From: Noviherbaspirillum suwonense
GTDB taxonomy: Bacteria > Pseudomonadota > Gammaproteobacteria > Burkholderiales > Burkholderiaceae_D
Length of the DNA: 64,000 nt
Assembly: GCF_900182955.1 (NCBI RefSeq)
Contig: NZ_FXUL01000007.1
Span: 62,001-126,000, forward strand
Reading direction: 5' to 3'
Shown here: positions 1-64,000 of the stretch, one piece after another
Numbering within the stretch: position 1 is the first letter of the stretch
Layout: every line of letters starts with the position of its first letter
Made by a program: the position numbers and the translations under genes
Notes under the pieces: generated by a model
Seen by the model: only the letters and a program-made list of their open reading frames with translations
What the model was told of the DNA's origin: nothing
The model's database searches: none

Positions 1-27
1 CATTTATTAAAACTAAAGGAGACAAAA

Positions 28-993
28 ATGAATTGCATGAAAGTTGCAGTAGCAGCGGTACTCGCCATGGTAGGCGGCGCAGCATTGGCCCAGGACTATC
101 CGAACAAGCCCATTACTTTGGTCATCGGTTTTCCACCGGGCGGCGGTGCGGACGGCGTGGCACGCCTGATGACCGACAAGATGTCCAAATTGCTCGGACA
201 GCCCGTCATCATGGACTACCGGCCCGGCGCCGGTACGACGATTGCATCCACTTATGTCAGCCGCGCAGCACCGGACGGCTACACCATATACATGGGTAGT
301 GCCGGCATCTATGGAGCGGACAAGGTGCTCTACAAGGGCATCAAGTATGAAGCAAAAGATTTTATGCCGATCGCACGGTGGACGCGTTCGCTCATGCTGC
401 TTGCCGTCAATACAGCAAGTGGTATTAAATCGACCCAGGACCTGATTGCACGTGCCAAGAGCGCGCCGGACAAGGTCAGCTATGCTTCATCTGGCAACGG
501 GGTTGCACCGCATCTCGCCGGCAGGCTGTTTGAACTGCAAAGCGGCGCGCAAATGATGCATGTGCCGTTCAAGGGTGGCGCGCCCGCCGTGCAGGCGGTT
601 GGTTCCGGCGATGTCGACATCACGTTTGGGACGCCACCGTCCATTTTGCCAATCGCGCAGACAGGGCGTATCACGCCCATCGCGGTGACTACAGCGCAGC
701 GCTCACCGCTGTTTCCAAACCTGCAGGCCATCTCGGAAGCAGGACTAAAGGACTACGACTATTCATTCTGGTTCGGCCTGTATGGTCCGGCAGGACTTCC
801 CAAGGAAATCGTCAACAAATTGTTCGAGGCAAGCATCGAGGCCCTGGGCGACCCAGAGACCAAGGCCAAGCTCGCGCAGTCTGGCAATGAAGCGTTTCCC
901 TCGACGTCTCCGACCGAATTTGCGCAATGGGCGCAAGCCGAAGGCAAACTATCGAAGGAGCTGACGGAAAAATCCGGGGCAAAGGTCGATTAA
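28..993 (+). CDS. Bug-family (TctC-like) periplasmic solute receptor
   Basis: Predicted periplasmic binding protein of the Bug / tripartite tricarboxylate receptor family, 321 aa, the usual length. Residues 1-21 form a signal peptide (hydrophobic core, cleavage after ALA). The mature protein begins with the family pattern YPNKPITLVIGFPPGGGADGV, followed by QPVIMDYRPGAGTT and the conserved HVPFKGGAPAVQAV segment in the middle. The start is supported by AGGAGACA at 17-24, four bases before ATG. These receptors bind carboxylates; no TctA/TctB membrane partner lies in the window, so it is an orphan receptor, as is common in Burkholderiales. The nearby tarD and dctA genes suggest a C4-dicarboxylate or tartrate ligand, which is inference only. 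Ligand cannot be read from sequence. Confidence 0.93.
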   Translation: MNCMKVAVAAVLAMVGGAALAQDYPNKPITLVIGFPPGGGADGVARLMTDKMSKLLGQPVIMDYRPGAGTTIASTYVSRAAPDGYTIYMGSAGIYGADKVLYKGIKYEAKDFMPIARWTRSLMLLAVNTASGIKSTQDLIARAKSAPDKVSYASSGNGVAPHLAGRLFELQSGAQMMHVPFKGGAPAVQAVGSGDVDITFGTPPSILPIAQTGRITPIAVTTAQRSPLFPNLQAISEAGLKDYDYSFWFGLYGPAGLPKEIVNKLFEASIEALGDPETKAKLAQSGNEAFPSTSPTEFAQWAQAEGKLSKELTEKSGAKVD

Positions 994-1397
994 TTTTTTA
1001 TAGGCACGCAATTTTTGATAAGCCGATGCTGGCATTGTCCTTACGACGGAGTGATGCAATATCAGCCAGAGTGAGGCTTCGCGGACGAAGCGGACTGATT
1101 GTCGAGCAGGAGGTAGCGTGCTCTGGATCGTAGCGTCGCCATCGATCAGGAGCACGCGCAAGAGAGTGTTTCCGGAAAATGATAATTAATTACTCTGTTA
1201 AAGCTAATTTTAAATAGGAGCACAGCTAAGCTTTGGGCCTGCACCCGGACGGCCATTACTCAATAAAGAGATAGTGCCGATCCGCAGGCGGCTTTAGACT
1301 GACGGCTGACGGAGCGGCAAGGGACTGTCCCTGAGCAAAAGCAGGCTATCCCCGGCCCGATGCAGGTGACCGCCTTATAAAAAAATGAGCAAAAATC
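994..1397. other. Intergenic, no gene recognised
   Basis: About 400 bases between the Bug receptor and the convergent lipoprotein gene. Short T-rich sequence follows the receptor stop, but there is no clear hairpin. Open frames here are short and resemble no family I know. Confidence 0.5.
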
Positions 1398-1829
1398 CTA
1401 CAAAGGGTGGTCGTTGTTCCAGATATCAGCCACGATGCGCCACTTGCCATCCGTTCCCTGTCGCCAGACCAATATGTCCTTGCCCTGGACTTTTCTTTCT
1501 CCTACGGTGACGACATAGCGACTCATCTCGATGGCCGTTAGACCCAGCATCTGAATTTCGATAGGCGTCTTTTCTATATGAGACAACCCCTGGTTAAACC
1601 GTGCTTGCCAGAATGACTGGATTCCTGCTCGCCCAGCCAGCATAGGAACGTTGGATGGCATAAGCCGGGCGTCCTCGGCATAGACCATGGCAAGCGAAGG
1701 GGAATCTTGCCTGTTGAATGCCTCTTGAAAGGCGGACATTCCCTGTCGCACACCAGCGTCTGACATCTCTATTGACGCGCAACCCGAAAGCGCTAGAAAA
1801 GCTGATGAAAGGATTATTTTATTAAACAT
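1398..1829 (-). CDS. NTF2-like (SnoaL/DUF4440 type) lipoprotein
   Basis: 143-aa predicted lipoprotein. The open frame extends upstream, but the start at 1829 is chosen because GAGGAG lies 7 bases before it and the protein then begins with a proper lipoprotein signal: MFNKIILSSAFLALSGC, lipobox LSGC with Cys17. The mature part has the cone-fold NTF2/SnoaL pattern: a helix with FQEAFNRQDSPSLAMVYAED, a PSNVPMLAGRAGIQSFW segment, and C-terminal strands ending in GKWRIVADIWNND. Proteins of this fold may be ketosteroid-isomerase-like enzymes or non-catalytic binding domains, so no reaction can be assigned. It faces the Bug receptor tail to tail and is not obviously part of the tartrate operon. Confidence 0.8.
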   Translation of the reverse strand: MFNKIILSSAFLALSGCASIEMSDAGVRQGMSAFQEAFNRQDSPSLAMVYAEDARLMPSNVPMLAGRAGIQSFWQARFNQGLSHIEKTPIEIQMLGLTAIEMSRYVVTVGERKVQGKDILVWRQGTDGKWRIVADIWNNDHPL

Positions 1830-2801
1830 GATGAGCGTCTCCTCACGACAATATGACGTTTTGAAAAAGCCCTGGGTATTTTTTAGGATTGAAATAAAGA
1901 TATTCTTTCCTATTTCGTCAGTCCTGATAAATCTCAACACTTCTATGCCGGCTACTTTGCTTAGCCGCGCTGTGCAAAAATCCTTAACGACAGACCGAAC
2001 ATCTGAAAATTGTCCAGATCGCGGTAAAGAATTGATTGTTGCTGGACGCAAGAGGATTGCCGAGGCCCGATTTCACGATGCGTTAAATAGATAAACGGAT
2101 ATGTGGCTTGTCCGTGCCATCAAAAGAGCACGCCTTGGCCCAAGTCCGAACCAATTGGAAATCCGCATACCAGACCGCAGCCCATGCGATCAATATGAAT
2201 GGAGACAAAGTACCTTCAGCGCCGCCGTCCGTCGAATGGAAGGATGTTCAGCAGACAGTTTATCCGGTCGTCGCGTCAGGGCCTAAGGGCTGCGTCAGTT
2301 AGCCCGGTCGCCTCCGTTATTGATCTGCAAGTGGATGAGAAGCCAATTCGGACGACGATGTGTTCAACGCGTCTGCACTGAATCAGTATAAGTTTCAGAT
2401 AACCGGAGTCGGTACAGCTCTACAGTTATGGGAGTGGCGTATCTATAAAGATCCAACTATTAGAAATCTTCTATGCGAAACGGTCGGGCTTCCCGAAAAT
2501 GCAGTGCTGGGGTATCAAGCCGTTGCATGAATCAGTCGATTTATTTAATGGATGCATGCTTAGGTGAGCCGGTGTCCCCCCTTCGTCGTATTGCAGGCGA
2601 ACCTTAGGACCGATAATCAGATAAGTAGTTAGATACAAGCAGCATACCCGCCGCCCCAGATAAGAGACGAAAGGGGACCTTAAATAAGCGACGCTTTTAT
2701 GGTGAATGTCAGTATCTTTAACCCACATGCACGAGTAACGACTGCGAACCGTTTCTCGCTTAATGCGCTGAATCCACCTAGGTGTTCACCTCACCCCATA
2801 A
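1830..2801. other. Low-coding gap, lower GC than flanks
   Basis: Nearly 1 kb between the lipoprotein start and the LysR stop. Codon structure is poor in all frames and base composition is more AT-rich than the neighbours. Frames such as 2108-2302 (+) have no recognised homology or convincing ribosome binding site. It may be eroded transferred DNA. Confidence 0.4.
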
Positions 2802-3722
2802 CTAGACTGGTTGCTGTGCACGCACTGCGACTTTCTGAAAATGTTCGACAAGAAAGTCAATGAACGCCCTAGCACGGACAGTTTGGTTCCGTTTGCTCGT
2901 GTAATAGACGAACAGATCTGCCGAGGGTTGGACAAACTCCGGGAGGACGATACGCAGGCGTCCACTCTCCAGGTATTTTGCCAAATCCCATTCCGATCGC
3001 AGCAGGATGCCATGTCCGTCAAGTGCCCAATTCAGGACAATATCGCCGTCATTGCTGGATAACATTCCCTGCACCTTAACGACCTCGCTGCGGCCGTGGT
3101 GCATCAATCGCCACACGCCATACGCGTCGTCGTTTTGACGGTGAATGATGCAGCGATGCCCGGCAAGTTCGGCAAGGTCTCCAGGCATGCCATGCCGCTC
3201 AAGGTAACGTGGCGACGCGCATAGGAAACGTCGGTTTTGCATGATGCAGCGTGCGTTAAGCCGCTTGTCCGGCAACGCACCGAAGCGGATCGCGAGATCG
3301 ACCCCGCTTTCAACCAGGTCAATGGGCCGATCCGTAAGGTCGAGCTGGACTTCCACATGCGGATACTGTTTCACAAACCTGGAAACGAGAGGTGCAATGG
3401 TCGTGCGGCCGAAGCCCAGGGACGCATTAACGCGTAGCAATCCCTTTGACACCGAGCGGCTGGACGACACGACATCCTCCATCTCCCGTACTTCGGCCAG
3501 GATCCGCGTTGCGTAGTGTAGATAGATTTCACCTTCGCTGGTAAGGCTGATGTTGCGCGTTGTCCTGTTGACCAACCGCACCCCGAGGCGTTCTTCCAAC
3601 TGCGCCAGCCGCTTGGTAGCGGCAGGAGGGGTGATGTCGAGGTCCCGCGCTGCCGTCGACATGCTGCCATGCCGGGCCAGCAAGACAAAAAACTCGAGAT
3701 GAGAAGCGATATCAGTTTTCAC
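2802..3722 (-). CDS. LysR-family transcriptional regulator, divergent from tarD
   Basis: 306-aa LysR-type regulator. The N-terminal winged helix-turn-helix (about residues 5-65) shows SMSTAARDLDITPPAATKRL followed by the typical LEERLGVRLVNRTTR. The rest (about 90-295) is the periplasmic-binding-protein-like effector domain, with DLTDRPIDLVESGVDLAIRFG characteristic of the CrgA/DmlR-like subgroup. It is transcribed away from the D-tartrate dehydratase gene with 115 bases between the two starts, the classic arrangement for an LTTR controlling its neighbour. D-tartrate or a related hydroxy acid is therefore the likely inducer (inference). No single convincing T-N11-A operator was picked out. 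Confidence 0.93.
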   Translation of the reverse strand: MKTDIASHLEFFVLLARHGSMSTAARDLDITPPAATKRLAQLEERLGVRLVNRTTRNISLTSEGEIYLHYATRILAEVREMEDVVSSSRSVSKGLLRVNASLGFGRTTIAPLVSRFVKQYPHVEVQLDLTDRPIDLVESGVDLAIRFGALPDKRLNARCIMQNRRFLCASPRYLERHGMPGDLAELAGHRCIIHRQNDDAYGVWRLMHHGRSEVVKVQGMLSSNDGDIVLNWALDGHGILLRSEWDLAKYLESGRLRIVLPEFVQPSADLFVYYTSKRNQTVRARAFIDFLVEHFQKVAVRAQQPV

Positions 3723-3837
3723 CGCAGGTTAATTAAAAAGTAAATTTGTGTGAATCATAACGCTGCTTTTAGCGAATAACCTAGCGGCTCCTATCACCCG
3801 TTGCATCCCCAAGCGTGATGCCTTAAGGAGACCAATC

Positions 3838-5004
3838 ATGAGAATCGTCGAAATCCGCGAGAAAACCCTGCCCATCAGCTCCCCGATCCGCAACGCCTAT
3901 ATCGACTTCAGCAAGATGACGCTGAGCCTGGTCGCGGTGATCACCGACGTCATCCGGGACGGCAAGCCTGTGGTCGGCTACGGCTTCAACTCGAATGGGC
4001 GCTACGGGCAGGGCAAGCTGATGCGTGACCGTTTTATCCCGCGTTTGATGGAAGCCGATCCAGAGTCGCTGGTTGACAGCACCGGCAACAATCTGGATCC
4101 GCACAAGATCTGGAACACGATGTTCACCAACGAGAAGCCGGGCGGCCACGGCGAGCGCTCGGTGGCGATCGGCACGATCGACATGGCAGTCTGGGACGCC
4201 GTGGCCAAGATCGAAGGCAAGCCGCTGTTTCAACTGCTGGCGGACCGCTACGGCAATGGCCAGCCGGACCGCAAGATCTTTGTCTATGCGGCAGGTGGCT
4301 ACTACTACCCGGGGCAGGACCACGGCAAGCTGAAGGACGAGATGCGCAGCTACATCGACCGCGGCTACACCGTCGTCAAGAAGAAAATCGGTGGCGCATC
4401 GCTAGACGAAGACCTGCGGCGTATCGATTCGATTTTGAGCGTGCTCCAGGACGGTCAAAAGCTTGCAGTCGATGCCAACGGTCGCTTCGATCTCGACACC
4501 GCCATCGAGTATGCGAAGGCGCTGTCGCAATATGACCTGTTCTGGTACGAGGAGCCGGGCGATCCACTCGATTTCGAACTGCAGGCGACCTTGCGGAATT
4601 ATTATCCCAACCCGATGGCGACAGGGGAAGACCTGTTTTCGATGCAGGACGCCCGGAACCTGATCCGTTACGGCGGCATGCGCGCCGACCGCGACTGGCT
4701 GCAGTTTGACTGCGCACTGAGCTACGGTCTGGTCGAATACCTGCGCACGCTCGACATGCTGCATGAACACGGCTGGTCGCGTTCCCGATGCATTCCGCAC
4801 GGCGGCCATCAGATGTCGCTCAATATTGCAGCCGGCCTCGGACTTGGCGGTAACGAATCCTATCCTGATCTGTTCCAGCCTTTTGGTGGCTTCCCGGACG
4901 GCGTCAAGGTGCAAAACGGCTATATCACCATGCCGGATCTGCCGGGCATCGGCTTCGAGGGCAAATCGGATCTCTACAAGGTGATGCAGGAACTGTCCGC
5001 CTGA
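3838..5004 (+). CDS. tarD: D(-)-tartrate dehydratase (enolase superfamily)
   Basis: 388-aa enolase-superfamily acid-sugar dehydratase. It matches my recollection of the characterised Bradyrhizobium D-tartrate dehydratase almost throughout, including NAYIDFSKMT, GYGFNSNGRYGQG, EKPGGHGERSVA, YAAGGYYYPG and RCIPHGGHQMSLNIAAGLGL. Family residues are all present: catalytic Lys in the KKK run (about 183), Mg ligands Asp212 (VDANGRF), Glu238 (YEEPGD) and Glu264 (TGEDLF), and His321 (IPHGGH). It should convert D-tartrate to oxaloacetate (EC 4.2.1.81) in the cytoplasm. AAGGAGACC ends five bases before ATG. Downstream are a Bug receptor and DctA, upstream a divergent LysR gene, so uptake, catalysis and control sit together. 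Confidence 0.93.
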   Translation: MRIVEIREKTLPISSPIRNAYIDFSKMTLSLVAVITDVIRDGKPVVGYGFNSNGRYGQGKLMRDRFIPRLMEADPESLVDSTGNNLDPHKIWNTMFTNEKPGGHGERSVAIGTIDMAVWDAVAKIEGKPLFQLLADRYGNGQPDRKIFVYAAGGYYYPGQDHGKLKDEMRSYIDRGYTVVKKKIGGASLDEDLRRIDSILSVLQDGQKLAVDANGRFDLDTAIEYAKALSQYDLFWYEEPGDPLDFELQATLRNYYPNPMATGEDLFSMQDARNLIRYGGMRADRDWLQFDCALSYGLVEYLRTLDMLHEHGWSRSRCIPHGGHQMSLNIAAGLGLGGNESYPDLFQPFGGFPDGVKVQNGYITMPDLPGIGFEGKSDLYKVMQELSA

Positions 5005-5044
5005 GAAGGAAGCAATCCATTAAAAATACACAGGAGACAAGACC

Positions 5045-6040
5045 ATGACCGACTTTGCTAGAACAAGGAAGATCAGTATCGCAGTAATGTCAGGCTTGAT
5101 TGCAAGCGCTGTCTCGGGCAGCGCCTTGGCGGAATATCCTGAAAAGCTCGTCACCATCGTCGTGCCCTTTTCAGCCGGCGGACCAAGCGACAAGATAGCG
5201 CGTGATCTCGCGGAAGCGCTGCGAAAACCCTTGGGTCAAACGGTCGTGGTCGAAAATACTGCCGGCGCGTGCGGTTCCATTGGAACCGCACGCGTAGCGC
5301 GCGCACCGAACGACGGATACAGGCTTCTCGTTCATCATATCGGCCTTGCGACGGCGCCTTCGCTGTATAAGAAGCCAGGCTACAAGACCGAGGACCTCGA
5401 GTTTCTCGGGTTGATCAATGAAGCCCCATCCACACTTATCGGGAAAACCGCGCTTCCCGGAAATAGCCTGGCGGACTTGCGAAAATATATTGCCGAGAAC
5501 GATAGCAAGATTAATCTTGCCAACGCAGGGGTAGGTTCAGCCTCACATCTGTGCGGACTTATCTTGCAAAACGCGCTCAAGAGCAATATGACTTCCGTGC
5601 CTTACAAAGGCACGGCGCCGGCCATGACCGATTTGATGGGCGGGCAGGTCGACCTGATGTGTGAACAGGTCACGAACAGCTCTCCTCAAATCGAGAGTAA
5701 AAAAGTAAAGGTCTATGGCGTCAGCAGCACAAAAAGGCTGACGACACCGGCCTTGGCCGACGTGCCTACACTCGAGGAAGCCGGGTTAAAGGGCTTCGAC
5801 TTCACGGTCTGGCACGGTCTTTACGCGCCTCGCGGCACCCCTCCGGCCATACTCGACAAAATTAACGCAGCGCTACGCACAGCCATTAAGGATCCCAGCC
5901 TGGTGAAGCGCCAGGAAGCCCTGGGCATTACCGTTGTGGCAGACGCCCGCGCAGAACCTGCAGGCCACAAGAAATTTTTCGAGGGTGAAGTCAACCGGTG
6001 GGCGAGGGTGATTAAGGACGCTGGAATTCAGCCTGAATAA
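5045..6040 (+). CDS. Bug-family (TctC-like) periplasmic solute receptor
   Basis: 331-aa Bug receptor with a signal peptide ending at about residue 29 (SGSALA). The mature start EYPEKLVTIVVPFSAGGPSD, then GQTVVVENTAGACGSIGT and the central VPYKGTAPAMTDLMGGQVD are family hallmarks. Translation starts behind AGGAGACA at 5032-5039, five bases from ATG. It lies 40 bases after tarD and is probably cotranscribed, so D-tartrate is the leading ligand candidate (inference). GACG replaces the common GAGG in the first ligand loop. No TctAB transporter is encoded nearby; the adjacent permease is DctA, which does not normally need a binding protein. Confidence 0.92.
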   Translation: MTDFARTRKISIAVMSGLIASAVSGSALAEYPEKLVTIVVPFSAGGPSDKIARDLAEALRKPLGQTVVVENTAGACGSIGTARVARAPNDGYRLLVHHIGLATAPSLYKKPGYKTEDLEFLGLINEAPSTLIGKTALPGNSLADLRKYIAENDSKINLANAGVGSASHLCGLILQNALKSNMTSVPYKGTAPAMTDLMGGQVDLMCEQVTNSSPQIESKKVKVYGVSSTKRLTTPALADVPTLEEAGLKGFDFTVWHGLYAPRGTPPAILDKINAALRTAIKDPSLVKRQEALGITVVADARAEPAGHKKFFEGEVNRWARVIKDAGIQPE

Positions 6041-6111
6041 TTTACTGGAGACCCGGTTCCCATAACGCTTCCGTTTCACTCCGGCTAGGCGTGCCTTGCC
6101 AGTCGGACCAC

Positions 6112-6141
6112 GAAGGTATTGCCCGACTGGGCAGTACCTTC
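6112..6141 (+). other. Stem-loop between Bug gene and dctA
   Basis: GAAGGTATTGCCC, a four-base loop GACT, then GGGCAGTACCTTC: 13-bp arms with one wobble pair. There is no U-run after it, so it is not a standard terminator. It may be an mRNA-processing or attenuation element, separating dctA expression from tarD-bug, or a protein site. Confidence 0.5.
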
Positions 6142-6233
6142 CGCATATCGCTCGTTTCCAAAAATAAAAAACGTCAGGCCCCGCGCTTTAGCAGCCTCCC
6201 TTGCTCGAAGCTGGGCGGAGCTATAGGACGAGT

Positions 6234-6249
6234 TAATGAAATTTCATTA
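6234..6249. promoter_or_regulatory. Perfect 16-bp palindrome upstream of dctA (candidate operator)
   Basis: TAATGAAATTTCATTA is a perfect inverted repeat 24 bases before the chosen dctA start. A weak promoter-like pair, TTGCTC at 6201-6206 and TATAGG at 6222-6227 (15-bp spacer), would place transcription initiation at about the palindrome, which suits a repressor site. The binding protein is unknown. Confidence 0.45.
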
Positions 6250-6273
6250 TAAATGCCCATATTGGAGATCGAC

Positions 6274-7638
6274 ATGGTGCTCGCTAGAATCAAGAATTCC
6301 CTCTCAAAACTCTACGTCCAGGTTCTAATCGGCATCATCGCCGGCGTGCTCCTGGGTCATTACGCCCCAAATATCGGCGCGGAACTCAAACCGCTCGGCG
6401 ACATCTTCATCAAGCTGATCAAGATGCTCCTGGCCCCGATCATTTTTGCGTCGGTGGTGGTCGGCATCGCGCGGATGAACAATATTCACGAGGCCGGGAG
6501 GGTGGGCGTGAAAGCCGTGGTGTACTTCGAGATTGCTTCCACGCTTGCGCTTATCGTCGGCCTGGTCGTGGGCAACGTCTTCCAGCCCGGCAGCGGCATG
6601 AACATCGACCCTGCGAAAATCGACAGAGCGGCGGTCAGCACTTACACACAGGCGGCCCAGAAGCACGGGTTCTTCGACTTCCTGATGAACATCGTTCCGA
6701 ACAGCGTGGTCGGCGCCTTTGCGAGCGGAGAGATGCTTCCCATCATTCTGTTTTCCATGCTGTTTGCCATCGCGCTTGGACGGCTTGGCGCGAAGGCCGC
6801 GCCCTTGGTTGACATGCTCGACATGTTCCTGCATGGGATGTTCGGCATCGTGCGCATCGTGATGTACGTTGCGCCGGTTGGCGCCTTTGGAGGAATGGCC
6901 TTCACGGTCGCAAAATATGGAATTGGAACGCTAGCGTCCTATGGACAGCTGATACTCGCCCTCTATGTGACCTCTGCCGTTTTTATCGCGGTCGTTCTTG
7001 GCATCGTGATGAAGATGTCCGGACTGTCTCTCTGGAAATTCTTACGCTACATCAAGGATGAAATATTCGTGACCCTTGGGACGGCTTCCACCGAAGCCGT
7101 GCTTCCCCAGATGCTGGTCAAGCTCGAAAAGCTGGGGTGCGCAAAGCCGGTTGTCGGCATGGTGCTTCCCACGGGCTATACATTCAATGCAGACGGGACC
7201 GCCATCTATCTCACGATGGCCTCGCTTTTCATAGCGCAGGCAATGAATATTCACTTGTCGATCTGGGATCAGGTATTGCTGCTCGGTGTGATGCTGCTCA
7301 CGTCGAAAGGGTCGGCCGGAGTCGCGGGCGCGGGTTTTGTCGCGCTTGCTGCAACACTGGCATCAATGCCGAATATACCTGTGGCCGGACTGGTGCTGCT
7401 GCTGGGCGTGGACCGCTTCCTCAATGAGGCGCGAGCCGTGACCAATCTCATCGGCAACGGCGTGGCAACGATTGCAGTGGCCCGCTGGGAGGGCGCCATC
7501 GACATGCAGCGCGCACGAGCGGTGCTGGACCGCGAGGTCGACGTCGATTTCGATGAAGAAACCGTCGCCCCGCAACCAGTCCCGCCCCATTTGCGCGCGG
7601 CACAAGCGGTCACGTCCGCAGGCTACCGGACGCGTTGA
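6274..7638 (+). CDS. dctA: C4-dicarboxylate:cation symporter, DctA type (DAACS/SDF family)
   Basis: 454-aa inner-membrane symporter of the dicarboxylate/amino acid:cation symporter family, with 8 transmembrane helices plus two re-entrant hairpins expected. The N-terminal KLYVQVLIGIIAGVLLGHYAPN and the C-terminal TSKGSAGVAGAGFVALAATL and GVDRFLNEARAVTNLIGNG motifs are those of DctA (succinate, fumarate, malate uptake). An upstream in-frame ATG at 6253 lacks a ribosome binding site, whereas 6274 has GGAG six bases before it, so 6274 is used. Position after tarD and a Bug receptor suggests uptake of tartrate or of C4-acids. The 233-base gap with a hairpin and palindrome suggests separate control. 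Confidence 0.93.
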   Translation: MVLARIKNSLSKLYVQVLIGIIAGVLLGHYAPNIGAELKPLGDIFIKLIKMLLAPIIFASVVVGIARMNNIHEAGRVGVKAVVYFEIASTLALIVGLVVGNVFQPGSGMNIDPAKIDRAAVSTYTQAAQKHGFFDFLMNIVPNSVVGAFASGEMLPIILFSMLFAIALGRLGAKAAPLVDMLDMFLHGMFGIVRIVMYVAPVGAFGGMAFTVAKYGIGTLASYGQLILALYVTSAVFIAVVLGIVMKMSGLSLWKFLRYIKDEIFVTLGTASTEAVLPQMLVKLEKLGCAKPVVGMVLPTGYTFNADGTAIYLTMASLFIAQAMNIHLSIWDQVLLLGVMLLTSKGSAGVAGAGFVALAATLASMPNIPVAGLVLLLGVDRFLNEARAVTNLIGNGVATIAVARWEGAIDMQRARAVLDREVDVDFDEETVAPQPVPPHLRAAQAVTSAGYRTR

Positions 7639-7745
7639 CCTGGGCGCATGCCAAATGCACGCCTCAGCAAGCCGGGCAGGTTAAAAGGCTGTCCCTGCAC
7701 CCGGCTCGCCGGCGACATCGGCTAATAACGTCAACAAAAATCTTT

Positions 7746-8888
7746 TCATTTTCCAGGCTTCAGGATGACTTTCGTCCAGCCGTGATCACGCGCATCGAAG
7801 TGCTGGTAAGCATCCGGCGCCTTGCCCAGTTCGATCTCGTGCGACACGAGGAAAGAGGGCTTTGCCCTGCCGGCATGGATCAGGTCACGCAACTGGCGAT
7901 TATAGGCTTTGACATTGCACTGGCCGGTGGCGATATGCTGGCCCTTGAACCAGCACATCCCCCAGTCAAAGACAATCTCGCCTTTCTTCGCCAGCTTGTC
8001 GGCTGCGCCCGGGTCTTGCGGTACGAACACGCCGACGACACCGATGCCCCCGGTGAACTTGACCGACTTCACCAAGTCGTTCATCGTCGCATTCGGCACT
8101 TCCTTGCCGGCAGGATCGTGGCATTGGTAGCCGACGCATTCACAGCCAACATCCGCGCCTTTGCCATGGGTTTCATCGAGGACCTGCTGCACCGGGTCCC
8201 CTTTGGAATCGTCGATGGCGATCGCGCCTATCGATTCAGCCAGCTTCAGCCGATCCGGATGGCGGTCCACCACCATCACCTTGCAGGCACCCTGGATCAT
8301 TGCCGAGTGCGCCGCCATCAGCCCAACCGGACCGCAGCCATAGATCACCACCGCATCGCCTGGACAAAGGCCGGCCAGCCGCGTCACATGCCAGCCGGTC
8401 GGAAAGATATCCGCGACCATCACGTAGTCGTTCTGCTTTTTCTCGGCATCCGGAGGCAGCTTCAGGCAGTTGAAATCGGCCCAGGGAACGCGCAGGTATT
8501 CTGCCTGGCCACCTTGCCACGGGCCCATGTCGGCAAAGCCATAGGCACCGCCGGCAAGGCCGGGTTCGTTGGCGTTCAGGCAGTATGCTGTCAATCCCTT
8601 TTCGCAATTCCGGCAGTGGCCGCAGCTGACGTTGAATGGCATGCAGACCCAGTCCCCGACTTCAAGGCGCTCGACAGCTGGCCCCACCTCCTTGACCTGG
8701 CCGAGATTCTCATGCCCGAAAACCCTTCCTGCTTCGAAGTCGGTCCTGCCTTCAAACATATGCAGATCCGAACCGCAGATGTTGGTGCTTTTTATCTCCA
8801 CGATCGCATCCGTTGGACGCTCGATTTTCGGATCGGGCACATTTTCCACGCGGACATCGCGCGGCCCTCTATAAACGACAGCTTTCAT
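7746..8888 (-). CDS. Zinc-dependent dehydrogenase, glutathione-independent formaldehyde dehydrogenase-like
   Basis: 380-aa medium-chain dehydrogenase. The start at 8888 is chosen over upstream frame extension because GGAGAA precedes it and the protein begins MKAVVYRGP. Catalytic zinc ligands are visible as Cys38 (NICGSD) and His59-Glu60 (FGHEN); structural zinc ligands are Cys89, Cys92, Cys95 and Cys103 (CGHCRNC...C). The Rossmann motif is VVIYGCGPVGLMAAH. The insertion segments (NEPGLAGGAYGFADMGPWQGGQ) are typical of the FdhA-type formaldehyde dehydrogenase/dismutase branch, which keeps NAD(H) bound. Substrate in this organism is uncertain; formaldehyde or another aldehyde/alcohol is possible. 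It appears monocistronic. Confidence 0.88.
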   Translation of the reverse strand: MKAVVYRGPRDVRVENVPDPKIERPTDAIVEIKSTNICGSDLHMFEGRTDFEAGRVFGHENLGQVKEVGPAVERLEVGDWVCMPFNVSCGHCRNCEKGLTAYCLNANEPGLAGGAYGFADMGPWQGGQAEYLRVPWADFNCLKLPPDAEKKQNDYVMVADIFPTGWHVTRLAGLCPGDAVVIYGCGPVGLMAAHSAMIQGACKVMVVDRHPDRLKLAESIGAIAIDDSKGDPVQQVLDETHGKGADVGCECVGYQCHDPAGKEVPNATMNDLVKSVKFTGGIGVVGVFVPQDPGAADKLAKKGEIVFDWGMCWFKGQHIATGQCNVKAYNRQLRDLIHAGRAKPSFLVSHEIELGKAPDAYQHFDARDHGWTKVILKPGK

Positions 8889-9107
8889 CACAGTTCTCCG
8901 GTTCACACGCGTGCCTGCCAGACGCAGCGCCCTTGAATGCATGGGTCGGTGAACCGGACCGGACAGCGTGACCACATTGCCCGCACCGATTGGGCACGGG
9001 GCCTCGACAACTCAGGATATCAAGCAATATTCATTACAGATCCGCGACCTGGAAACGGGCGTTTGACGCCGCAGCCTGCGATCGCCGATGATGTTCCGTC
9101 GTTTGGC

Positions 9108-9830
9108 TCAGGGATTACCCACGCGCCGGCGGTCCGCCGCCATCGCCGCGCCGAGCAATGCCACGCCCAATAGGATCCGGAATGCCGGGCGCGGTAACCA
9201 GCGCATGGCATCTACCACGACCGCCGGCGGTTGCTCCCGCTGCGGATCCGAACGGGTGCGTCGACCAGCTTGCTGCTCGTCCGCGGCGCCTGCAAACAAC
9301 GCAGTCATCGCGCCGACGAACGGCACCATGTCCTGTGGTCCGCGGCTGGTCACCCAGTTGCGGTCCCTTACCACTTCCTTGTCCAGCCAGGTGGCACCTG
9401 CGCTTACCATGTCATCGCGTATCCCCGGCCAGGAAGTCATGGTCCTTCCCGAGGTGAGTCCCGCGGACGCCAGCAGCCAGGGTCCATGGCAGAGCGTTGC
9501 AATCGGCTTGCCCTGCCGGTCGAACGAGCGCACGAAATCACGCGCCTTGGCGGACTGGCGCAAAAGGTCCGGGTTGATGAATCCGCCCGGTATCAGCAGT
9601 CCGTCGTATTCCGAAGGGGTTGCCCGGTCCAGCGTTTTATCGACGCGCACCATGCTTGCCGGTTCATGCAGATTGACGCCACGGATCCGCCCGGCATGCA
9701 GCGATACAATGTCGACCTTCGCTCCTGCTGCCTCGAGCGCTGCGACGGGCACGGTGAGTTCGACCTTTTCAAAGCCGTCGACTGCCAGCACGGCGATGCG
9801 GCGGCCCTTTAGTGTATTCAGTGCAGGCAT
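9108..9830 (-). CDS. DJ-1/PfpI family protein with hydrophobic C-terminal tail
   Basis: 240-aa protein whose first ~185 residues are a class I glutamine amidotransferase-like DJ-1/PfpI domain. It shows IAVLAVDGFEKVEL, the LLIPGGFINPDLLR loop and the nucleophile elbow ATLCHGPWLL, with Cys114 and His115. Members are proteases, chaperones or glyoxalase/deglycase-like enzymes; the exact activity cannot be told. The family usually ends near residue 185-190; here a further ~50 residues include an Arg/Gln-rich linker and a hydrophobic stretch (RILLGVALLGAAMAA) ending in basic residues, like a single C-terminal membrane anchor. That tail is unusual. The gene stands alone beside a decayed region. Confidence 0.85.
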   Translation of the reverse strand: MPALNTLKGRRIAVLAVDGFEKVELTVPVAALEAAGAKVDIVSLHAGRIRGVNLHEPASMVRVDKTLDRATPSEYDGLLIPGGFINPDLLRQSAKARDFVRSFDRQGKPIATLCHGPWLLASAGLTSGRTMTSWPGIRDDMVSAGATWLDKEVVRDRNWVTSRGPQDMVPFVGAMTALFAGAADEQQAGRRTRSDPQREQPPAVVVDAMRWLPRPAFRILLGVALLGAAMAADRRRVGNP

Positions 9831-11115
9831 ATATGTCCTCTAATACGGGGGAGAACTCGTTTGCGCGCGTCGCGCTACTTCAGCAGGAGATCGCCGGCGC
9901 GGCTTCGTTTGAACACGTAGCGCTGCCGTTGATTCATGGACCGATACCAGTTCCCATTTCGCGGTGGCGCGATGATGTCCCGGTGGGGCCAGCTTCGGCG
10001 ACTCCGATACCGCCGGACCAGCCATGGCTGCATCTTCATTGGCCATGAAGGTATTCTTCCTAGTAGAGTTTGACGATCCGCGGCCTTCGCAAGATGCGAG
10101 AAGGTCGGCGGCATCACGGACTCAGTGTAGGAATGTGAACTGCTTTGCACACGGAAGTTCAATAAAAAGGCGAACACATCACGGTGTCAAAACAACGACT
10201 CTGCACGCTTCGGCTGCAGTTTATTCTGCTTTCAGAATGGGACGCCTCCGGCACCAACATCCGGACCCTCCCATCAGCCTTTCGGTTTCGATCCAGGTAG
10301 GGGATAACGTCGAGCGCTGTCAGTCGAGCTAGTTGCGGCTTTCTGCTATCGATGAGACGCGATGCTGAAGGAGAATGTCGAGCTTGCTGGAGACCGGGGT
10401 CGCTCACGCGCTGGCCCTTATGGGACAAGGACGATCAGTGAAGACGGTTTCCCGCGCGCCCTGGTTGGCACGCATCGATGAGCACGGGGAAATGGAAAAA
10501 TGTATCGATCGACTCGAATGCCGATCTGCGCAAGATTTTATGAAAGCGGCAGAAAAGCCACAGGTTACACAGAACTCATAAACAGATGCTAAACCAAACA
10601 ATCGTGGATGAATTGAATGGGGAATTGATCTACCAAACACCCCCTTCGCTTCACGTCGGGATTTACCTGGCTTCGTCCAACACACGGCTTCCGCCGAGCG
10701 TTTTTGCCTACGTGAGCGAGCGCCGAACTGAAGCATAGTCAGCCCGGCTCTGCGGTGAAGCCAGCGGTTGTGTTCGGGGCTATTTGAACTAGCTATATTG
10801 CATTCAATGCCAGAGCAGGCCGGGTCTAATGGTGGTGAAGCCAGCGTGGCTTTTTGGGTAGACGCTGGCCTCACAATGACTAAATGCAGATCACCCCTGA
10901 GGGCGGCAAGCTATCAGAGCGTGGAGCTGCAGTCCGCATCACCATCTTGCATCATTTGCTTTTGTTCGGTTTGACTCAGCGACCAGACGGTCGAGCTACG
11001 CGGTTTGGACATCTATTTTGGCTCGTGATGCATCGGTGCCCCTACATAAATGCAGGAGAAACCCGCACTGAATCGGCTTGGCTTCGGAACGGAAAGAACT
11101 GATCAATTGACCCGT
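9831..11115. other. 1.3-kb gap with no convincing gene
   Basis: Several open frames exist on both strands, but none shows family motifs, good codon structure or a ribosome binding site. Frames such as 10404-10874 (-) have compositionally odd translations rich in Arg, Ser and Cys. It is probably decayed DNA. A 13-base direct repeat lies inside it (10754 and 10834). Confidence 0.4.
10754..10846. repeat. 13-bp direct repeat, 80 bases apart
   Basis: GGTGAAGCCAGCG occurs at 10754-10766 and again at 10834-10846. Flanking bases are partly similar. It lies within the low-coding gap and may be a remnant of a duplicated or inserted segment. Confidence 0.35.
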
Positions 11116-11283
11116 TCAACTCCGGCGTAACGGATGCACGCGCGAGACGGCCCCCCACGCTTCGGCCCATCGTTGGGCTTTCTCCTTCTCGGCCTCCGTC
11201 GTCGCGCGCGTTACGCGGTCGGCCGCGAGTTTTTCTCGCTCTTTTGCTGAAATGTGGCGTTCATGTAGATCCCGGTATCCCAT
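11116..11283 (-). CDS. Small charged hypothetical protein, 55 aa
   Basis: Unrecognised small gene. It has a strong ribosome binding site (AGGAGGAAAT immediately before ATG) and a promoter-like pair upstream, so it is likely real. The translation starts MGYRDLHERHISAKEREKL and continues with alternating acidic and basic residues and Ala, predicted as one long helix, ending HPLRRS. No signal peptide, membrane segment or Cys. It lies between a decayed gap and unrelated genes, and no function is assigned. Confidence 0.6.
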   Translation of the reverse strand: MGYRDLHERHISAKEREKLAADRVTRATTEAEKEKAQRWAEAWGAVSRVHPLRRS

Positions 11284-11689
11284 ATTTCCTCCTGAAGCTA
11301 GACTGCATACTATAAATCTAATCGTAAACGTGGCGGGTGTGCAATGGCGGAAGCAGCTGGCATGCCCAGAGACAGGCTTAGGATGATGACGGATTCTTGC
11401 AAGGTGGACATTGTGACTGTTCCCTTTTCACCGGCAGTCAATGATGCCATACCCATGGTGGCCAGCGCTGTGGGATTCGACCAGCACTGGGGCGTCAAGG
11501 CTAAGCGCCTGCCATGGAAGAGTAAGGCGGCATTGAGAGCACACGGGCGACTGGTCACTGTTGATCGACAACTGCCGGACACTCACCGCCTGGAGTCGGG
11601 CAGCAAATGTCGCAGGGTAGCCGGCGCTGCCGCTGACGTCTCCTTACCCTTTCCGTATGTGAAACTTCACCACAGTAGAGAATGAAATC
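11284..11689. other. Gap containing only the small-gene promoter
   Basis: Apart from the minus-strand promoter at 11316-11344 I see no gene. The frames 11344-11685 (+) and 11310-11582 (-) overlap each other and neither has recognisable motifs. Confidence 0.4.
11316..11344 (-). promoter_or_regulatory. Promoter candidate for the 55-aa gene
   Basis: On the minus strand TTGCAC (11344-11339), a 17-base spacer, then TTAGAT (11321-11316) fit a sigma-70 promoter. Initiation would fall near 11309, about 26 bases before the start codon. Confidence 0.45.
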
Positions 11690-12031
11690 ATGACAAAGTA
11701 TCTTATTGCCTTTCCCGCGAGTGCGCTGAATGTTCCAGCCGAGGACATGCCTGATGTGAGTGTTGCGGCGCATGCGGTTGTCCGACAGGCGAAAGCGGAG
11801 GGGGTCTACGTGTTTGGCGGCGGAATCAACGGTGAAGTCGCGCCAGTGATGGTTGCAGCGGACGGAAGCTGCACAACGGAGTCATACCGCCAGTTCCGGG
11901 AATTCGATGGGGGCTTTTGTGTCTTAGAGCTTCCGTCCAGGGCAGTTGCCGTCCAATGGGCCGCGAAAATGGCTGCAGCCTGCCGCTGTGCACAAGAGCT
12001 TCGCGAGTTTTACTACGACCCGGAAAGCTGA
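11690..12031 (+). CDS. YciI-like (YCII/DGPF domain) protein
   Basis: 113-aa single-domain cytoplasmic protein. The opening MTKYLIAFPASAL, the segment VVRQAKAEGVYVFGGGI and the later strand GGFCVLELPSRAVAVQWAAKMAAACR follow the YCII ferredoxin-like alpha-beta layout, ending ELREFYYDPES where YciI proteins have a conserved acidic tail. Family members are small dimers with a putative His/Asp active site and no settled function; some associate with ECF sigma factor genes, but none is visible here. The ribosome binding site is weak (AGAGAATGAAATC). It is followed by a nucleotidyltransferase-like gene on the same strand. Confidence 0.7.
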   Translation: MTKYLIAFPASALNVPAEDMPDVSVAAHAVVRQAKAEGVYVFGGGINGEVAPVMVAADGSCTTESYRQFREFDGGFCVLELPSRAVAVQWAAKMAAACRCAQELREFYYDPES

Positions 12032-12189
12032 ACAGGAGCAGCGGCAAGATAGGCGCCTTAGCTGGGTCAGCATTGCGTGCAACCTCTACGCATGCGCGAA
12101 AATGCGCTGCCGGGTTCGGCCAGGGGTGGTCATTCCGCAAGTCGGCCCCTCAGATAGCGGCGCCAATCCCGACAGGCACATTGAAAGAA

Positions 12190-12768
12190 ATGTTCATGGA
12201 TTTATTTGGACAACTGCAGTCGCTGATCGCTGCGGATGAGCAACGGATGCGCATCCTCCGTATCGTGCGAGGGCTTGACCTGCCCGATTGTTGGGTTGCG
12301 GCGGGATTCGTGCGTAGCTGTGTCTGGGACGATCGGCACCGGCGTTCGCCGTCGCCACTGCCGAGCGATATCGATGTGATTTGGTACGATCCAATACAGG
12401 TGTGGCCGGGGCACGACGCTGTAATGCAATCGACGTTATATTCGCTGGACAGCACGCTTGAATGGTCAGTCAAGAACCAGGCACGTATGCATGAGCGTAA
12501 CGCGGATCAACCTTACTCGTCTGCGACGGACGCGATGCGTTATTGGCCAGAAACGGCGACGGCGGTGGGCGTCCGGCTTAATGATCAGGGGGTCATCGAC
12601 GTCGCTGCGCCCTTTGGTCTGACCGACTTTTTCGCGCTGCTCGTGCGGCCAACAGAACGGTTCGGGACCGAAAAGCGCTCGATCTATGTTGATCGGATTC
12701 GCAGCAAGGACTGGCAAGCCGTCTGGCCCAGCCTCAGGATCGAAATGCCGCCCGTCGAACCGGATTGA
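12190..12768 (+). CDS. Nucleotidyltransferase family protein (PF06042-like)
   Basis: 192-aa protein of the DUF925/nucleotidyltransferase group. Characteristic stretches are WVAAGFVRSCVWD and the acidic metal-binding strand LPSDIDVIWYDP, equivalent to the DxD motif of the Pol-beta superfamily. It ends with LTDFFALLVRPTERF and YVDRIRSKDWQAVWPSL, also family-typical. The frame is open well upstream (from 11917), but that part overlaps the YciI-like gene and is composition-poor, so the start is placed at 12190; 12196 is an alternative. The nucleotidyl acceptor is unknown. No partner gene suggests a toxin-antitoxin or resistance role. Confidence 0.75.
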   Translation: MFMDLFGQLQSLIAADEQRMRILRIVRGLDLPDCWVAAGFVRSCVWDDRHRRSPSPLPSDIDVIWYDPIQVWPGHDAVMQSTLYSLDSTLEWSVKNQARMHERNADQPYSSATDAMRYWPETATAVGVRLNDQGVIDVAAPFGLTDFFALLVRPTERFGTEKRSIYVDRIRSKDWQAVWPSLRIEMPPVEPD

Positions 12769-13062
12769 ACCCACCGCTTGGCTTAAACATCGGTCAAAGG
12801 GCGCGCTGATCCGTTCCTGCTGCAAAACAGGACGACTTCTTTATCCCCAGCTTTTAGCGATTGAAGCGGCGAAACCTTTTCTTTGGTCCGCTGCCGGGCA
12901 CAGGCTTGCGCGGCAAATGTGCGCGCGGCGTCGGGCATGCGCGGCGCTGCGCATCTTGCGACGGTGCGGGTAAGGGCCGTCAGTGTCGCGCCGAAGGCGT
13001 CCGGCAGGAAGGACGTTCTGAAAAAGGCGTGCTGTCGGGCGGTATCGAAAGACGCACGGCGG

Positions 13063-14010
13063 TCAGACCGTGCGACGCAATGACGGCCACCTGCCACTGT
13101 CGCATAGCTCGTCCACCAGTCGCATGATCAGCTCTGCTACGGCCCGCTTCGCATTCGTCGCCGGGATGTTGTTCGACATGCAGATGCCCAGCGTGCGGGA
13201 TATCTGGGCCGGGTCGATGCGCCTGGCCGTGAGTCGGCCCTGCAGGACTTCCTGCTCGACCAGGGCCAGCGGCATGATGGTGTTGCCCTTGCCGGCCTCG
13301 ACCGCGCTTTTCAGGATGTGCACGGAATTAATCTCGGCAAACAGCGAGGGCATGCGCATGCCTTGCCGCACCACGGTCTCCTCGATGATGGTGCGGATGC
13401 AATGGCTGTGCTGCAGGCCCGACAGCATCAGCGGCCCGGCAAGCGCCTCCTGGAGGCTGATGTCGGCTTGGTCGGAGCTGTTCGCCTGCGGGACGTGCGC
13501 CGGCTTCACCAGATAGAAATCTTCTTCCGCGATCGGGCTGAAGGAAAAGCCCTGCAGGCGGACGTTCGAGGTGAAGACTGCCAGGTCGACGCGGCCCTGC
13601 CACAGTTGTTCGAGCAAATTGCCGGTCAGTTCCTCGTTGATGTGCAGGGAAATATTCGGCAACTGCGCCTGCACGGCATTGATCAGCGGGAGCGCCAGGG
13701 CCACCGACGCGCTTTGCGGCACGCCGACCACGACATTGCCGAAGATGGCGTCGGTCGAGAAATGCACGGCTTCCCGGGCGTCGCCCATCTGCTTCAGGAT
13801 GGCCTTGCCATATTCGTAGAACACCTTGCCGCTTTCGGTTGGAAAGACGCCGCTGCGGCTGCGATGCAGCAACTGCACGTCGAGATCGGCCTCCAGGTCC
13901 GATATCTGTTTGCTCAGCGCCGACTGCGCCACGAACAGCCTTCCTGCCGCGCGCGAAACACTGCCGCTATCGACCACGGCTAGAAAATACCTGATTTGCC
14001 TGATTTCCAA
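13063..14010 (-). CDS. LysR-family regulator (Nac/Cbl-like)
   Basis: 315-aa LysR-type regulator. The N-terminus MEIRQIRYFLAVVDSGSVSRAA, then LFVAQSALSKQISDLEADL and VQLLHRSRSGVFPTESG, is the helix-turn-helix domain. The effector domain includes GNVVVGVPQSASVALALPLI and GKGNTIMPLALVEQEVL, a pattern seen in the nitrogen-assimilation/CynR-like branch. It is divergent from the FAD-linked oxidase gene, 221 bases between starts, and most likely controls that gene and the MFS transporter behind it (inference from layout). Confidence 0.92.
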   Translation of the reverse strand: MEIRQIRYFLAVVDSGSVSRAAGRLFVAQSALSKQISDLEADLDVQLLHRSRSGVFPTESGKVFYEYGKAILKQMGDAREAVHFSTDAIFGNVVVGVPQSASVALALPLINAVQAQLPNISLHINEELTGNLLEQLWQGRVDLAVFTSNVRLQGFSFSPIAEEDFYLVKPAHVPQANSSDQADISLQEALAGPLMLSGLQHSHCIRTIIEETVVRQGMRMPSLFAEINSVHILKSAVEAGKGNTIMPLALVEQEVLQGRLTARRIDPAQISRTLGICMSNNIPATNAKRAVAELIMRLVDELCDSGRWPSLRRTV

Positions 14011-14231
14011 TTATTCGTCTCCGGGCCTATGCCTCTTGTTGGCGCTTCTTTCCTTTTTCCAATTACCCGATCATCTTCGCAGGTATTCCGTATCGAGTCA
14101 TCTCGAAACGAGAACAATGGATATGCAATCGATATGACGTCCCGCGTCTGGTTTCACAGTAACCTGTGCCGTCATTCAGCCATCGCCAAAGTGCTGCAGG
14201 CCGTGGCGATGCATTAGAACGGAGACAACCC

Positions 14232-15647
14232 ATGACTGCACTATTCAATCGCACGCATGCAGGGCAGACGGCCCTACCGGCTCAATTCCAGGAAGCAATG
14301 AGCGCCTTGCTCGAGGCGCGCTTTACGATGTCCCTCCCGGTGCGCGAGCATCACGGCAAGGATGAATCGCCGTTCGGCATCATCGCCCCCGATGCGGTCG
14401 CGTTCGTCAACAGCACCGACGAAGTGGCGGCCGTAATCCGGCTTTGCGGACAGCATCGCGTGCCTGTCATTCCGTTCGGCGCCGGCACGTCGATCGAAGG
14501 CCATTTCCTCGCTCCGCATGGGGGCATCAGCCTCGACCTCAGCGGCATGAATGCCGTGATCGCGGTCCATGCGGAAGACCTGACCGTCACGGTCCAGGCA
14601 GGCGTATTGCGCAAGCAGCTGAATGAGGAAATCAAGCATACCGGCCTGTTCTTCCCGATCGATCCCGGCGCCGACGCGTCCATCGGCGGCATGTGCGCGA
14701 CCCGCGCGTCGGGCACCAATGCCGTGCGCTACCAGACCATGCGCGAGAACGTGCTGGCGCTGACGGTCGTCACGCCCGAAGGCAAGATCATCCAGACCGG
14801 AACCCGCGCGCGAAAGTCGTCGGCCGGCTACGACCTTACGCGCGTCTATGTCGGCAGCGAAGGCACGCTTGGCATCATCACCGAGGTCACGCTGCGCGTA
14901 TTCCCGCAGCCGGAAGCGCTTTCCGCGGCGGTCTGCGCCTTTCCAACCGTCGCCAGCGCCGTGCAGACCGTCATCGAGACGATACAGATGGGCGTGCCCA
15001 TTGCGCGGGTCGAATTCGTCGATGCGTTGTCGATCCGGGCGATCAACCGGCATGACAAGCTCGATCTCGCCGAAATGCCGACGCTCTTCTTCGAATTTCA
15101 CGGCAGCGCCAGCGGCGTGGCCGAACAAGCTGAAACGGTGCAGCAGATCGCGGCGGGCAACGACGGCCATCGCTTCGAATGGGCTACCCATCCCGAGGAC
15201 CGCAAGAAATTGTGGAATGCGCGCCATAGCGCCTACTTCGCCGCCCTGCAGCTCAAGCCCGGCTGCAAGGCCGTGGTCACCGACGTATGCGTGCCGATTT
15301 CCCGGCTGGCCGAATGCGTGACCGCGACGGACGCGGATCTGCAGGCGTCGTCGCTGCCATGCCCGATCGTGGGCCATGTCGGCGACGGCAACTTCCATGT
15401 GATCATCCTGATCGACCCGCACAAGCCGGAGGAGCGGGAGGAAGCCGAGGGGATCAACGCCAGGATCGTCGAACGCGCGCTGGCGATGGAAGGCACCTGC
15501 ACCGGCGAACATGGCATCGGCATGCACAAGAAGGAATTCCTGCGGACGGAGCAGGGCGATGACGCGCTGGACGTCATGCGCGCGATCAAGCGGGCGCTGG
15601 ACCCGATGAACCTGCTGAACCCGGGGAAGATATTCGAGCTCGATTGA
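14232..15647 (+). CDS. FAD-linked oxidase, GlcD/D-lactate dehydrogenase type
   Basis: 471-aa VAO/PCMH-fold flavoprotein. The start at 14232 follows CGGAGACA; upstream frame extension is ignored. The FAD-binding half has VPVIPFGAGTSIEGHFLAPHGGISLDL (FAD pyrophosphate loop), DPGADASIGGMCATRASGTN and GSEGTLGIITEVTLR. The C-terminal FAD-oxidase domain ends with ICPIVGHVGDGNFHVI-like sequence (PCPIVGHVGDGNFHVIIL), GEHGIGMHKKEFL and MDPMNLLNPGKIF-like LDPMNLLNPGKIFELD. Such enzymes oxidise 2-hydroxyacids (D-lactate, glycolate, D-2-hydroxyglutarate) and pass electrons to quinone or cytochrome. The following ACS-type MFS gene suggests uptake of the acid oxidised here. Exact substrate unknown. Confidence 0.9.
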   Translation: MTALFNRTHAGQTALPAQFQEAMSALLEARFTMSLPVREHHGKDESPFGIIAPDAVAFVNSTDEVAAVIRLCGQHRVPVIPFGAGTSIEGHFLAPHGGISLDLSGMNAVIAVHAEDLTVTVQAGVLRKQLNEEIKHTGLFFPIDPGADASIGGMCATRASGTNAVRYQTMRENVLALTVVTPEGKIIQTGTRARKSSAGYDLTRVYVGSEGTLGIITEVTLRVFPQPEALSAAVCAFPTVASAVQTVIETIQMGVPIARVEFVDALSIRAINRHDKLDLAEMPTLFFEFHGSASGVAEQAETVQQIAAGNDGHRFEWATHPEDRKKLWNARHSAYFAALQLKPGCKAVVTDVCVPISRLAECVTATDADLQASSLPCPIVGHVGDGNFHVIILIDPHKPEEREEAEGINARIVERALAMEGTCTGEHGIGMHKKEFLRTEQGDDALDVMRAIKRALDPMNLLNPGKIFELD

Positions 15648-15722
15648 GCCGGCAGTGCGGCGGCAAAGGGCCGCAGGGGACAAGCCGGCGATCGCCGGAT
15701 AACCATAATTGGAGACAAAAAA

Positions 15723-17024
15723 ATGAGTGACATCACGGCAGAAGGCGTGCGCTTCAACGATACGGCCAATATCGACCGGATCTACAAGAAAATCACCTGG
15801 CGGCTGATCCCGTTCCTGTTGTTCTGCTACATCCTGTCCTACCTGGATCGGGTCAATATCGGCTTTGCCAAGCTGCAGATGCTCAGCGACCTGCAATTCA
15901 GCGAAGCGGTCTACGGCCTGGGCGCCGGCGTGTTCTTCCTCGGGTATTTTTTCTTTGAAGTGCCCAGCAATATCATCATGCACAAGGTCGGTGCGCGACG
16001 CTGGATTGCCCGGATCATGATCTCCTGGGGCATCCTGTCGGCCGCGATGATGTTCGTCAATAGCGCCACCTCGTTCTATGTGCTGCGCTTCCTGCTGGGG
16101 CTGGCGGAGGCCGGTTTTTTCCCCGGCATTATCTATTACCTCACCCGCTGGTATCCGGCCGACCGGCGCGGCCGCGCAACATCGCTTTTCCTGACGGCGA
16201 TTGCGCTTGCCGGCGTCATCGGCGGGCCGGTGTCGGGCTGGATCCTGCGCGACACCAATGGCCTGGCGGGTCTCGCGGGCTGGCAGTGGATGTTCCTGAT
16301 CGAGGGCATTCCGTCGGTGCTTGCGGGCTTCTTCCTGCTGCGCTTCCTAGACGACAAGGTCGAGGATGCAAAGTGGCTGACCGAAGCCGAACGACGCGAA
16401 GTCGTTGCGCTGCTGCAGAAGGAAGAGGTCACCAAATCCCATTCCACCATCGGCAAGGCGTTTTCCAGCGGCCGTACCTGGCTGCTCAGCATCATTTATT
16501 TCCTGTTCGTCTTTTCGCTGTATGGCATCAGCTTCTGGCTGCCGACGATCATCAAGGCCGCCGGCGTGAAGGATGCGCTCAATATCGGCCTGCTGAGCGC
16601 CTTGCCATGGGCGGCCGGCGTGATCGCAATGGTGCTGATGGCGCGCAGCGCTGACCGGTGCGGCGAACGGCGCTGGCATATCGCGATTCCGTCGGTGCTG
16701 GGCGCCATCGGCTTCCTCATTGCCGTGAAATTCAATGCCAATGTGCCGATTGCCATGCTAGGCATGTCGATTGCAACAATGGGCATCATGAGCGCGCTGC
16801 CGATTTTCTGGAGCATTCCGACGGCCTACCTGGGCGGCGCGGCGGCGGCGGCCGGCATTGCGCTGATCAACTCCTTCGGTAATCTGTCCGGCTTCGTCGG
16901 TCCGTCATTGATGGGCTGGATCAAGGAAGTTACCGGGTCGCTCGACAATGGCGTCTACATGCTGGCAGGCTGCCTGCTGATGGGCGGCCTGCTGACGCTC
17001 TTCACGTCGTCCAAGCTGCGCTGA
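15723..17024 (+). CDS. MFS transporter, anion:cation symporter (ACS) type
   Basis: 433-aa permease with 12 predicted membrane helices. The first helix and loop PFLLFCYILSYLDRVNIGFAKL carry the ACS family DRxNxG signature, and helix 4-5 has RFLLGLAEAGFFPGIIYYLTRWYP, also typical (ExGFFPG). These carriers import organic anions such as phthalate, tartrate, hexuronates or 4-hydroxyphenylacetate with H+ or Na+. GGAGACA lies six bases before ATG. It follows the FAD-linked oxidase by 75 bases and is probably in the same operon under the divergent LysR gene. Substrate is likely a hydroxyacid (inference). Confidence 0.92.
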   Translation: MSDITAEGVRFNDTANIDRIYKKITWRLIPFLLFCYILSYLDRVNIGFAKLQMLSDLQFSEAVYGLGAGVFFLGYFFFEVPSNIIMHKVGARRWIARIMISWGILSAAMMFVNSATSFYVLRFLLGLAEAGFFPGIIYYLTRWYPADRRGRATSLFLTAIALAGVIGGPVSGWILRDTNGLAGLAGWQWMFLIEGIPSVLAGFFLLRFLDDKVEDAKWLTEAERREVVALLQKEEVTKSHSTIGKAFSSGRTWLLSIIYFLFVFSLYGISFWLPTIIKAAGVKDALNIGLLSALPWAAGVIAMVLMARSADRCGERRWHIAIPSVLGAIGFLIAVKFNANVPIAMLGMSIATMGIMSALPIFWSIPTAYLGGAAAAAGIALINSFGNLSGFVGPSLMGWIKEVTGSLDNGVYMLAGCLLMGGLLTLFTSSKLR

Positions 17025-17051
17025 CGATCTTTAAAGCCATTAAAGGGACGA

Positions 17052-17124
17052 GGCCGCCGGCGGCGGGGAATGGGCGATGGCGCAGAGACGCTGCTAAAAG
17101 CCCATTCCCCCGCTCACGGCGGCC
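17052..17124. repeat. Long imperfect hairpin downstream of the MFS gene
   Basis: GGCCGCCGGCGGCGGGGAA with TGGGC (17052-17075) pairs with 17100-17124 (GCCCATTCCCCCGCTCACGG onward), giving ~24-base arms with a few mismatches around a 24-base loop. No U-run follows. It may act in transcription ending or mRNA 3'-end stability between convergent genes. Confidence 0.55.
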
Positions 17125-17261
17125 GCATGCGTCTGGCGTCCGGTCGATGTGATCGGGCACCATCCTTTAATGAACGACGCCGCACGGAATGCGATGCCGC
17201 GCCGCTTCGCACCAGCCTGCGCTTTCGTCCGAAGCCATAAAAGCGCGCCCAGGCCGCCAAA

Positions 17262-17720
17262 TCAAAAGGGCGGCGCATTCCGCATCAGCACGGTCTTGAG
17301 TGCAAAGCTCGATTTGATATGGGCGACGCCCGGTATCCGGGTCAGCGTATTGACCAGGAAGGACTGGTAGGTATGCAGGTCGCGGACCACGACGCGCAGC
17401 AGGTAATCCGCATCGCCTGTCATCAGGAAGCAGCTCATCACTTCCGGCACTTGCGCCACCCGTTCCTCGAACAAGGTCAGCGCTTCCACCGCCTGCTTGT
17501 CCATCGCGACTGAAACGAAGACCACCAGCTCCCCGCTCAGCCGCGTCTCATCCAGACGCGCGAAATAACCCTGGATGTATCCCTCTTCTTCCAGCAGGCG
17601 CACGCGCCGCAGTGTCGGCGTCAGCGACAGCCCGATCTGTTCCGCCAGGTCGCGCCAGCTGACGCGTCCATCATTGGCGAGCGCATTAAGGATTTTGAAA
17701 TCAAATTTATCGAGTTTCAT
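17262..17720 (-). CDS. Lrp/AsnC-family transcriptional regulator
   Basis: 152-aa regulator of usual Lrp length. Residues 1-60 are the winged helix: LDKFDFKILNALANDGRVSWRDLAEQIGLSLTPTLRRVRLLEEEGYI. The C-terminal RAM effector domain has VFVSVAMDKQAVEAL, VPEVMSCFLMTGDADYLLRVVV and the end IPGVAHIKSSFALKTV. It is divergent from the fused indolepyruvate ferredoxin oxidoreductase gene, with 133 bases between starts. Because Lrp proteins often sense amino acids, control of aromatic amino acid (arylpyruvate) breakdown is a reasonable inference. Confidence 0.94.
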   Translation of the reverse strand: MKLDKFDFKILNALANDGRVSWRDLAEQIGLSLTPTLRRVRLLEEEGYIQGYFARLDETRLSGELVVFVSVAMDKQAVEALTLFEERVAQVPEVMSCFLMTGDADYLLRVVVRDLHTYQSFLVNTLTRIPGVAHIKSSFALKTVLMRNAPPF

Positions 17721-17853
17721 TATGAATGAACTATTACGAGTTTAGCAGTAGGTCAAAACATCTAAAACGGCAATTAATCGTAGTCGTTTTTGGTCTCAAT
17801 TGCTAGCGTGCCCGCCCTATACTTTTTACCGTACAAAAGCGATTGGAGAACGC

Positions 17854-20800
17854 ATGGCACAGGTGGATTTATCCTATTCGGCCGAGGATTTATATACACG
17901 CGAGGACGGTCGAATCTTCCTCACCGGGACGCAGGCGCTGGTACGCCTTCCGATCATGCAGCGCAGGCTGGACCGGGCGCGCGGGCTCAATACCGCCGGC
18001 CTGGTATCGGGCTATCGCGGTTCGCCGCTCGGCACCTATGACATGCAGCTCTGGAAGGCGTCCCGCGTGCTTGCCGCGCATGACATCGTGTTCCAACCGG
18101 GCCTTAATGAGGACCTGGCCGCCACCGCGCTGTGGGGTGCGCAGATGCACAAGGCCTATGGCGAAACCCGGGCCGACGGCGTGTTCGGCATCTGGTATGG
18201 AAAAGGGCCAGGCGTCGATCGCACCGGCGATGTGTTCCGCACTGCCAATATGCTCGGCACCTCCGCGCTCGGCGGCGTCCTAGCCGTATCCGGCGACGAT
18301 CATGCCGCGCAGTCGTCGATGTATCCGCACCAGACCGACGGCATCTTTTCCGCTGCGTCCATTCCGGTGCTGCAGCCGTCCAGCCTTGATGAAATCATCG
18401 AGTTCGGCCTCGCGGGCATTGCGCTGTCGCGTTATTCGGGACTGTGGGTCTGCCTGAAAACGATCGCGGAGGTCATCGAGACCGCGGGCTCGATCCAGTT
18501 GCCGCCCGGTCCCGAATATGTGACCCCTGGCGATTTCATGATGCCGGCGCACGGCCTCAACTGGGACCCGCGCGTGGCATGGCCCGGGGAGCGCGCCGAG
18601 CTGGAGCGGCGGCTGATCAACGAGCGGCTGCCGGCGGCGCTGGCATGGGTGCGCGCCAACAAGCTCGATCGCACCGTCGTGTCGTCGGCAGGCGGCCGGC
18701 TGGGCATTGTGACGGTCGGCAAGGCGCACCAGGACCTGATGCAGGCCGTCGAGGACCTTGGCTTGAATGCGCAAGACCTGGCAGCGCTCGGCGTGGCGGT
18801 GTACAAGGTCGCGATGAGCTGGCCGCTCGAAACGCTGGGAATCAGGGAATTCGTCGACGGGCGGGAAGAAGTGTTCGTGGTCGAGGAAAAACGCGCGATC
18901 GTCGAGACGCAGCTCAAGGATGCGCTGTTCCACGAACCCGCCGCCAGGCGGCCCCGTGTCGTCGGCAAGACTGACCAGGACGGCAAGCCGTTGCTGCCGG
19001 AGATCCTCGAATTCACGCCGCTGATGCTGGCAAGGGCCCTGGTGGCGCGCATTGGCGACAGGGCGCCCGCGCTGCGTGCCCGGCTGGCGGAACTCGAAGC
19101 CCGCGTGCTCGCGCCGCAAGCCGTGGCCATGCCGGTCCGCCGCCCGTTTTTCTGTTCGGGCTGCCCGCACAACACGTCGACCAGGCCGCCGGACGGGTCG
19201 ATCTCCGGCGGCGGCATCGGCTGCCATGTGATGGCCTTGTCCGATCCCAAGCTGAAGACGTCCACGTTCAGCCAGATGGGCGGCGAAGGGGCGCAATGGA
19301 TAGGCGCGGCGCCTTTCTCGAAGACGCCGCACGTATTCCAGAATCTGGGCGACGGCACCTACCAGCATTCCGGCCTGCTCGCGATTCGCGCGGCGATTGC
19401 CGCCAGGACCAATATCACCTACAAGATCCTGTACAACGACGCGGTGGCCATGACCGGCGGCCAGCAGGCCGAGGGGCAGCTGGACCCGGTGCGCATCACG
19501 CGCCAGCTGCATGCCGAAGGCGTCGAGACGATCGCATTCGTCTCCGACGACCCGGCGCGCTGGGAAGGCAATGCCGATCTGGCCAGGGGCGTGACGGTCC
19601 ATCATCGCGACGCGCTGGACGAGGTGCAGCGCACGCTGCGCGAAGTGCCGGGCGTCAGCGCCATCGTCTACGAGCAGACCTGCGCATCGGAAAAGCGCCG
19701 CCGCCGCAAGCGCGGCGATTTCCCGGACCCGGACAAGCGCCTCTTCATCAACCATCGCGTCTGCGAAGGCTGCGGCGACTGCTCGGTGCAATCGAATTGC
19801 ATCGCGGTGCAGCCGATCGACACCGGTTTCGGCCGCAAGCGCGAGATCAACCAGAGCGCGTGCAACAAGGATTTTTCCTGCGTCAAGGGCTTCTGCCCGA
19901 GCTTCGTGGAGATCGACGGTGTGACATTGCGCAAGCCCGATGCCAGGCGGCTGCCGGACCTGCAGTCAGCCGCATTGAGGGATTTGCCCGCGGTGAATGT
20001 GCCGCCGCTGGACGGCGTCTACAATATTTATGTCACCGGCATTGGCGGCACCGGCGTGCTGACGCTGGGCGCATTGCTGGGCGCTGCGGCGCACCTTGAA
20101 GGCAAGGGCGCCAGCGTGCTCGACTTCACCGGGCTGGCGCAAAAGAATGGCGCGGTGGTCAGCCAGGTCCGCATCGCGTCCGGCACCAAGGCGATTCATG
20201 CGGTGCGCATCGGCACGGCAGCGGTCGATCTGCTGATCGGCACGGACCTGGTCGTCGCTGCGGCGCCCGACAACCTGGAGCGTCTCGGGGCGGCGCGGAC
20301 CGCCGCCGTGGTGAACCTGGACCAGACCCAGACCGCCGACGTCGTCGCGCAGCGGGACGCCAGCCTGCCGGTCGACGAGATGCTCAAGCGCGTGCGCGAG
20401 CGCACGGCGGCAGACCGCTTTCGCAGCTTCAACGCCAGCACCCTGGCGCAAACCCTGTTCGGGGACACGGTGGCAGCGCACACGCTGATGCTGGGCTATG
20501 CATGGCAGTGCGGCCTGGTGCCGCTGTCGCTGCAGGCGCTGGAACGGGCGATCGAACTGAACGGCACCGCGGTGGCAATGAACCAGAGCGCATTGGCCTG
20601 GGGCCGCATCGCCGCGGCCAATCCATCCATGCTGGCGAAGATCGACGCCGATGACGACGGTGGCGCCAGCGCCGCCGCGGCGCGCGTACGCCCGGCGGAC
20701 TTCGAGGGCACGGTCGATTATCTTGCGGACGAACTGGCGGCGTACCAGGACAGCGCCTACGCGCAGCGATACCGGGACCTCGTCAGGCAGGCGCGGCAGG

Positions 20801-21375
20801 CCGAGCTGCGGGTCGGGAATGGCTCGGAAGCCTTCTCGATGGCGGTGGCGGAGCAGGGATTCCGCCTGATGGCATACAAGGATGAGTATGAAGTCGCGCG
20901 TCTGTATGCCGCGCCCGAATTCCGGGCCTCGCTGGAGAAGCAGTTTTCATCGACCGAGAAACTGTCGGTCTGGTTATCGCCGCCGCTGATGTCGCGCATC
21001 GACCCGGCAACCGGCAGGCCGAAGAAGCGCCGCTTCGGGCCATGGATTTTTATCGCCTTTGCGGGGCTTGCGAAGCTGCGCGGCCTGCGCGGCACGCCAT
21101 TCGATCCCTTTGGCTACACCCGGGAACGGCAAAGCGAACGCGAGCTGGTTGCCGGGTATTTCCGCATGATCGAGAACCTGTCCAGGCTCGTCGGCAAGCA
21201 CAACTACGAAGCCGCCGCTGCGCTGGCGCAGTTGCCGGCAGAAATCCGCGGCTATGGCCCGGTGAAGCATGCGGCCATCGTGAAGTACGAGAAGGACAAT
21301 GCGGCAATGCTGGAGCGGTTCAATCGTCCTGTAGACCTGTCGGGCTACAAGACGATCTCGTTCAAGGCCGCTTGA
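17854..21375 (+). CDS. Fused indolepyruvate (arylpyruvate) ferredoxin oxidoreductase
   Basis: 1173-aa fusion of IorA-like and IorB-like parts, typical of proteobacteria. It should decarboxylate indolepyruvate or phenylpyruvate oxidatively to the aryl-acetyl-CoA, using thiamine diphosphate and ferredoxin. Start at 17854 follows TTGGAGAACGC. In order: pyrimidine-binding region (GLVSGYRGSPLGTYDMQLW), a middle transketolase-like part (RPFFCSGCPHNTST; GGGIGCHVMAL, QMGGEGAQWIGAAPF, YNDAVAMTGGQQAEG for ThDP), iron-sulfur ligands at about residues 640-690 (CEGCGDCSVQSNC and CNKDFSCVKGFC), then the gamma-type domain (ITGIGGTGVLTLGALLG-like VTGIGGTGVLTLGALLGAA). Divergent Lrp and downstream acyl-CoA dehydrogenase suggest amino-acid or aryl-acid catabolism. 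Confidence 0.94.
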   Translation: MAQVDLSYSAEDLYTREDGRIFLTGTQALVRLPIMQRRLDRARGLNTAGLVSGYRGSPLGTYDMQLWKASRVLAAHDIVFQPGLNEDLAATALWGAQMHKAYGETRADGVFGIWYGKGPGVDRTGDVFRTANMLGTSALGGVLAVSGDDHAAQSSMYPHQTDGIFSAASIPVLQPSSLDEIIEFGLAGIALSRYSGLWVCLKTIAEVIETAGSIQLPPGPEYVTPGDFMMPAHGLNWDPRVAWPGERAELERRLINERLPAALAWVRANKLDRTVVSSAGGRLGIVTVGKAHQDLMQAVEDLGLNAQDLAALGVAVYKVAMSWPLETLGIREFVDGREEVFVVEEKRAIVETQLKDALFHEPAARRPRVVGKTDQDGKPLLPEILEFTPLMLARALVARIGDRAPALRARLAELEARVLAPQAVAMPVRRPFFCSGCPHNTSTRPPDGSISGGGIGCHVMALSDPKLKTSTFSQMGGEGAQWIGAAPFSKTPHVFQNLGDGTYQHSGLLAIRAAIAARTNITYKILYNDAVAMTGGQQAEGQLDPVRITRQLHAEGVETIAFVSDDPARWEGNADLARGVTVHHRDALDEVQRTLREVPGVSAIVYEQTCASEKRRRRKRGDFPDPDKRLFINHRVCEGCGDCSVQSNCIAVQPIDTGFGRKREINQSACNKDFSCVKGFCPSFVEIDGVTLRKPDARRLPDLQSAALRDLPAVNVPPLDGVYNIYVTGIGGTGVLTLGALLGAAAHLEGKGASVLDFTGLAQKNGAVVSQVRIASGTKAIHAVRIGTAAVDLLIGTDLVVAAAPDNLERLGAARTAAVVNLDQTQTADVVAQRDASLPVDEMLKRVRERTAADRFRSFNASTLAQTLFGDTVAAHTLMLGYAWQCGLVPLSLQALERAIELNGTAVAMNQSALAWGRIAAANPSMLAKIDADDDGGASAAAARVRPADFEGTVDYLADELAAYQDSAYAQRYRDLVRQARQAELRVGNGSEAFSMAVAEQGFRLMAYKDEYEVARLYAAPEFRASLEKQFSSTEKLSVWLSPPLMSRIDPATGRPKKRRFGPWIFIAFAGLAKLRGLRGTPFDPFGYTRERQSERELVAGYFRMIENLSRLVGKHNYEAAAALAQLPAEIRGYGPVKHAAIVKYEKDNAAMLERFNRPVDLSGYKTISFKAA

Positions 21376-21467
21376 GCGGCGGCCCGGCGGAAAGCCGGCA
21401 AGGCGAACAGGCATCAATGCGGCGCGCAGCAGACAGCGGCGCCGTTTCATAACGATTCGGAGACCAG

Positions 21468-22604
21468 ATGATTTTGACCCAGGAGCAGGAAATGGTGCGC
21501 GATGCGATGCGCAGCTTCGCGCAGGAACAGCTGCTGCCGTTTGCGGAACAATGGGAAGCGGACGCGATCTTCCCCCGCGCGGCATTGCAGGCGCTCGGCG
21601 GCCTGAGCGCGATGGGCGTGGCCGTCAGCGAGCAGTATGGCGGCGCCGGCATGGACTACGTGACCCTGGCCCTGGTGCTGGAGGAAATCGCGGCGGGCCA
21701 TGGCGCGACGTCGACCATCGTGTCGGTGCAGAATTCGCTGGTGTGCGGCATCACCGCGAAGTTCGGCTCGGCGTCTCAGAAAGAACGCTACCTGCACGGC
21801 TTTGCGACGGGTCGCCTGCTCGGCTGCTTCTGCCTGACGGAACCGCAGACCGGCTCGGACGCCGCCGCGCTGACGACCAGCGCCCGGCGCGACGGCGACG
21901 GCTGGGTGCTCAACGGCGTCAAGCAGTTCATCACCACCGGGCGCGAGGCCGATGTCGCCATCGTGATCGCGGTGACCGATCCGTCCAGGGGCAAGCACGG
22001 CATGTCCTGCTTCCTGGTGCCGACCGACACTCCCGGTTACCGGGTCGCGGGCGTCGAGAAGAAGCTAGGCCAGCATGCGTCGGACACGGCGCAAATCAGT
22101 TTTGAAAACTGCCGCGTGCCAGTCGACGCGCTGGTGGGCGAGGAAGGGCAGGGCTACAAAATCGCGCTGTCCAACCTCGAGGGCGGGCGCATAGGCATTG
22201 CCGCGCAATCGATCGGCATGGCACGCGCCGCGTATGAAGCGGCGCTGGCCTACGCGAAGGAACGCCAGTCGTTTGGCGTGCCATTGATCTCGCACCAGGC
22301 AGTCGCGTTCCGGCTGGCGGACATGGCAACCACGATCGAGGCGTCGCGCCAGCTCACGCTGCATGCGGCTGCGCTGAAGGATGCCGGCATGCCGTGCCTC
22401 AAGGAGGCGTCGATGGCGAAACTGTTTGCGTCCGAAGGCGCCGAGAAAGTCTGCAGCGCCGCGCTGCAGACGCTGGGCGGATACGGATACACCCGCGACT
22501 TTCCGGTGGAGCGCATCTACCGCGATGCGCGCGTGACGCAAATCTACGAAGGCACCAGCGACATCCAGCGAATGGTGATCGCGAAAACGATTGCCGCTGC
22601 CTAG
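21468..22604 (+). CDS. Acyl-CoA dehydrogenase
   Basis: 378-aa flavoenzyme of normal family length. Domains in order: N-terminal helices (QEQEMVRDAMRSFAQEQLLP), the beta domain with FAD/substrate contacts (GCFCLTEPQTGSDAAALTTSA and WVLNGVKQFITTG), and the C-terminal helical domain (LISHQAVAFRLADMA, LQTLGGYGYTRDFPVERIYRDARVTQIYEGTSDIQR). The catalytic Glu is the E of IYEGTSDIQ. It oxidises an acyl-CoA at alpha-beta and gives electrons to ETF. The gene follows the arylpyruvate oxidoreductase by 92 bases with its own GGAGACC ribosome binding site. Substrate is unknown; branched or aryl-acyl-CoA fits the context. Confidence 0.94.
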   Translation: MILTQEQEMVRDAMRSFAQEQLLPFAEQWEADAIFPRAALQALGGLSAMGVAVSEQYGGAGMDYVTLALVLEEIAAGHGATSTIVSVQNSLVCGITAKFGSASQKERYLHGFATGRLLGCFCLTEPQTGSDAAALTTSARRDGDGWVLNGVKQFITTGREADVAIVIAVTDPSRGKHGMSCFLVPTDTPGYRVAGVEKKLGQHASDTAQISFENCRVPVDALVGEEGQGYKIALSNLEGGRIGIAAQSIGMARAAYEAALAYAKERQSFGVPLISHQAVAFRLADMATTIEASRQLTLHAAALKDAGMPCLKEASMAKLFASEGAEKVCSAALQTLGGYGYTRDFPVERIYRDARVTQIYEGTSDIQRMVIAKTIAAA

Positions 22605-22925
22605 GGCCGGCCAATGCCTTGAGCGTGGCGAGGCGTTATCTGCCGTCCGGGACGTTCGTCGCCCGGCATTTCATCGCCATTGCACTGATGCGCGCCTGCG
22701 GCCCGGCAGTCGGTGCGCGTCCGGTGCCGCAGCAACGAGGAAGTACAGTCGTTCTTGGTACACTCAAGGTTCGCCGGCAGCGTCGCCACCGCATGGTCGA
22801 TCGGATGCATCAGGCCCTCCAGAAGACCTAAAGCCTGATGTTCCCGCGGGTTTGCGCGGTCCCTGCATCGGCTCACGGTTGCGCTGCGGCGGCCGGCGAA
22901 TACCAAAAACAATGACACGGAGCGC
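22605..22925. other. Intergenic, no gene recognised
   Basis: About 320 bases between the acyl-CoA dehydrogenase and the Bug receptor. GC-rich, with no hairpin-plus-U-run and no frame with recognisable product. Confidence 0.45.
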
Positions 22926-23915
22926 ATGATGACAACCCAATCCCCCTTGAAGCACATGAGCGGCCGCCTGCTGGCGGCGGTCTTGCTTGCCACCGGCGCG
23001 CTGGCCGCCCAGGCTGCCGCCTATCCTGATAAGCCGATCCACTTCATCGTGCCCTACGCGGCCGGCGGCACGACCGACCTCGTTGCCCGCGTGGTCGGCG
23101 AGCGGGTGGCCGCCAGGCTGGGCAAGCCGGTGGTCGTCGAGAACCGGCCGGGCGCGGGCGGCAATATCGGCATGGATGCGGTGGCGAAATCGGCCCCGGA
23201 CGGGTACACGCTGGGCATGGGCGCCATCTCGACCAATGCGCTCAATCCGCACATCTACAAATCGATGGCATTCGACCCGCGCAAGGATTTCACGGCGATC
23301 AGCTTGCTGGGAACGTCCACCATCGTTCTGCAGGTCGTGCCCGCCATGCCGGCCCGAAACGTCGCCGAACTCGTCGAGCAATTGAAGAAGGCCCCGGGAT
23401 CGACCTATGGCACCGCCGGGGTCGGCACCTCGATGCACCTGGCCGGCGTGCTGTTTGCGCAAAGCACCGGCACCAGCCTGACCCATGTCCCGTACAAGGG
23501 AAGCGCGCCCGGGATCAACGACATGCTGGGCGGCCATCTGCCGATGATGTTCGACAATCTTCCGGCTTCGCTCGCGCATATCCAGGCCGGCAAGCTGCGC
23601 GCGCTGGCCGTGACCGGCAAGACCCGGTCGGCGTCGCTGCCGAATGTGCCGACCATGGCCGAAGCTGGCGTGCCGGACTATGTTGTCGAACCATGGTTCG
23701 GCGTCTACGGGCCGGCCGGCATGCCCGCCGACGTCGTCCAGGCGGTGAGCCGCGCCTATAGCGACGCGTTGGCCATGCCGGAAGTAAAGGAGAAGCTCCT
23801 GCAGGCGGGATTCTCGCCGCGCGGGTCGAGCCCGCAGGAATTGACCGAGCTGGGACGCGCAGAATACGAGCGGCTTGGCAAGGTGGCGCGCAGCGCCGGC
23901 ATGCTCGCCGAGTAA
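22926..23915 (+). CDS. Bug-family (TctC-like) periplasmic solute receptor
   Basis: 329-aa Bug receptor. Signal peptide to about residue 36 (LLAAVLLATGALAAQAAA). The mature sequence opens YPDKPIHFIVPYAAGGTTDLVARVVGERV and has GKPVVVENRPGAGGNIGMDAVAKSAPDGYT and HVPYKGSAPGINDMLGGHLPMMF, all family-typical. ATG at 22926 follows CGGAGCGC; ATG 22929 is an alternative. It lies behind the arylpyruvate oxidoreductase and acyl-CoA dehydrogenase, so an aromatic or branched acid ligand is possible (inference). It faces a convergent LysR gene. Confidence 0.93.
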   Translation: MMTTQSPLKHMSGRLLAAVLLATGALAAQAAAYPDKPIHFIVPYAAGGTTDLVARVVGERVAARLGKPVVVENRPGAGGNIGMDAVAKSAPDGYTLGMGAISTNALNPHIYKSMAFDPRKDFTAISLLGTSTIVLQVVPAMPARNVAELVEQLKKAPGSTYGTAGVGTSMHLAGVLFAQSTGTSLTHVPYKGSAPGINDMLGGHLPMMFDNLPASLAHIQAGKLRALAVTGKTRSASLPNVPTMAEAGVPDYVVEPWFGVYGPAGMPADVVQAVSRAYSDALAMPEVKEKLLQAGFSPRGSSPQELTELGRAEYERLGKVARSAGMLAE

Positions 23916-23929
23916 GGTGGCGCGGACTT

Positions 23930-23957
23930 TGCGGGCGGCGCGCCTTTGCCGCCCGCA
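23930..23957. terminator. GC-rich hairpin between convergent genes
   Basis: TGCGGGCGGC, eight-base loop, GCCGCCCGCA: perfect 10-bp stem just after the Bug stop. There is no long U-run, so terminator activity is plausible but not certain; it could serve either strand. Confidence 0.5.
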
Positions 23958-24081
23958 CTGCATGACGTTTCGTATTGTTCCGACGCGCTGCTTTCCGCTG
24001 CGTTCACGGCCGTCGCGCCCGGACGCAGCCCTTCTCGCCAGGCATCCTTGCTCTGCATCCCCGCGCCCGGGCAGCCGGCCT

Positions 24082-24984
24082 TCAGCGCGGTAGCAGCGAC
24101 ACCAGCGTGTCGCTGAATTCTGCCATCAGCTCCGGCTTGGCCTTGCCGCGCATGGTAATGCGGTAGAAGCCGACGCTTTCCTCGGGGTCGACCAGGATGT
24201 CCGTCGCAACCCGGTGGTGGTGGCAGGCCAGCAGCGCAAACGACGGGATGACCGTGCTGCCCATGCCGGCCGCGACCATGCCGATCAGCGTGTCGAAATG
24301 GCGAAAGCTCAGCCGGTCCTCATTGCCGCGGCCGATCTTCACCAGGTGGCTGTCGACGAACTGCTGGATCGGGTTGTCGTACGGCAGGCCAATCAGCACC
24401 TCGTCCTTCAACGCGCTCCAGGGCACCCTGCCGACAGGCTGTATGCCTTGCTGCGTGCCGTCGCGCAGCGGCGTCACCCGCATCAGCGGAAACGAGCACA
24501 GCAGCGTACGCTCGATGCCGCGCGCGGCCTTGAAGAAAAAGCCGAGCCCGAAATCGACTTCCCCCGACTCGACCAGCGCATGCACGCGGCTCAGGTCGTC
24601 GTCGAACAGCTGGAGCGTGAGATCGGGATATCTTTGATGGAAAACACCGAAGACCGCCGGCAGCAGGCTGGACGACACCAGCGGCGTCGCCGCCACGCGC
24701 AGCGTCTGGCGCGCGCTCTTGCTGATGTCGCCGATTTCGGCAGCAACCTTTTCAAGCTGCTCGACGGCCGCCTGGGCGACCGGCAGCAGCTTTTCGCCGG
24801 CCGCCGTCATGCTGACCATGCGGGTGGTGCGGTCGAACAGGCGGCTGCCGAACTGGGCTTCGAGCTCCCGCATCATCACGCTCAAGCCGGCCTGCGTCAT
24901 GTGCATGCGCTCGGCGGCCTTCGTGAAGTTGCCCAGCTTGCTGACCAGCAGGAAGGCATTGAGCTGACGAAGCGTGTAATTCAT
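24082..24984 (-). CDS. LysR-family regulator of the gentisate cluster
   Basis: 300-aa LysR-type regulator. N-terminus MNYTLRQLNAFLLVSKLGNF, then TKAAERMHMTQAGLSVMMRELEAQFGSRLFDRTTRMV, is the DNA-binding domain (note AGLSVMMREL in the recognition helix, as in CynR/CbbR-like members). The effector domain runs about 90-295 with LRVAATPLVSSSLLPAVFGVF and GMVAAGMGSTVIPSFAL. It is divergent from the flavin monooxygenase gene across 126 bases containing a LysR-type palindrome and a strong -10, so it very probably controls the gentisate operon. Confidence 0.93.
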   Translation of the reverse strand: MNYTLRQLNAFLLVSKLGNFTKAAERMHMTQAGLSVMMRELEAQFGSRLFDRTTRMVSMTAAGEKLLPVAQAAVEQLEKVAAEIGDISKSARQTLRVAATPLVSSSLLPAVFGVFHQRYPDLTLQLFDDDLSRVHALVESGEVDFGLGFFFKAARGIERTLLCSFPLMRVTPLRDGTQQGIQPVGRVPWSALKDEVLIGLPYDNPIQQFVDSHLVKIGRGNEDRLSFRHFDTLIGMVAAGMGSTVIPSFALLACHHHRVATDILVDPEESVGFYRITMRGKAKPELMAEFSDTLVSLLPR

Positions 24985-24995
24985 AAGAGCTGGTT

Positions 24996-25027
24996 ATCAA
25001 TTGATTGAATATCCAAATTTCTATAAT
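24996..25027 (+). promoter_or_regulatory. LysR-type box and promoter of the gentisate operon
   Basis: ATCAATTGAT (24996-25005) is a perfect palindrome in a T-N11-A context. A -10 box TATAAT sits at 25022-25027, and the -35-like TTGATT (25001-25006, 15-bp spacer) overlaps the palindrome. This suits activation by the divergent LysR protein. Confidence 0.5.
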
Positions 25028-25110
25028 AGCAGCCGGCGTTGTTTAATAGCCTGCACTAAACCGGGGCTGGCCTGCATCGCGTCGCCTCCCCATCGAGACG
25101 AGGAATGCAT

Positions 25111-26367
25111 ATGAATCAGGACTGCAACATCGCGATCGTCGGCGCCGGCATCGGCGGGCTGACCCTGGCGCTGGGCCTGCACCAGGCCGGGATTTCCTGC
25201 CGCGTGTTCGAATCGGCGCCGGAGATCAAGCCGCTGGGCGTCGGCATCAATATTCTGCCGCACGCGGTGCGCGAACTCGAGCACCTGGGCTTGCTCGACG
25301 CGCTGGCCCAGGTCGGCGTGACGACCAGGGAGTCGGCGTTCTACAACGCGCACGGGCAGTTCGTCTACAGCGAGCCTGCCGGCCGCCATGCCGGCTACAA
25401 GTGGCCGCAGTTCTCGATACATCGCGGCGACCTGCAGGCCGTGCTGCTGCAAGCGGTGCGGGAGCGCATGGGTGACGACGCCGTGGTCAGCGACCATCGC
25501 TGCGCCGGCTTCGAGCAGGACGACGATGGCGTGACCATCCGCTTCGAGGACAATGCCGGCAATGCCCGCGCGCCGGTCCGCGCGGCGATCGCGGTGGGCT
25601 GCGACGGCATCCATTCGTCGATCCGCAAGCAGCTCTATCCGAATGACGGCCCGCCGCGCTATTCGGGCGTGAACATGTGGCGCGGCACCATCGTGATGAA
25701 ACCCTTCCTGAGCGGCGCGACCATGGTGCGCGCCGGCTGGCTGTCGGTCGGAAAAATGGTGATCTACCCGATCCGCGACAATGTCGATGGGCAGGGCAAC
25801 CAGCTCGTCAACTGGGTCGCGGAGATCGAGGCCGAGCAGCCGGCGCGGCGCGACTGGACCGGCCGCGGCAAGCTGGAGGATTTCTTCCCGGCCTTCGCCG
25901 ACTGGCATTTCGACTGGCTGGATGTCGCCGCGATGATCAGGAACACCGACACCATCCTTGAATATCCGATGGTCGACCAGGACCCGCTGCCGCGCTGGAG
26001 CTTTGGCCGCGTCACGCTGCTGGGCGACGCCGCGCATCCGATGGTGCCGCGCGGCTCCAACGGCGCCGGCCAGGCCATCCTCGACGTGCCCTGCCTGGTG
26101 GAGAAGCTGCGCACCCTGGGCCTGACGCCCGAGGCGCTGACCGCTTACGACAACGTGCGTGTCAAGGCAACCGGCGACGTCGTGCTGATGAACCGCAAGG
26201 CGCCGCCGGACGCCATCCTGAAAACGGTGCACGAGCTGACCGGGGGCAAGCCGTTCGCGTCGATCGACGACGTCATCAGCGCCAGCGAGCTTGCCGCGAT
26301 CTCCAACAGCTACAAGAACGTGGCCGGCCTCAACAAGGACGCGCTCAATAGCGCGATCCGCAACTGA
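25111..26367 (+). CDS. FAD-dependent aromatic monooxygenase (PhzS/salicylate hydroxylase-like)
   Basis: 418-aa class A flavoprotein hydroxylase. It shows the dinucleotide-binding GxGxxG (IAIVGAGIGGLTLALGLHQAG), the DG motif (VGCDGIHSSIRKQL) and the GD motif (VTLLGDAAHPMVPRGSNGAGQ). It uses NAD(P)H and O2 to hydroxylate an aromatic ring. First gene before gentisate dioxygenase, so it probably makes gentisate or a gentisate precursor (for example from a hydroxybenzoate); the sequence resembles the PhzS-like flavin-dependent oxidoreductase group more than classic 3-hydroxybenzoate 6-hydroxylase, so the substrate remains open. GAGACGAGG favours the start at 25111; ATG 25105 is in frame. Its stop codon lies in an 11-bp tandem repeat. 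Confidence 0.88.
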   Translation: MNQDCNIAIVGAGIGGLTLALGLHQAGISCRVFESAPEIKPLGVGINILPHAVRELEHLGLLDALAQVGVTTRESAFYNAHGQFVYSEPAGRHAGYKWPQFSIHRGDLQAVLLQAVRERMGDDAVVSDHRCAGFEQDDDGVTIRFEDNAGNARAPVRAAIAVGCDGIHSSIRKQLYPNDGPPRYSGVNMWRGTIVMKPFLSGATMVRAGWLSVGKMVIYPIRDNVDGQGNQLVNWVAEIEAEQPARRDWTGRGKLEDFFPAFADWHFDWLDVAAMIRNTDTILEYPMVDQDPLPRWSFGRVTLLGDAAHPMVPRGSNGAGQAILDVPCLVEKLRTLGLTPEALTAYDNVRVKATGDVVLMNRKAPPDAILKTVHELTGGKPFASIDDVISASELAAISNSYKNVAGLNKDALNSAIRN

Positions 26368-26415
26368 CGCGCAACTGACGCGCAACCGACGCGCAACTGA
26401 AGCCCAACCGACAGG
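26361..26415 (+). repeat. Five tandem copies of an 11-bp unit
   Basis: Unit CAACTGACGCG at 26361 and 26372, CAACCGACGCG at 26383, then diverged copies at 26394 and 26405. The first unit contains the monooxygenase TGA stop; the last runs into the ribosome binding site of the gentisate dioxygenase. Likely slippage product that sets the intercistronic spacing. Confidence 0.8.
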
Positions 26416-26423
26416 AGAACGCG

Positions 26424-27476
26424 ATGACCGTTCGTGAAGAGTATTACCGGCAGATCGCGCCGCTGCACCTGGCGCCCCTGTGGGAGTCGCTGCACACGCT
26501 GGTGCCGAAAGAGCCGGCCGCGCACTGCGTGCCGCACCTGTGGCAATACGAGGCGCTGCGGCCGCAGCTGATGCGCTCGGGCGAGCTGATCACCGCGGCT
26601 GAGGCGGTGCGGCGCGTGCTGATCCTGGAGAATCCGCTGCTGACCGGCAAGGCCAGCATCACGCAGAGCCTGTATGCGGGACTGCAGCTGATCATGCCGG
26701 GCGAGATTGCGCCCAGCCACCGGCACACGCAGAGCGCGCTGCGCTTCATCGTCGAGGGCGCGAGCGCCTGGACCGCGGTCAATGGCGAGCGGACCCAGAT
26801 GCATCCGGGCGACTTCATCATCACGCCGTCCTGGACCTTCCACGACCATGGCAACCGGAGCGAGGAACAGGATGGCAAGCCGGTGGTCTGGCTCGACGGC
26901 CTCGATATCCCGATGGTCGGCTTCTTCGATGCCGGTTTCGCCGAAAGCTATCCCGAAGCCGAGCAGCCGCTGGTCCGGGCCGAGGGCGACAGTTTCGCCC
27001 GCTATGGCGCGAACATGCTGCCGCTCGAATACGACGCGCCGTACCGGGCGACCTCGCCGATCTTCAACTATCCGTATGCCCGTACCCGGGAAGCGCTGCA
27101 CACGCTGCAGCAGAACGGCCCGGTCGACGCATGGCATGGCGTCAAGATGCGCTACGTGAATCCGGCGACCGGCGGCTGGCCCATGCCCACGATCGGCACC
27201 TTCATGCAGCTGCTGCCGGCAGGCTTCCAGGGCAAGCCCTATCGCAGCACGGACGGCACGGTGTTTTCCGTGGTTGAAGGAAGCGGCGCCGCCGTCATCA
27301 CCCGCGGCGAGCAGACCTGGCGCTTCGCGTTCGGTCCGCGCGACCATTTCGTCGTCCCGTCGTGGCACAGCGTGCGCTTCGAGACGCAGGACGATGCAGT
27401 GCTCTTCAGTTTTTCGGACCGGCCGGTGCAGCAGGCGCTCGGCATCCTGCGCGAGCAGCGGCTCGAGACCCAGTAA
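26424..27476 (+). CDS. gtdA: Gentisate 1,2-dioxygenase
   Basis: 350-aa bicupin ring-cleavage enzyme, normal length for the family. It opens gentisate with O2 and Fe(II) to maleylpyruvate. The N-terminal cupin has [28 protein letters not shown], with the HxH iron ligands in SHRHTQ, and [16 protein letters not shown] with the third His. Also family-typical are [21 protein letters not shown] and, in the C-terminal cupin, [16 protein letters not shown] and [23 protein letters not shown] precedes ATG. Neighbours are the monooxygenase before it and fumarylpyruvate hydrolase and isomerase after it, a full lower gentisate pathway. Confidence 0.95.
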
Positions 27477-27500
27477 TCGAATCAGAAAGGAATGATCGTC

Positions 27501-28208
27501 ATGTCCCATGTATTTACCTTGCCCGTCGCTTCGGTCCCCGTCGTCGGCATCGACCAGACTTTCCCGGTGCGCCGCATCTACTGCGTTGGCCGCAACTATG
27601 CCGAGCATGCGCAGGAGATGGGCTTCACCGGCCGCGAGCCGCCGTTCTTCTTTGCCAAGCCGGCCGACGCGATCGTCAATGTTCCGCCCGGCGAAACGGT
27701 CACGATTCCCTATCCGTCGCAGTCGTCCAACGTGCATCACGAGATCGAGCTGGTCGTGGCGATCGGCAAGGCCGGCAGCAATATCGACGAGGCCGACGCG
27801 GCCCAGTATGTCTTCGGCTATGCGGTCGGGCTGGACATGACCCGGCGCGACCTGCAGCTGGAACTGCGCAAGGCAGGCCGCCCATGGGAACTGGGCAAGG
27901 CCTATGACCAGTCCGCGCCGATCGGCCCCATCTACCCGGCCAGCCAGGTCGGCGACCTGGCTGACGCCCGCATCTGGGTCGATGTCAACGGCGAAAAGCG
28001 CCAGGACAGCACCACGTCCAAGCTGATCTGGAGCGTCAACGAGACGATTGCCTACCTGTCGCGCTACTTCGAGCTGCAGCCGGGCGACCTGATTTACAGC
28101 GGCACGCCGGCCGGCGTCGGCGCCGTCGTGCCGGGCGATGTGATGAGCGGCGGCGTCGACGGTCTCGGCGAGATCCGGGTGAAGGTCGGCCCGGCAGCCG
28201 CACAGTAA
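27501..28208 (+). CDS. Fumarylpyruvate hydrolase (FAH family)
   Basis: 235-aa FAH-superfamily hydrolase. Expected to cleave fumarylpyruvate into fumarate and pyruvate, the last gentisate pathway step. Motifs: RRIYCVGRNYAEHAQEMG at the start of the FAH fold, FFFAKPADAIV, metal ligands in NVHHEIELVVAIG (Glu-x-Glu) and YAVGLDMTRRDLQ (Asp), and the end GDLIYSGTPAGVGAVVPGDVM. The start at 27501 is preferred: AAAGG lies 10 bases upstream, whereas ATG 27492 is only one base from it. Gap to the dioxygenase is 24 bases, consistent with one operon. Confidence 0.93.
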   Translation: MSHVFTLPVASVPVVGIDQTFPVRRIYCVGRNYAEHAQEMGFTGREPPFFFAKPADAIVNVPPGETVTIPYPSQSSNVHHEIELVVAIGKAGSNIDEADAAQYVFGYAVGLDMTRRDLQLELRKAGRPWELGKAYDQSAPIGPIYPASQVGDLADARIWVDVNGEKRQDSTTSKLIWSVNETIAYLSRYFELQPGDLIYSGTPAGVGAVVPGDVMSGGVDGLGEIRVKVGPAAAQ

Positions 28209-28292
28209 GCTACACGACGATTTCCCTCGCCGCCGGCTGGCGGTGATGGAGTCGCTGAAATAAACGAGCATGGCTTAATGGAACGAGATGGC

Positions 28293-28931
28293 ATGAAGCT
28301 CTATAACTTCTTCAACAGCTCCACGTCGTACCGGGTGCGCATCGCGCTGGCGCTGAAAGGACTCCACTACGAATATGTACCGGTCAACCTGCGCGCCGGC
28401 GAGCAGCGCGACAGCGGCTACCGCGCGCTGAGCCCGGCCGGCATCGTGCCCACGCTGGTCGACGGCGACATCCGGCTGACCCAGTCCCTTGCCATCATCG
28501 ACTATCTCGACCAGGTCCATCCGCTTCCCCGCATGGTGCCCGAGGCAATCGACCTGCGAATAAGGGCTGTGGAAATTGCGCAGACGATCGCCTGCGAGAT
28601 TCATCCGATCAATAACCTGCGGGTGCTGAACTATCTCACCACGGAACTGGGGATCGGCGCCGATGCAAAGACCGGGTGGTACGCGCACTGGGTCAAGGAG
28701 GGCCTGGCGGCCGTGGAAACCATGCTTGCCAGTGCATCGAGCGGCGTCTATTGCGTTGGCGACTCCCCCACGGTGGCTGACTGCTGCCTGATACCGCAGG
28801 TAGCCAACGCCTTGCGCATGGGCTGCGATATCGATAAATTCAGCCGTATCCGGAAGATCTACGAGCACTGCACCGCGCTTCCCGCCTTCATCGCCGCGGC
28901 GCCGCAAAGTCAGCCCGACTTCATTGGCTAA
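28293..28931 (+). CDS. Zeta-class GST: maleylpyruvate (maleylacetoacetate) isomerase
   Basis: 212-aa zeta-class glutathione S-transferase. The N-terminal thioredoxin domain carries the signature SSTSYRVRIALALKGL, whose Ser/Cys region binds glutathione; here SSTS replaces the SSCS form found in many maleylacetoacetate isomerases. LSPAGIVPTLVDGDIRLTQSLAIIDYLD completes it, and the helical domain includes the QTIACEIHPINNLRVLNYL segment. In this operon it should convert maleylpyruvate to fumarylpyruvate with glutathione as cofactor. In-frame ATG 28278 is possible, but homologues start at MKLYNFF (28293). Confidence 0.92.
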   Translation: MKLYNFFNSSTSYRVRIALALKGLHYEYVPVNLRAGEQRDSGYRALSPAGIVPTLVDGDIRLTQSLAIIDYLDQVHPLPRMVPEAIDLRIRAVEIAQTIACEIHPINNLRVLNYLTTELGIGADAKTGWYAHWVKEGLAAVETMLASASSGVYCVGDSPTVADCCLIPQVANALRMGCDIDKFSRIRKIYEHCTALPAFIAAAPQSQPDFIG

Positions 28932-29070
28932 TACAGTGAACAGCCAGACAATCGTCCAGGCTGCAAACCAGGTAACGTTGTCCCGCGCGAACGCTGCATT
29001 CCCTTATCGTCTCACCTGCGGCGTTGCCGCAGCGAGACACACCCCCTACAACAAATACGAGGAGATTCCC

Positions 29071-30078
29071 ATGCACCCAACCTCATCGGCGAAAGCCGCC
29101 CTGCCTGCCCGCCGCCGCATGCTGATGCTCGCAGGCGCACTGGCGACATGCGCGCTGCCCGGACTGAGCATGGCGCAGGACGCCTGGCCGTCCAAGCCGA
29201 TCACGATGATCGTGCCATTCACGCCCGGCACCGGCATCGACGTGCTGGCACGCACGCTGGGCGCAAAACTTTCCCAGCGGCTGGGGCAGCCGGTCATCGT
29301 GGAAAACAAGGCCGGCGCTTCCGGCAACATCGGCACCGAGTTTGTCGCGAGGGCCGCGCCCGATGGCCACACGCTGCTCATGACGGTCAACACCTTCGTC
29401 ATGAATGCAAGCCTCTACAAGAATGTGCCCTACGACCCGGTCAAGAGCTTCGTGCCGATTGCGCCGACTGCACGGGGCGTCCTGACGTTTGCGGTCAATC
29501 CTTCCTTCCCGGCGAAGACGCTGCGGGAGGCGATTACCCTGTTCAAGAATAACCCGGGCAAATACTCGTATTCCTCCCCGGGCAATGGCACGCCGCAGCA
29601 CCTGGCCATGGAACTGCTCAAGCTCAATACCGGCGTGGACATCCTGCATGTGCCGTACAAGGGATCGGCAGGCGCGATCACGGACCTGCTGGGCGGCCAG
29701 GTACAGGCGATGATCCTGCCGGTGCATTCCGCGCTGACGCATGCGTCGAGCGGCAAAATGCGCCTGCTGGGCGTCGCGCAGGAAAAGCGTGCGCCCAGCG
29801 CGCCGGACGTGCCGACGTTCGCGGAAGAAGGCGTGGCCAACTCCAACGTTGACCTGTGGTACGGCTTGCTGGCGCCGGCAGGGACGCCGGCATCGGTCGT
29901 GCTGCGCCTCAACAACGAGATCAACCAGATCCTGGCGATGCCGGACGTGAATGTCGCGCTGGACAAGCAGGGCCTGGTGCCGACGCCCGGCAAACCCGAG
30001 ACGCTGGGAGCGCTTGTGAAGAGCGATTCGGTGCGCTGGGCGGATGTGATCAAGCGGGCCAAGATCAGCGCGGATTAA
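29071..30078 (+). CDS. Bug-family (TctC-like) receptor, last gene of the gentisate cluster
   Basis: 335-aa Bug receptor. The open frame reaches back to 28924, but GAGGAG at about 29059-29064 selects ATG 29071. The signal region contains PARRRMLMLAGALATCALPGL, with three Arg before a hydrophobic core, somewhat Tat-like. The mature start is DAWPSKPITMIVPFTPGTGIDVLARTLG; GTGI replaces the usual GGG loop. GQPVIVENKAGASGNIGTEFVARAAPDGH and HVPYKGSAGAITDLLGGQVQAM follow. The position directly after the isomerase suggests a role in sensing or importing an aromatic acid feeding the gentisate route (inference). Confidence 0.92.
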   Translation: MHPTSSAKAALPARRRMLMLAGALATCALPGLSMAQDAWPSKPITMIVPFTPGTGIDVLARTLGAKLSQRLGQPVIVENKAGASGNIGTEFVARAAPDGHTLLMTVNTFVMNASLYKNVPYDPVKSFVPIAPTARGVLTFAVNPSFPAKTLREAITLFKNNPGKYSYSSPGNGTPQHLAMELLKLNTGVDILHVPYKGSAGAITDLLGGQVQAMILPVHSALTHASSGKMRLLGVAQEKRAPSAPDVPTFAEEGVANSNVDLWYGLLAPAGTPASVVLRLNNEINQILAMPDVNVALDKQGLVPTPGKPETLGALVKSDSVRWADVIKRAKISAD

Positions 30079-30508
30079 GCATTATTCAAGCCTTCAGGGG
30101 GGCAGCACATGGAATCGCCCCCGATGCCGCCCTGGAGATTACCCTGGCCCGGCCCGAACGGGATGTAGCCATTGGTAGCAAGGCAACTGGGCTCTTCAGT
30201 ACCCGCTTCAGCAACGGCACGATCGGCGAATACACCATCTTGGGCTGCGGTAGACGCGGCCCTGTTCACTTGAGCTGACTGGTCTTGACCAAGTCCAGCG
30301 ACGACGCGATCGTTGCTCCGTCACCGCGCTGGAAAGAAGCGCTTGCGATGGCACAGGCAGCGTGGAAGCCGCATCCTGCACGTCACGGTATCGACAAGCC
30401 AGCGCGACCATTCCGCGCACGAGCAGGCCGGCCTGACAAAGCGTATGCTAATGACAAGCCTCCGGCGCGCATCACGCCCAATTTCCCCACATACCAGGAG
30501 TCCCTCCC
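30079..30508. other. Intergenic, no gene recognised
   Basis: 430 bases between the Bug receptor and the aldo/keto reductase. All frames are broken or lack motifs; no hairpin with U-run was seen. Confidence 0.45.
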
Positions 30509-31552
30509 ATGCGCTATCACGCATTAGGCCGCACCGGCATTTTCGTTTCCGAACTTTGTCTTGGCACCATGACTTTCGGTGGCAGCGACGGCATGTGGGG
30601 CAAGATCGGCACCCTGCAACAGAACGACGCTGAACGCCTGATCGGGCAGTCGCTCGACGCCGGGATCAATTTCATCGACACGGCCGATGTGTACGCGGGT
30701 GGCCTGTCGGAGCAGATTACCGGCCAGGCCCTGAAGAATCTCAAGATCGCGCGTGAAGACGTCATCGTCGCCACCAAGGTATTCGGCGAAACCGGGACCG
30801 GTCCGAACGCGAGGGGCGCCACGCGCAGCCACATTCTGGACGGCGTCAAGGCAAGCCTGAAGCGCCTGCAGCTCGACCACATCGATCTTTATCAGATTCA
30901 CGGTTTCGACCCGGCGACGCCGATCGAGGAGACCGTGCGCGCACTCGATCAACTGGTGCGTCATGGGCATGTCCGTTATGTCGGCATCTCGAACTGGGCG
31001 GCCTGGCAGATCACCAAGGCGCTCGGGATTTCGGAGCGGCTGGGCCTGGCCCGCTTTGAATCGCTGCAGGCCCATTACACGATTGCAGGGCGGGACCTCG
31101 AGCGCGAACTGATCCCGATGCTGCACAGCGAAGGCCTGGGCCTGATGGTGTGGAGCCCTCTGGCGGGCGGTCTGTTGAGCGGAAAATATGGCCGCGAGCA
31201 GCAGGGCGAAGAGGGCAGCCGGCGCACGAATTTCGATTTCCCGCCGGTGAACAAGGACCGCGCGTGGGATTGCATCGATGTAATGCGACCGATCGCCGAG
31301 GCTCGCGGCGTCTCGGTCGCGCAGATCGCATTGGCCTGGCTGCTGCACCAGCCGCAGGTCACCAGCGTGATCATCGGCGCCAAGCGGCCCGAGCAGCTTG
31401 CCGACAATCTCGCCGCCACCGACGTCAGGCTGAATGCAGAGGAGCTGCACAAACTCGATGAGTGCAGCCGCCTGCCGCCGGAATATCCGGGCTGGATGTT
31501 CGAGCGGCAGGGTGAGACAAGGCGCAAGCAGTTGGGTGAAACGCCGGTCTGA
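30509..31552 (+). CDS. Aldo/keto reductase
   Basis: 347-aa cytoplasmic NADPH-dependent oxidoreductase with a TIM barrel. The catalytic tetrad is visible: Asp and Tyr in INFIDTADVYAGGLSEQ, Lys in DVIVATKVFGETG, and His in DLYQIHGFDP. The C-terminal cofactor-binding segment VTSVIIGAKRPEQLADNLAA is typical of the AKR11/12-like, YajO-type group. It reduces aldehydes or ketones, with no specific substrate evident. CCAGGAG lies about 10 bases upstream of ATG. It is flanked by gaps and probably forms its own unit. Confidence 0.92.
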   Translation: MRYHALGRTGIFVSELCLGTMTFGGSDGMWGKIGTLQQNDAERLIGQSLDAGINFIDTADVYAGGLSEQITGQALKNLKIAREDVIVATKVFGETGTGPNARGATRSHILDGVKASLKRLQLDHIDLYQIHGFDPATPIEETVRALDQLVRHGHVRYVGISNWAAWQITKALGISERLGLARFESLQAHYTIAGRDLERELIPMLHSEGLGLMVWSPLAGGLLSGKYGREQQGEEGSRRTNFDFPPVNKDRAWDCIDVMRPIAEARGVSVAQIALAWLLHQPQVTSVIIGAKRPEQLADNLAATDVRLNAEELHKLDECSRLPPEYPGWMFERQGETRRKQLGETPV

Positions 31553-31812
31553 TGCCCAGCTTCGGAACACCGGTTACCTGACAGTGCGGCGATCGCGGCT
31601 TCTTGCATCCCGTTGCAGGACTGTATGCACCCGCGCACCGAAGCACCAGTGCATCGGTGATCGATGCGTTAGCAGTTTTGCGCCAATCAGTCTTTGCCGA
31701 TTGGGACCTTCAGCAGCACCATCGCGACCTCACCGTGAGGACAGGGTGACAGACGCCTTAACGGCCACCTCGATCGGACCCTGAGCGCCTGCGTTGAAAT
31801 CATCGCGGTAAT

Positions 31813-32397
31813 TTAGGCAGGCATGACCAGCTGCTTCACGCGCAGCTGCAGCTCCGGCAACAATTCCTGCTCAAACCAGGGATTGCGCTTCAGCCAAAGA
31901 TTGTTTCGTGGACTGGGATGGGGCAGCGGCACGACGCGCGGCCCATGGCTCCGCCACGCTCGCACCATGTCGGTCACGTTGACCCGTACGTCGGGAAAAT
32001 GATACTGCTGCGCATATTGCCCGATCACCAATGTCAACTCGACCTGCTGCAGTCTCGACAACAGTTTCTCGCGCCAGGCCGGTGCGCATTCCGGACGTGG
32101 CGCAAGATCACCCGACTTGCCCGTGCCTGGATAGCAGAAGCCCATCGGGACAATCGCCACCAGCGCAGGATCATAAAAAAGGTCTCTCGATAATCCCAGC
32201 CAGCCGCGTAACCGGTCGCCGCTCGCATCGTCGAAGGGAATCCCGCTCGCATGTACCTTGCGGCCCGGCGCCTGTCCGACGATCAGGATCCGCGACCCTT
32301 CCGCTGCCTGGACCACCGGCCGGGGTCCTAGCGCCAAGTGCGCAGCGCACAGGGTGCACTGGCTTACTTCTTTCAACATTATTGCGAGTGTCGACAC
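31813..32397 (-). CDS. Uracil-DNA glycosylase family protein (family 4-like, Fe-S)
   Basis: 194-aa protein. Motif 1 is ILIVGQAPGRKVHASGIPFDDASG and motif 2 is VPLPHPSPRNN, both as in the UDG superfamily. Four cysteines are placed like the [4Fe-4S] ligands of family 4 enzymes: Cys14 and Cys17 (CTLC) and Cys88 and Cys104 (a C-x15-C pair). The active-site Glu of family 4 (GEAPG) is replaced by Gln (GQAPG), so excision specificity may differ. Likely DNA repair of deaminated bases, in the cytoplasm. No operon partner is evident. Confidence 0.85.
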   Translation of the reverse strand: MSTLAIMLKEVSQCTLCAAHLALGPRPVVQAAEGSRILIVGQAPGRKVHASGIPFDDASGDRLRGWLGLSRDLFYDPALVAIVPMGFCYPGTGKSGDLAPRPECAPAWREKLLSRLQQVELTLVIGQYAQQYHFPDVRVNVTDMVRAWRSHGPRVVPLPHPSPRNNLWLKRNPWFEQELLPELQLRVKQLVMPA

Positions 32398-32484
32398 AGT
32401 TTGCCTGCTGGAGTGAGTTGTCGGGCATGGCGCGGTGTCACGGCACGCACCGCGGCGATGCCAGCCTGGGCCTTCCTTTCGTCT

Positions 32485-33288
32485 TCAGCGAGGTGTTGCG
32501 CCTGCCTTGCTATCGACGACACCGGGAATCTCCTCCGTGGGCCGTCCGAACTTGCCCTTGAGATCATCGACGCCCGATTGCGGCTTGGCCAGCGGCGTCA
32601 AGTCGGCCCGTTCGCCGCGCGCCTGCTTGCTGTCGATGCCCAACGCCCTGTCACGTTTTTCCACCATGCCGGGCAACGCCTCGCCGTCGCGGTTAAATGA
32701 CCAGGCCAGCTCCGCGCCCCCCAGTGGCAGCTTGTCGCCAGCATGTCCTTCCATGCCGGTGTTCCAGACATGCCAGGTCTTGCCGTAGCTGTTCATCTTC
32801 TTTTTCATCAATGATTTTTCCGCGACTTTCGGAATGCCCGGCGCGACCAGCTGACCGGACAGGATTTCGCCATTGTGCGGGTGCCAGTATTCACGCTCTC
32901 CCTCCGGAAGCGTGCCGAATAATTTTTCCGAGATGATGTATTCCATCCCGTTCATGTTGGCCTTGGCGGTATTGCCATCGAACAGCACGCATTGCGCGAA
33001 GTCCTCGTTGACCTGGTGGCAATAATGATGCGCTTCCATCTGCATCTCCGGATGCGCCTTCATCGGATGAAAGCCCACGAGATAGATGTCGAAGCCGCGC
33101 ATCGGCGCCTTGGACTGCAACAGTTTTGCGCCGGCTTCCAGGGCCTTCGTCTTGCCTGATTTCACATCGCCGCTTACTGTCGTCTTCGGTTCGTCGCGCT
33201 CCTGGGATTGTGCCGATGGCATGGCGGCAACCAGTGTTGCCGCGACCAGGCAGCGCATTGCCAGCGTAAATCGGTTTGAATTTGTCAT
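32485..33288 (-). CDS. DUF1264 (oil-body-associated-like) secreted protein
   Basis: 267-aa protein of the DUF1264 family. Start at 33288 follows AAAGGAA and gives a signal peptide (AMRCLVAATLVAAMPSAQS). Core family motifs are all present: APMRGFDIYLVGFHPMKAHPEMQMEAHHYCH, EDFAQCVLFDGNTAKANMNGMEYIISEKLF, EREYWHPHNGEILSGQLVAPGIP and SYGKTWHVWNTG. The family is named for plant oil-body proteins but is common in bacteria with unknown function; clustered His and Cys hint at metal binding (inference). A periplasmic location is likely. It shows no operon partners. Confidence 0.85.
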   Translation of the reverse strand: MTNSNRFTLAMRCLVAATLVAAMPSAQSQERDEPKTTVSGDVKSGKTKALEAGAKLLQSKAPMRGFDIYLVGFHPMKAHPEMQMEAHHYCHQVNEDFAQCVLFDGNTAKANMNGMEYIISEKLFGTLPEGEREYWHPHNGEILSGQLVAPGIPKVAEKSLMKKKMNSYGKTWHVWNTGMEGHAGDKLPLGGAELAWSFNRDGEALPGMVEKRDRALGIDSKQARGERADLTPLAKPQSGVDDLKGKFGRPTEEIPGVVDSKAGATPR

Positions 33289-33702
33289 CGTGTTCCTTTT
33301 GTCGATGGAGTAGATGGCGGACCGTACGTCCCGATACATTGCATCGGTCGCTGCGCCGGATGCCCGGCGCCGCGAGCCTGCGTTGAAAACGTCGGCTCGA
33401 CAACACGTCTGCGATGTCGGTGCATCGTTCGCCGCCTGCAAATTTTATAAGCCGCGCGCAAATACGCATGCCGCGGCGAAGGCAAACAACGATATCGAGC
33501 AAGCTGCCAGTCTTGCCGAGCCGGGCGCGGCCTGTTCCCTCGATCATGCGCCGCCCGGTGCGCCCGGATGTTGGGAAGGATGCTTGCAGAGTCCGGGTCC
33601 GCATGTTGCCGGGAATGCTTTCTGACGCATCTCAAGAGTTGTCCCGGCGCATGCCGGGTATATTGGCTGTAGCCGTATTCCCCATACCAAATGGTCAGGA
33701 CC
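33289..33702. other. Divergent intergenic region, no gene recognised
   Basis: About 400 bases between the DUF1264 gene and a small plus-strand gene. It should contain promoters for both, but none is clear. Minus-strand frames here lack motifs. Confidence 0.4.
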
Positions 33703-33897
33703 ATGGAGCGATTCGATTACAAAGGCCGGGTTGTCGAGATATTCACAAAAAGAATAGAAAACCGGTGGACATGGGCTTTCACCGTTGACGGTATCAGGGC
33801 TGCAGCGAACAGGGATCAGAATTGCTGCGAGAGCCTGGAGCAGGCAGTCGCGAATGCCAGGGAAATGGCGTCCGCCATGATCGACCTGGAACCCTGA
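33703..33897 (+). CDS. Small hypothetical protein, 64 aa
   Basis: Small unrecognised protein starting MERFDYKGRVVEIFTKRIEN, with RWTWAFTVDG and a C-terminal helix SLEQAVANAREMASAMIDLEP. The layout (beta hairpin, strand, helix) and good codon use resemble small conserved proteins annotated as hypothetical in Burkholderiales. An upstream in-frame ATG (33691) would add four residues; TCAGGA is a weak ribosome binding site for 33703. No function assigned. Confidence 0.55.
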   Translation: MERFDYKGRVVEIFTKRIENRWTWAFTVDGIRAAANRDQNCCESLEQAVANAREMASAMIDLEP

Positions 33898-34089
33898 ACC
33901 CGGGTAGGCAAGGCCGAGCCGCGAGCCAGCTTGCCCGTGCCCGGGCGACGCCTGCCGCATTGCATCCCGGGCGAAGCGCATCGGCAGCACGTTCGTCGCT
34001 GGCATGAAAGCGCGCAGTCGCGGCGCGCTTGAATCCCGGAGAACCGCTGCTAAACTTCCAAGCCTGTATAGCCCTCCAAGAGGCCCATC

Positions 34090-34284
34090 ATGTCGGCATC
34101 CCGCGTTTCCATTGACGAAGTGCGCGTCCGTAGTTTCATCTATGGCTTCACCAATCCCGAAGCCGCCGATCAGTTCCAGACCTGCCTTTTGTTCGATCCC
34201 CTCGACGATTGCGAGACCAAATTTCCGCCGTGCAGCAGGCATTCGATCTGTTTCGAAAACGACGATGCCGAGCCGTATGCGTAG
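34090..34284 (+). CDS. Small hypothetical protein, 64 aa
   Basis: Starts MSASRVSIDEVRVRSFIYGF and ends in an acidic, Cys-containing tail (DDCETKFPPCSRHSICFENDD). CCAAGAGG lies upstream of ATG. No membrane segment or signal peptide. I do not recognise it; three cysteines late in the sequence could bind a metal. Moderate codon bias is the main support. Confidence 0.4.
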   Translation: MSASRVSIDEVRVRSFIYGFTNPEAADQFQTCLLFDPLDDCETKFPPCSRHSICFENDDAEPYA

Positions 34285-34818
34285 ATGCGGCGGTGCGACG
34301 GCCTGGCATGACGGTCGGAGCCTAAATCTCCCTCTATTGGTAATTGCAATCGCTCGGCAGGCGTCATAGCCGGATTCGCGACCGATGCGCACGTCGCCGG
34401 TCTGGCGTGCGTCCAATTCCTTCCCGGCGGGCGGAATCCGCGCCAGCCCGCCGCGTGCGCCTCGCGCATGCGGGAGCGGTGACACCGCCGGTTTTCCCTG
34501 GCGGATGCATCAAGTGGTACGCCAGTCCCGGATCGACGCCGATCTTTAATGGACAGCAAGGGCGCTGCCTGCCTTTAGTGCATGCGCTGGGTCCGCGTTT
34601 GCTGGCGCTCACAACACGCTGGTACGGGCAGCGTGGTTCACCGCAAGCAATGGCAAAGAATGCCGAAACCGGCAGGAAACTGTCGCGCTGCGGAACTATT
34701 TTGGTGTCATGCGGATAAATCCTTAATTTTTAGCAATAAATGTCGATAAGCAATATGCTAGAGGAGGCGGCGCATCATGCGCAGCCCCGGCGACCTATTA
34801 ATTCCTGGAGCGGTTTAT
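34285..34818. other. Gap holding a sigma-28-like promoter, otherwise empty
   Basis: The first 430 bases contain no convincing frame. The last 100 are AT-rich and carry the FliA-type promoter described separately, plus GAGGAGG near 34763. Confidence 0.45.
34723..34749 (+). promoter_or_regulatory. Sigma-28 (FliA)-like promoter for the Cache/chemoreceptor pair
   Basis: TTAATTTT (34723-34730), an 11-base spacer, then GTCGATAA (34742-34749). Compared with the flagellar consensus TAAAGTTT-N11-GCCGATAA this is 6 of 8 and 7 of 8 matches with exact spacing. Initiation would be about 60 bases before the Cache gene start. Confidence 0.65.
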
Positions 34819-35289
34819 ATGAAAAGTTTGTCCATCCTGAAAGTCCTGACCCGCGTTGTGATGCTTGCAAGCCTGGTTTTTTCGAGTGTCGCCCATGCCG
34901 ACCAGGGCACCGCGGCGGAAGCCGAAGCCATGGTCAAGAAAGCCGTGACGCTGATTAAAACCGAGGGCCCGGCGAAGGCCTATGACGAATTCACCAACGG
35001 CAAGTCATTCAAGGACCGCGACCTGTATGTGATCGTCTACGACCTGAACGGAAAGAACCTGGCGCAGGGCGCCAATCCGAAACTGGTGGGCAAGGACCTC
35101 ATCGGCCTGAAGGATCCCGACGGCAAGCCACTGATCCAGATGTTCGTCGATCTCGCCAAGAGCAAGGGCAAGGGCTGGGTGGAAGGCTACAAATTCCTTA
35201 ATCCGACAACCCAGAAAATCGAGGGCAAGGCCATGTACCTCGAGCGCGTCGGCGACACGCTGGTCGGCTGCGGCATTTACAAGTCTTAA
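34819..35289 (+). CDS. Stand-alone periplasmic single-Cache domain protein
   Basis: 156-aa secreted sensor-type domain. Start at 34819 follows TGGAG eight bases upstream and gives a signal peptide ending VFSSVAHA. The mature protein is one Cache domain: EAEAMVKKAVTLIKTEGPAKAYDEFTNG, then RDLYVIVYDLNGKNLAQGANPKLVGKDLIGLKDPDGKP and a WVEGYKFLNPTTQKIEGKAMYLERVGDTLVGCGIY ending. Such soluble proteins are thought to bind small ligands; here it lies just before a methyl-accepting chemotaxis gene and behind a FliA-like promoter, so it may present a ligand to that receptor (inference). Confidence 0.88.
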   Translation: MKSLSILKVLTRVVMLASLVFSSVAHADQGTAAEAEAMVKKAVTLIKTEGPAKAYDEFTNGKSFKDRDLYVIVYDLNGKNLAQGANPKLVGKDLIGLKDPDGKPLIQMFVDLAKSKGKGWVEGYKFLNPTTQKIEGKAMYLERVGDTLVGCGIYKS

Positions 35290-35366
35290 TTCCCGCGCGC
35301 CCCGAGCTTGCTTCCTGACCGGGGCAAGCGTCATTGATCAAGACTTTCACGTTTCCGGGACTTAAA

Positions 35367-37010
35367 GTGAGCTTACGCGATTTGAAAATTGGCCTCCGGC
35401 TTGCGCTCGGATTCGGCTTGATCCTGCTGGCTGCCTGCGGCATGTTGCTCGGGTCGGTCATGAGCAACGGTACTGAGCGCGCCGTGCTTCTGAAAACCCT
35501 GCAGCATGCGATGGCGCAGCAGGACCTTGCAAATGAAATGCGCAACGCCCTCTACAGCAGCGCGATCGCCGTCCGCAGCATGGGCTTGCAGAGCAAGGTG
35601 GAAGCCGTGCAGAAGGACGAAATGGAGGCCAAGAAGCAGCGCGCCGCCTACCTGGCGGCAAGGGGCAAGCTGGAAGCGGCAGGGCTGGGCGCGAAGGAGA
35701 GCGAGATCTTCGCGCGGCTGGCCGAGACCGACCGGCTGATGGAGGCACAGTTCAAAACGGCAGTCGACCTGGCGGCCCAGTTCAACACCGAGCAGGCCGC
35801 CAGCGTGATTACCGGAAAAATCGATCCGCTTTTCAATAGCGCCTCGGTGCAGATTGCCGCGTTCATCGCCTTGCAGAAAGCGCACGCAGTCGATGCGACC
35901 GCGCGAGCGAACGCCAGCAGCGTCCAGGCGCAGCGACTGATCGTCGCCTCCGGCGTGCTGCTGATGATCATGGCGAGCCTGATCGCCTGGCGCATGACCG
36001 TCAGCATCACGCGCCCCCTGCAGCTGGCGGTGGAAGCAACGGAACGCGTGGCCAAGGGCGACCTCGTTGCGGACATCGAGGTGAACGGTCGGGACGAGGC
36101 GGCGCGGCTGCTGCGCGCGCTGCGTGACATGCGCCAGAGCCTGTCGCACCTGGTCGGCCAGGTCCGGCAGGGCACCGATTACATCGCCACCGCGTCGGGC
36201 GAAATCGCCGCGGGCAACCAGGATCTTTCAGCCCGTACCGAGGAGCAGGCCAGCTCGCTGGAAGAAACCGCCGCATCGATGGAAGAGCTGACCGCAACCG
36301 TCAAGCAGAACGCCGACAATGCGCGCCAGGCAAACCAGCTGGCGCTGTCCGCCTCGGACGTCGCGGTCAAGGGCGGGCAGGTCGTCTCGCAGGTCGTCAC
36401 CACGATGGGCGAGATTAACAATGCGTCGCGCAAGATTGTCGAGATCGTCAGCGTGATCGACGGCATTGCGTTCCAGACCAACATACTGGCGCTGAATGCC
36501 GCCGTGGAAGCGGCCCGGGCGGGCGAGCAGGGCCGGGGATTTGCGGTCGTGGCCGCCGAGGTGCGCAGCCTGGCGCAGAGGAGCGCCGCGGCCGCCAGGG
36601 AAATCAAGACCCTGATCGGCGACTCGGTACAGCGCGTCGAGGCCGGCAGCGGGCAGGTGCTGGAAGCCGGCCGGACGATGGACGAGATCGTCGGCAGCGT
36701 CCAGCGCGTGACGGACATCATGGCCGAGATCACGGCCGCCAGCCAGGAACAGACTTCAGGCATCGGCCTGATCAACCAGGCAGTGACGCAAATGGACCAG
36801 GTAACGCAGAAAAACGCCGCGCTGGTCGAGGAAGCGGCGGCGGCGGCGGCCACGCTGCGGGAACAGGCCGGCGAGCTGTCGCAGCTGGTCAGCGTCTTCA
36901 AGCTGGATCTCCAGCCACAGCAGGCAATGGCGTTGGACATGAATGCGGCGCAGCAACTGCAAGCGCCGGACAATGGCTACCGCCAGTTGGCGTCCAACGG
37001 CGCTTACTAG
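35367..37010 (+). CDS. Methyl-accepting chemotaxis protein
   Basis: 547-aa chemoreceptor. The GTG start at 35367 (GGGA six bases upstream, giving [12 protein letters not shown] as in homologues) is preferred to TTG 35334. Order: TM1 about residues 10-32 ([17 protein letters not shown]), periplasmic four-helix-bundle region to about 175, TM2 ([20 protein letters not shown]), HAMP ([20 protein letters not shown]), then a long cytoplasmic coiled coil with the hairpin tip [37 protein letters not shown] that contacts CheA/Che[31 protein letters not shown] is the second methylation helix. No CheR-tethering pentapeptide at the C-terminus. Likely cotranscribed with the Cache protein. Confidence 0.94.
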
Positions 37011-37201
37011 GGTTCTGGCCGACGCCCTTCCTTCGGGCGCCCGGGAATGCATAGGCTGCAAACGCAGACCGGGCTGCCCAGATGCCGGCGCCGGCGACGA
37101 CAGCCTGCGCGCGCTGGCGCCGCACTCCCGCAATGGGACGTCCGGCGGCAGCACGGGCAGCTTTGATGCCGGGCGACGCGCCAGGCCGCCCGGGCGCCGC
37201 A

Positions 37202-37546
37202 TCACTTCGCATGCGCAAGCGTGGTGGCAGCGCGGCCCGCTTGGGCGGGTTGGCTGAAGTCGGTGAATTCCGACATCCGGTTGGACGCATAACTGCCATC
37301 CGCATAGCTGCGCGCAAGCTCCGCGCGAACGTCCGCGCGGTTCACACCGGACGCGACGCGGGTGTAGTCGACGAATTCATGCTGCCTGGCGGCGATGGTC
37401 CCGGCGCCTGCCAGCTCGGCCTGCACCTCGGCGCGGGACTTCACGCCGACGAATTTGCTGTGGTCCACGTATGGATAGGTCGTATCGGCAAGGGCGGCTC
37501 CGGAAACGAGCATCGCTGCGGCAGCAATCAGATATCTGGTATGCAT
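37202..37546 (-). CDS. DUF4148 domain periplasmic protein
   Basis: 114-aa secreted protein. Start at 37546 follows CAGGAG and gives a signal peptide (YLIAAAAMLVSGAALA). The mature part has two copies of the DUF4148 core: GVKSRAEVQAELAGA and GVNRADVRAELARSYADG. The family is abundant in Burkholderiales, of unknown role, and often stress- or envelope-linked. A paralogue lies at 46924-47226. Not part of an evident operon. Confidence 0.85.
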   Translation of the reverse strand: MHTRYLIAAAAMLVSGAALADTTYPYVDHSKFVGVKSRAEVQAELAGAGTIAARQHEFVDYTRVASGVNRADVRAELARSYADGSYASNRMSEFTDFSQPAQAGRAATTLAHAK

Positions 37547-37889
37547 TTTTCCACTCCTGAATAATAAAGTGACTTCTGCTCCCGGCAGCCTTCCCAGCGA
37601 AGGATGCCTGCGGAAGTCGTACCCGGGCGCTGCCGTGGTCCGTCTTCCCGACAACACGCGGCCGCGCCACTGCAATCGCGCATCCAGCGGACGAGTCCGT
37701 TGTCACCGGACGGAAATCCTGTGATGATCCCCGCCGCGTCGAACCTTGCCTGCCGTCAGCGCCTCTTCCCTCCCTCGCGGCGCAACGCTGGCGCCGCATT
37801 CAGTTCATCAAGCAATTAATCCATCGCGGTGTCCGCTCCGGTTCCGGCAATGACAGCCGGCGCGCGGCCATCCTGACCATCGTCCGGCC
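37547..37889. other. Intergenic, no gene recognised
   Basis: About 340 bases upstream of the DUF4148 gene and downstream of the methyltransferase stop. No motif or frame of note. Confidence 0.4.
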
Positions 37890-38957
37890 TCAAAGACGCG
37901 CTTCCAGCACCAAATTGAACGGCGTCTCGGCTGCGCGCCGGAAGTGTTGGAACCCGGCCTCGCGGAACACCTCGGCGAGTTGCGCTTCGCCGGCCTGCGC
38001 CCCCAGCACACGATGGCCGCCTTCGGCGATGGCATGCGCGCAGCAGAGCATGGTGGACGCTGCGTAGTAGATCCGGGCCACGGGCGACAGGTTGTCCTCG
38101 ACCCGGTCGTTGGCGAACGGTTCGACCAGCATCACGGTACCGCCTGGCGCCAGCGCCTCGGCCGCATGCCGGGCAGCGCCTAGCGGGTCGCCGAGGTCGT
38201 GCAGGCAGTCGAAGAAACAGATGAGGCCGTAATCCCGGCCCGGATAGTCGTCCGCCCTTGCGACGTCGAAGCGGGCCCGCTGCGCGCAGCCGGCAGTCTC
38301 GGCGTTCCGGCTTGCTTCCCGCACCGAATCGGCATGGGTATCGAAGCCGCGGAAGCGCGAATTCGGATAGGCGTCGGCTATCAGCAAGGTCGAGTGGCCG
38401 TGGCCGCAGCCGACATCGGCCACGGTGATGCCGGCGTCGAGCCGCTGCGTCACCCCGTCCAGCGCCGGCAGCCAGGACGACAGCAGGCTGCCGCGGTAGG
38501 CATTGCGGTAAAAGGCGGCGACGCCGCAGTACAGCCGGCCATGATGATCGCCCCACGCGACGCCGCTGCCGGTGCGGAATGCGTCGACTGCCTTGTCCTC
38601 GTCGAACCACATCGACGCCGGGACATTCCATGCATGGGGGATATATACCGGGCTGGCTTCATCCGCTAGCACCAGTGCCTGTTCCGGCGACAGTGCGTAG
38701 GCGTTGCTGGCGGCATCGTAGTCGACGTATCCGCCTGCCGCCTGCGCATTGAGCCACTCCCGGATATAGCGTTCGGCGCAGCCGGTGCGGGCGGCAAGCT
38801 CCTGCGGGCTGATCGGGCCGGCATCCGCCATGGCCTTGTAAAGTCCCAGTTTGCTGCCTAGGCTGACCATGACGCCGCCGTAGCCGGCGGACAGGTCGCC
38901 TATGGCGCGCGTCATGAAAGCGTCGAGTTTTGCGTGATCGATGGTGGAGGTGTCCAT
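37890..38957 (-). CDS. SAM-dependent methyltransferase with N-terminal winged helix
   Basis: 355-aa class I methyltransferase. The long upstream frame (to 39509) overlaps the divergent AraC gene, so the start at 38957 is used, with GAGGG seven bases upstream. Residues ~20-100 form a winged-helix module (GLYKAMADAGPISPQELAARTGCAERYIREWLNAQAAGGYVDY), and ~170-345 the Rossmann domain with motif I VADVGCGHGHSTLLIADAYP and LICFFDCLHDLGDPLGAARHAAEALAPGG. This is the layout of plant-type O-methyltransferase-like and UbiE-like bacterial enzymes; the acceptor is unknown. The divergent AraC-type regulator may control it. Confidence 0.88.
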   Translation of the reverse strand: MDTSTIDHAKLDAFMTRAIGDLSAGYGGVMVSLGSKLGLYKAMADAGPISPQELAARTGCAERYIREWLNAQAAGGYVDYDAASNAYALSPEQALVLADEASPVYIPHAWNVPASMWFDEDKAVDAFRTGSGVAWGDHHGRLYCGVAAFYRNAYRGSLLSSWLPALDGVTQRLDAGITVADVGCGHGHSTLLIADAYPNSRFRGFDTHADSVREASRNAETAGCAQRARFDVARADDYPGRDYGLICFFDCLHDLGDPLGAARHAAEALAPGGTVMLVEPFANDRVEDNLSPVARIYYAASTMLCCAHAIAEGGHRVLGAQAGEAQLAEVFREAGFQHFRRAAETPFNLVLEARL

Positions 38958-39167
38958 GGTGTTGCCCTCATCGGATGTTTTAAAAGGTGTTGGACTGCGA
39001 GGACAGAATCGCACTGGGCGGCCGTGGCGAACAGAGCCGGAATCGCCCGAAAACGGTTCGATTACGCCACTGCCTGATTGCCGCGCTGGGTCGCGCGGGC
39101 GCGTTGCGGGAGTTTTTTCAATCCGGTTGCCGGCCGCAATCGCGCGAGCCGGCCGGGAGGACCGGCC

Positions 39168-40193
39168 ATGAGCGGGCAGCCGGCCAGCCGCCACGTGAGC
39201 CTTGTGGCATTGCCAGACGCCGCGGTTTCCACGCTGACGGGCATCTACGACGTGCTGAATGCCTTTACACTGCTGGATGCTGGCCATCGCGGGCCGGCCG
39301 CGACGGCGCCGTTTCAGGTCGAGATCGTGGGGGAGACCACCGGGCTGCTGGACCTGGCGAGCGGCGTGCCCATCCAGGTGCAGCGGTCGATCGACGAGAT
39401 CGACGATACCGCCATCGTGATCGTGCCGTCGGTGCTGCTGCGCCCGGAAGGCTGGGAGACGGGCCGCTTCCCCCGCCTTGTCGACTGGATCCACCGCATG
39501 CACGGGCACGGGGCCGTCCTGTGCTCGGCCTGCTCGGGCATCTTCCTGCTGGCCGAATCCGGCCTATTCAATGGCCGGGATACGACCGTGCATTTCGTCT
39601 ACGCCAACATGTTCGCCAGCGTTTATCCGACCGTGCCCATCCATCCGGAACGGGTGCTGGTTGTCTCCGGCGAACGCGAGGAGCTGGTGACGTCGGGCGC
39701 GTCGATGAGCTGGCATGACCTGGTGCTTTACTTGATTACGCGCTGGGTCGGCGCGACGGCGGCGCAGGAAGTGGCGCGGTTGTTCGCGCTGCAATGGCAC
39801 CAGGACGGCCTGACGCCCTACATGGTGTTCGAAGGCAACCGCAGCCATGGCGACGGCGACATCCAGAGCGCCCAGCACTGGCTGGACACGCACTTTTCCG
39901 TGGCCCATCCGGTGGAGGAAATGATCAAGCGCTCCCGCCTTGCCGACCGGACCTTCAAGCGGCGTTTCACGCAGGCGACCGGGCTCGCGCCGCTTGCCTA
40001 TGTGCAGCGCCTGCGGGTCGAGGATGCGAAGCGCCGGCTCGAGCGCACGGAAGCGTCCGTCGATGAAGTCAGCTGGCTGGTGGGCTACGAAGATCCGGCC
40101 TTTTTCCGGCGGTTGTTCAAGCGCACTACCGGGCTTGCGCCGGGCGATTACCGGCGGCGTTTCCGGATCCCCGATTTTTCCTGTCCGTACTAG
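39168..40193 (+). CDS. AraC-family regulator with DJ-1/PfpI-like sensor domain (GlxA type)
   Basis: 341-aa regulator. Start at 39168 follows GGGAGG seven bases upstream. Residues ~10-190 are a class I amidotransferase-like DJ-1/PfpI domain (HVSLVALPDAAVSTLTGIYDVLNAF; elbow GAVLCSACSGIFLLAESGL). The C-terminal ~100 residues are the AraC double helix-turn-helix (VEEMIKRSRLADRTFKRRFTQATGLAPLAYVQRLRVEDAKRRLE; SWLVGYEDPAFFRRLFKRTTGLAPGDYRRRF). Relatives such as GlxA, CdhR and GbdR respond to quaternary amines and related metabolites. Start-to-start distance to the divergent methyltransferase is 210 bases, so joint control is plausible (inference). Confidence 0.92.
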   Translation: MSGQPASRHVSLVALPDAAVSTLTGIYDVLNAFTLLDAGHRGPAATAPFQVEIVGETTGLLDLASGVPIQVQRSIDEIDDTAIVIVPSVLLRPEGWETGRFPRLVDWIHRMHGHGAVLCSACSGIFLLAESGLFNGRDTTVHFVYANMFASVYPTVPIHPERVLVVSGEREELVTSGASMSWHDLVLYLITRWVGATAAQEVARLFALQWHQDGLTPYMVFEGNRSHGDGDIQSAQHWLDTHFSVAHPVEEMIKRSRLADRTFKRRFTQATGLAPLAYVQRLRVEDAKRRLERTEASVDEVSWLVGYEDPAFFRRLFKRTTGLAPGDYRRRFRIPDFSCPY

Positions 40194-40265
40194 CCCTTCT
40201 TTCCTGCCGCTGACCGGCAAGCGGCTGCAGAAGCCGCTTGCCGGATCATGCGACGTTCAGGCGCT

Positions 40266-41021
40266 TCACAGGTCGAGTCCCATTGGCCGCGAGCCGTTCC
40301 CGACCAATCTTTCGCCGAGGGCGCGCAGCAGCGTTGCGCCATCCCCGGTCCAGGCGCTGCCGTGCATGCAGGCCAGTGTGCCGGGCAGTTCGGCGGCAAG
40401 GTGCCCGATGAGCTGGCGGGTATGGGTCGAATGCGAAAAGTAATCCATCGGCTTGCGGAAGGCTTCGCTATTTTCCAGGATGTCCTCGCTGATCAATGGC
40501 GCCGCGCCGGTGCCACCCTGCGTGAAAAGATCGCCGCAGAACAGCGTTCTGGTCCGGGTATCCATCAGGAAGCCGGTTTCCCATCCATGCGGCAGGTGGG
40601 GCGCATCCAGCCACTTGACGGCGCGGCTGCCCAGCGAGAGCGTGGCGCCGTCGGCCATCGCATGGGCCGGCCTGTCCGCGAAATCGTCGACGGACACCAT
40701 TGCCGCGACCTGGCTGCACAGGGGGACCGACTGCGGCGCGGCAGAGAGCCACTCGTTCAGCGAGCCGCATTCGTCCGCCTCGAAATGGGACAGGGCAATG
40801 AAGCGCAGCCGGCTGACCGGGATGACGCTGTCGACGGCTTCCCGCACCAGGGGAAACATTTTTCGGGGTCCCGTGTGAAAAAGCAGCGGCTGATCATCGA
40901 CGATCAGGTATTGATTGAACGAGAAACCGCCCGGCACGATGTCCACGGGCGTATTGATGCGATAAACCCCATCGGCAATCTCGTGAATATTGGTGCCGGC
41001 AGATGCATTGGTAATGGCCAT
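40266..41021 (-). CDS. MBL-fold protein, flavodiiron/ODP-like
   Basis: 251-aa metallo-beta-lactamase-fold protein resembling the di-iron (oxygen-binding) domain of flavodiiron proteins. It has the H-x-E-x-D motif in ALSHFEADECG (His79, Glu81, Asp83), APHLPHGWETG (His142, His145), the FCGDLFTQGG Asp164 and a late CMHGSAW His. The His after Asp83 in flavodiiron enzymes is Glu here. No flavodoxin domain follows, so it is stand-alone. It lies downstream of an NTF2-like gene, both under the divergent TetR gene. O2/NO reduction or hydrolase activity are both possible. Confidence 0.8.
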   Translation of the reverse strand: MAITNASAGTNIHEIADGVYRINTPVDIVPGGFSFNQYLIVDDQPLLFHTGPRKMFPLVREAVDSVIPVSRLRFIALSHFEADECGSLNEWLSAAPQSVPLCSQVAAMVSVDDFADRPAHAMADGATLSLGSRAVKWLDAPHLPHGWETGFLMDTRTRTLFCGDLFTQGGTGAAPLISEDILENSEAFRKPMDYFSHSTHTRQLIGHLAAELPGTLACMHGSAWTGDGATLLRALGERLVGNGSRPMGLDL

Positions 41022-41161
41022 ATCGACCTCCGCATAACATAGCTGATTAAAAAAAGCGGGTGGGCGCAGGGGCTCCAGGCGCGCCGATTCGCCGGACCGG
41101 GATCATCGCTTCGACCGCAGCCGGCTTGACTCCGCCCATCGTCCGTGTCCCTCCGCCGCGT

Positions 41162-41602
41162 TCAGGCCGGGACCGCGACCGGTTCGGACAATTGCCGGAC
41201 GATCGCGGCGTGATCGAGCCAGACATTCTCGCGCTTGATCCTGCCTTCCGGGGTGACCTCGAAAATATGCAGGATGCGGAAGCTGAGCGGCCTGCCGTGT
41301 CCGGGAAGGCCCATCGGATTGCCGACCGCCTTTCCTTGCCAGATACTTTCGTCCACCACGAAATCGTCGCCGTACAGGCGCTTGACCGACGTGACCTTTT
41401 CGCCGGCAAGGTCCGCGAACATCTGCTCGTAAAATGCGCGCGCCGTCTGCTTGTCGCGCGAGGCGCCGTCCGGCCAGCCCACCAGGTCATGCGTGAGGTC
41501 GTCCACGAGCGTGGACAGCACGCCGTCAACATCATCTTCCGCCTCGTACCGGAAATGCCGGTCGATCAGGGAATCGAATTGAGATTTTGTCAAACCAGCC
41601 AT
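41162..41602 (-). CDS. NTF2-like (SnoaL-type) protein
   Basis: 146-aa single-domain cytoplasmic protein. AGGGGA precedes the start. The helix SLIDRHFRYEAEDDVDGVLSTLVDDLTHDLVGWPDG, a YEQMFADLAGEKVTSVKRLYGDDFVVDESIWQG strand region, and LSFRILHIFEVTPEGRIKRENVWLD match the ketosteroid-isomerase-like cone fold. It is first in a two-gene unit with the MBL-fold gene and divergent from TetR, with a large palindrome between. A small-molecule isomerase, hydrolase or binding role is possible; no assignment. Confidence 0.8.
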   Translation of the reverse strand: MAGLTKSQFDSLIDRHFRYEAEDDVDGVLSTLVDDLTHDLVGWPDGASRDKQTARAFYEQMFADLAGEKVTSVKRLYGDDFVVDESIWQGKAVGNPMGLPGHGRPLSFRILHIFEVTPEGRIKRENVWLDHAAIVRQLSEPVAVPA

Positions 41603-41622
41603 GATTTTCCCCTAAAAAATGG

Positions 41623-41650
41623 ATGACAAAGCCCTTGCCTTGGCTATAAT
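41623..41650 (+). promoter_or_regulatory. Promoter of the TetR gene
   Basis: ATGACA (41623-41628), 16-base spacer, perfect TATAAT (41645-41650). The -10 box overlaps the left end of the 36-bp palindrome, so a protein bound there would block polymerase. Confidence 0.6.
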
Positions 41651-41684
41651 GAAACACATGTCTCATATGAGACGTGTGTTTCAT
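41649..41684. promoter_or_regulatory. 36-bp palindrome, probable TetR operator
   Basis: Left half ATGAAACACATGTCTCAT and right half ATGAGACGTGTGTTTCAT form an inverted repeat with a single mismatch in 18 positions. It lies between the divergent TetR and NTF2/MBL genes, overlapping the TATAAT box, and ends nine bases before the TetR start codon. This is the expected place for autorepression and control of the divergent unit. Confidence 0.8.
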
Positions 41685-41693
41685 TAATAGACC

Positions 41694-42347
41694 ATGCCAA
41701 ATCGGAAGTCAAGAACCGTGCAGCCCGACGCCAGCGCCCCGCGGACCAATCTGCAGGAGGGGCGCGCCAACCAGAAACAGCGCACCTATCAGGCGCTGCT
41801 CGACGCGGCGCTCGGGCTCAGCGAGACGGGGCAGCAGCCGACGCTGCAGGACATCGCCAACAAGGCAATGGTGTCCCGCGCCACCGCGTACCGGTACTTT
41901 CCGTCGGTCGATGCGCTGATCCACGAAGCGTATTTCGGTCGGGGCGCGGTGCCGCTGGATACTTTCATCGCGCCCGGCACCGACCCGGTGGACGCAATCG
42001 GACGCGCTGCCGACGTGATGAATCGCCTGCTGCTGGACAATGAAACCGGCGTGCACATCGTCGAACGCGCTTTCATGCAGATCTGGCTGGACAACCCGCC
42101 GGACGACCGTCCTTCCCGCATGGCGCGGCGGATGAACTATATCGATCCCATTGTCGACGCCCTGGCGGACCGGCTGGACGAGGCAGCCCGGCGCCGCTTG
42201 CGCACGGCGCTGGCAATGACCCTGGGAACCGAAGCGGTGCTGGCGATGCGCGATGTCGCGGGTGCGAACAGGGACCAGGCCATCGCCGCAGGCATCTGGG
42301 CCGCCCAGTCGCTGGTGCGCCAGGCGCTGGCCGAGGCAGGGTCCTGA
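41694..42347 (+). CDS. TetR/AcrR-family regulator
   Basis: 217-aa repressor. The helix-turn-helix is at about residues 28-75: KQRTYQALLDAALGLSETGQQPTLQDIANKAMVSRATAYRYFPSVDALIHEAYF, with the family ATAYRYF recognition helix. The rest is a variable helical ligand-binding domain. There is no Shine-Dalgarno sequence and the leader is short, since the promoter -10 lies 44 bases before ATG. It probably represses itself and the divergent NTF2/MBL genes through the palindrome. Ligand unknown. Confidence 0.92.
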   Translation: MPNRKSRTVQPDASAPRTNLQEGRANQKQRTYQALLDAALGLSETGQQPTLQDIANKAMVSRATAYRYFPSVDALIHEAYFGRGAVPLDTFIAPGTDPVDAIGRAADVMNRLLLDNETGVHIVERAFMQIWLDNPPDDRPSRMARRMNYIDPIVDALADRLDEAARRRLRTALAMTLGTEAVLAMRDVAGANRDQAIAAGIWAAQSLVRQALAEAGS

Positions 42348-42464
42348 TACGGTGCGGCGCAAGCATGTCATCACGGAAGATGCGGCCGCCGACCGACACG
42401 GGATGGGCCGGGAAGGACGGTGCTCATCCATGAAACGAAACCGGCACGCTATCGGAGCAAGGCC

Positions 42465-42818
42465 ATGAACCAACCGGATTTGATGGCGGCTGCCGACGCC
42501 CCGGCCATCGATGCAAGCTTCGACGCCCTGCATGCTTTCCTGACGCATGAACTGAAGCTCCTGGCCGAGCCTGCGCATGGCGGGACGTGGCGGACCTATT
42601 TCTTCGGAGAGATCGTCTGGCATCCGGCGACGACAACCCGGACGGTCAAGGTCCTTCTCGACCATAGGCAGAAACCATTCAGGGTCCAGCTGTGCGTATC
42701 TTCCGATAACAACAACAGCGTCTTCATGACCGTACCTTTTTCCAAGGCGTCGCTGGCCGCGGCGGTGGAAGGGGAGACCTTGAAGCTTATTTCACGCAAG
42801 ACCGGCCGGGATGGCTGA
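42465..42818 (+). CDS. Hypothetical protein, 117 aa
   Basis: Unrecognised cytoplasmic protein. CGGAG precedes the chosen ATG at 42465; the frame extends to 42420. The sequence begins MNQPDLMAAADAPAIDASFD, then HAFLTHELKLLAEPAHGGTWRTYFFGEIVWHPATTTRTVKVLLDHRQKPFRVQL, looking like a small alpha-beta fold with alternating strands, and ends LKLISRKTGRDG. No membrane segment or catalytic motif. It follows TetR by 117 bases and may belong to that unit. Confidence 0.6.
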   Translation: MNQPDLMAAADAPAIDASFDALHAFLTHELKLLAEPAHGGTWRTYFFGEIVWHPATTTRTVKVLLDHRQKPFRVQLCVSSDNNNSVFMTVPFSKASLAAAVEGETLKLISRKTGRDG

Positions 42819-43029
42819 TCGACAGCCTGGGCTGCAGGACGTCACGCTTGATCGGGATAGAGCCGATTGCTTGCCGCCGGTGAATGCCGCTGGCCGATGC
42901 GCGCACCGGTGGACCCCACCTACCCGGTTGTACCAGAACTGTTCATTCCTGGTGCGTCGCACAAACTCCTACAACGCGTTGAGCAATCCGCTGACTTCCA
43001 ACTCGACCGTTTTTCGATAGGATGCACCT

Positions 43030-43092
43030 GTCTCCTCCGTTCCCTGCGAATGGATTCAAACCCGCTGCGGCTCCGCCCGGCGGGTTTTTTTT
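43030..43092 (+). ncRNA. Predicted ~63-nt small RNA with anti-Shine-Dalgarno 5' end
   Basis: Transcript inferred from a -10-like TAGGAT (43018-43023) to the U8 tail at 43092. It begins GUCUCCUCC, has AUGGAUU at 43050-43056, and ends in an intrinsic terminator whose stem is AAACCCGC/GCGGGUUU. It shares the same three elements, in the same order, with the opposite-strand candidate at 43246-43310. The 5' CUCCUCC is a classic anti-Shine-Dalgarno seed. No -35 box is convincing. The 5' end is an estimate. Confidence 0.6.
43058..43092 (+). terminator. Intrinsic terminator of the plus-strand small RNA
   Basis: AAACCCGC (43058-43065) pairs with GCGGGTTT (43080-43087), and the run of eight T ends at 43092. 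Strong rho-independent signal. Confidence 0.85.
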
Positions 43093-43144
43093 CGCCAGTG
43101 CATGCTGCGCTGCACATAGACACACGCTTGTTTTAGATGCATCA

Positions 43145-43222
43145 TCCCCCAAAATCCAGACCCGAGAGCTGGGGACGAGAGAAGACAGGGAAACCCGCAT
43201 CGGCATCGATCGCGGGTTTTTT
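43145..43222 (+). ncRNA. Tentative third transcript between the small RNA pair
   Basis: A strong terminator at 43191-43222 has no open frame before it. A weak promoter pair (CTGCAC 43110-43115, 17-base spacer, TTAGAT 43133-43138) would start a ~78-nt RNA. It contains AGAAGACAGGG (43180-43190), complementary with one mismatch to the region around the 5' ends of both flanking small RNAs. It could be a sponge, or instead the reverse of a decayed third copy. Confidence 0.3.
43191..43222 (+). terminator. Intrinsic terminator
   Basis: AAACCCGCATCG pairs with CGATCGCGGGTTT with one bulge around a short GCAT loop, followed by T6 (43217-43222). Confidence 0.85.
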
Positions 43223-43245
43223 CTTTGGGCTAGCGGAAACCGGCC

Positions 43246-43280
43246 AAAAAAAAAGCCCACCGGAAGAATCACGGCGGGCT
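43246..43280 (-). terminator. Intrinsic terminator of the minus-strand small RNA
   Basis: On the minus strand AGCCCGCCG, an eight-base loop, CCGGTGGGC, then nine T (43254-43246). Confidence 0.85.
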
Positions 43281-43310
43281 AAATCCATCCTTTGGGAGGG
43301 TGGAGGAGAC
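43246..43310 (-). ncRNA. Predicted ~65-nt small RNA, sibling of the plus-strand copy
   Basis: Minus-strand transcript from a TATAGT -10 box (43322-43317) to the U9 tail at 43246. It begins GUCUCCUCCACC, has AUGGAUU in the middle, and ends in a terminator stem GCCCGCCG/CCGGTGGGC. These match the order and sequence of elements in the candidate at 43030-43092, so the two look like homologous siblings pointing at each other. The -35 is weak (TTACTG, 17-bp spacer). Start is estimated. Confidence 0.62.
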
Positions 43311-43694
43311 AGGGCCACTATAGCGAGTTTCCCCGGGTACAGTAAATTTCCATTCCCAATACCAATTATTCGATTTGTGAATGACGGTGGCAGGCCGATC
43401 TGCTAGAGGGGGCGGAAGGCATAACGCGCCACTACGCGTTGAATCTTTGATCCTGCTGCGCGACATCGTCCACGCACATTGCGACCCCGGCCCGACCCGC
43501 GTCTCCTCCCGGACAGTTTTCGCTCTCCAAGCCCAGGCATTTTCCCTTGAAGCGCGTCTGGACAACAGTTACCCCGCTTTAACCGGTCATTCCCGGGCGG
43601 TAGGGTAGACTCAGGCACGCCTTTAAAATTGTTTCTTTGTAGAAACTGCGGCGTCTTGCCTGATTGACTGACCATATTTGCGTTTTAGGAATCG

Positions 43695-44858
43695 ATGGAA
43701 ACCGGCTTTTCACAAAAACTGGACACGCTTCGCAACACGGCTGAAGTCGTCGTGGACCAGGTCATTGCGCCGATGGCCGAAGCCGTGGACCGGGACTACC
43801 GCTGGCCCGACCATTCGATGCGCGCGCTGGCCGCGACCGGACTGCTCGGCCTCCAGGTTCCCGTCGCGCTCGGCGGCCACGGCCAGGGCCTGCTTGCGCT
43901 GACCGCCATTGCGGAAGTGATCGGGCGGGCGTGCCCGTCTTCCGCGCTGTGTTTCGGCATGCATTGCGTCGGCACGGCCGTCATGGCGGCCAAGGCGACG
44001 CCCTACCAGCAAGAGCATTACTTGCGGCCCATCGCCGAGGGAAAGCACATCACGACGCTGGCGCTTTCCGAAAGCGGCACCGGCGCCCATTTCTACCTGC
44101 CCCAGACCAGTCTGCGTTCGGAAGGGCTCCACTTCATCGTCAATGGCACGAAGCGTTTCGTGACCAATGGCGGCCATGCCGATTCCTATGTCGTCTCGAC
44201 CACCGTCGGCGACGACGAGGCGAGTGTGGGCGATTTCAGTTGCCTGGTCGTCGACAAGGACACGCCGGGCATGACCTGGCTGGAGCAGTGGCAGGGGTTC
44301 GGGATGCGCGGCAATTCGGCGCGCGGCCTACAGTTCGACAATGCGGCGGTGCTCAAGAAGAACCTGCTCGGCGAGCAGGGCGACCAGGTCTGGTACGTGT
44401 TCGAGGTGGTGGCGCCGTACTTCCTGATGGCGATGGCGGGAACCTACCTCGGGATCGCGCAGGCGGCGCTAGACGCGGCGGGAACCCATCTCCGGTCGCG
44501 GCATTACGACCATTCCGGCAGTTCGCTGCGGGACGTCGATATTCTCCAGACCCGCTACGCCGACATGTGGATTGCCGTCGAGAAGAGCAGGAATCTCATC
44601 TACGAGGCCGCCCGCCGCGGCGACCTCGGCCATCCGGACGCGCTTGCCTTCATCCTGGCGTGCAAGGCCGACGCCGGCGATACGGCAGTCTTTCTGGCCA
44701 ACGAGGCCATGACGATATGCGGCGGCGCGGCCTACCGGGAGAACAGCCGGGTGGCGCAACTGCTGCGCGATGCGCGCGCCAGCCACGTGATGTCCCCGAC
44801 CACGGACATGCTGAAAGTATGGACAGGCAGGACGCTGCTCGGTCTGCCCCTGCTTTGA
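43695..44858 (+). CDS. Acyl-CoA dehydrogenase family protein
   Basis: 387-aa flavoprotein. Domains in order are the N-terminal helical region, the central part (HITTLALSESGTGAHFYLPQTSL; LHFIVNGTKRFVTNGGHADSYVV) and the C-terminal helices (FLANEAMTICGGAAYRENSRVAQLLRDARASHVMSPTTDMLKVWTGR). The usual IYEGT catalytic Glu region is replaced by HVMSPTTDMLKVW, so the catalytic base is not where the classic enzymes keep it; the protein may be a hydroxylase/oxidase-like or otherwise diverged member. AGGA lies upstream of ATG. It is followed after 10 bases by a hybrid histidine kinase, implying cotranscription. Confidence 0.88.
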   Translation: METGFSQKLDTLRNTAEVVVDQVIAPMAEAVDRDYRWPDHSMRALAATGLLGLQVPVALGGHGQGLLALTAIAEVIGRACPSSALCFGMHCVGTAVMAAKATPYQQEHYLRPIAEGKHITTLALSESGTGAHFYLPQTSLRSEGLHFIVNGTKRFVTNGGHADSYVVSTTVGDDEASVGDFSCLVVDKDTPGMTWLEQWQGFGMRGNSARGLQFDNAAVLKKNLLGEQGDQVWYVFEVVAPYFLMAMAGTYLGIAQAALDAAGTHLRSRHYDHSGSSLRDVDILQTRYADMWIAVEKSRNLIYEAARRGDLGHPDALAFILACKADAGDTAVFLANEAMTICGGAAYRENSRVAQLLRDARASHVMSPTTDMLKVWTGRTLLGLPLL

Positions 44859-44868
44859 GGGCGCTATC

Positions 44869-46884
44869 TTGAGCCACCGGATATTGATCATCGAGGCGGA
44901 CGACGCGACTGCCGATGGATGGGACGATGCCGACGCATTGGAAGAGCAGGTTCGCGCGCCGGACGTGCTGGCCGCAAGGACGTCGGTCTCGCAATCGCTG
45001 CCCTGCCTGAAGCAAGCCGTGTTCGCAGGAGAAGAACCGGCGGTGATCCTGATTGGACCGACCGTGCCAGGACCCTTGCACCTGGCGCGGCAGCTGCGCG
45101 CCGCGGCGGCGAAAGGCCACATCATCTTCGTGGCGCGTGCCGGCCGGATGGCCGCCCTCCAGCGCGAGCTGAGCCGTGCGCCGATGATCGGTGTCGACTG
45201 GTCGCTGGCGACAGCGGGAGAGCCGTCGCTGCCCAAGCAGGTGGCCGACGCGATACGGGGCGCGCAGCGGCGCCTCAAATTGCGCACCACGCTCGACCGT
45301 GCGAACCTCCAGATACAGGCCCCGAAGGCCGTGGACAGTGCGGAATATCGCCGCCTCGTGGTATCGGACCATTACCTGGCCAGCCTGCTGACCCAGGCGC
45401 AGGACATCATCGTGTCGCTGGATGCGGCGCAGCGGATCATGTTTCTCAGTGCGGGTGCCGCACGGCTGGCGGGGATCACCGCGGAGGCCGCGACCGGAAG
45501 GACGCTGAAAACGACCTCGCTATGGTCGGACGCCATGGCCAGCCATCTCGACGCCATGCAAACCGCTTCCAGGTCCGTGACGGCGGAATTCGCGCTGTCG
45601 CTGGGTGATCGCGCGATGCTGGTGGAAACCGTTTTCTCCGCGGTGCGGGACGAACGCGGCAGCCTGATCGGCACCTCGCTGTTCATGCGCGACGTGACCG
45701 AACGCAGCCGGCAGCTCGAGATGGAGCGGCTGGCGCGGGAAGAAGCGGAAAGCATCGGCCGGCTCAAGGATGACTTTCTCACGACCCTGTCGCATGAACT
45801 GCGCACTCCGCTCAATTCCATCCTTGGCTGGGCGCAGCTCCTGCGCATGGGCAGCCTGTCGGAGGAAAAGCGCGCCGACGGCCTGGCGATCATCGAACGC
45901 AACGCGCGTCACCAGGCCAGGCTCATTGAAGACTTGCTGGACGTGTCCAATATCGTCACCGGGAAGCTGCGGCTGCAGCTCCAGCCTGTCGGCCTGCGCA
46001 GCATCGTCGACAGCGCGGCAGAGGCGGCGTTGCCGGCCGCATTGGCCAAGGGCTTGACGCTAACGGTCACCGCCGATGTCGTCACCGATCTGGTCAGCGG
46101 CGATGTGCATCGGCTGCAGCAGGTCATGGGTAATTTGTTGTCCAACGCGATCAAATTCACCCCCGGCGGGGGCAGCATCCGCATCTCGGTGCAGCAGGAT
46201 CGCGGATCGATGCTGGTCTCGGTGGCCGACACCGGCGAAGGACTGAGTCCGGCATTCCTGCCCCATGCATTTGAACGATTCCGGCAGGCCGACTCGTCCA
46301 TCACCAAGAAAAAGGGCGGCCTGGGCCTCGGCCTGTCGATCGTCCGGCAGCTCGTCGAGATGCATGGCGGCACGATCACGGCATCCAGCGCCGGCGTCGG
46401 GCTCGGATCGACATTCACGCTGGCCTTGCCCGTTGCGAACGCCTTCTCCGCCCCGGACAAGGCGCCGCCGGCGGGATGCGCGGCATGCGACCTCGCCCCC
46501 GCCTTGCGGGGACTGCGCATCCTGGTCGTGGACGATGAGCCCGATGCGCTGGCATTGGTCGCTCACCTGTTCCGGAACCACGGCGCAGTCGTCAGGACAG
46601 CGGATTCGGCGGCGCATGCGCTGCAGGTCATCGAGGCATTCGACCCCCAGATGCTCATCAGCGACATCGGGATGCCGGACGTCGATGGCTACGAACTGCT
46701 TCGCGCCATACGCAGCCGGGCGCCGAACGGGGCACATCTGCCCGCGATTGCCCTGACGGCGTTTGCCGATCCGGCGAACCGGGAAAAGGCCTTATCGACC
46801 GGCTTCCAGAATCACATCGGCAAACCCTTTGAGGCCATCGCGCTGCTCACGATGGCGGCGGACATGGCGAACGCCGCCAGGTAG
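44869..46884 (+). CDS. Hybrid histidine kinase (PAS - HisKA - HATPase - receiver)
   Basis: 671-aa sensor kinase without obvious membrane segments. It appears to start at TTG 44869, with GAGGG upstream and 10 bases after the preceding stop, so it is likely translationally coupled. Residues 1-150 resemble a degenerate receiver domain (RILIIEADDATADGW). A PAS domain lies at ~165-285 (YLASLLTQAQDIIVSLDAAQRIMFLSAGA). The HisKA box is FLTTLSHELRTPLNSILGWAQLL, the HATPase N and G boxes are NLLSNAIKFTPGGG and GGLGLGLSIVRQLVEMHGG. The C-terminal receiver has LRILVVDDEPDALALV and phospho-Asp in MLISDIGMPDVDGYELL. No output partner is adjacent. Signal unknown. Confidence 0.92.
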   Translation: MSHRILIIEADDATADGWDDADALEEQVRAPDVLAARTSVSQSLPCLKQAVFAGEEPAVILIGPTVPGPLHLARQLRAAAAKGHIIFVARAGRMAALQRELSRAPMIGVDWSLATAGEPSLPKQVADAIRGAQRRLKLRTTLDRANLQIQAPKAVDSAEYRRLVVSDHYLASLLTQAQDIIVSLDAAQRIMFLSAGAARLAGITAEAATGRTLKTTSLWSDAMASHLDAMQTASRSVTAEFALSLGDRAMLVETVFSAVRDERGSLIGTSLFMRDVTERSRQLEMERLAREEAESIGRLKDDFLTTLSHELRTPLNSILGWAQLLRMGSLSEEKRADGLAIIERNARHQARLIEDLLDVSNIVTGKLRLQLQPVGLRSIVDSAAEAALPAALAKGLTLTVTADVVTDLVSGDVHRLQQVMGNLLSNAIKFTPGGGSIRISVQQDRGSMLVSVADTGEGLSPAFLPHAFERFRQADSSITKKKGGLGLGLSIVRQLVEMHGGTITASSAGVGLGSTFTLALPVANAFSAPDKAPPAGCAACDLAPALRGLRILVVDDEPDALALVAHLFRNHGAVVRTADSAAHALQVIEAFDPQMLISDIGMPDVDGYELLRAIRSRAPNGAHLPAIALTAFADPANREKALSTGFQNHIGKPFEAIALLTMAADMANAAR

Positions 46885-46923
46885 ACCAGGACGAAGCGTT
46901 AACCCTGGACCACGGTGCTCGGC

Positions 46924-47226
46924 TCAGGCGCTGAAATACAGGTCGTTCACATTGCCGGCGCGGCGGGATTGCGCAGACTGGATGGATTCCGCGCGCACTT
47001 CCTGGCGACTGCGGCTGCCGGCGGCGTAGACCGTGTCCTGGCCGTCATGCTGGCGCTGGGCGATGGCGCCCTGGCTTGCGGCCTGGGCCAGATCCTGGCG
47101 GACTTCGGCGCGGGTGAGGGTGGAGCGGAACCCGGCGTCGGGCGCAACGAATTCGGCTTGTTGGGCGAAGGCGGAGCCGGCGGCGGCAAACACGGCGACA
47201 GCGGCGAAGAGGTTCTTGACGTTCAT
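46924..47226 (-). CDS. DUF4148 domain periplasmic protein
   Basis: 100-aa secreted protein; TTGGAG precedes the start at 47226. Signal peptide NLFAAVAVFAAAGSAFA, then the DUF4148 core LTRAEVRQDLAQAASQGAIAQ and a second degenerate repeat SRQEVRAESIQSAQSR. It is a paralogue of the protein at 37202-37546. Family function is unknown. It faces the hybrid kinase tail to tail. Confidence 0.85.
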   Translation of the reverse strand: MNVKNLFAAVAVFAAAGSAFAQQAEFVAPDAGFRSTLTRAEVRQDLAQAASQGAIAQRQHDGQDTVYAAGSRSRQEVRAESIQSAQSRRAGNVNDLYFSA

Positions 47227-47526
47227 GGTATTTCTCCAAAGTGGGTAGATGACTCCGGGCTCGGCGGTCAAGGCATTCATGCTGCCCGTCGGGTCCTGCC
47301 TCGCTGAGTCGCACCGGTTTGTCCGTGTGCTCATCGATGGATCCATTCTATTGGCATCGCGCCGCGCAATAAACGGCAGCGTCGTCAATAGCTTATTGCA
47401 GCGGCCGCAATGACGCGCCGGTTGTGAACGGATATGCCGGCGCTGAGGCAAAACGCGAACGGCAAACATGGCTGTACACCGATTTCAGGTCATGCAGCGC
47501 CGGATGAGATCCAAGGCTCGATTTCG

Positions 47527-47626
47527 TAGGGTGTACTAAGCGGAAGCGCGTTACACCACCGGCTGATCAACCACGGCCGCCTGTTCGCAACCGATGGTGT
47601 AATGCGCTTGCGCTTAGTACACCCTA
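47527..47626. repeat. 100-bp inverted repeat (palindromic extragenic element)
   Basis: The left arm 47527-47558 starts TAGGGTGTACTAAGCG and the right arm 47595-47626 ends CGCTTAGTACACCCTA. The 32-base arms match at 30 positions around a 36-base centre. It resembles mobile palindromic elements found in many copies in proteobacterial genomes; no protein is encoded. Confidence 0.8.
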
Positions 47627-47721
47627 AGGAGTTTTCGGGCGCCTGGTGAATCGGAATGGGAATTGCCCGCCTTGCCGTTCGTATGGAACACCTGACGGCA
47701 TGTTTTGAAAATTGCCGACGC

Positions 47722-47782
47722 TGCGCAAGGCAGTCGGCAACGATTGCGCAAAAGCATCAGGCATGCATAGCAAACTGCGCAA
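47722..47782. promoter_or_regulatory. Three TGCGCAA repeats, candidate operator of the kdgT operon
   Basis: TGCGCAA at 47722-47728, 47745-47751 (inside the palindrome TTGCGCAA) and 47776-47782, with an 8-bp inverted repeat TTGCCGAC/GTCGGCAA at 47712-47740. They lie just upstream of the promoter. The DeoR protein at the operon end is a candidate binder (inference). Confidence 0.4.
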
Positions 47783-47805
47783 TTTAATTATCTTTTGCTC
47801 ATCTA

Positions 47806-47835
47806 TTGCATGAACTACGCATACGGATTTAAAAT
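47806..47835 (+). promoter_or_regulatory. Promoter candidate of the kdgT operon
   Basis: TTGCAT (47806-47811), 18-base spacer, TAAAAT (47830-47835; 5 of 6 matches to the -10 consensus). Initiation near 47842 would give a leader of about 75 bases. Confidence 0.5.
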
Positions 47836-47916
47836 CGCTGCTCTTAATGCGCGGTTTGAGCATTGCTGGCTGAAATCGCAGATAAAAACGATCGAACAGT
47901 TGACGCGGAGAAGACA

Positions 47917-48918
47917 ATGCAAATTCCAATCAAACGAACGCTGGACCGCATACCGGGCGGCATGATGCTGGTGCCCTTGCTGTTGGGGGCGGTCATCAAT
48001 ACCTTCTTCCCCACGACCCCGAAATTCTTCGGCTCCTTCACCGGGGCGCTGTTTACCGGCGCGCTGCCCATCCTCGCCGTGTTCTATGTCTGCATGGGCG
48101 CCAGCATCAATGTCCAGGCCACGCCCTACATCCTGAAGAAGGGCGGCTCGCTGTTCGCCGTGAAGATCATCATGGGCATCCTGCTCGGCCTGGTGTTCGG
48201 CCACTTCCTCGGCGAGGCGCCGATTGCCGCGGGCATGTTCGCCGGGCTGTCGACGCTGGCCATCGTCGCGGCGATGAATGACACCAACGGCGGCCTGTAC
48301 ATGGCGCTGATGGGCCAGTACGGCAAGCCGGAAGATGTCGGCGCGTATTCGGTCATGTCCGTCGAGTCCGGTCCGTTCCTGACCATGGTCACGCTGGGCG
48401 TCGCCGGCCTGTCGGCCTTCCCGTGGCCGACGCTGGTGGGCAGCATCCTGCCGCTGGCGCTGGGCATGCTGATCGGCCACCTGGACCGCGAAATGCGCGC
48501 GTTCCTGAGCAAGGCCGTGCCGGTCATGCTGCCGTTCTTCGCCTTTGCGCTGGGCGCCGGCCTGGACCTGAACAAGGTGTGGCAGGCTGGCCTGCTGGGA
48601 CTGGGCATGGGCGTGGCCGTGGTCGTCGTGACCGGCATCCCGCTGTACCTGGTCGACCGCCTGACCGGCGGCAACGGCGTCGCCGGCGTCGCCGCGGCCA
48701 GCACGGCGGGCAATGCCGCGACCGTGCCGATGATCGTCGCCGCCGCCAACCCGGTCTACCTAGAAGCCGCGAAGAGCGCGACCATCGTGATCGCCGCCTG
48801 CGTCGTGGTGACGTCCATCCTGGTGCCTATCCTGACCGCCTGGCTGGCAGGCCGCCAGCGGCCGCAGCCGCGCGCTGCCGGCACAATCGCGGGCACGGAC
48901 GTGCCGGAACGGGTATAG
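47917..48918 (+). CDS. kdgT: 2-keto-3-deoxygluconate permease family transporter (KdgT)
   Basis: 333-aa inner-membrane permease, about 10 helices. GCGGAGAAGAC precedes ATG 47917. KdgT family stretches are [68 protein letters not shown] and [25 protein letters not shown]. The family imports sugar acids with protons. Because the next genes encode a four-carbon acid-sugar kinase and PdxA2, the cargo here is more likely a tetronate (D-threonate or D-erythronate) than 2-keto-3-deoxygluconate (inference). Confidence 0.92.
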
Positions 48919-48928
48919 GACGCGGGCC

Positions 48929-50188
48929 GTGGCGAGCATACTCATCATTGCCGACGACCTGTCGGGCGCTGCGGATTGCGCAAGCGCCTATGCCAAGGCG
49001 GGCAGGCAAACGCTGGTCGTCATCGATCGCGATGCCGCCGGCGACACCGGCGGGGCCGACGTCGTTGCGCTGGATGCCGACAGCCGGCGCATGCCGGCGT
49101 CCCAGGCAGCGCGGCTGCACAGCGACCTGTATGCGCGCTATGCCGCCCCGGGCCAGGTCCTGTACAAGAAGATCGACTCCACGCTGCGCGGCAATTTCGC
49201 CGCCGAGATCGCGGCCATCGCCGGCGCCGCCGGCCTGGCCATCGTCGCGCCGGCCTTCCCGCCGGCCGGCCGCGTTACCCGCGACGGCCGGCAGTATCTG
49301 AACGGCATGCCGCTGGAGGACAGCGAGGTGTGGCGCGCCGAAGGCATTGCCGGCGTCGCGCATATCCCGACGATGCTGGAACAGCACGGCATACGCGCCG
49401 GCATGCTGGGCGTTGCCGACGTACGCTCCGGGCCGACGGCGCTGGCCGGCCGCATTCATTCGGCCGCGCAGGAAGGCCTGCAGGCGCTGGTCTGCGATGT
49501 CGAGACCGACGACGACCTGCAGGCTATCGCCCGGGCCTCGCTGCAGGTGACCGTGCCCAGCTTCTGGGTCGGCTCCGCCGGCCTGGCCGCTCATCTGGCG
49601 CAGGCGGCCGGCGACGCAGCATCGCCGCCGGCAGGCATTTCAGTGAATGGTGCCATCCTGACCGTGGTGGGCAGCCTGTCCAGCGTGTCCCGCGGACAGG
49701 CCGAGCGGCTGCAGGAAGCCACCGGCATGGATAGCATCGACATCCCGGCCGGCGTGCTGCGGCAGGGCCGGACGGATGCCCGCTGGGCCGGCCTGCAGCA
49801 AACGCTGGACGCATCGCTGGGACAGGGCCACGATCTGCTGCTGACCATCGGCATGGACGACGCGGTCGACATGAGCGAAGGCCTGCACCTGTGCCAGGCG
49901 CTGGCCGAACTGGTTGCGCCGCTGGCCGGCATGGTCGGCGCACTGGTGTCGACCGGCGGCGAGACCGCGCGGGCGATGCTGTGCGCGATGCATTACCACG
50001 GCCTGCGCCTGGTCGGTGAAATCGAACCCGGCGTGCCGCTGTCGATTGCAGCGGGCCCGCGCCCGCTGACGGTCATCACCAAGGCCGGCGCGTTCGGCAA
50101 CCGCGATACCCTGCTGAACTGCCACCGCATGCTGCTGCAGGCGCGTGATGCAGCGCTCATCCCGACATTCCACACGAAAGGTTCCTGA
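48929..50188 (+). CDS. Four-carbon acid sugar kinase (OtnK/DtnK family)
   Basis: 419-aa kinase of the former DUF1537 family. GTG start 10 bases after kdgT. N-terminal substrate domain begins ILIIADDLSGAADCASAYAKAG (family motif ADDLTGA) and has VLYKKIDSTLRGNFAAEI; the C-terminal nucleotide-binding part has GALVSTGGETARAML and VITKAGAFGNRDTLLNC. The family phosphorylates D-threonate or D-erythronate at C4, or 3-oxo-tetronates. Pairing with a PdxA2-type dehydrogenase points to D-threonate (or D-erythronate) use. Its stop codon overlaps the next start by one base (TGATG). Confidence 0.9.
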   Translation: MASILIIADDLSGAADCASAYAKAGRQTLVVIDRDAAGDTGGADVVALDADSRRMPASQAARLHSDLYARYAAPGQVLYKKIDSTLRGNFAAEIAAIAGAAGLAIVAPAFPPAGRVTRDGRQYLNGMPLEDSEVWRAEGIAGVAHIPTMLEQHGIRAGMLGVADVRSGPTALAGRIHSAAQEGLQALVCDVETDDDLQAIARASLQVTVPSFWVGSAGLAAHLAQAAGDAASPPAGISVNGAILTVVGSLSSVSRGQAERLQEATGMDSIDIPAGVLRQGRTDARWAGLQQTLDASLGQGHDLLLTIGMDDAVDMSEGLHLCQALAELVAPLAGMVGALVSTGGETARAMLCAMHYHGLRLVGEIEPGVPLSIAAGPRPLTVITKAGAFGNRDTLLNCHRMLLQARDAALIPTFHTKGS

Positions 50189-51183
50189 TGTATCTCCCTA
50201 TCATTGCCATCACCATGGGCGACGCCGCCGGCGTTGGCCCGGAAGTCGTCATGAAAAGCCTCGGCGCCGCCGACCTGTACGAACGCTGCCGTCCGCTGGT
50301 GATCGGCGACGCCGGCCGCCTGCGCGAGGCCGGCGCGCTGGTCGGCAGCAGCCTGGCCGTGAATGTGATCACGGACGTCGACCAGGCGAAGTTCGAGCAT
50401 GGCGCGGTCGACTGCATCGACCTCAACCTGATCCCCGCCGGCCATCCGTTCGGCCAGCTTTCGGCGTTGTGCGGCCATGCCGCCTACTGCTACATCGAGC
50501 GCGCGGTGGAACTGGCGATGGCGCAGAAGATCGACGCGATCTGCACCGCGCCGCTGAACAAGGAAGCGCTGCATGCCGGCGGCCACATCTTCCCCGGCCA
50601 TACCGAGATGCTTGCCAGGCTGACCGGCACGCCCGAAGTGTCGATGATGCTGGTCGCGCCCAAGCTGCGGGTGATCCACGTGACGACCCACATCGGCCTG
50701 CTGGACGCGATCCGCAAGATCGAGCCGGGCCTGGTCGGCCGCACCATCGACCGCGGCTATGAAACGCTGGTCCGCTCGGGCATCGAGAATCCGCGCATCG
50801 GCGTCTGCGGCATCAACCCGCATGCTGGCGAGAACGGCCTGTTCGGCTGCGGCGAAGAGGAAGAGAAAATCATCCCGGCGGTCAAGGCGCAGCAGGCGCT
50901 GGGCCGCTCGGTCGAAGGTCCGCTGCCGGCCGATACCCTGTTCTATCGCGCCGCCCGCGGCGATTTCGACCTGGTGATCGCGATGTACCACGACCAGGGC
51001 CATGGCCCGGTCAAGGTGATGGGTCTGGAAGCCGGCGTCAACATCACGGTCGGCCTGCCGGTGATCCGCACCTCGGTCGACCACGGCACCGCGTTCGACA
51101 TCGCCGGCAAGGGCATCGCGGACGAAGGCAGCATGCTCGAAGCGCTGCGCCAGGCCATCGCGCTGGCGACCCGGCGCGGCTGA
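50188..51183 (+). CDS. pdxA2: PdxA2-type 4-phospho-tetronate 3-dehydrogenase
   Basis: 331-aa PdxA-family NAD-dependent, metal-dependent dehydrogenase. Motifs include ITMGDAAGVGPEVVMKSL, NKEALHAGGHIFPGHTEMLARLTG (metal-binding His), HIGLLDAIRKI, CGINPHAGENGLFGCGEEEEKIIPAV and MYHDQGHGPVKVMGLEAGVNITVGLPVIRTSVDHGTAFDIAGKG. Length and the GDAAG motif fit PdxA2, which oxidises 4-phospho-D-threonate (or -erythronate) with decarboxylation to dihydroxyacetone phosphate, rather than vitamin B6 synthesis. The operon context with kdgT and the kinase supports this. Confidence 0.9.
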   Translation: MYLPIIAITMGDAAGVGPEVVMKSLGAADLYERCRPLVIGDAGRLREAGALVGSSLAVNVITDVDQAKFEHGAVDCIDLNLIPAGHPFGQLSALCGHAAYCYIERAVELAMAQKIDAICTAPLNKEALHAGGHIFPGHTEMLARLTGTPEVSMMLVAPKLRVIHVTTHIGLLDAIRKIEPGLVGRTIDRGYETLVRSGIENPRIGVCGINPHAGENGLFGCGEEEEKIIPAVKAQQALGRSVEGPLPADTLFYRAARGDFDLVIAMYHDQGHGPVKVMGLEAGVNITVGLPVIRTSVDHGTAFDIAGKGIADEGSMLEALRQAIALATRRG

Positions 51184-51287
51184 CGTGGCGGGAAGGGCCG
51201 GCGCGCCGACATGGCGCGGCGTTCCGCATTTCTGTTTGCTGCGATGGTCGTGTACATTAGCCGGCGTTTACTTCCCTTCCATCAGCC

Positions 51288-52082
51288 ATGGCCATCAGCA
51301 AGACCGAGAAGCGGCGTCAGACCATCCTGGGCATCGTGTCCGGCGGCGACGCCAATGTAGAAGCGCTGAGCCGGCATTTCGGCGTGTCGGAATCGACGAT
51401 ACGGCGCGATCTCGCCGAACTTGCGCTGGACGGCCGCATCGTGCGCACCTATGGCGGCGCGGCGCTCCTCCACGGCCATGGCCGCGAACCGTCGCTCGAT
51501 GAACGCATCCAGCTGCACAGCGACCAGAAAGCGATGATCGCGCGCCTGGCCGCGCGCCACGTGCAGGCCGGCGACAGCCTGATCCTCGACGCCGGCACCA
51601 CCACCGCGGCGCTTGCCCGCGCGCTCGCCGGCCGCGAGCAGCTGCACATCCTTACCAACAACATCAGCGCACTGTCCACCCTCGCGCGCGAAGAGGGCAT
51701 CGAACTGACCGTGCTCGGGGGCAGCGTACGCCGGCTGAGCATGGGCACGGTCGGCCCCCTCGCCGAACTGATGTTGGGCCGCATCACCGCCGACAAGGTG
51801 TTCCTCGGGGCCGACGGCCTTGCCGCCGGGCGCGGCCTGTGCGAGGCCACGCAGGAGCAGGCTTCGCTGAAGTCCCGGATGATTGCGCAGGCCGGCGACA
51901 TCTACGTGCTGGCCGATGCGACCAAGCTCGGCTACACCGGCCAGCAGGCCTGGACGCCGCTGGAGCGGCCGTGGACGCTGGTGACGGATGCCGGCGCCAG
52001 CGCCGAGCAGCTGGCGCCGTTCCGGGCGGACCCGATGGTCACGGTTCTTGTCGCTTCCGAAGGCCCGGGGGAGGGCGGCTGA
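51288..52082 (+). CDS. DeoR-family transcriptional regulator
   Basis: 264-aa repressor. The N-terminal helix-turn-helix is KRRQTILGIVSGGDANVEALSRHFGVSESTIRRDLAELALDGRIVRTYGGA, and the C-terminal sugar-isomerase-like sensor domain contains DSLILDAGTTTAALARAL, LTNNISALSTLAREEGIELTVLGG and DKVFLGADGLAAGRGLCEATQEQASLKSRMI. Such proteins respond to phosphorylated sugar derivatives. It lies 104 bases after pdxA2 on the same strand and probably regulates this operon, with a phospho-tetronate as likely effector (inference). Confidence 0.93.
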   Translation: MAISKTEKRRQTILGIVSGGDANVEALSRHFGVSESTIRRDLAELALDGRIVRTYGGAALLHGHGREPSLDERIQLHSDQKAMIARLAARHVQAGDSLILDAGTTTAALARALAGREQLHILTNNISALSTLAREEGIELTVLGGSVRRLSMGTVGPLAELMLGRITADKVFLGADGLAAGRGLCEATQEQASLKSRMIAQAGDIYVLADATKLGYTGQQAWTPLERPWTLVTDAGASAEQLAPFRADPMVTVLVASEGPGEGG

Positions 52083-52264
52083 CGGACGGTCCGGCAGTCG
52101 CACCGGGGCTGTTTGCCTTGCGGCCGGCTTAGGTTTTTCTTTCAGCAACTTATTCAATCCCTTGCATAATTCGCGCTTTGACATGTGCGTAAGGCGAGGT
52201 GCGCGTCTTCATCCGCTACAATCATTTACTGCAATTTTCCTGTCTGCCGAAGAGAAGTGTAAAC

Positions 52265-54646
52265 ATGGCAACATCTACAGCAGGAACGAACGCGTTTTTG
52301 ACGGACGGCGGCGATACAGGCGCGTTGATACGTGCGCATGATTGGCTCGATTCCCCCCTTGGCCGGGTAGAATTCTGGCCACAGTCGTTACGTTCGATCG
52401 TCGGTCCCATGCTGGGGTCGAAATTTCCGATGTTTGTCGCCTGGGGGCCGGAGCTGGGTTTCCTTTATAACGATGCCTACGCCGCAATCCTTGGCGCGAA
52501 ACATCCGCTGGCGCTTGGGAAGCGCTTTCAGGATGTCTGGCCTGAAATCTGGGACGATATCTTCCCGATCGTCGCACAGGCCTTGGAAGGCAATCCGACT
52601 TTCCATGAGAACCTGCCCTTGACCGTGTACCGGCGGGGCCGCGGTGAACAGGCCTGGTTCACATTTTCCTATTCGCCAACCCGTGATGAAAGCGGCAACG
52701 TCGCAGGCATGTTCTGTGCCGTCACGGAAACGACTTCACAAATTCTGTCCGAACGCCACCGGATTGCGGAATATGAGCGCATGCGACGCTTGTTCCAGCA
52801 GGCGCCCGGCCTTATTGCCGTTCTGCGGGAACCGAATCACATTTTTGAAATTGCGAATGACGCTTTTCTTCAGTTGGTCGGGCAGCGCGATGTTGTCGGA
52901 AAAACCGTTCGCGAAGCGCTCCCTGAACTGGCGGACCAGGGTTTCTTCGAGTTGCTGGATACGGTTTTTCGGACGGGGCATCCCTTTATCGCCCACGAGA
53001 CCTTAGTCAGGTTGCAGCGTCGGCCGGATGGTCCGCTTGAAGAGCGCTATGTTAGCTTCGTCTATCAACCTACCCTGGATTACCTTGGAAAAATAACGGG
53101 CATTTTTGTCGAGGGCAGCGATGTCACCGAAGCGGTCCGCGCGCATCGGGCGCTTCGCGAGAGCGAGGAGCGATTACGGCAGCTGGCCAATACCATTCCG
53201 CAGCTGGCCTGGATAGCCGATGCGGCCGGCAGTGTGAATTGGTACAACGACCGGTGGTATGAGTACACCGGCACGACCGTCGCGGAGATGCCGGGAAGCG
53301 GGGCAAACGGGCTCTTTTCCGGGGATATGCATTCGGCGGTCGAAGAGAACTGGAAAGCTTCCGTCGCAAATGGGCAGTTGTTTGAGATGTCGTTTCCCTT
53401 ACGTGCAGCAAACGGGGAATGCCGCACCTTTTTTTCCCGGGCCGCGCCATTGCGGGACGGGGACGGCAATATCGTCCAGTGGTTTGGCACCAGCACCGAT
53501 GTGACTCCGCTGGAAAATGCAAAAGACGAGTTGCTGGAAGCGAATCGTCGCAAGGATGAATTCCTTGCCATGCTTGCCCATGAACTGCGCAACCCGCTCG
53601 CGCCGATTGCGACAGCCGCCGAACTGCTCAAGCTGGGCGGCTCCGACCAGGCAAGGCTGCGGAAAACCGGCGAGGTGATTTCCCGCCAGGTCACGCATAT
53701 GACGAAACTGGTCGATGACTTGCTGGATGTTTCCCGGGTAACGCGTGGCCTCGTCACGCTCCGGATGGAGCCGCTTGATATCCATGGCATCCTTCTGGAC
53801 GCCGTTGAACAGACGAACGCGTTCATTGAAACGAAGTGCCATCGTTTTAGCGTACTCGTGCCGGAGGTGCCGTTTTTTGTGAACGGCGACCGCATACGCC
53901 TCATCCAGGTCTTTTCCAACCTCATCAACAATGCAGCAAAGTACACCCCTTCCGGGGGAAGCATCACCTTGCGGGTGACGGGCGGCGAAGCCAGCGTCGA
54001 AGTGACAGTCGAGGACAACGGGGCGGGCGTCGTCCCGTCCCTGCAACCGCATATCTTCGACCTGTTCACCCAGGCGGAAAGGACGCCAGACCGGGCAGAG
54101 GGCGGGTTGGGACTAGGTCTGGCGTTGGTGAAGAGCGTGGTAGGGCTCCATGGCGGCACGGTCGCGATGCAAAGCGACGGCGCAGGACAGGGAAGCGTGT
54201 TTACGGTGAGCCTGCCCCGTGAAAACGGGCCGCATTCCGCACCCGGGCACAAGGGCTTGAAAAACGGATTTGTGCGAGCCGCCAAGCCGCTGCAAGTGCT
54301 TATTGTCGATGACAACCGGGATGCCGGAGATACGCTGTCCTTATTCCTGCAGACACTGGGGCACCAGGTCCTTGTTTCGTACAATCCCTTCGACGCCCTG
54401 GCGCTCGCGCAGCGAAATTCGCCGGCAGTACTGTTCGTGGATATCGGTTTGCCGGACATGGATGGCTTCGAGCTCGCCCGCCGGCTGCGGGCCTTACCGG
54501 AAATGCAACGATCGCTACTCGTAGCCGTCACCGGCTATGGGCAGGCACAAGACAAGGTGCACGCACGAGAAGCGGGATTCGACCACTACCTGGTCAAGCC
54601 CGTCAATCTTGACCAGGTGGTCACATTGCTTGGAACGGTCATTTAA
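52265..54646 (+). CDS. Hybrid histidine kinase with multiple PAS domains
   Basis: 793-aa soluble sensor kinase. ATG 52265 is chosen (AGAGAAG upstream). Three PAS domains run from ~15 to ~420: the first begins DWLDSPLGRVEFWPQSLRSIVG with MFVAWGPELGFLYNDAYAAILG; the second FQQAPGLIAVLREPNHIFEIANDAFLQLVG; the third LANTIPQLAWIADAAGSVNWYNDRWYEYTG with a PAC motif. HisKA has FLAMLAHELRNPLAPIATAAELLKLGG, and HATPase NLINNAAKYTPSGG and GGLGLGLALVKSVVGLHGG. The C-terminal receiver shows LQVLIVDDNRDAGDTLSLFLQTLG and Asp in VLFVDIGLPDMDGFELA. The first PAS resembles bacteriophytochrome-associated ones, so light or redox sensing is possible. No partner gene adjoins. Confidence 0.92.
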   Translation: MATSTAGTNAFLTDGGDTGALIRAHDWLDSPLGRVEFWPQSLRSIVGPMLGSKFPMFVAWGPELGFLYNDAYAAILGAKHPLALGKRFQDVWPEIWDDIFPIVAQALEGNPTFHENLPLTVYRRGRGEQAWFTFSYSPTRDESGNVAGMFCAVTETTSQILSERHRIAEYERMRRLFQQAPGLIAVLREPNHIFEIANDAFLQLVGQRDVVGKTVREALPELADQGFFELLDTVFRTGHPFIAHETLVRLQRRPDGPLEERYVSFVYQPTLDYLGKITGIFVEGSDVTEAVRAHRALRESEERLRQLANTIPQLAWIADAAGSVNWYNDRWYEYTGTTVAEMPGSGANGLFSGDMHSAVEENWKASVANGQLFEMSFPLRAANGECRTFFSRAAPLRDGDGNIVQWFGTSTDVTPLENAKDELLEANRRKDEFLAMLAHELRNPLAPIATAAELLKLGGSDQARLRKTGEVISRQVTHMTKLVDDLLDVSRVTRGLVTLRMEPLDIHGILLDAVEQTNAFIETKCHRFSVLVPEVPFFVNGDRIRLIQVFSNLINNAAKYTPSGGSITLRVTGGEASVEVTVEDNGAGVVPSLQPHIFDLFTQAERTPDRAEGGLGLGLALVKSVVGLHGGTVAMQSDGAGQGSVFTVSLPRENGPHSAPGHKGLKNGFVRAAKPLQVLIVDDNRDAGDTLSLFLQTLGHQVLVSYNPFDALALAQRNSPAVLFVDIGLPDMDGFELARRLRALPEMQRSLLVAVTGYGQAQDKVHAREAGFDHYLVKPVNLDQVVTLLGTVI

Positions 54647-54807
54647 GGGCAAGGCGACGGGCCTTTGACAGCGAGGGATTGCGACCCCTGGCCGCAAGCC
54701 GTGGTCTGTCACTGGCAGCTGGCCCAACACTCACGTCGCAAGTGGGGATGCTCATCGGCATCGCCATGAGAATGCTGCGCGGCTTGAACCGCATGCGACT
54801 TCGCTGG

Positions 54808-55941
54808 CTACTGCAGCGAGCGGCGCGGGAGACTGATGGTGAACGCACACCCGGTGTCCGGGAAGTTGGCCACGCTCAGCATGCCGCCGTCCGCCTCCAC
54901 GCTCCGCCGGGCAATCGACAGCCCGAGTCCCAGGCCCGTCTTGTCCTCGCCGCGCTGGGTAAAAGGCGTGAACATTTGCTCCGGGTCCCCCGGTGGCAGC
55001 CCGCCGCAGTGGTCTTTGACAACGATGACGATACGGTCGCCTTGCGCGTAGGCGTTCAGCGTCACTTCGGTATGGGAATGCGTAAATTTGAAGGCGTTGT
55101 GGAGCAAGTTCGCCAACGCGGCCAGCAACAGGTCACGGTTTCCCTGGATGCCTAATGACGGGTCGACTTCAGTCACCGTGAACGTGCAGCCGCGCGTCTT
55201 CGCGTCCAGCTCCGCAGCATCCCGCGCCTCTGCAATAAAGGGGGCGAGCGGGAACACCTGGTGCGGCTCTTGCGGCGTCCCCTTGATCCGCACTTCATCG
55301 AGCGACCTGTCGATTAACCTGCCCATCGCGACATGGCTGCGCTTCAACACCGATCCCGTTGCACCGGCCATGGTCATGGTCCCCGACTCGATCGCCGTTA
55401 CCGCGAGGGTGGCCGAATTAAGGGAGTTACGCAGTTCGTGCATCAGGAAGCCAAGTCGTTCGTTCAGATCTGCGGACTGCTGCAGAGCGATTGCGGAATC
55501 CCGCTGGAAGCTGAATTCCGTCACGGCATCGGCAATCGCATTATCCAGGCACCGGTTCAAGGTCCGGAACTCGTCTACCGAAAAAGGCGCATCGCGCTCG
55601 AACGCCAGATCGGTAATGGCCTGGCACAGGTCTCCATAGTCGTGCACGACCTGGTCCACCGTGTAGCCGAGGTTTAACAAGTCTGTGCCGTGGGCGGCTG
55701 CACTAACGCCCATTTCGGACAGCGCGGCGCCGTCTCCCCCGGAAGCCCCGGAGATTTTCAGGCCCGCGCCGGCGTCGCCATCCTGTTCTGCTTCCAGCGT
55801 CCGGGTCAGTTGTCCGAGAAACCGCGGGATACCATTCTTCAGCTGCTTTGGAGTCGCGTTCCGCTTGGGCCTTCTGGAGACTTTTTCAATGCACCGGGCA
55901 ATCAACTCGTCGTGATTGTTCGCTAAAAAGTCGTGCATCAT
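54808..55941 (-). CDS. Sensor histidine kinase with RsbRD-like N-terminal domain
   Basis: 377-aa soluble kinase. The N-terminal ~140 residues (HDFLANNHDELIARCIEKVSRRPKRNATPKQLKNGIPRFLGQL; GYTVDQVVHDYGDLCQAITDLA) resemble the RsbRD-type helical globin-like sensor domain found in Burkholderiales kinases. The phospho-acceptor region is FLMHELRNSLNSATLAVTAI, with His in MHELRN, and HATPase boxes are NLLHNAFKFTHSH, HCGGLPPGDPEQMFTPF and TGLGLGLSIARRSVEADGG. GAGGTG lies eight bases before ATG. A divergent paralogue follows 841 bases away. No response regulator is adjacent. Confidence 0.9.
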   Translation of the reverse strand: MMHDFLANNHDELIARCIEKVSRRPKRNATPKQLKNGIPRFLGQLTRTLEAEQDGDAGAGLKISGASGGDGAALSEMGVSAAAHGTDLLNLGYTVDQVVHDYGDLCQAITDLAFERDAPFSVDEFRTLNRCLDNAIADAVTEFSFQRDSAIALQQSADLNERLGFLMHELRNSLNSATLAVTAIESGTMTMAGATGSVLKRSHVAMGRLIDRSLDEVRIKGTPQEPHQVFPLAPFIAEARDAAELDAKTRGCTFTVTEVDPSLGIQGNRDLLLAALANLLHNAFKFTHSHTEVTLNAYAQGDRIVIVVKDHCGGLPPGDPEQMFTPFTQRGEDKTGLGLGLSIARRSVEADGGMLSVANFPDTGCAFTISLPRRSLQ

Positions 55942-56782
55942 GGGAACACCTCATATCATCAAGTCGTAAAAAGTCGAAAAATTGGCTCACCGCTACATGC
56001 TTGACGAGGTATTTTGCTGAACCTACAGGATTGCCATGGTACTCGCATGCGATCCCTTTCCTTAAATCCTTTCAAGATGAAGCGAGGAGCTTTCCATCAT
56101 GAGCGCTTGCTTCGATGATTTTTTTGCATCGCTTCGACCAGGCGGTTGCGAGCCTGATCGCCTCGGCGTTCGCGGATGGTGGGCGTGAAGCAAATGACGT
56201 TGGTCGTGGACTAAGTACGCTCCGGACCCTGCAGCGCAACGGCGGCAGAATGTGCAACCCGCCCGACTTGATACCAATCCGAAGTTAAAGCTGCCGCGTA
56301 TTCAAAGCTCAACAGGCGCTGCGGCACCGATCCTTGGTACAGACAGGCTTGCCCGGTGCGCTGGCGCCCGGCGCCCTACTGATTTCTTTCGCACATATAG
56401 CCTTTCCATCATGCGATTACGCCCGGGCGGTTAAGGCCGAAGCGAATCTTGGCATCCCAAGCGTCACCGGTCGCATCCCATTTCAAACCGGGCGCTGGCC
56501 TCAAAAAAAGCGCGAGCGTTAGACAAAGTAAACGCTATGGTCGCGCGCTATCTTCATTAATCTCATTTTGACCAAAACTTTAAAAGTTGCCTAGAAAAAG
56601 TCTACTTTATTGCGCCGGAAGCGAGGGACAGGCACGGAACGTGAATATGGAAGGAGGGAATCGTCCTAAGTCTCAAAGCCACGCATAATGTGCGAATCCT
56701 TCCGTAATGTTGTACCTCTGTAATTGGCGCTGCGTTGTTTCTCAAGTAGGCGCCTCCAGGTCATTCGACATCGAGGTATGCG
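55942..56782. other. Gap between the two divergent paralogous kinases
   Basis: About 840 bases with no credible protein gene. Frames such as 56072-56257 (-) have no known motif and no ribosome binding site. The right half is AT-rich and must hold the promoter of the second kinase. Nothing else recognised. Confidence 0.45.
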
Positions 56783-57917
56783 ATGCTGCATAACTTTCTT
56801 GCCAATAATCGCCTTGAGCTGATTGCCCGGTGCGCAGAAAAAGGTCGCCAGGCGACCTCAGCGCAATGCGTCGGCTAAACAGTTGCAAACCGGCATTCCC
56901 ATGTTTATCGACCAACTGATACGGACGTTAAAGGCCGAGCAGGAGGGCGAGGCAAAAACGGGATTGCGTATCTCCGGCGCGTCGGGAGGCGACCGCCCGG
57001 ATCTGTCCGAAATCGGGGTGACCGCGAGCGCGCATGGCACCGAACTGCTCAGGCTGGGCTACACGGTCGACCAGGTCGTGCATGATTACGGCGACCTGTG
57101 CCAGGCCATTACCGATCTGGCGGTGGAACGCGATGCCCCGTTTACGATCGACGAGTTCCGGACCTTGAACCGGTGCCTGGACAATGCGATTGCCGATGCG
57201 GTGACGGAGTTCAGCCTGCTGCGCGAGTTGGCGATCCTGGACCAAAAGACAAGCGACGTGAATGCCCATTTGGGCGCACTCATGCACGAACTGGGCAATC
57301 TGCTTCACACGGCAACGCTTGCGATGGGCGCAATGGAGTCGGGACGCATCGGACTTGGCGGCGCAACCGGCGCCATGTTAAAACGCAGCATTCAGACGAT
57401 GAGCAAGCTGGTGCATGGTTCCCTGGAGCAAGTTCGCTCGGAAAGCACTGCGTCAAAAAAGCACGTTTTTGGCTTGGCCGGGTTTATTGCCGAGGCCGGG
57501 GCGGCTGCAGAGCTGGATGCGCAGGCGCGAGGCTGCCGATTGTCGGTGTCCGAAGTAGACCCGCATCTAGCGATTAGCGGTAATCGGGATTTACTTCTTG
57601 GGGCAGTAGCAAATCTGCTGAATAACGCCCTGAAGTTCACCCATGCGCACACGGAAGTACATTTAAGTGCATACGAAAAAGACAATCGCATTTTCATCGA
57701 GATTCGCGACCAGTGCGGCGGGCTGCCCTCAGGGGATGTGGAACGCATGTTCGTACCCTTCACACAGCTTGGCGACAACAAGACCGGGCTGGGATTAGGC
57801 CTGCCAATCGCTAGGCAGGACATTGCCACGGAGGGCGGAATATTAAGCGTGACGAATCTGCCAGGTACCGGCTGCCTGTTCACCATTAGCCTTCCGCGAT
57901 ACACACTGGAGCCTTAG
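56783..57917 (+). pseudogene. Sensor histidine kinase paralogue with +1 frameshift in an A5 run
   Basis: Homologue of the kinase at 54808-55941 over its whole length. It has an intact GAGG ribosome binding site and ATG at 56783; frame 1 reads MLHNFLANNRLELIARCAEK, then runs to a stop at 56876. The match continues in the +1 frame as KVARRPQRNASAKQLQTGIP. Taking one base out of AAAAA at 56838-56842 restores a 377-aa protein, exactly the paralogue's length. Later motifs are intact: MHELGNLLHTATLAM (Arg to Gly after His-Glu-Leu), NLLNNALKFTHAH and TGLGLGLPIARQDIATEGG. A TTG at 56823 could start a product lacking ~15 residues. May be a phase-variable or slippage-corrected gene, or a sequencing error. 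Confidence 0.8.
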
Positions 57918-58765
57918 CCGCAGTCGGGCAGGGTAGTGCGGGCGTGTCGCAAGCGAAAGGCGACGAAATAGGGGCGGCTGATAGAGCGTTAATTTGCTTG
58001 GAGTACGGACGCCAGGTCTTCTGGTTTCACCACCCCTTCAATCGTCGCGAATATTCAAGTCTCTGGGTTGACAGTCTCAGATCGCCTCTTCCCGACAAAA
58101 TTGCAATAATCAATCCAGCGCGGCGCACGACGATGATCCCGGCTCCGGCGATGGTTCGGGATGTTCCACCCCTGCCCCCGTCTCCGTTCAGTCCTTTTTA
58201 TTTTCTTCTTTGCCTTTTTTCTCTTGCGCAAGCGCCGGCTTCGGCGAACGTCGCTGGTTGATGTAGTTCGCCGTCCCTGGAACGACTGGTATATACCTTA
58301 ATTCCTTTTCCCATTTGACCGTACGTCTCAAGGATTGCCTGGCCGCCACCATCTGGGCTTCGATTTCTTGCAAGCGCTTTATTCTTTTGGTGCTCTGAGA
58401 TCGTCTTTATTTTTTAGGCGGTTATTTCCTCTTTTTTCTTTTTATTTTTTATTTCCAGTTGAGCGCGGTGACTTGCTGTGGGGGAAGGTGTGTCTGGGGT
58501 TTATGGTGGTTAAATCTTTGAGGGAGTATTGTCACGTTAGGCCGTTAAGTCACCGTTTTGATGTATTTGATGCCAAGCTGGATAGATTATTGCGTTCTTG
58601 TCTCTTACCTGTTGTTTCCTGTATGCTTTCCCAGTAGTAACACGTGCTTTGCCGGATGCAAAAACAACCTCCCTTCCCTGCTGCGGCGGCGATATATCGA
58701 CGGTCCAGCGCAGAAGAAATAAATGCCAGGCGGCTGCGCCGCCCAGCTTGTAACGGAGTCCTCGG
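57918..58765. other. AT-rich gap upstream of the recombinase gene
   Basis: About 850 bases, unlike the flanks in composition: 58385-58465 is T-rich on the plus strand (long T stretches), so A-rich on the minus. Apart from a possible small minus-strand frame at 58188-58373 no gene is seen. It may be foreign DNA connected with the degenerate recombinase. Confidence 0.45.
58188..58373 (-). CDS. Possible small basic protein, 61 aa
   Basis: Weakly supported frame starting at TTG or at internal ATG (58352). The translation EIEAQMVAARQSLRRTVKWEKELRYIPVVPGTANYINQRR ends in a Lys/Glu tail (EKKGKEENKKD), helical and basic. No convincing ribosome binding site, but the sequence looks more protein-like than the surroundings. 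Could be the tail of a lost gene. Confidence 0.28.
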   Translation of the reverse strand: MQEIEAQMVAARQSLRRTVKWEKELRYIPVVPGTANYINQRRSPKPALAQEKKGKEENKKD

Positions 58766-59803
58766 ATGGATATGAAATCGCTCGGCTTGTATGACAATCC
58801 CGACGGCTGGCGCCGCGAGCCGCTGGAGGCCTTTACCGAATTCGTCCGGTCCGAGGCCTACCTCGATCATGGCCGCCGTCCGCCCGCCACCGACGCCGAC
58901 AGCAACAAGCGCCCGCTGCGCGATTCCACCCGCAAGAACCTCATCCACATGTTCGGCAAGTTCATCAAATGGATCGCGGGCGAGCAGGTCGGCCTGTTCG
59001 CGGTCCAGCCGGACCACATCCTGCGCTTTCTCGACGCGCAGCTGACCGGCCGCGGCAAGGGCGACATCGATATGGTCAGCACGATCCGGGCCCGCCATGT
59101 GCGCCTGCTCGAACGGGTCTACCAGCACCTGGAAGTGTCGCCGAATCCGGCTTCGCAGGCTGCCCACGGCATGTACCGGAACCGGGAGCAGGGGGCTGCC
59201 GGTGTCGACAAGGACACCGTGGCCCTCACGCGCGAGCAGGAGCAGGCCTTCCTGCTTGCCCTGCCGGGCGATCCGGGAGATACGAGCCAGAACTGGAAGC
59301 GGCGGCGCGATCGCGCCATGCTGGCGCTGGCCATCGGCGCCGGCCTGAAGGTGTCCGAGATCCGTGGGCTGTATGTCGAAAACATCGGCTCGCCTGGCGG
59401 GGACGGGTCCATCGTTATCAACGTTAACCCGGCCGCTTCCGATGGCACCAGCCTGCCGCATGACACCGTGCTGCGCCAGTCGTATGTCAGCTACCTGCAG
59501 CCTTGGCTCAAGGAGCGCGCGAGTCTCGACCTGCCCGGCGCGCTGCTTTTCCCCGCCGGCTTGAGGAAGAATGACAAGATCGACCAGGCCACGCTGTACC
59601 GGCAGATCAAGGCCACGTTCGAGCGGGCTGACCTGATGTCGGTCGACCACCAGGGCGGGCGTACCTTGCGCAATACCTTCGCGGTGCGCGAACTGTCACT
59701 CGGGACCGCAGTGGAACAGCTCTATGACCTGATGGGGCATCGGGACGTCAAGACGACGGAAAGCTTTGTCGGACTGGTCCGAAAATATCGCCCGCCGCTT
59801 TGA
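58766..59803 (+). CDS. Tyrosine recombinase-like protein with altered catalytic residues
   Basis: 345-aa protein with the tyrosine-recombinase layout: an N-terminal SAM-like core-binding domain (~15-135; STRKNLIHMFGKFIKWI...VQPDHILRFLDAQL) and a C-terminal catalytic fold (~150-345). The box I motif AGLKVSEIRGL has Lys195 where the catalytic Arg belongs. The H-x-x-R site reads RTLR (Arg299 for His; Arg302 kept). GHRDVKTTESF keeps His325 but has Phe334 in place of the nucleophilic Tyr; the only nearby Tyr is 341. It is therefore probably inactive as a classic recombinase, or uses another residue. GGAG lies well before ATG. No att sites or element boundaries seen. Confidence 0.8.
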   Translation: MDMKSLGLYDNPDGWRREPLEAFTEFVRSEAYLDHGRRPPATDADSNKRPLRDSTRKNLIHMFGKFIKWIAGEQVGLFAVQPDHILRFLDAQLTGRGKGDIDMVSTIRARHVRLLERVYQHLEVSPNPASQAAHGMYRNREQGAAGVDKDTVALTREQEQAFLLALPGDPGDTSQNWKRRRDRAMLALAIGAGLKVSEIRGLYVENIGSPGGDGSIVINVNPAASDGTSLPHDTVLRQSYVSYLQPWLKERASLDLPGALLFPAGLRKNDKIDQATLYRQIKATFERADLMSVDHQGGRTLRNTFAVRELSLGTAVEQLYDLMGHRDVKTTESFVGLVRKYRPPL

Positions 59804-60030
59804 CTTAACCAGCGAGGCACACCCTTGCGAGCCCGCTGCGACTCGCACTCGCTACTCGGGAATGCTCAAAATACAATGCCGGTGGAATAACTCCCCGGTG
59901 AAAACGCCGGTCAATACCCGCCGTCCGCGTGAAATTCGCCGTTTCCCGTCGCCTGGGGGAAACCTTTTGGTGTATAAATCATGGAATTATCGATGGACGC
60001 TAATCGAACATTTAAATATGAACGTGCCAG

Positions 60031-61605
60031 ATGCCATTACGCCACTGGGAAACCGCCGGTAATGCCCCGATCCGGGTAAGGCCGGCAAAAGCCGGAGCGA
60101 TCTATTTTGTCGCTCTGGTGATGCTTTCCTTTCTGATCGCCCAGGGATGGGCGCTGGTCCAGATGCGGGACGTCGAAATCGACAATGCGCGCATTGCCAC
60201 CTTCAATATGACGCGCGCCCTGGCGCAGCAAGCCGACGACACCTTGCGCGCCGCCGACGTGGCGCTGGTCGGCGTGGTCGACAGGCTCAATGCGGAGGGC
60301 ATGGCGCCCTCGCTGCTAGCCCAGATCGAGAGGCTGTTGAAGCAGACCGCGGCAAAGCTGCCTGCCCTCGATGGCGTGAATGTCTACGACGCGCAGGGCC
60401 GCGGATTGATCACGTCGAGGCAGCAGATTACCAGCAGCTTCGATATCGCGGACCGTGAATATTTCCAGTACCACGCGCGAAACAACGACACGCAGGCGCA
60501 TGTCGGCACACCCAACACCAGCCGGGTTTCGGGGGCGCTGATTCTTCCCATTTCAAGACGTATCAATCATGCCGACGGCACCTTTGCCGGCGTGGCCGTC
60601 GCCACGATCGAGATCGCTTATTTTCGGGAATTCCAGGCACGCTTCAAGCTCGAGAACCAGGGCGCGATCATGCTGATGACGGACACCGGCATCATGGTGA
60701 CCCGCCGCCCTTTCGACGCCAGCCTCGTCGGCGCGGATGTGACCAGGGGACCGGTGTTCAAAATGTACCGGTCCACCGGGCCGGAAGGAACCGCCGTGAT
60801 GACCGCGAAGGTCGACGGCATCGAGCGTCTCTACAGTTACCGGCACCTGGACCATTATCCGCTCGTGGTCGCCAGCGCCTTGTCCATGAACGATGTGCTG
60901 GCGGCATGGAGAAAGAACATCGAGAGGACGCTTGCGACGGGCGCCGTGCTGCTGTTCGTCCTGATGGTATTCGGGCTACGGCTTATTGCGTTGATCGGCG
61001 AGCGGGAACGCGCGCAGCAGGCGCTGACCGAGGCACAGCATGCGCTGGAATCGGTGAACCGGGAGCTCGAGCGCCTGTCGTTGCAGGATGGGTTGACCGG
61101 TCTGAGCAACCGGCGCCATTTCGACATGGCGCTGGAAGAGGAATTCAAACGGGCGATGCGGGCGCATACGCCGCTGGCGCTGCTGATGATCGATGTCGAC
61201 TTCTTCAAGCGTTTCAACGACACCTACGGCCATCCGGCCGGCGATGATTGCCTGAAGCAGCTCGGCACCGCCCTGCGGCTCGCGCACAGCCGTCCCGGCG
61301 ACCTGGCGGCCCGATACGGCGGGGAGGAACTCGTGGTGCTGCTCCCGAACACCGATACCGGCGGCGCTGCGGAGCTGGCCGAACGGTTCCGGCAAGCGGT
61401 GCTGGAACAGGCTATCCCGCATGCAGGAAATCCGGCGGGGTTCGTGACTGTGAGCATCGGCGTGGCCTCATGCCGTCCAGGGAGGAACCAGGCCAGCGGC
61501 AACGCACTCATCGAAGCGGCCGACAAGGCGCTGTACCGGGCGAAAGACGGCGGCCGCAACCGGGTGTGCGCCGATTTGCCGAAACTACGTAGCATGGTTG
61601 GATGA
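60031..61605 (+). CDS. Membrane Cache-GGDEF diguanylate cyclase
   Basis: 524-aa inner-membrane signalling enzyme. TM1 lies at ~23-45 (AIYFVALVMLSFLIAQGWAL), a periplasmic double-Cache/PDC1 domain to about 295 (including DIADREYFQYHARNNDTQAHVGTPNTSRVSG, a Cache signature), TM2 ~308-330 (GAVLLFVLMVFGLRLIALI), a short coiled coil, then the GGDEF domain (LQDGLTGLSNRRHFDMALEEEF; MIDVDFFKRFNDTYGHPAGD). The active loop is RYGGEELVVLLP (GGEEL, active type), and RPGD five residues upstream is a complete inhibitory I-site. It makes c-di-GMP in response to a periplasmic ligand. The ribosome binding site is poor, so the start is uncertain. Confidence 0.92.
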   Translation: MPLRHWETAGNAPIRVRPAKAGAIYFVALVMLSFLIAQGWALVQMRDVEIDNARIATFNMTRALAQQADDTLRAADVALVGVVDRLNAEGMAPSLLAQIERLLKQTAAKLPALDGVNVYDAQGRGLITSRQQITSSFDIADREYFQYHARNNDTQAHVGTPNTSRVSGALILPISRRINHADGTFAGVAVATIEIAYFREFQARFKLENQGAIMLMTDTGIMVTRRPFDASLVGADVTRGPVFKMYRSTGPEGTAVMTAKVDGIERLYSYRHLDHYPLVVASALSMNDVLAAWRKNIERTLATGAVLLFVLMVFGLRLIALIGERERAQQALTEAQHALESVNRELERLSLQDGLTGLSNRRHFDMALEEEFKRAMRAHTPLALLMIDVDFFKRFNDTYGHPAGDDCLKQLGTALRLAHSRPGDLAARYGGEELVVLLPNTDTGGAAELAERFRQAVLEQAIPHAGNPAGFVTVSIGVASCRPGRNQASGNALIEAADKALYRAKDGGRNRVCADLPKLRSMVG

Positions 61606-61807
61606 TCAGGCAGACTGGACCTGCCTGAACGGTCCGGCAAGGCGTTGCTTGAAAAGCTACACCCAAGCTCTGGAGACATCCGACAGCGCCGCGCGCTGCG
61701 GTCTTCAGCACCGCACGTCGGCGGCTCGCCGGCAGCATGCAGATGTTGCAATGGGTAGGCGTACCGCTACCGCAGCCGCAGCGCCAGCATGCCGGTCCAC
61801 GCCGACG

Positions 61808-62644
61808 TTACCGTATGCCGGCCCGCATGAACGATTGCACGAACTGGCGCTGGAATAGCAGGAAGGCCAGCAGCAGCGGCGCCGATGTCATCAGCGTGGC
61901 CGCGGTGATGATGGACCAGTCCACGCCCTGGTCGGTGGACGAGAAAACTTGCAGGCCCACCGTCAGCGGCCGCGATTCGACCGAGTTGGTGATGATGAGC
62001 GGCCACAGAAAGTTGTTCCAGTGGGTGCTGATCGACACCAGGCCGAACGCCAGGTAGATCGGCTTGGCCAGCGGCACATAGACCTTCATCAGCACCTGCA
62101 GCGCGCTGGCGCCTTCGACGGTGGCGGCCTCGTCCAGTTCGCGCGGGACGGTCTTGAAGGTCTGGCGCAGCAGGAAGATGCCGAAGGCGGAAGCGAAGTA
62201 GGGCAGGCCGATGGACAGGATGGTGTCGCGCAGCCCCAGCTTGTTCATCGTCGCGTAGTTCTCCACGATCAGGATGTCGGGCATCACCATCAGCTGCATC
62301 AGCACCAGCATGAACATCAGGTTGGCGCCGCGAAAAGTGAAGCGGGCGAATGCATAGGCGGCCATGGTCGACAGCACTATCTGCGCGGCGAGGATCATGG
62401 TCACCAGCAGGAAGGTGTTGAGGAAGTAGCGCGGGAACGGCGCGGCATGCCAGGCATTGACGAAGTTCTGCAGCGTCAGCGGCGCCGACAGCGAGAAGCG
62501 GGTGGCGAACGCGGCGGGATGGAAGGCGGTCCAGATCGCATACAGCAGCGGCAGCAGCCACAGCAGGCCCAGCAGCCAGGCCGCAAGGGTTTCCAGCACC
62601 GGGCTGCGGCGCCCGAACGGGTCGGTAACGGCGGGCGTGTTCAT
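61808..62644 (-). CDS. ABC importer permease, UgpE/MalG type
   Basis: 278-aa inner-membrane permease with six predicted helices. It carries the EAA loop that contacts the ATPase, LDEAATVEGASALQVLMKVYVPLAKP, in the C-terminal third. Segments VLSTMAAYAFARFTFRGANLMFMLVLMQLMVMPDILIVENY and STHWNNFLWPLIITNS match carbohydrate uptake transporter-1 family permeases such as UgpE (glycerol-3-phosphate) and MalG. Its start overlaps the upstream permease stop by four bases (ATGA at 62641-62644), so the two are translationally coupled. No ATPase gene lies downstream within the window. Confidence 0.93.
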   Translation of the reverse strand: MNTPAVTDPFGRRSPVLETLAAWLLGLLWLLPLLYAIWTAFHPAAFATRFSLSAPLTLQNFVNAWHAAPFPRYFLNTFLLVTMILAAQIVLSTMAAYAFARFTFRGANLMFMLVLMQLMVMPDILIVENYATMNKLGLRDTILSIGLPYFASAFGIFLLRQTFKTVPRELDEAATVEGASALQVLMKVYVPLAKPIYLAFGLVSISTHWNNFLWPLIITNSVESRPLTVGLQVFSSTDQGVDWSIITAATLMTSAPLLLAFLLFQRQFVQSFMRAGIR

Positions 62645-63516
62645 TGGTAGTGTGTCCTGCGGTCGAGAAAGCGGAACTTGACGATGGCGACGATCGCCAG
62701 CACCAGCAGCAGCACGACCGTCAGCGCGGCGGCATAGGCGGAGTCCCAGAACGAAAAGCCGACTTCGTAGATGTAGTAGAGCAGCAGCGAGCTGGCATTG
62801 TCCGGCCCGCCCTTGGTCATCACCACGATATGGTCGACCAGCCGGAACGAGTTGATCAGCGCATTGATCAGCACGAACAGCGTGGTGGGCATCAGCAGCG
62901 GGAACTGCACGCGCCAGAAGTATTGCCAGCGCGACGCGCCTTCCAGGCTGGCGGCCTCGGCCAGCACCGGCGAGATCTGCTGCAGCGCGGCCAGGTAGAA
63001 GATCATGAAGAAACCGGCCTCCTTCCAGATCGCCACGACGACCAGGCAGCCGAGCACCGTGTCCGGGTTGCCCAGCCAGTTATGCGACGGCAGGCCCAGC
63101 GCCTGCGTCAGCTGCTCCAGCAGGCCGTACTGCGGCGTATAGAAGAACAGCCAGATGTTGGCGACCGCGATCATCGGCAGCACGGTCGGCGTGAAATAGG
63201 CCAGGCGCAGCAGGCCGCGGCCCGGCACCCGGTCGTTGATCCACAGCGCCATCATGATGGCCAGCGCGATCGAGACCGGTATGGTGCCGAAGGCGAACCA
63301 CAGGTTGTTCGTCAGCGCGCGCCAGAACACCGGATCGTCCGCCGCCAGCGCGTAATTCTCCATGCCGACGAAGACCGACGGATTGGACGCCTTGGCGGTC
63401 GAAAAGAAGCTGTGCCAGATGGTGGCCACCGCCGGGTAATGGGTAAAGCCGATCAGCAGCACCATCGCCGGCGCGAGCAGCAGCCAGGGGGTGAGCGGCG
63501 TGTGGGTACGTTGCAT
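62641..63516 (-). CDS. ABC importer permease, UgpA/MalF type
   Basis: 291-aa inner-membrane permease with six predicted helices. Family segments are WLLLAPAMVLLIGFTHYPAVATIWHSFF, LRLAYFTPTVLPMIAVANIWLFFY and the EAA loop LAEAASLEGASRWQYFWRVQFPLLMPTTLFVL, with VMTKGGPDNASSLLLYYIY near the end, which is typical of UgpA-like subunits. Partner of the UgpE-like permease downstream and the binding protein upstream. Substrate could be a polyol, glycerol phosphate or sugar; not decided by sequence. Confidence 0.93.
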   Translation of the reverse strand: MQRTHTPLTPWLLLAPAMVLLIGFTHYPAVATIWHSFFSTAKASNPSVFVGMENYALAADDPVFWRALTNNLWFAFGTIPVSIALAIMMALWINDRVPGRGLLRLAYFTPTVLPMIAVANIWLFFYTPQYGLLEQLTQALGLPSHNWLGNPDTVLGCLVVVAIWKEAGFFMIFYLAALQQISPVLAEAASLEGASRWQYFWRVQFPLLMPTTLFVLINALINSFRLVDHIVVMTKGGPDNASSLLLYYIYEVGFSFWDSAYAAALTVVLLLVLAIVAIVKFRFLDRRTHYQ

Positions 63517-63527
63517 GGAAACCTTGT

Positions 63528-63560
63528 CAGCGGTGGTCAGCGGTGGTCAGCGGTGGTCGG
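63528..63560. repeat. 10-bp tandem repeat between binding protein and permease genes
   Basis: CGGTGGTCAG in direct tandem at 63531, 63541 and (last base pair changed) 63551, preceded by a partial unit CAG at 63528. It occupies the intercistronic space and leads toward the UgpA-type gene. Confidence 0.75.
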
Positions 63561-63612
63561 CGATGAGGCCCCGTCTCGCCGGCCGGAGCGCGGGGCCGGC
63601 CGGCGGAACGGA

Positions 63613-64000
63613 CTAGCGGCGCCAGGTGCGCAGGATGCGGTCGGACTCGCGCTGCGCATCCTTCAGCGCGGCTTCCGGCGTCTTGGTGCCCGACAGTGCC
63701 GCCTGCAGGTTGTCGTTGAGCGCCTTGGTCACGCGCTGGTTGTCATGCGTGGACAGTTCGGCCACGCTGTACTTCAGCTGGTCGCGCGCGACGCCGGCCG
63801 CCGGCACGTCCTGCAGGTACTTCTTCATCTCAGGCGTGTCCCATGCGTCCGGGCGGGTGGCGACATAGCCGGTGGCAATGCTCCACTGCGCGGCGCGCTG
63901 CGGTTCGCTGGCCCAGCGGATGAATTTCATCGCCGCCTTCTGCTGCGCCGGCGACGTCTTGTTGAACACATAGAAATTGCCGCCGCCGGTCGGGCTGCCC
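63613..64000 (-). CDS. ABC sugar/glycerol-phosphate binding protein, C-terminal part (cut by window end)
   Basis: Partial gene running off the right edge; ~129 residues of the C-terminus are visible. The reading frame stays open through the last base. GSPTGGGNFYVFNKTSPAQQKAAMKFIRWASEPQRAAQWSIATGYVATR is the signature of UgpB/MalE-type extracellular solute-binding proteins. It ends ALSGTKTPEAALKDAQRESDRILRTWRR, also family-like. It would be a periplasmic receptor for the two permeases downstream. ORF start and signal peptide lie outside the window. Confidence 0.92.
   Translation of the reverse strand, partial: GSPTGGGNFYVFNKTSPAQQKAAMKFIRWASEPQRAAQWSIATGYVATRPDAWDTPEMKKYLQDVPAAGVARDQLKYSVAELSTHDNQRVTKALNDNLQAALSGTKTPEAALKDAQRESDRILRTWRR

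Follow-up and report, generated by a model that had tools for sequence, protein, structure and literature searches.

Two similar, convergent units in an intergenic region of the window, i.e., the whole stretch of 64,000 nucleotides from Noviherbaspirillum suwonense that was analyzed, raise the question of which kind of small RNA they represent, how they are related to each other and whether they are the only genes at this locus. A sequence-only reading had described them as a homologous, inverted duplicate pair that matched no family known to it and whose 5' ends are anti-Shine-Dalgarno sequences, as in small RNAs reported to block ribosome binding sites. The two convergent units, here termed sRNA1 and sRNA2, are borne out at their positions by the sequence itself, by matches to the Rfam family RF02278 and by the predicted folds (Table 1); their homology is confirmed by matches of both over the full RF02278 model, and the character of their 5' ends also stands. 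The previous inventory is thus correct for these two units but overlooked a third candidate, M, lying between them.

Table 1. Features of the locus, with positions in the window and the basis of each assignment.
Feature	Position	Strand	Basis
TCCTACA, upstream motif common to sRNA1-type copies	42967..42973	+	by eye
sRNA1, RF02278-type double-hairpin small RNA	43030..43092	+	Rfam span 43029-43093; cmscan, fold
M promoter-like site TAGACA-17-CATCAT	43117..43145	+	scan, alignment
M, candidate third small RNA gene, proposed sponge	43151..43223	+	copies, relatives, duplex energies
M box 1 AATCCA, complement of UGGAUU in both sRNAs	43153..43158	+	alignment, duplex
M GGGGAC, can pair with GUUCCC	43171..43176	+	cofold, sRNA alignment
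M box 2 GAGAAGACA, complement of UGUCUCCUC with one A.C mismatch	43179..43187	+	alignment, duplex
sRNA2, RF02278 double-hairpin small RNA	43247..43310	-	Rfam span 43247-43311; cmscan, fold
sRNA2 promoter-like site TTTACT-18-TATAGT	43317..43346	-	promoter scan

Family assignment and copies of sRNA1 and sRNA2

With 54.3 bits (E 5.4e-10, full model, local cmscan), sRNA2 exceeds the gathering score of 50 and is a member of RF02278, the Betaproteobacteria toxic sRNA family, while sRNA1 (43.3 bits, E 3.2e-7, full model) stays below this cut-off and is a sub-threshold homologue, not a curated member. As RF02278 matches both units, a new sRNA family is rejected and the earlier statement that no described family fits has to be dropped. 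Both RNAs combine the double hairpin, the terminator and the anti-Shine-Dalgarno 5' end typical of RF02278. Each is predicted to form two hairpins, the second being the terminator with its U run, and to leave the first six bases unpaired; the fold energies of -28.3 kcal/mol for sRNA1 (z -4.3) and -26.0 kcal/mol for sRNA2 (z -5.0) were equalled by 0 of 200 shuffles in either case. The sequence GTCTCCTCC starts both sRNA1 (43030, +) and sRNA2 (43302-43310, -), and two elements are conserved in the family, UGUCUCCUC at the start and UGGAUU closing the first hairpin. A sigma-70-like, well-placed promoter precedes sRNA2 according to the promoter scan, and only a weak -10 element can be discerned by eye for sRNA1, where the upstream TCCTACA is a possible activator site. 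The one remaining GTCTCCTCC in the 64 kb lies in the same intergenic region at 43501-43509 (+), where no sRNA was hit. Besides, sRNA2 (43247-43311, -) shows weak cross-matches to the Rfam families anti-hemB (26.8 bits) and ncS54 (24.2 bits), which may be distant kin of RF02278 in a wider superfamily.

In their own genome, sRNA1 and sRNA2 are two among about 15 RF02278 copies, with 30 matches at E<=10, 15 at E<=3.2e-5 and six passing the gathering score. A covariance-model search finds RF02278 at E<=1e-5 in 132 of the 145 sampled genomes of the bacterial family to which the window belongs. Moreover, most of the 300-base block bearing both sRNAs occurs again in the same genome at C18:21456-21748 with 86% identity, and the block is found in three genomes of the same genus with 79, 73, and 70% identity. 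In all four comparisons the alignment ends within about 100 bases of the block, the exceptions being one 50-base match lying elsewhere and one 38-base match. The C18 copy also includes sRNA1, as do G002 (Noviherbaspirillum soli SUEMI10, identified by exact shared sequence; L182, L135), G003, and G001, and the conserved stretch between sRNA1 and sRNA2 has further copies in the own genome at C12, C49, C3, C27, and C1. Hence, the RF02278 scores, the paralogues and the recurring block rule out a chance resemblance of the two units, in agreement with the earlier reading. The proposed origin by local inverted duplication, however, is unsupported because of the about 15 paralogues, the differing upstream motifs and the 95% identity of sRNA2 to the copy at C12:87875, which is closer in the alignment than sRNA1.

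By eye, several RF02278 copies of the own genome (L001-L007, L009-L011, L016, L019) fall into two upstream classes, an sRNA2 type with ATTCAYRAA and GATAT motifs and an sRNA1 type marked by TCCTACA and an element resembling CTGACTT, which suggests that the two sRNAs are controlled separately. The TCCTACA/CTGACTT class takes in the copies with M downstream in the window and at C18, C3, and C49, but not the one at C1. A different arrangement is present in the genus g22, with two tandem RF02278 sRNAs about 210 nt apart (G104:C1:620393 and 620611; likewise in G137, G122, G150, G024, and G163).

The candidate RNA M and its distribution

The 5' end of M is deduced from the promoter-like site and its 3' end from an intrinsic terminator in the sequence. 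In aligned copies, a TAGACA-like hexamer is separated by 17 bases from one resembling CATCAT; AAAATC(C/T)A comes next, then a middle part of variable sequence and a stretch similar to GAGAAGACAGGGAAA, and the terminator hairpin with its T run is last. Among the copies of the same genus, the -35 and -10 hexamers are largely conserved and the spacer is variable. Neither M in the window nor nine M loci of other genomes gave an Rfam match at gathering, the best weak match over the window's M being ctRNA_p42d with 20.8 bits (gathering 50). M is probably a new, conserved and apparently undescribed RNA. Its interpretation as a degenerate minus-strand sRNA was rejected, as no terminator is visible by eye after GGATTTT and the fold of 43098-43200 (-) does not surpass that of shuffles (z 0.43), and so was a gene leader, since in the window the convergent sRNA2 comes next.

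The distribution of M was followed with two covariance models, R1 built from 13 M copies and the broader R3 with 47 rows, some of them duplicates, both of which give optimistic E-values. Within the family, R1 finds places in 46 of 145 genomes at E<=0.01, and R3 yields 69 places at E<=1e-4, distributed over 37 of 145 genomes and 20 of 44 genera. A strict M pattern is matched in nine named records, belonging to Noviherbaspirillum (three), Herminiimonas (three), Janthinobacterium (one) and unclassified Oxalobacteraceae (two). RF02278 is present at E<=1e-5 in each of the 37 genomes with R3 places, and an R3 place was found in 0 of the 13 genomes lacking RF02278, a co-occurrence which is weak on its own because 132 of 145 genomes carry this sRNA family. 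Among those 13 genomes, G114 gives a weak R1 match (26.7 bits, E 0.006). In the own genome, 7 M places stand against 15 RF02278 sRNA copies. In two genomes of the same genus, a pair of divergent M genes is separated by about 400 nt, with one sRNA convergent to one M (L134 1037-1105 (-) and 1488-1556 (+); L131 520-588 (-) and 973-1041 (+)).

Outside the family, 300 genomes of the order, a sample including at least 10 of the window's own family, gave R1 places in 7 genomes at E<=0.001 and R3 places in 9 genomes at E<=1e-4. The nine R3 places resemble bare terminators by eye, only one of them (L196) passes the complementarity test described below, and a separate sRNA-type match is found beside 0 of 9, the matches merely overlapping the places themselves. 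Six weak places inside the family have the same bare-terminator appearance (L108, L188, L191, L205, L207, L209).

Strong conservation of M is seen in the genus g28, where six genomes are identical at 67 of 67 positions. Mean identity before M is 88.7% for the nearest 50 bases, 81.3% for the next 100 and 42.0% for the next 150, and after M 55.2% for the first 63 bases and 74.1% for the next 130. In each of these six genomes a single, stand-alone M is accompanied by 9-11 RF02278 sRNAs. At the thresholds used, both RF02278 and M are absent from a seventh g28 genome, whose size is 1.7 Mb.

Complementarity of M to neighboring sRNAs

The elements AAUCCA and GAG(A/G)AGACA of M are the complements of UGGAUU and UGUCUCCUC, respectively, in antiparallel order. 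Of 27 copies from other genera, 20 have GAGGAGAC as box 2; of 21 from the genus of the window, 10 have GAGAAGAC, which introduces one mismatch. It might be speculated that this A.C mismatch limits cleavage by RNase III or ribosome binding to M. In the alignment, both boxes are kept while the middle of M diverges. Testing 67 of the 69 R3 places (G069:C19 and G139:C15 left out) against the consensus sRNA domain, the duplex was equalled by at most 5 of 500 shuffles for 55 places. As these are homologues retrieved with a model containing the boxes, and six of them are identical, they show that the boxes are kept rather than giving 55 independent cases. The 55 places are distributed over 31 of the 145 family genomes, with Noviherbaspirillum, Herminiimonas and other Oxalobacteraceae among those named.

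Among the 12 places failing this test is M of the window itself (89 of 500 shuffles as good). The others are the C12 copy (49/500), the C18 copy (18/500), L087 (8/500), L079 (7/500), the minus strand of L135, which is the reverse strand of a true M (16/500), and six probable bare terminators. Against the neighboring sRNA1, the duplex of the window's M reaches -29.7 kcal/mol, with 3 of 300 shuffles as good, and the C18 copy reaches -30.1 kcal/mol with neighboring sRNA1 (1 of 300). Hence, M of the window matches strongly only its neighbor sRNA1 and is not significant against the consensus. After accounting for self-folding, cofolding in the window (M taken as 43152-43224) yields ddG values of -17.0 kcal/mol for sRNA1:M, -10.0 for sRNA2:M and 0.0 for sRNA1:sRNA2. 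GUUCCC, the possible partner of the GGGGAC in M, is present in sRNA1 and absent from sRNA2. When scanning the window, 17 of 11630 stretches match or beat M in pairing with sRNA1, several of them being the opposite strands of the sRNAs themselves, and 171 of 11630 pair with sRNA2 as well as M does. In a set of 42 M sequences paired with their neighbor or the consensus, with a cutting rule that shortened some neighboring sRNAs (e.g., L037, L094, L097), 36 were equalled by <=3 of 300 shuffles, at a median z of -4.3.

An RF02278-type sRNA, as detected by the separate model R2, lies within 300 nt of 36 of the 67 M places and is missing from this distance in 31. The 13 R1 seeds account for nine of the 36 and are biased for adjacency, some having been located via the sRNA; the 54 remaining places account for 27, one of which is the reverse strand of another place. 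From about eight sRNA copies per 5 Mb, simple arithmetic gives a chance expectation for adjacency of well under one. With respect to arrangement, the complementary places show sRNA followed by M on the same strand (14), M followed by sRNA (15) or a convergent orientation (6).

Some M places have two neighboring sRNAs, in which case the same-strand upstream one was used for pairing. In an all-against-all comparison of 23 M/sRNA pairs, the true neighbors had a mean rank of 8.7 versus 12 expected (permutation p 0.008); with 12 pairs found later, i.e., 35 in total, the mean rank was 11.9 versus 18 expected (p 0.0001). Less redundant sets of 30 and 18 pairs gave p 0.0005 and p 0.016, respectively, the latter without C18, G002a, G002b, G002c, and C49; when keeping C49, which is a strong counter-example and no plain duplicate, p was 0.019 for 19 pairs. 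Nine of the 35 pairs fall into the lower half of the ranking, with C49 (34), G138 (34), L202 (32), and G005b (31) at the bottom. The partner test is support rather than proof, since its statistics ignore kinship between genomes and shared ancestry within a genome. The C49 copy (L077 793-858, G000:C49) has a damaged sRNA seed, UGACUCCUCC, with M still downstream and pairing poorly.

Proposed role of M and comparison with known systems

The reading considered likely is that the locus forms a three-gene, all-RNA cassette in which M acts as a dedicated sponge for RF02278-type sRNAs. Judging from published relatives, the 5' GUCUCCUCC of sRNA1 and sRNA2 would cover the ribosome binding sites of target mRNAs. 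Encoded between the sRNA genes, M would be expressed from its own predicted promoter to its own terminator, and its 5' domain, for the most part complementary in antiparallel orientation to the domain of the first sRNA hairpin, would pair with the sRNAs and mask the seed, possibly leading to their decay. Capture of the sRNAs by M would in turn free the targets. From these sequence features we infer that M is transcribed and pairs with the sRNAs in the cell, and likewise the direction and outcome of the regulation. Several results weigh against this reading, namely the box 2 mismatch in the window's genus, the 12 of 67 places failing the complementarity test, the window's own M among them, the 171 window stretches that equal M in pairing with sRNA2, the poorly ranked pairs of the partner test, the 31 places lacking a nearby sRNA, the lone M set against 9-11 sRNAs in g28 and the weak R1 match of G114.

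That M might instead be an ordinary trans-acting sRNA with mRNA targets of its own, its likeness to an RF02278 complement merely reflecting descent from an inverted copy without present function, is unlikely. Such an origin would be in line with a 5' domain that reads as a reverse-complemented first hairpin, with the many M standing alone (31/67) and with the mismatch that box 2 retains in 10 of the 21 copies from the genus of the window. However, M has retained both boxes despite divergence of its middle, complementarity to the consensus is found at 55 of 67 places, and neighbors out-pair non-neighbors. Even less probable is an untranscribed, terminator-rich intergenic relic, i.e., a chance or decaying repeat, which would fit the bare-terminator appearance of the 9 weak places outside and the six inside the family but hardly the largely conserved -35 and -10 hexamers around a variable spacer, the identity of M at 67 of 67 positions in six genomes and the location of 36 of 67 places beside sRNAs.

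Likewise quite improbable, although not to the same degree as the relic, is an RNA-only addiction module resembling toxin-antitoxin systems, with the sRNAs poisoning translation and M as the antidote. The naming of RF02278 for growth inhibition in E. coli and the attenuated growth of Burkholderia cenocepacia overexpressing ncS27 (PMC5688073) speak in favor of such a module, as does the recurrence of the block in other surroundings. Against it, many sRNA copies have no M nearby (15 sRNAs versus 7 M places in the own genome), members described in the literature regulate metabolism (PMC10987360, PMC11722255), and overexpression of S17S impaired E. coli only modestly (PMC11722255). A wider version of the sponge reading is tentative and rather doubtful, namely that M represents a new family of dedicated sponges which coevolved with multi-copy, toxic anti-Shine-Dalgarno sRNAs as a portable, all-RNA regulator/antagonist cassette, toxicity being checked by an adjacent mimic of the target sites.

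Known members of RF02278 are ncS03, ncS05, ncS27, and ncS62 of Burkholderia, bdhR1, and Hsnc059/063/086/107 of Herbaspirillum, with which both units share the full-model match, the double hairpin, the GUCUCCUCC 5' end and the presence of several copies per genome; unlike these, sRNA1 is below the Rfam cut-off and some copies here have the partner RNA M beside them. The sibling sRNAs NmsR, NgncR_162, and NgncR_163 of Neisseria, with CU-rich anti-Shine-Dalgarno seeds, adjacent genes and metabolic roles, are by description a functional parallel. In Burkholderia, where the members are termed double-hairpin or toxic sRNAs, three to five double-hairpin RNAs occur per genome (PMC5688073), in contrast to the about 15 copies found here, and ncS27 influences both the transport and the utilization of amino acids and carbohydrates (PMC10987360). 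Bordetella pertussis S17, described as similar to RF02278 sRNAs and with a 5' end resembling bdhR1, represses targets post-transcriptionally, enhanced by Hfq, at sites that should disrupt ribosome binding (PMC11722255). Likened here by description only, it is presented in excerpts from the same source without mention of an M-like partner.

Among RNAs that antagonize sRNAs, SroC derives from an mRNA, and in CJnc180/CJnc190, presumably the cis-encoded system likened to M in the following, the antagonist is encoded on the strand opposite its target. The proposed sponge M would resemble SroC, which pairs with GcvB and counters it (PMC9973317, where the mentions of 'sponge' concern these two RNAs), and the cis-encoded antagonist of PMC8687705 in being an RNA that counters an sRNA. 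Unlike both, M would be encoded by a separate gene that lies next to the sRNA genes rather than opposite them, and would mimic the complement of a whole sRNA domain. A published sponge of RF02278 sRNAs was not found in the open-access literature, and excerpts from published work on these sRNAs did not explain what keeps them under control.

RF02278 sRNAs are common in this bacterial family and are reported to restrain growth and metabolism. If true, a conserved sponge would be an off-switch for them and would help to explain how about 15 copies of an anti-Shine-Dalgarno RNA are tolerated in one genome, and the sRNAs together with M would provide a simple system for studying the coevolution of an sRNA and its antagonist.
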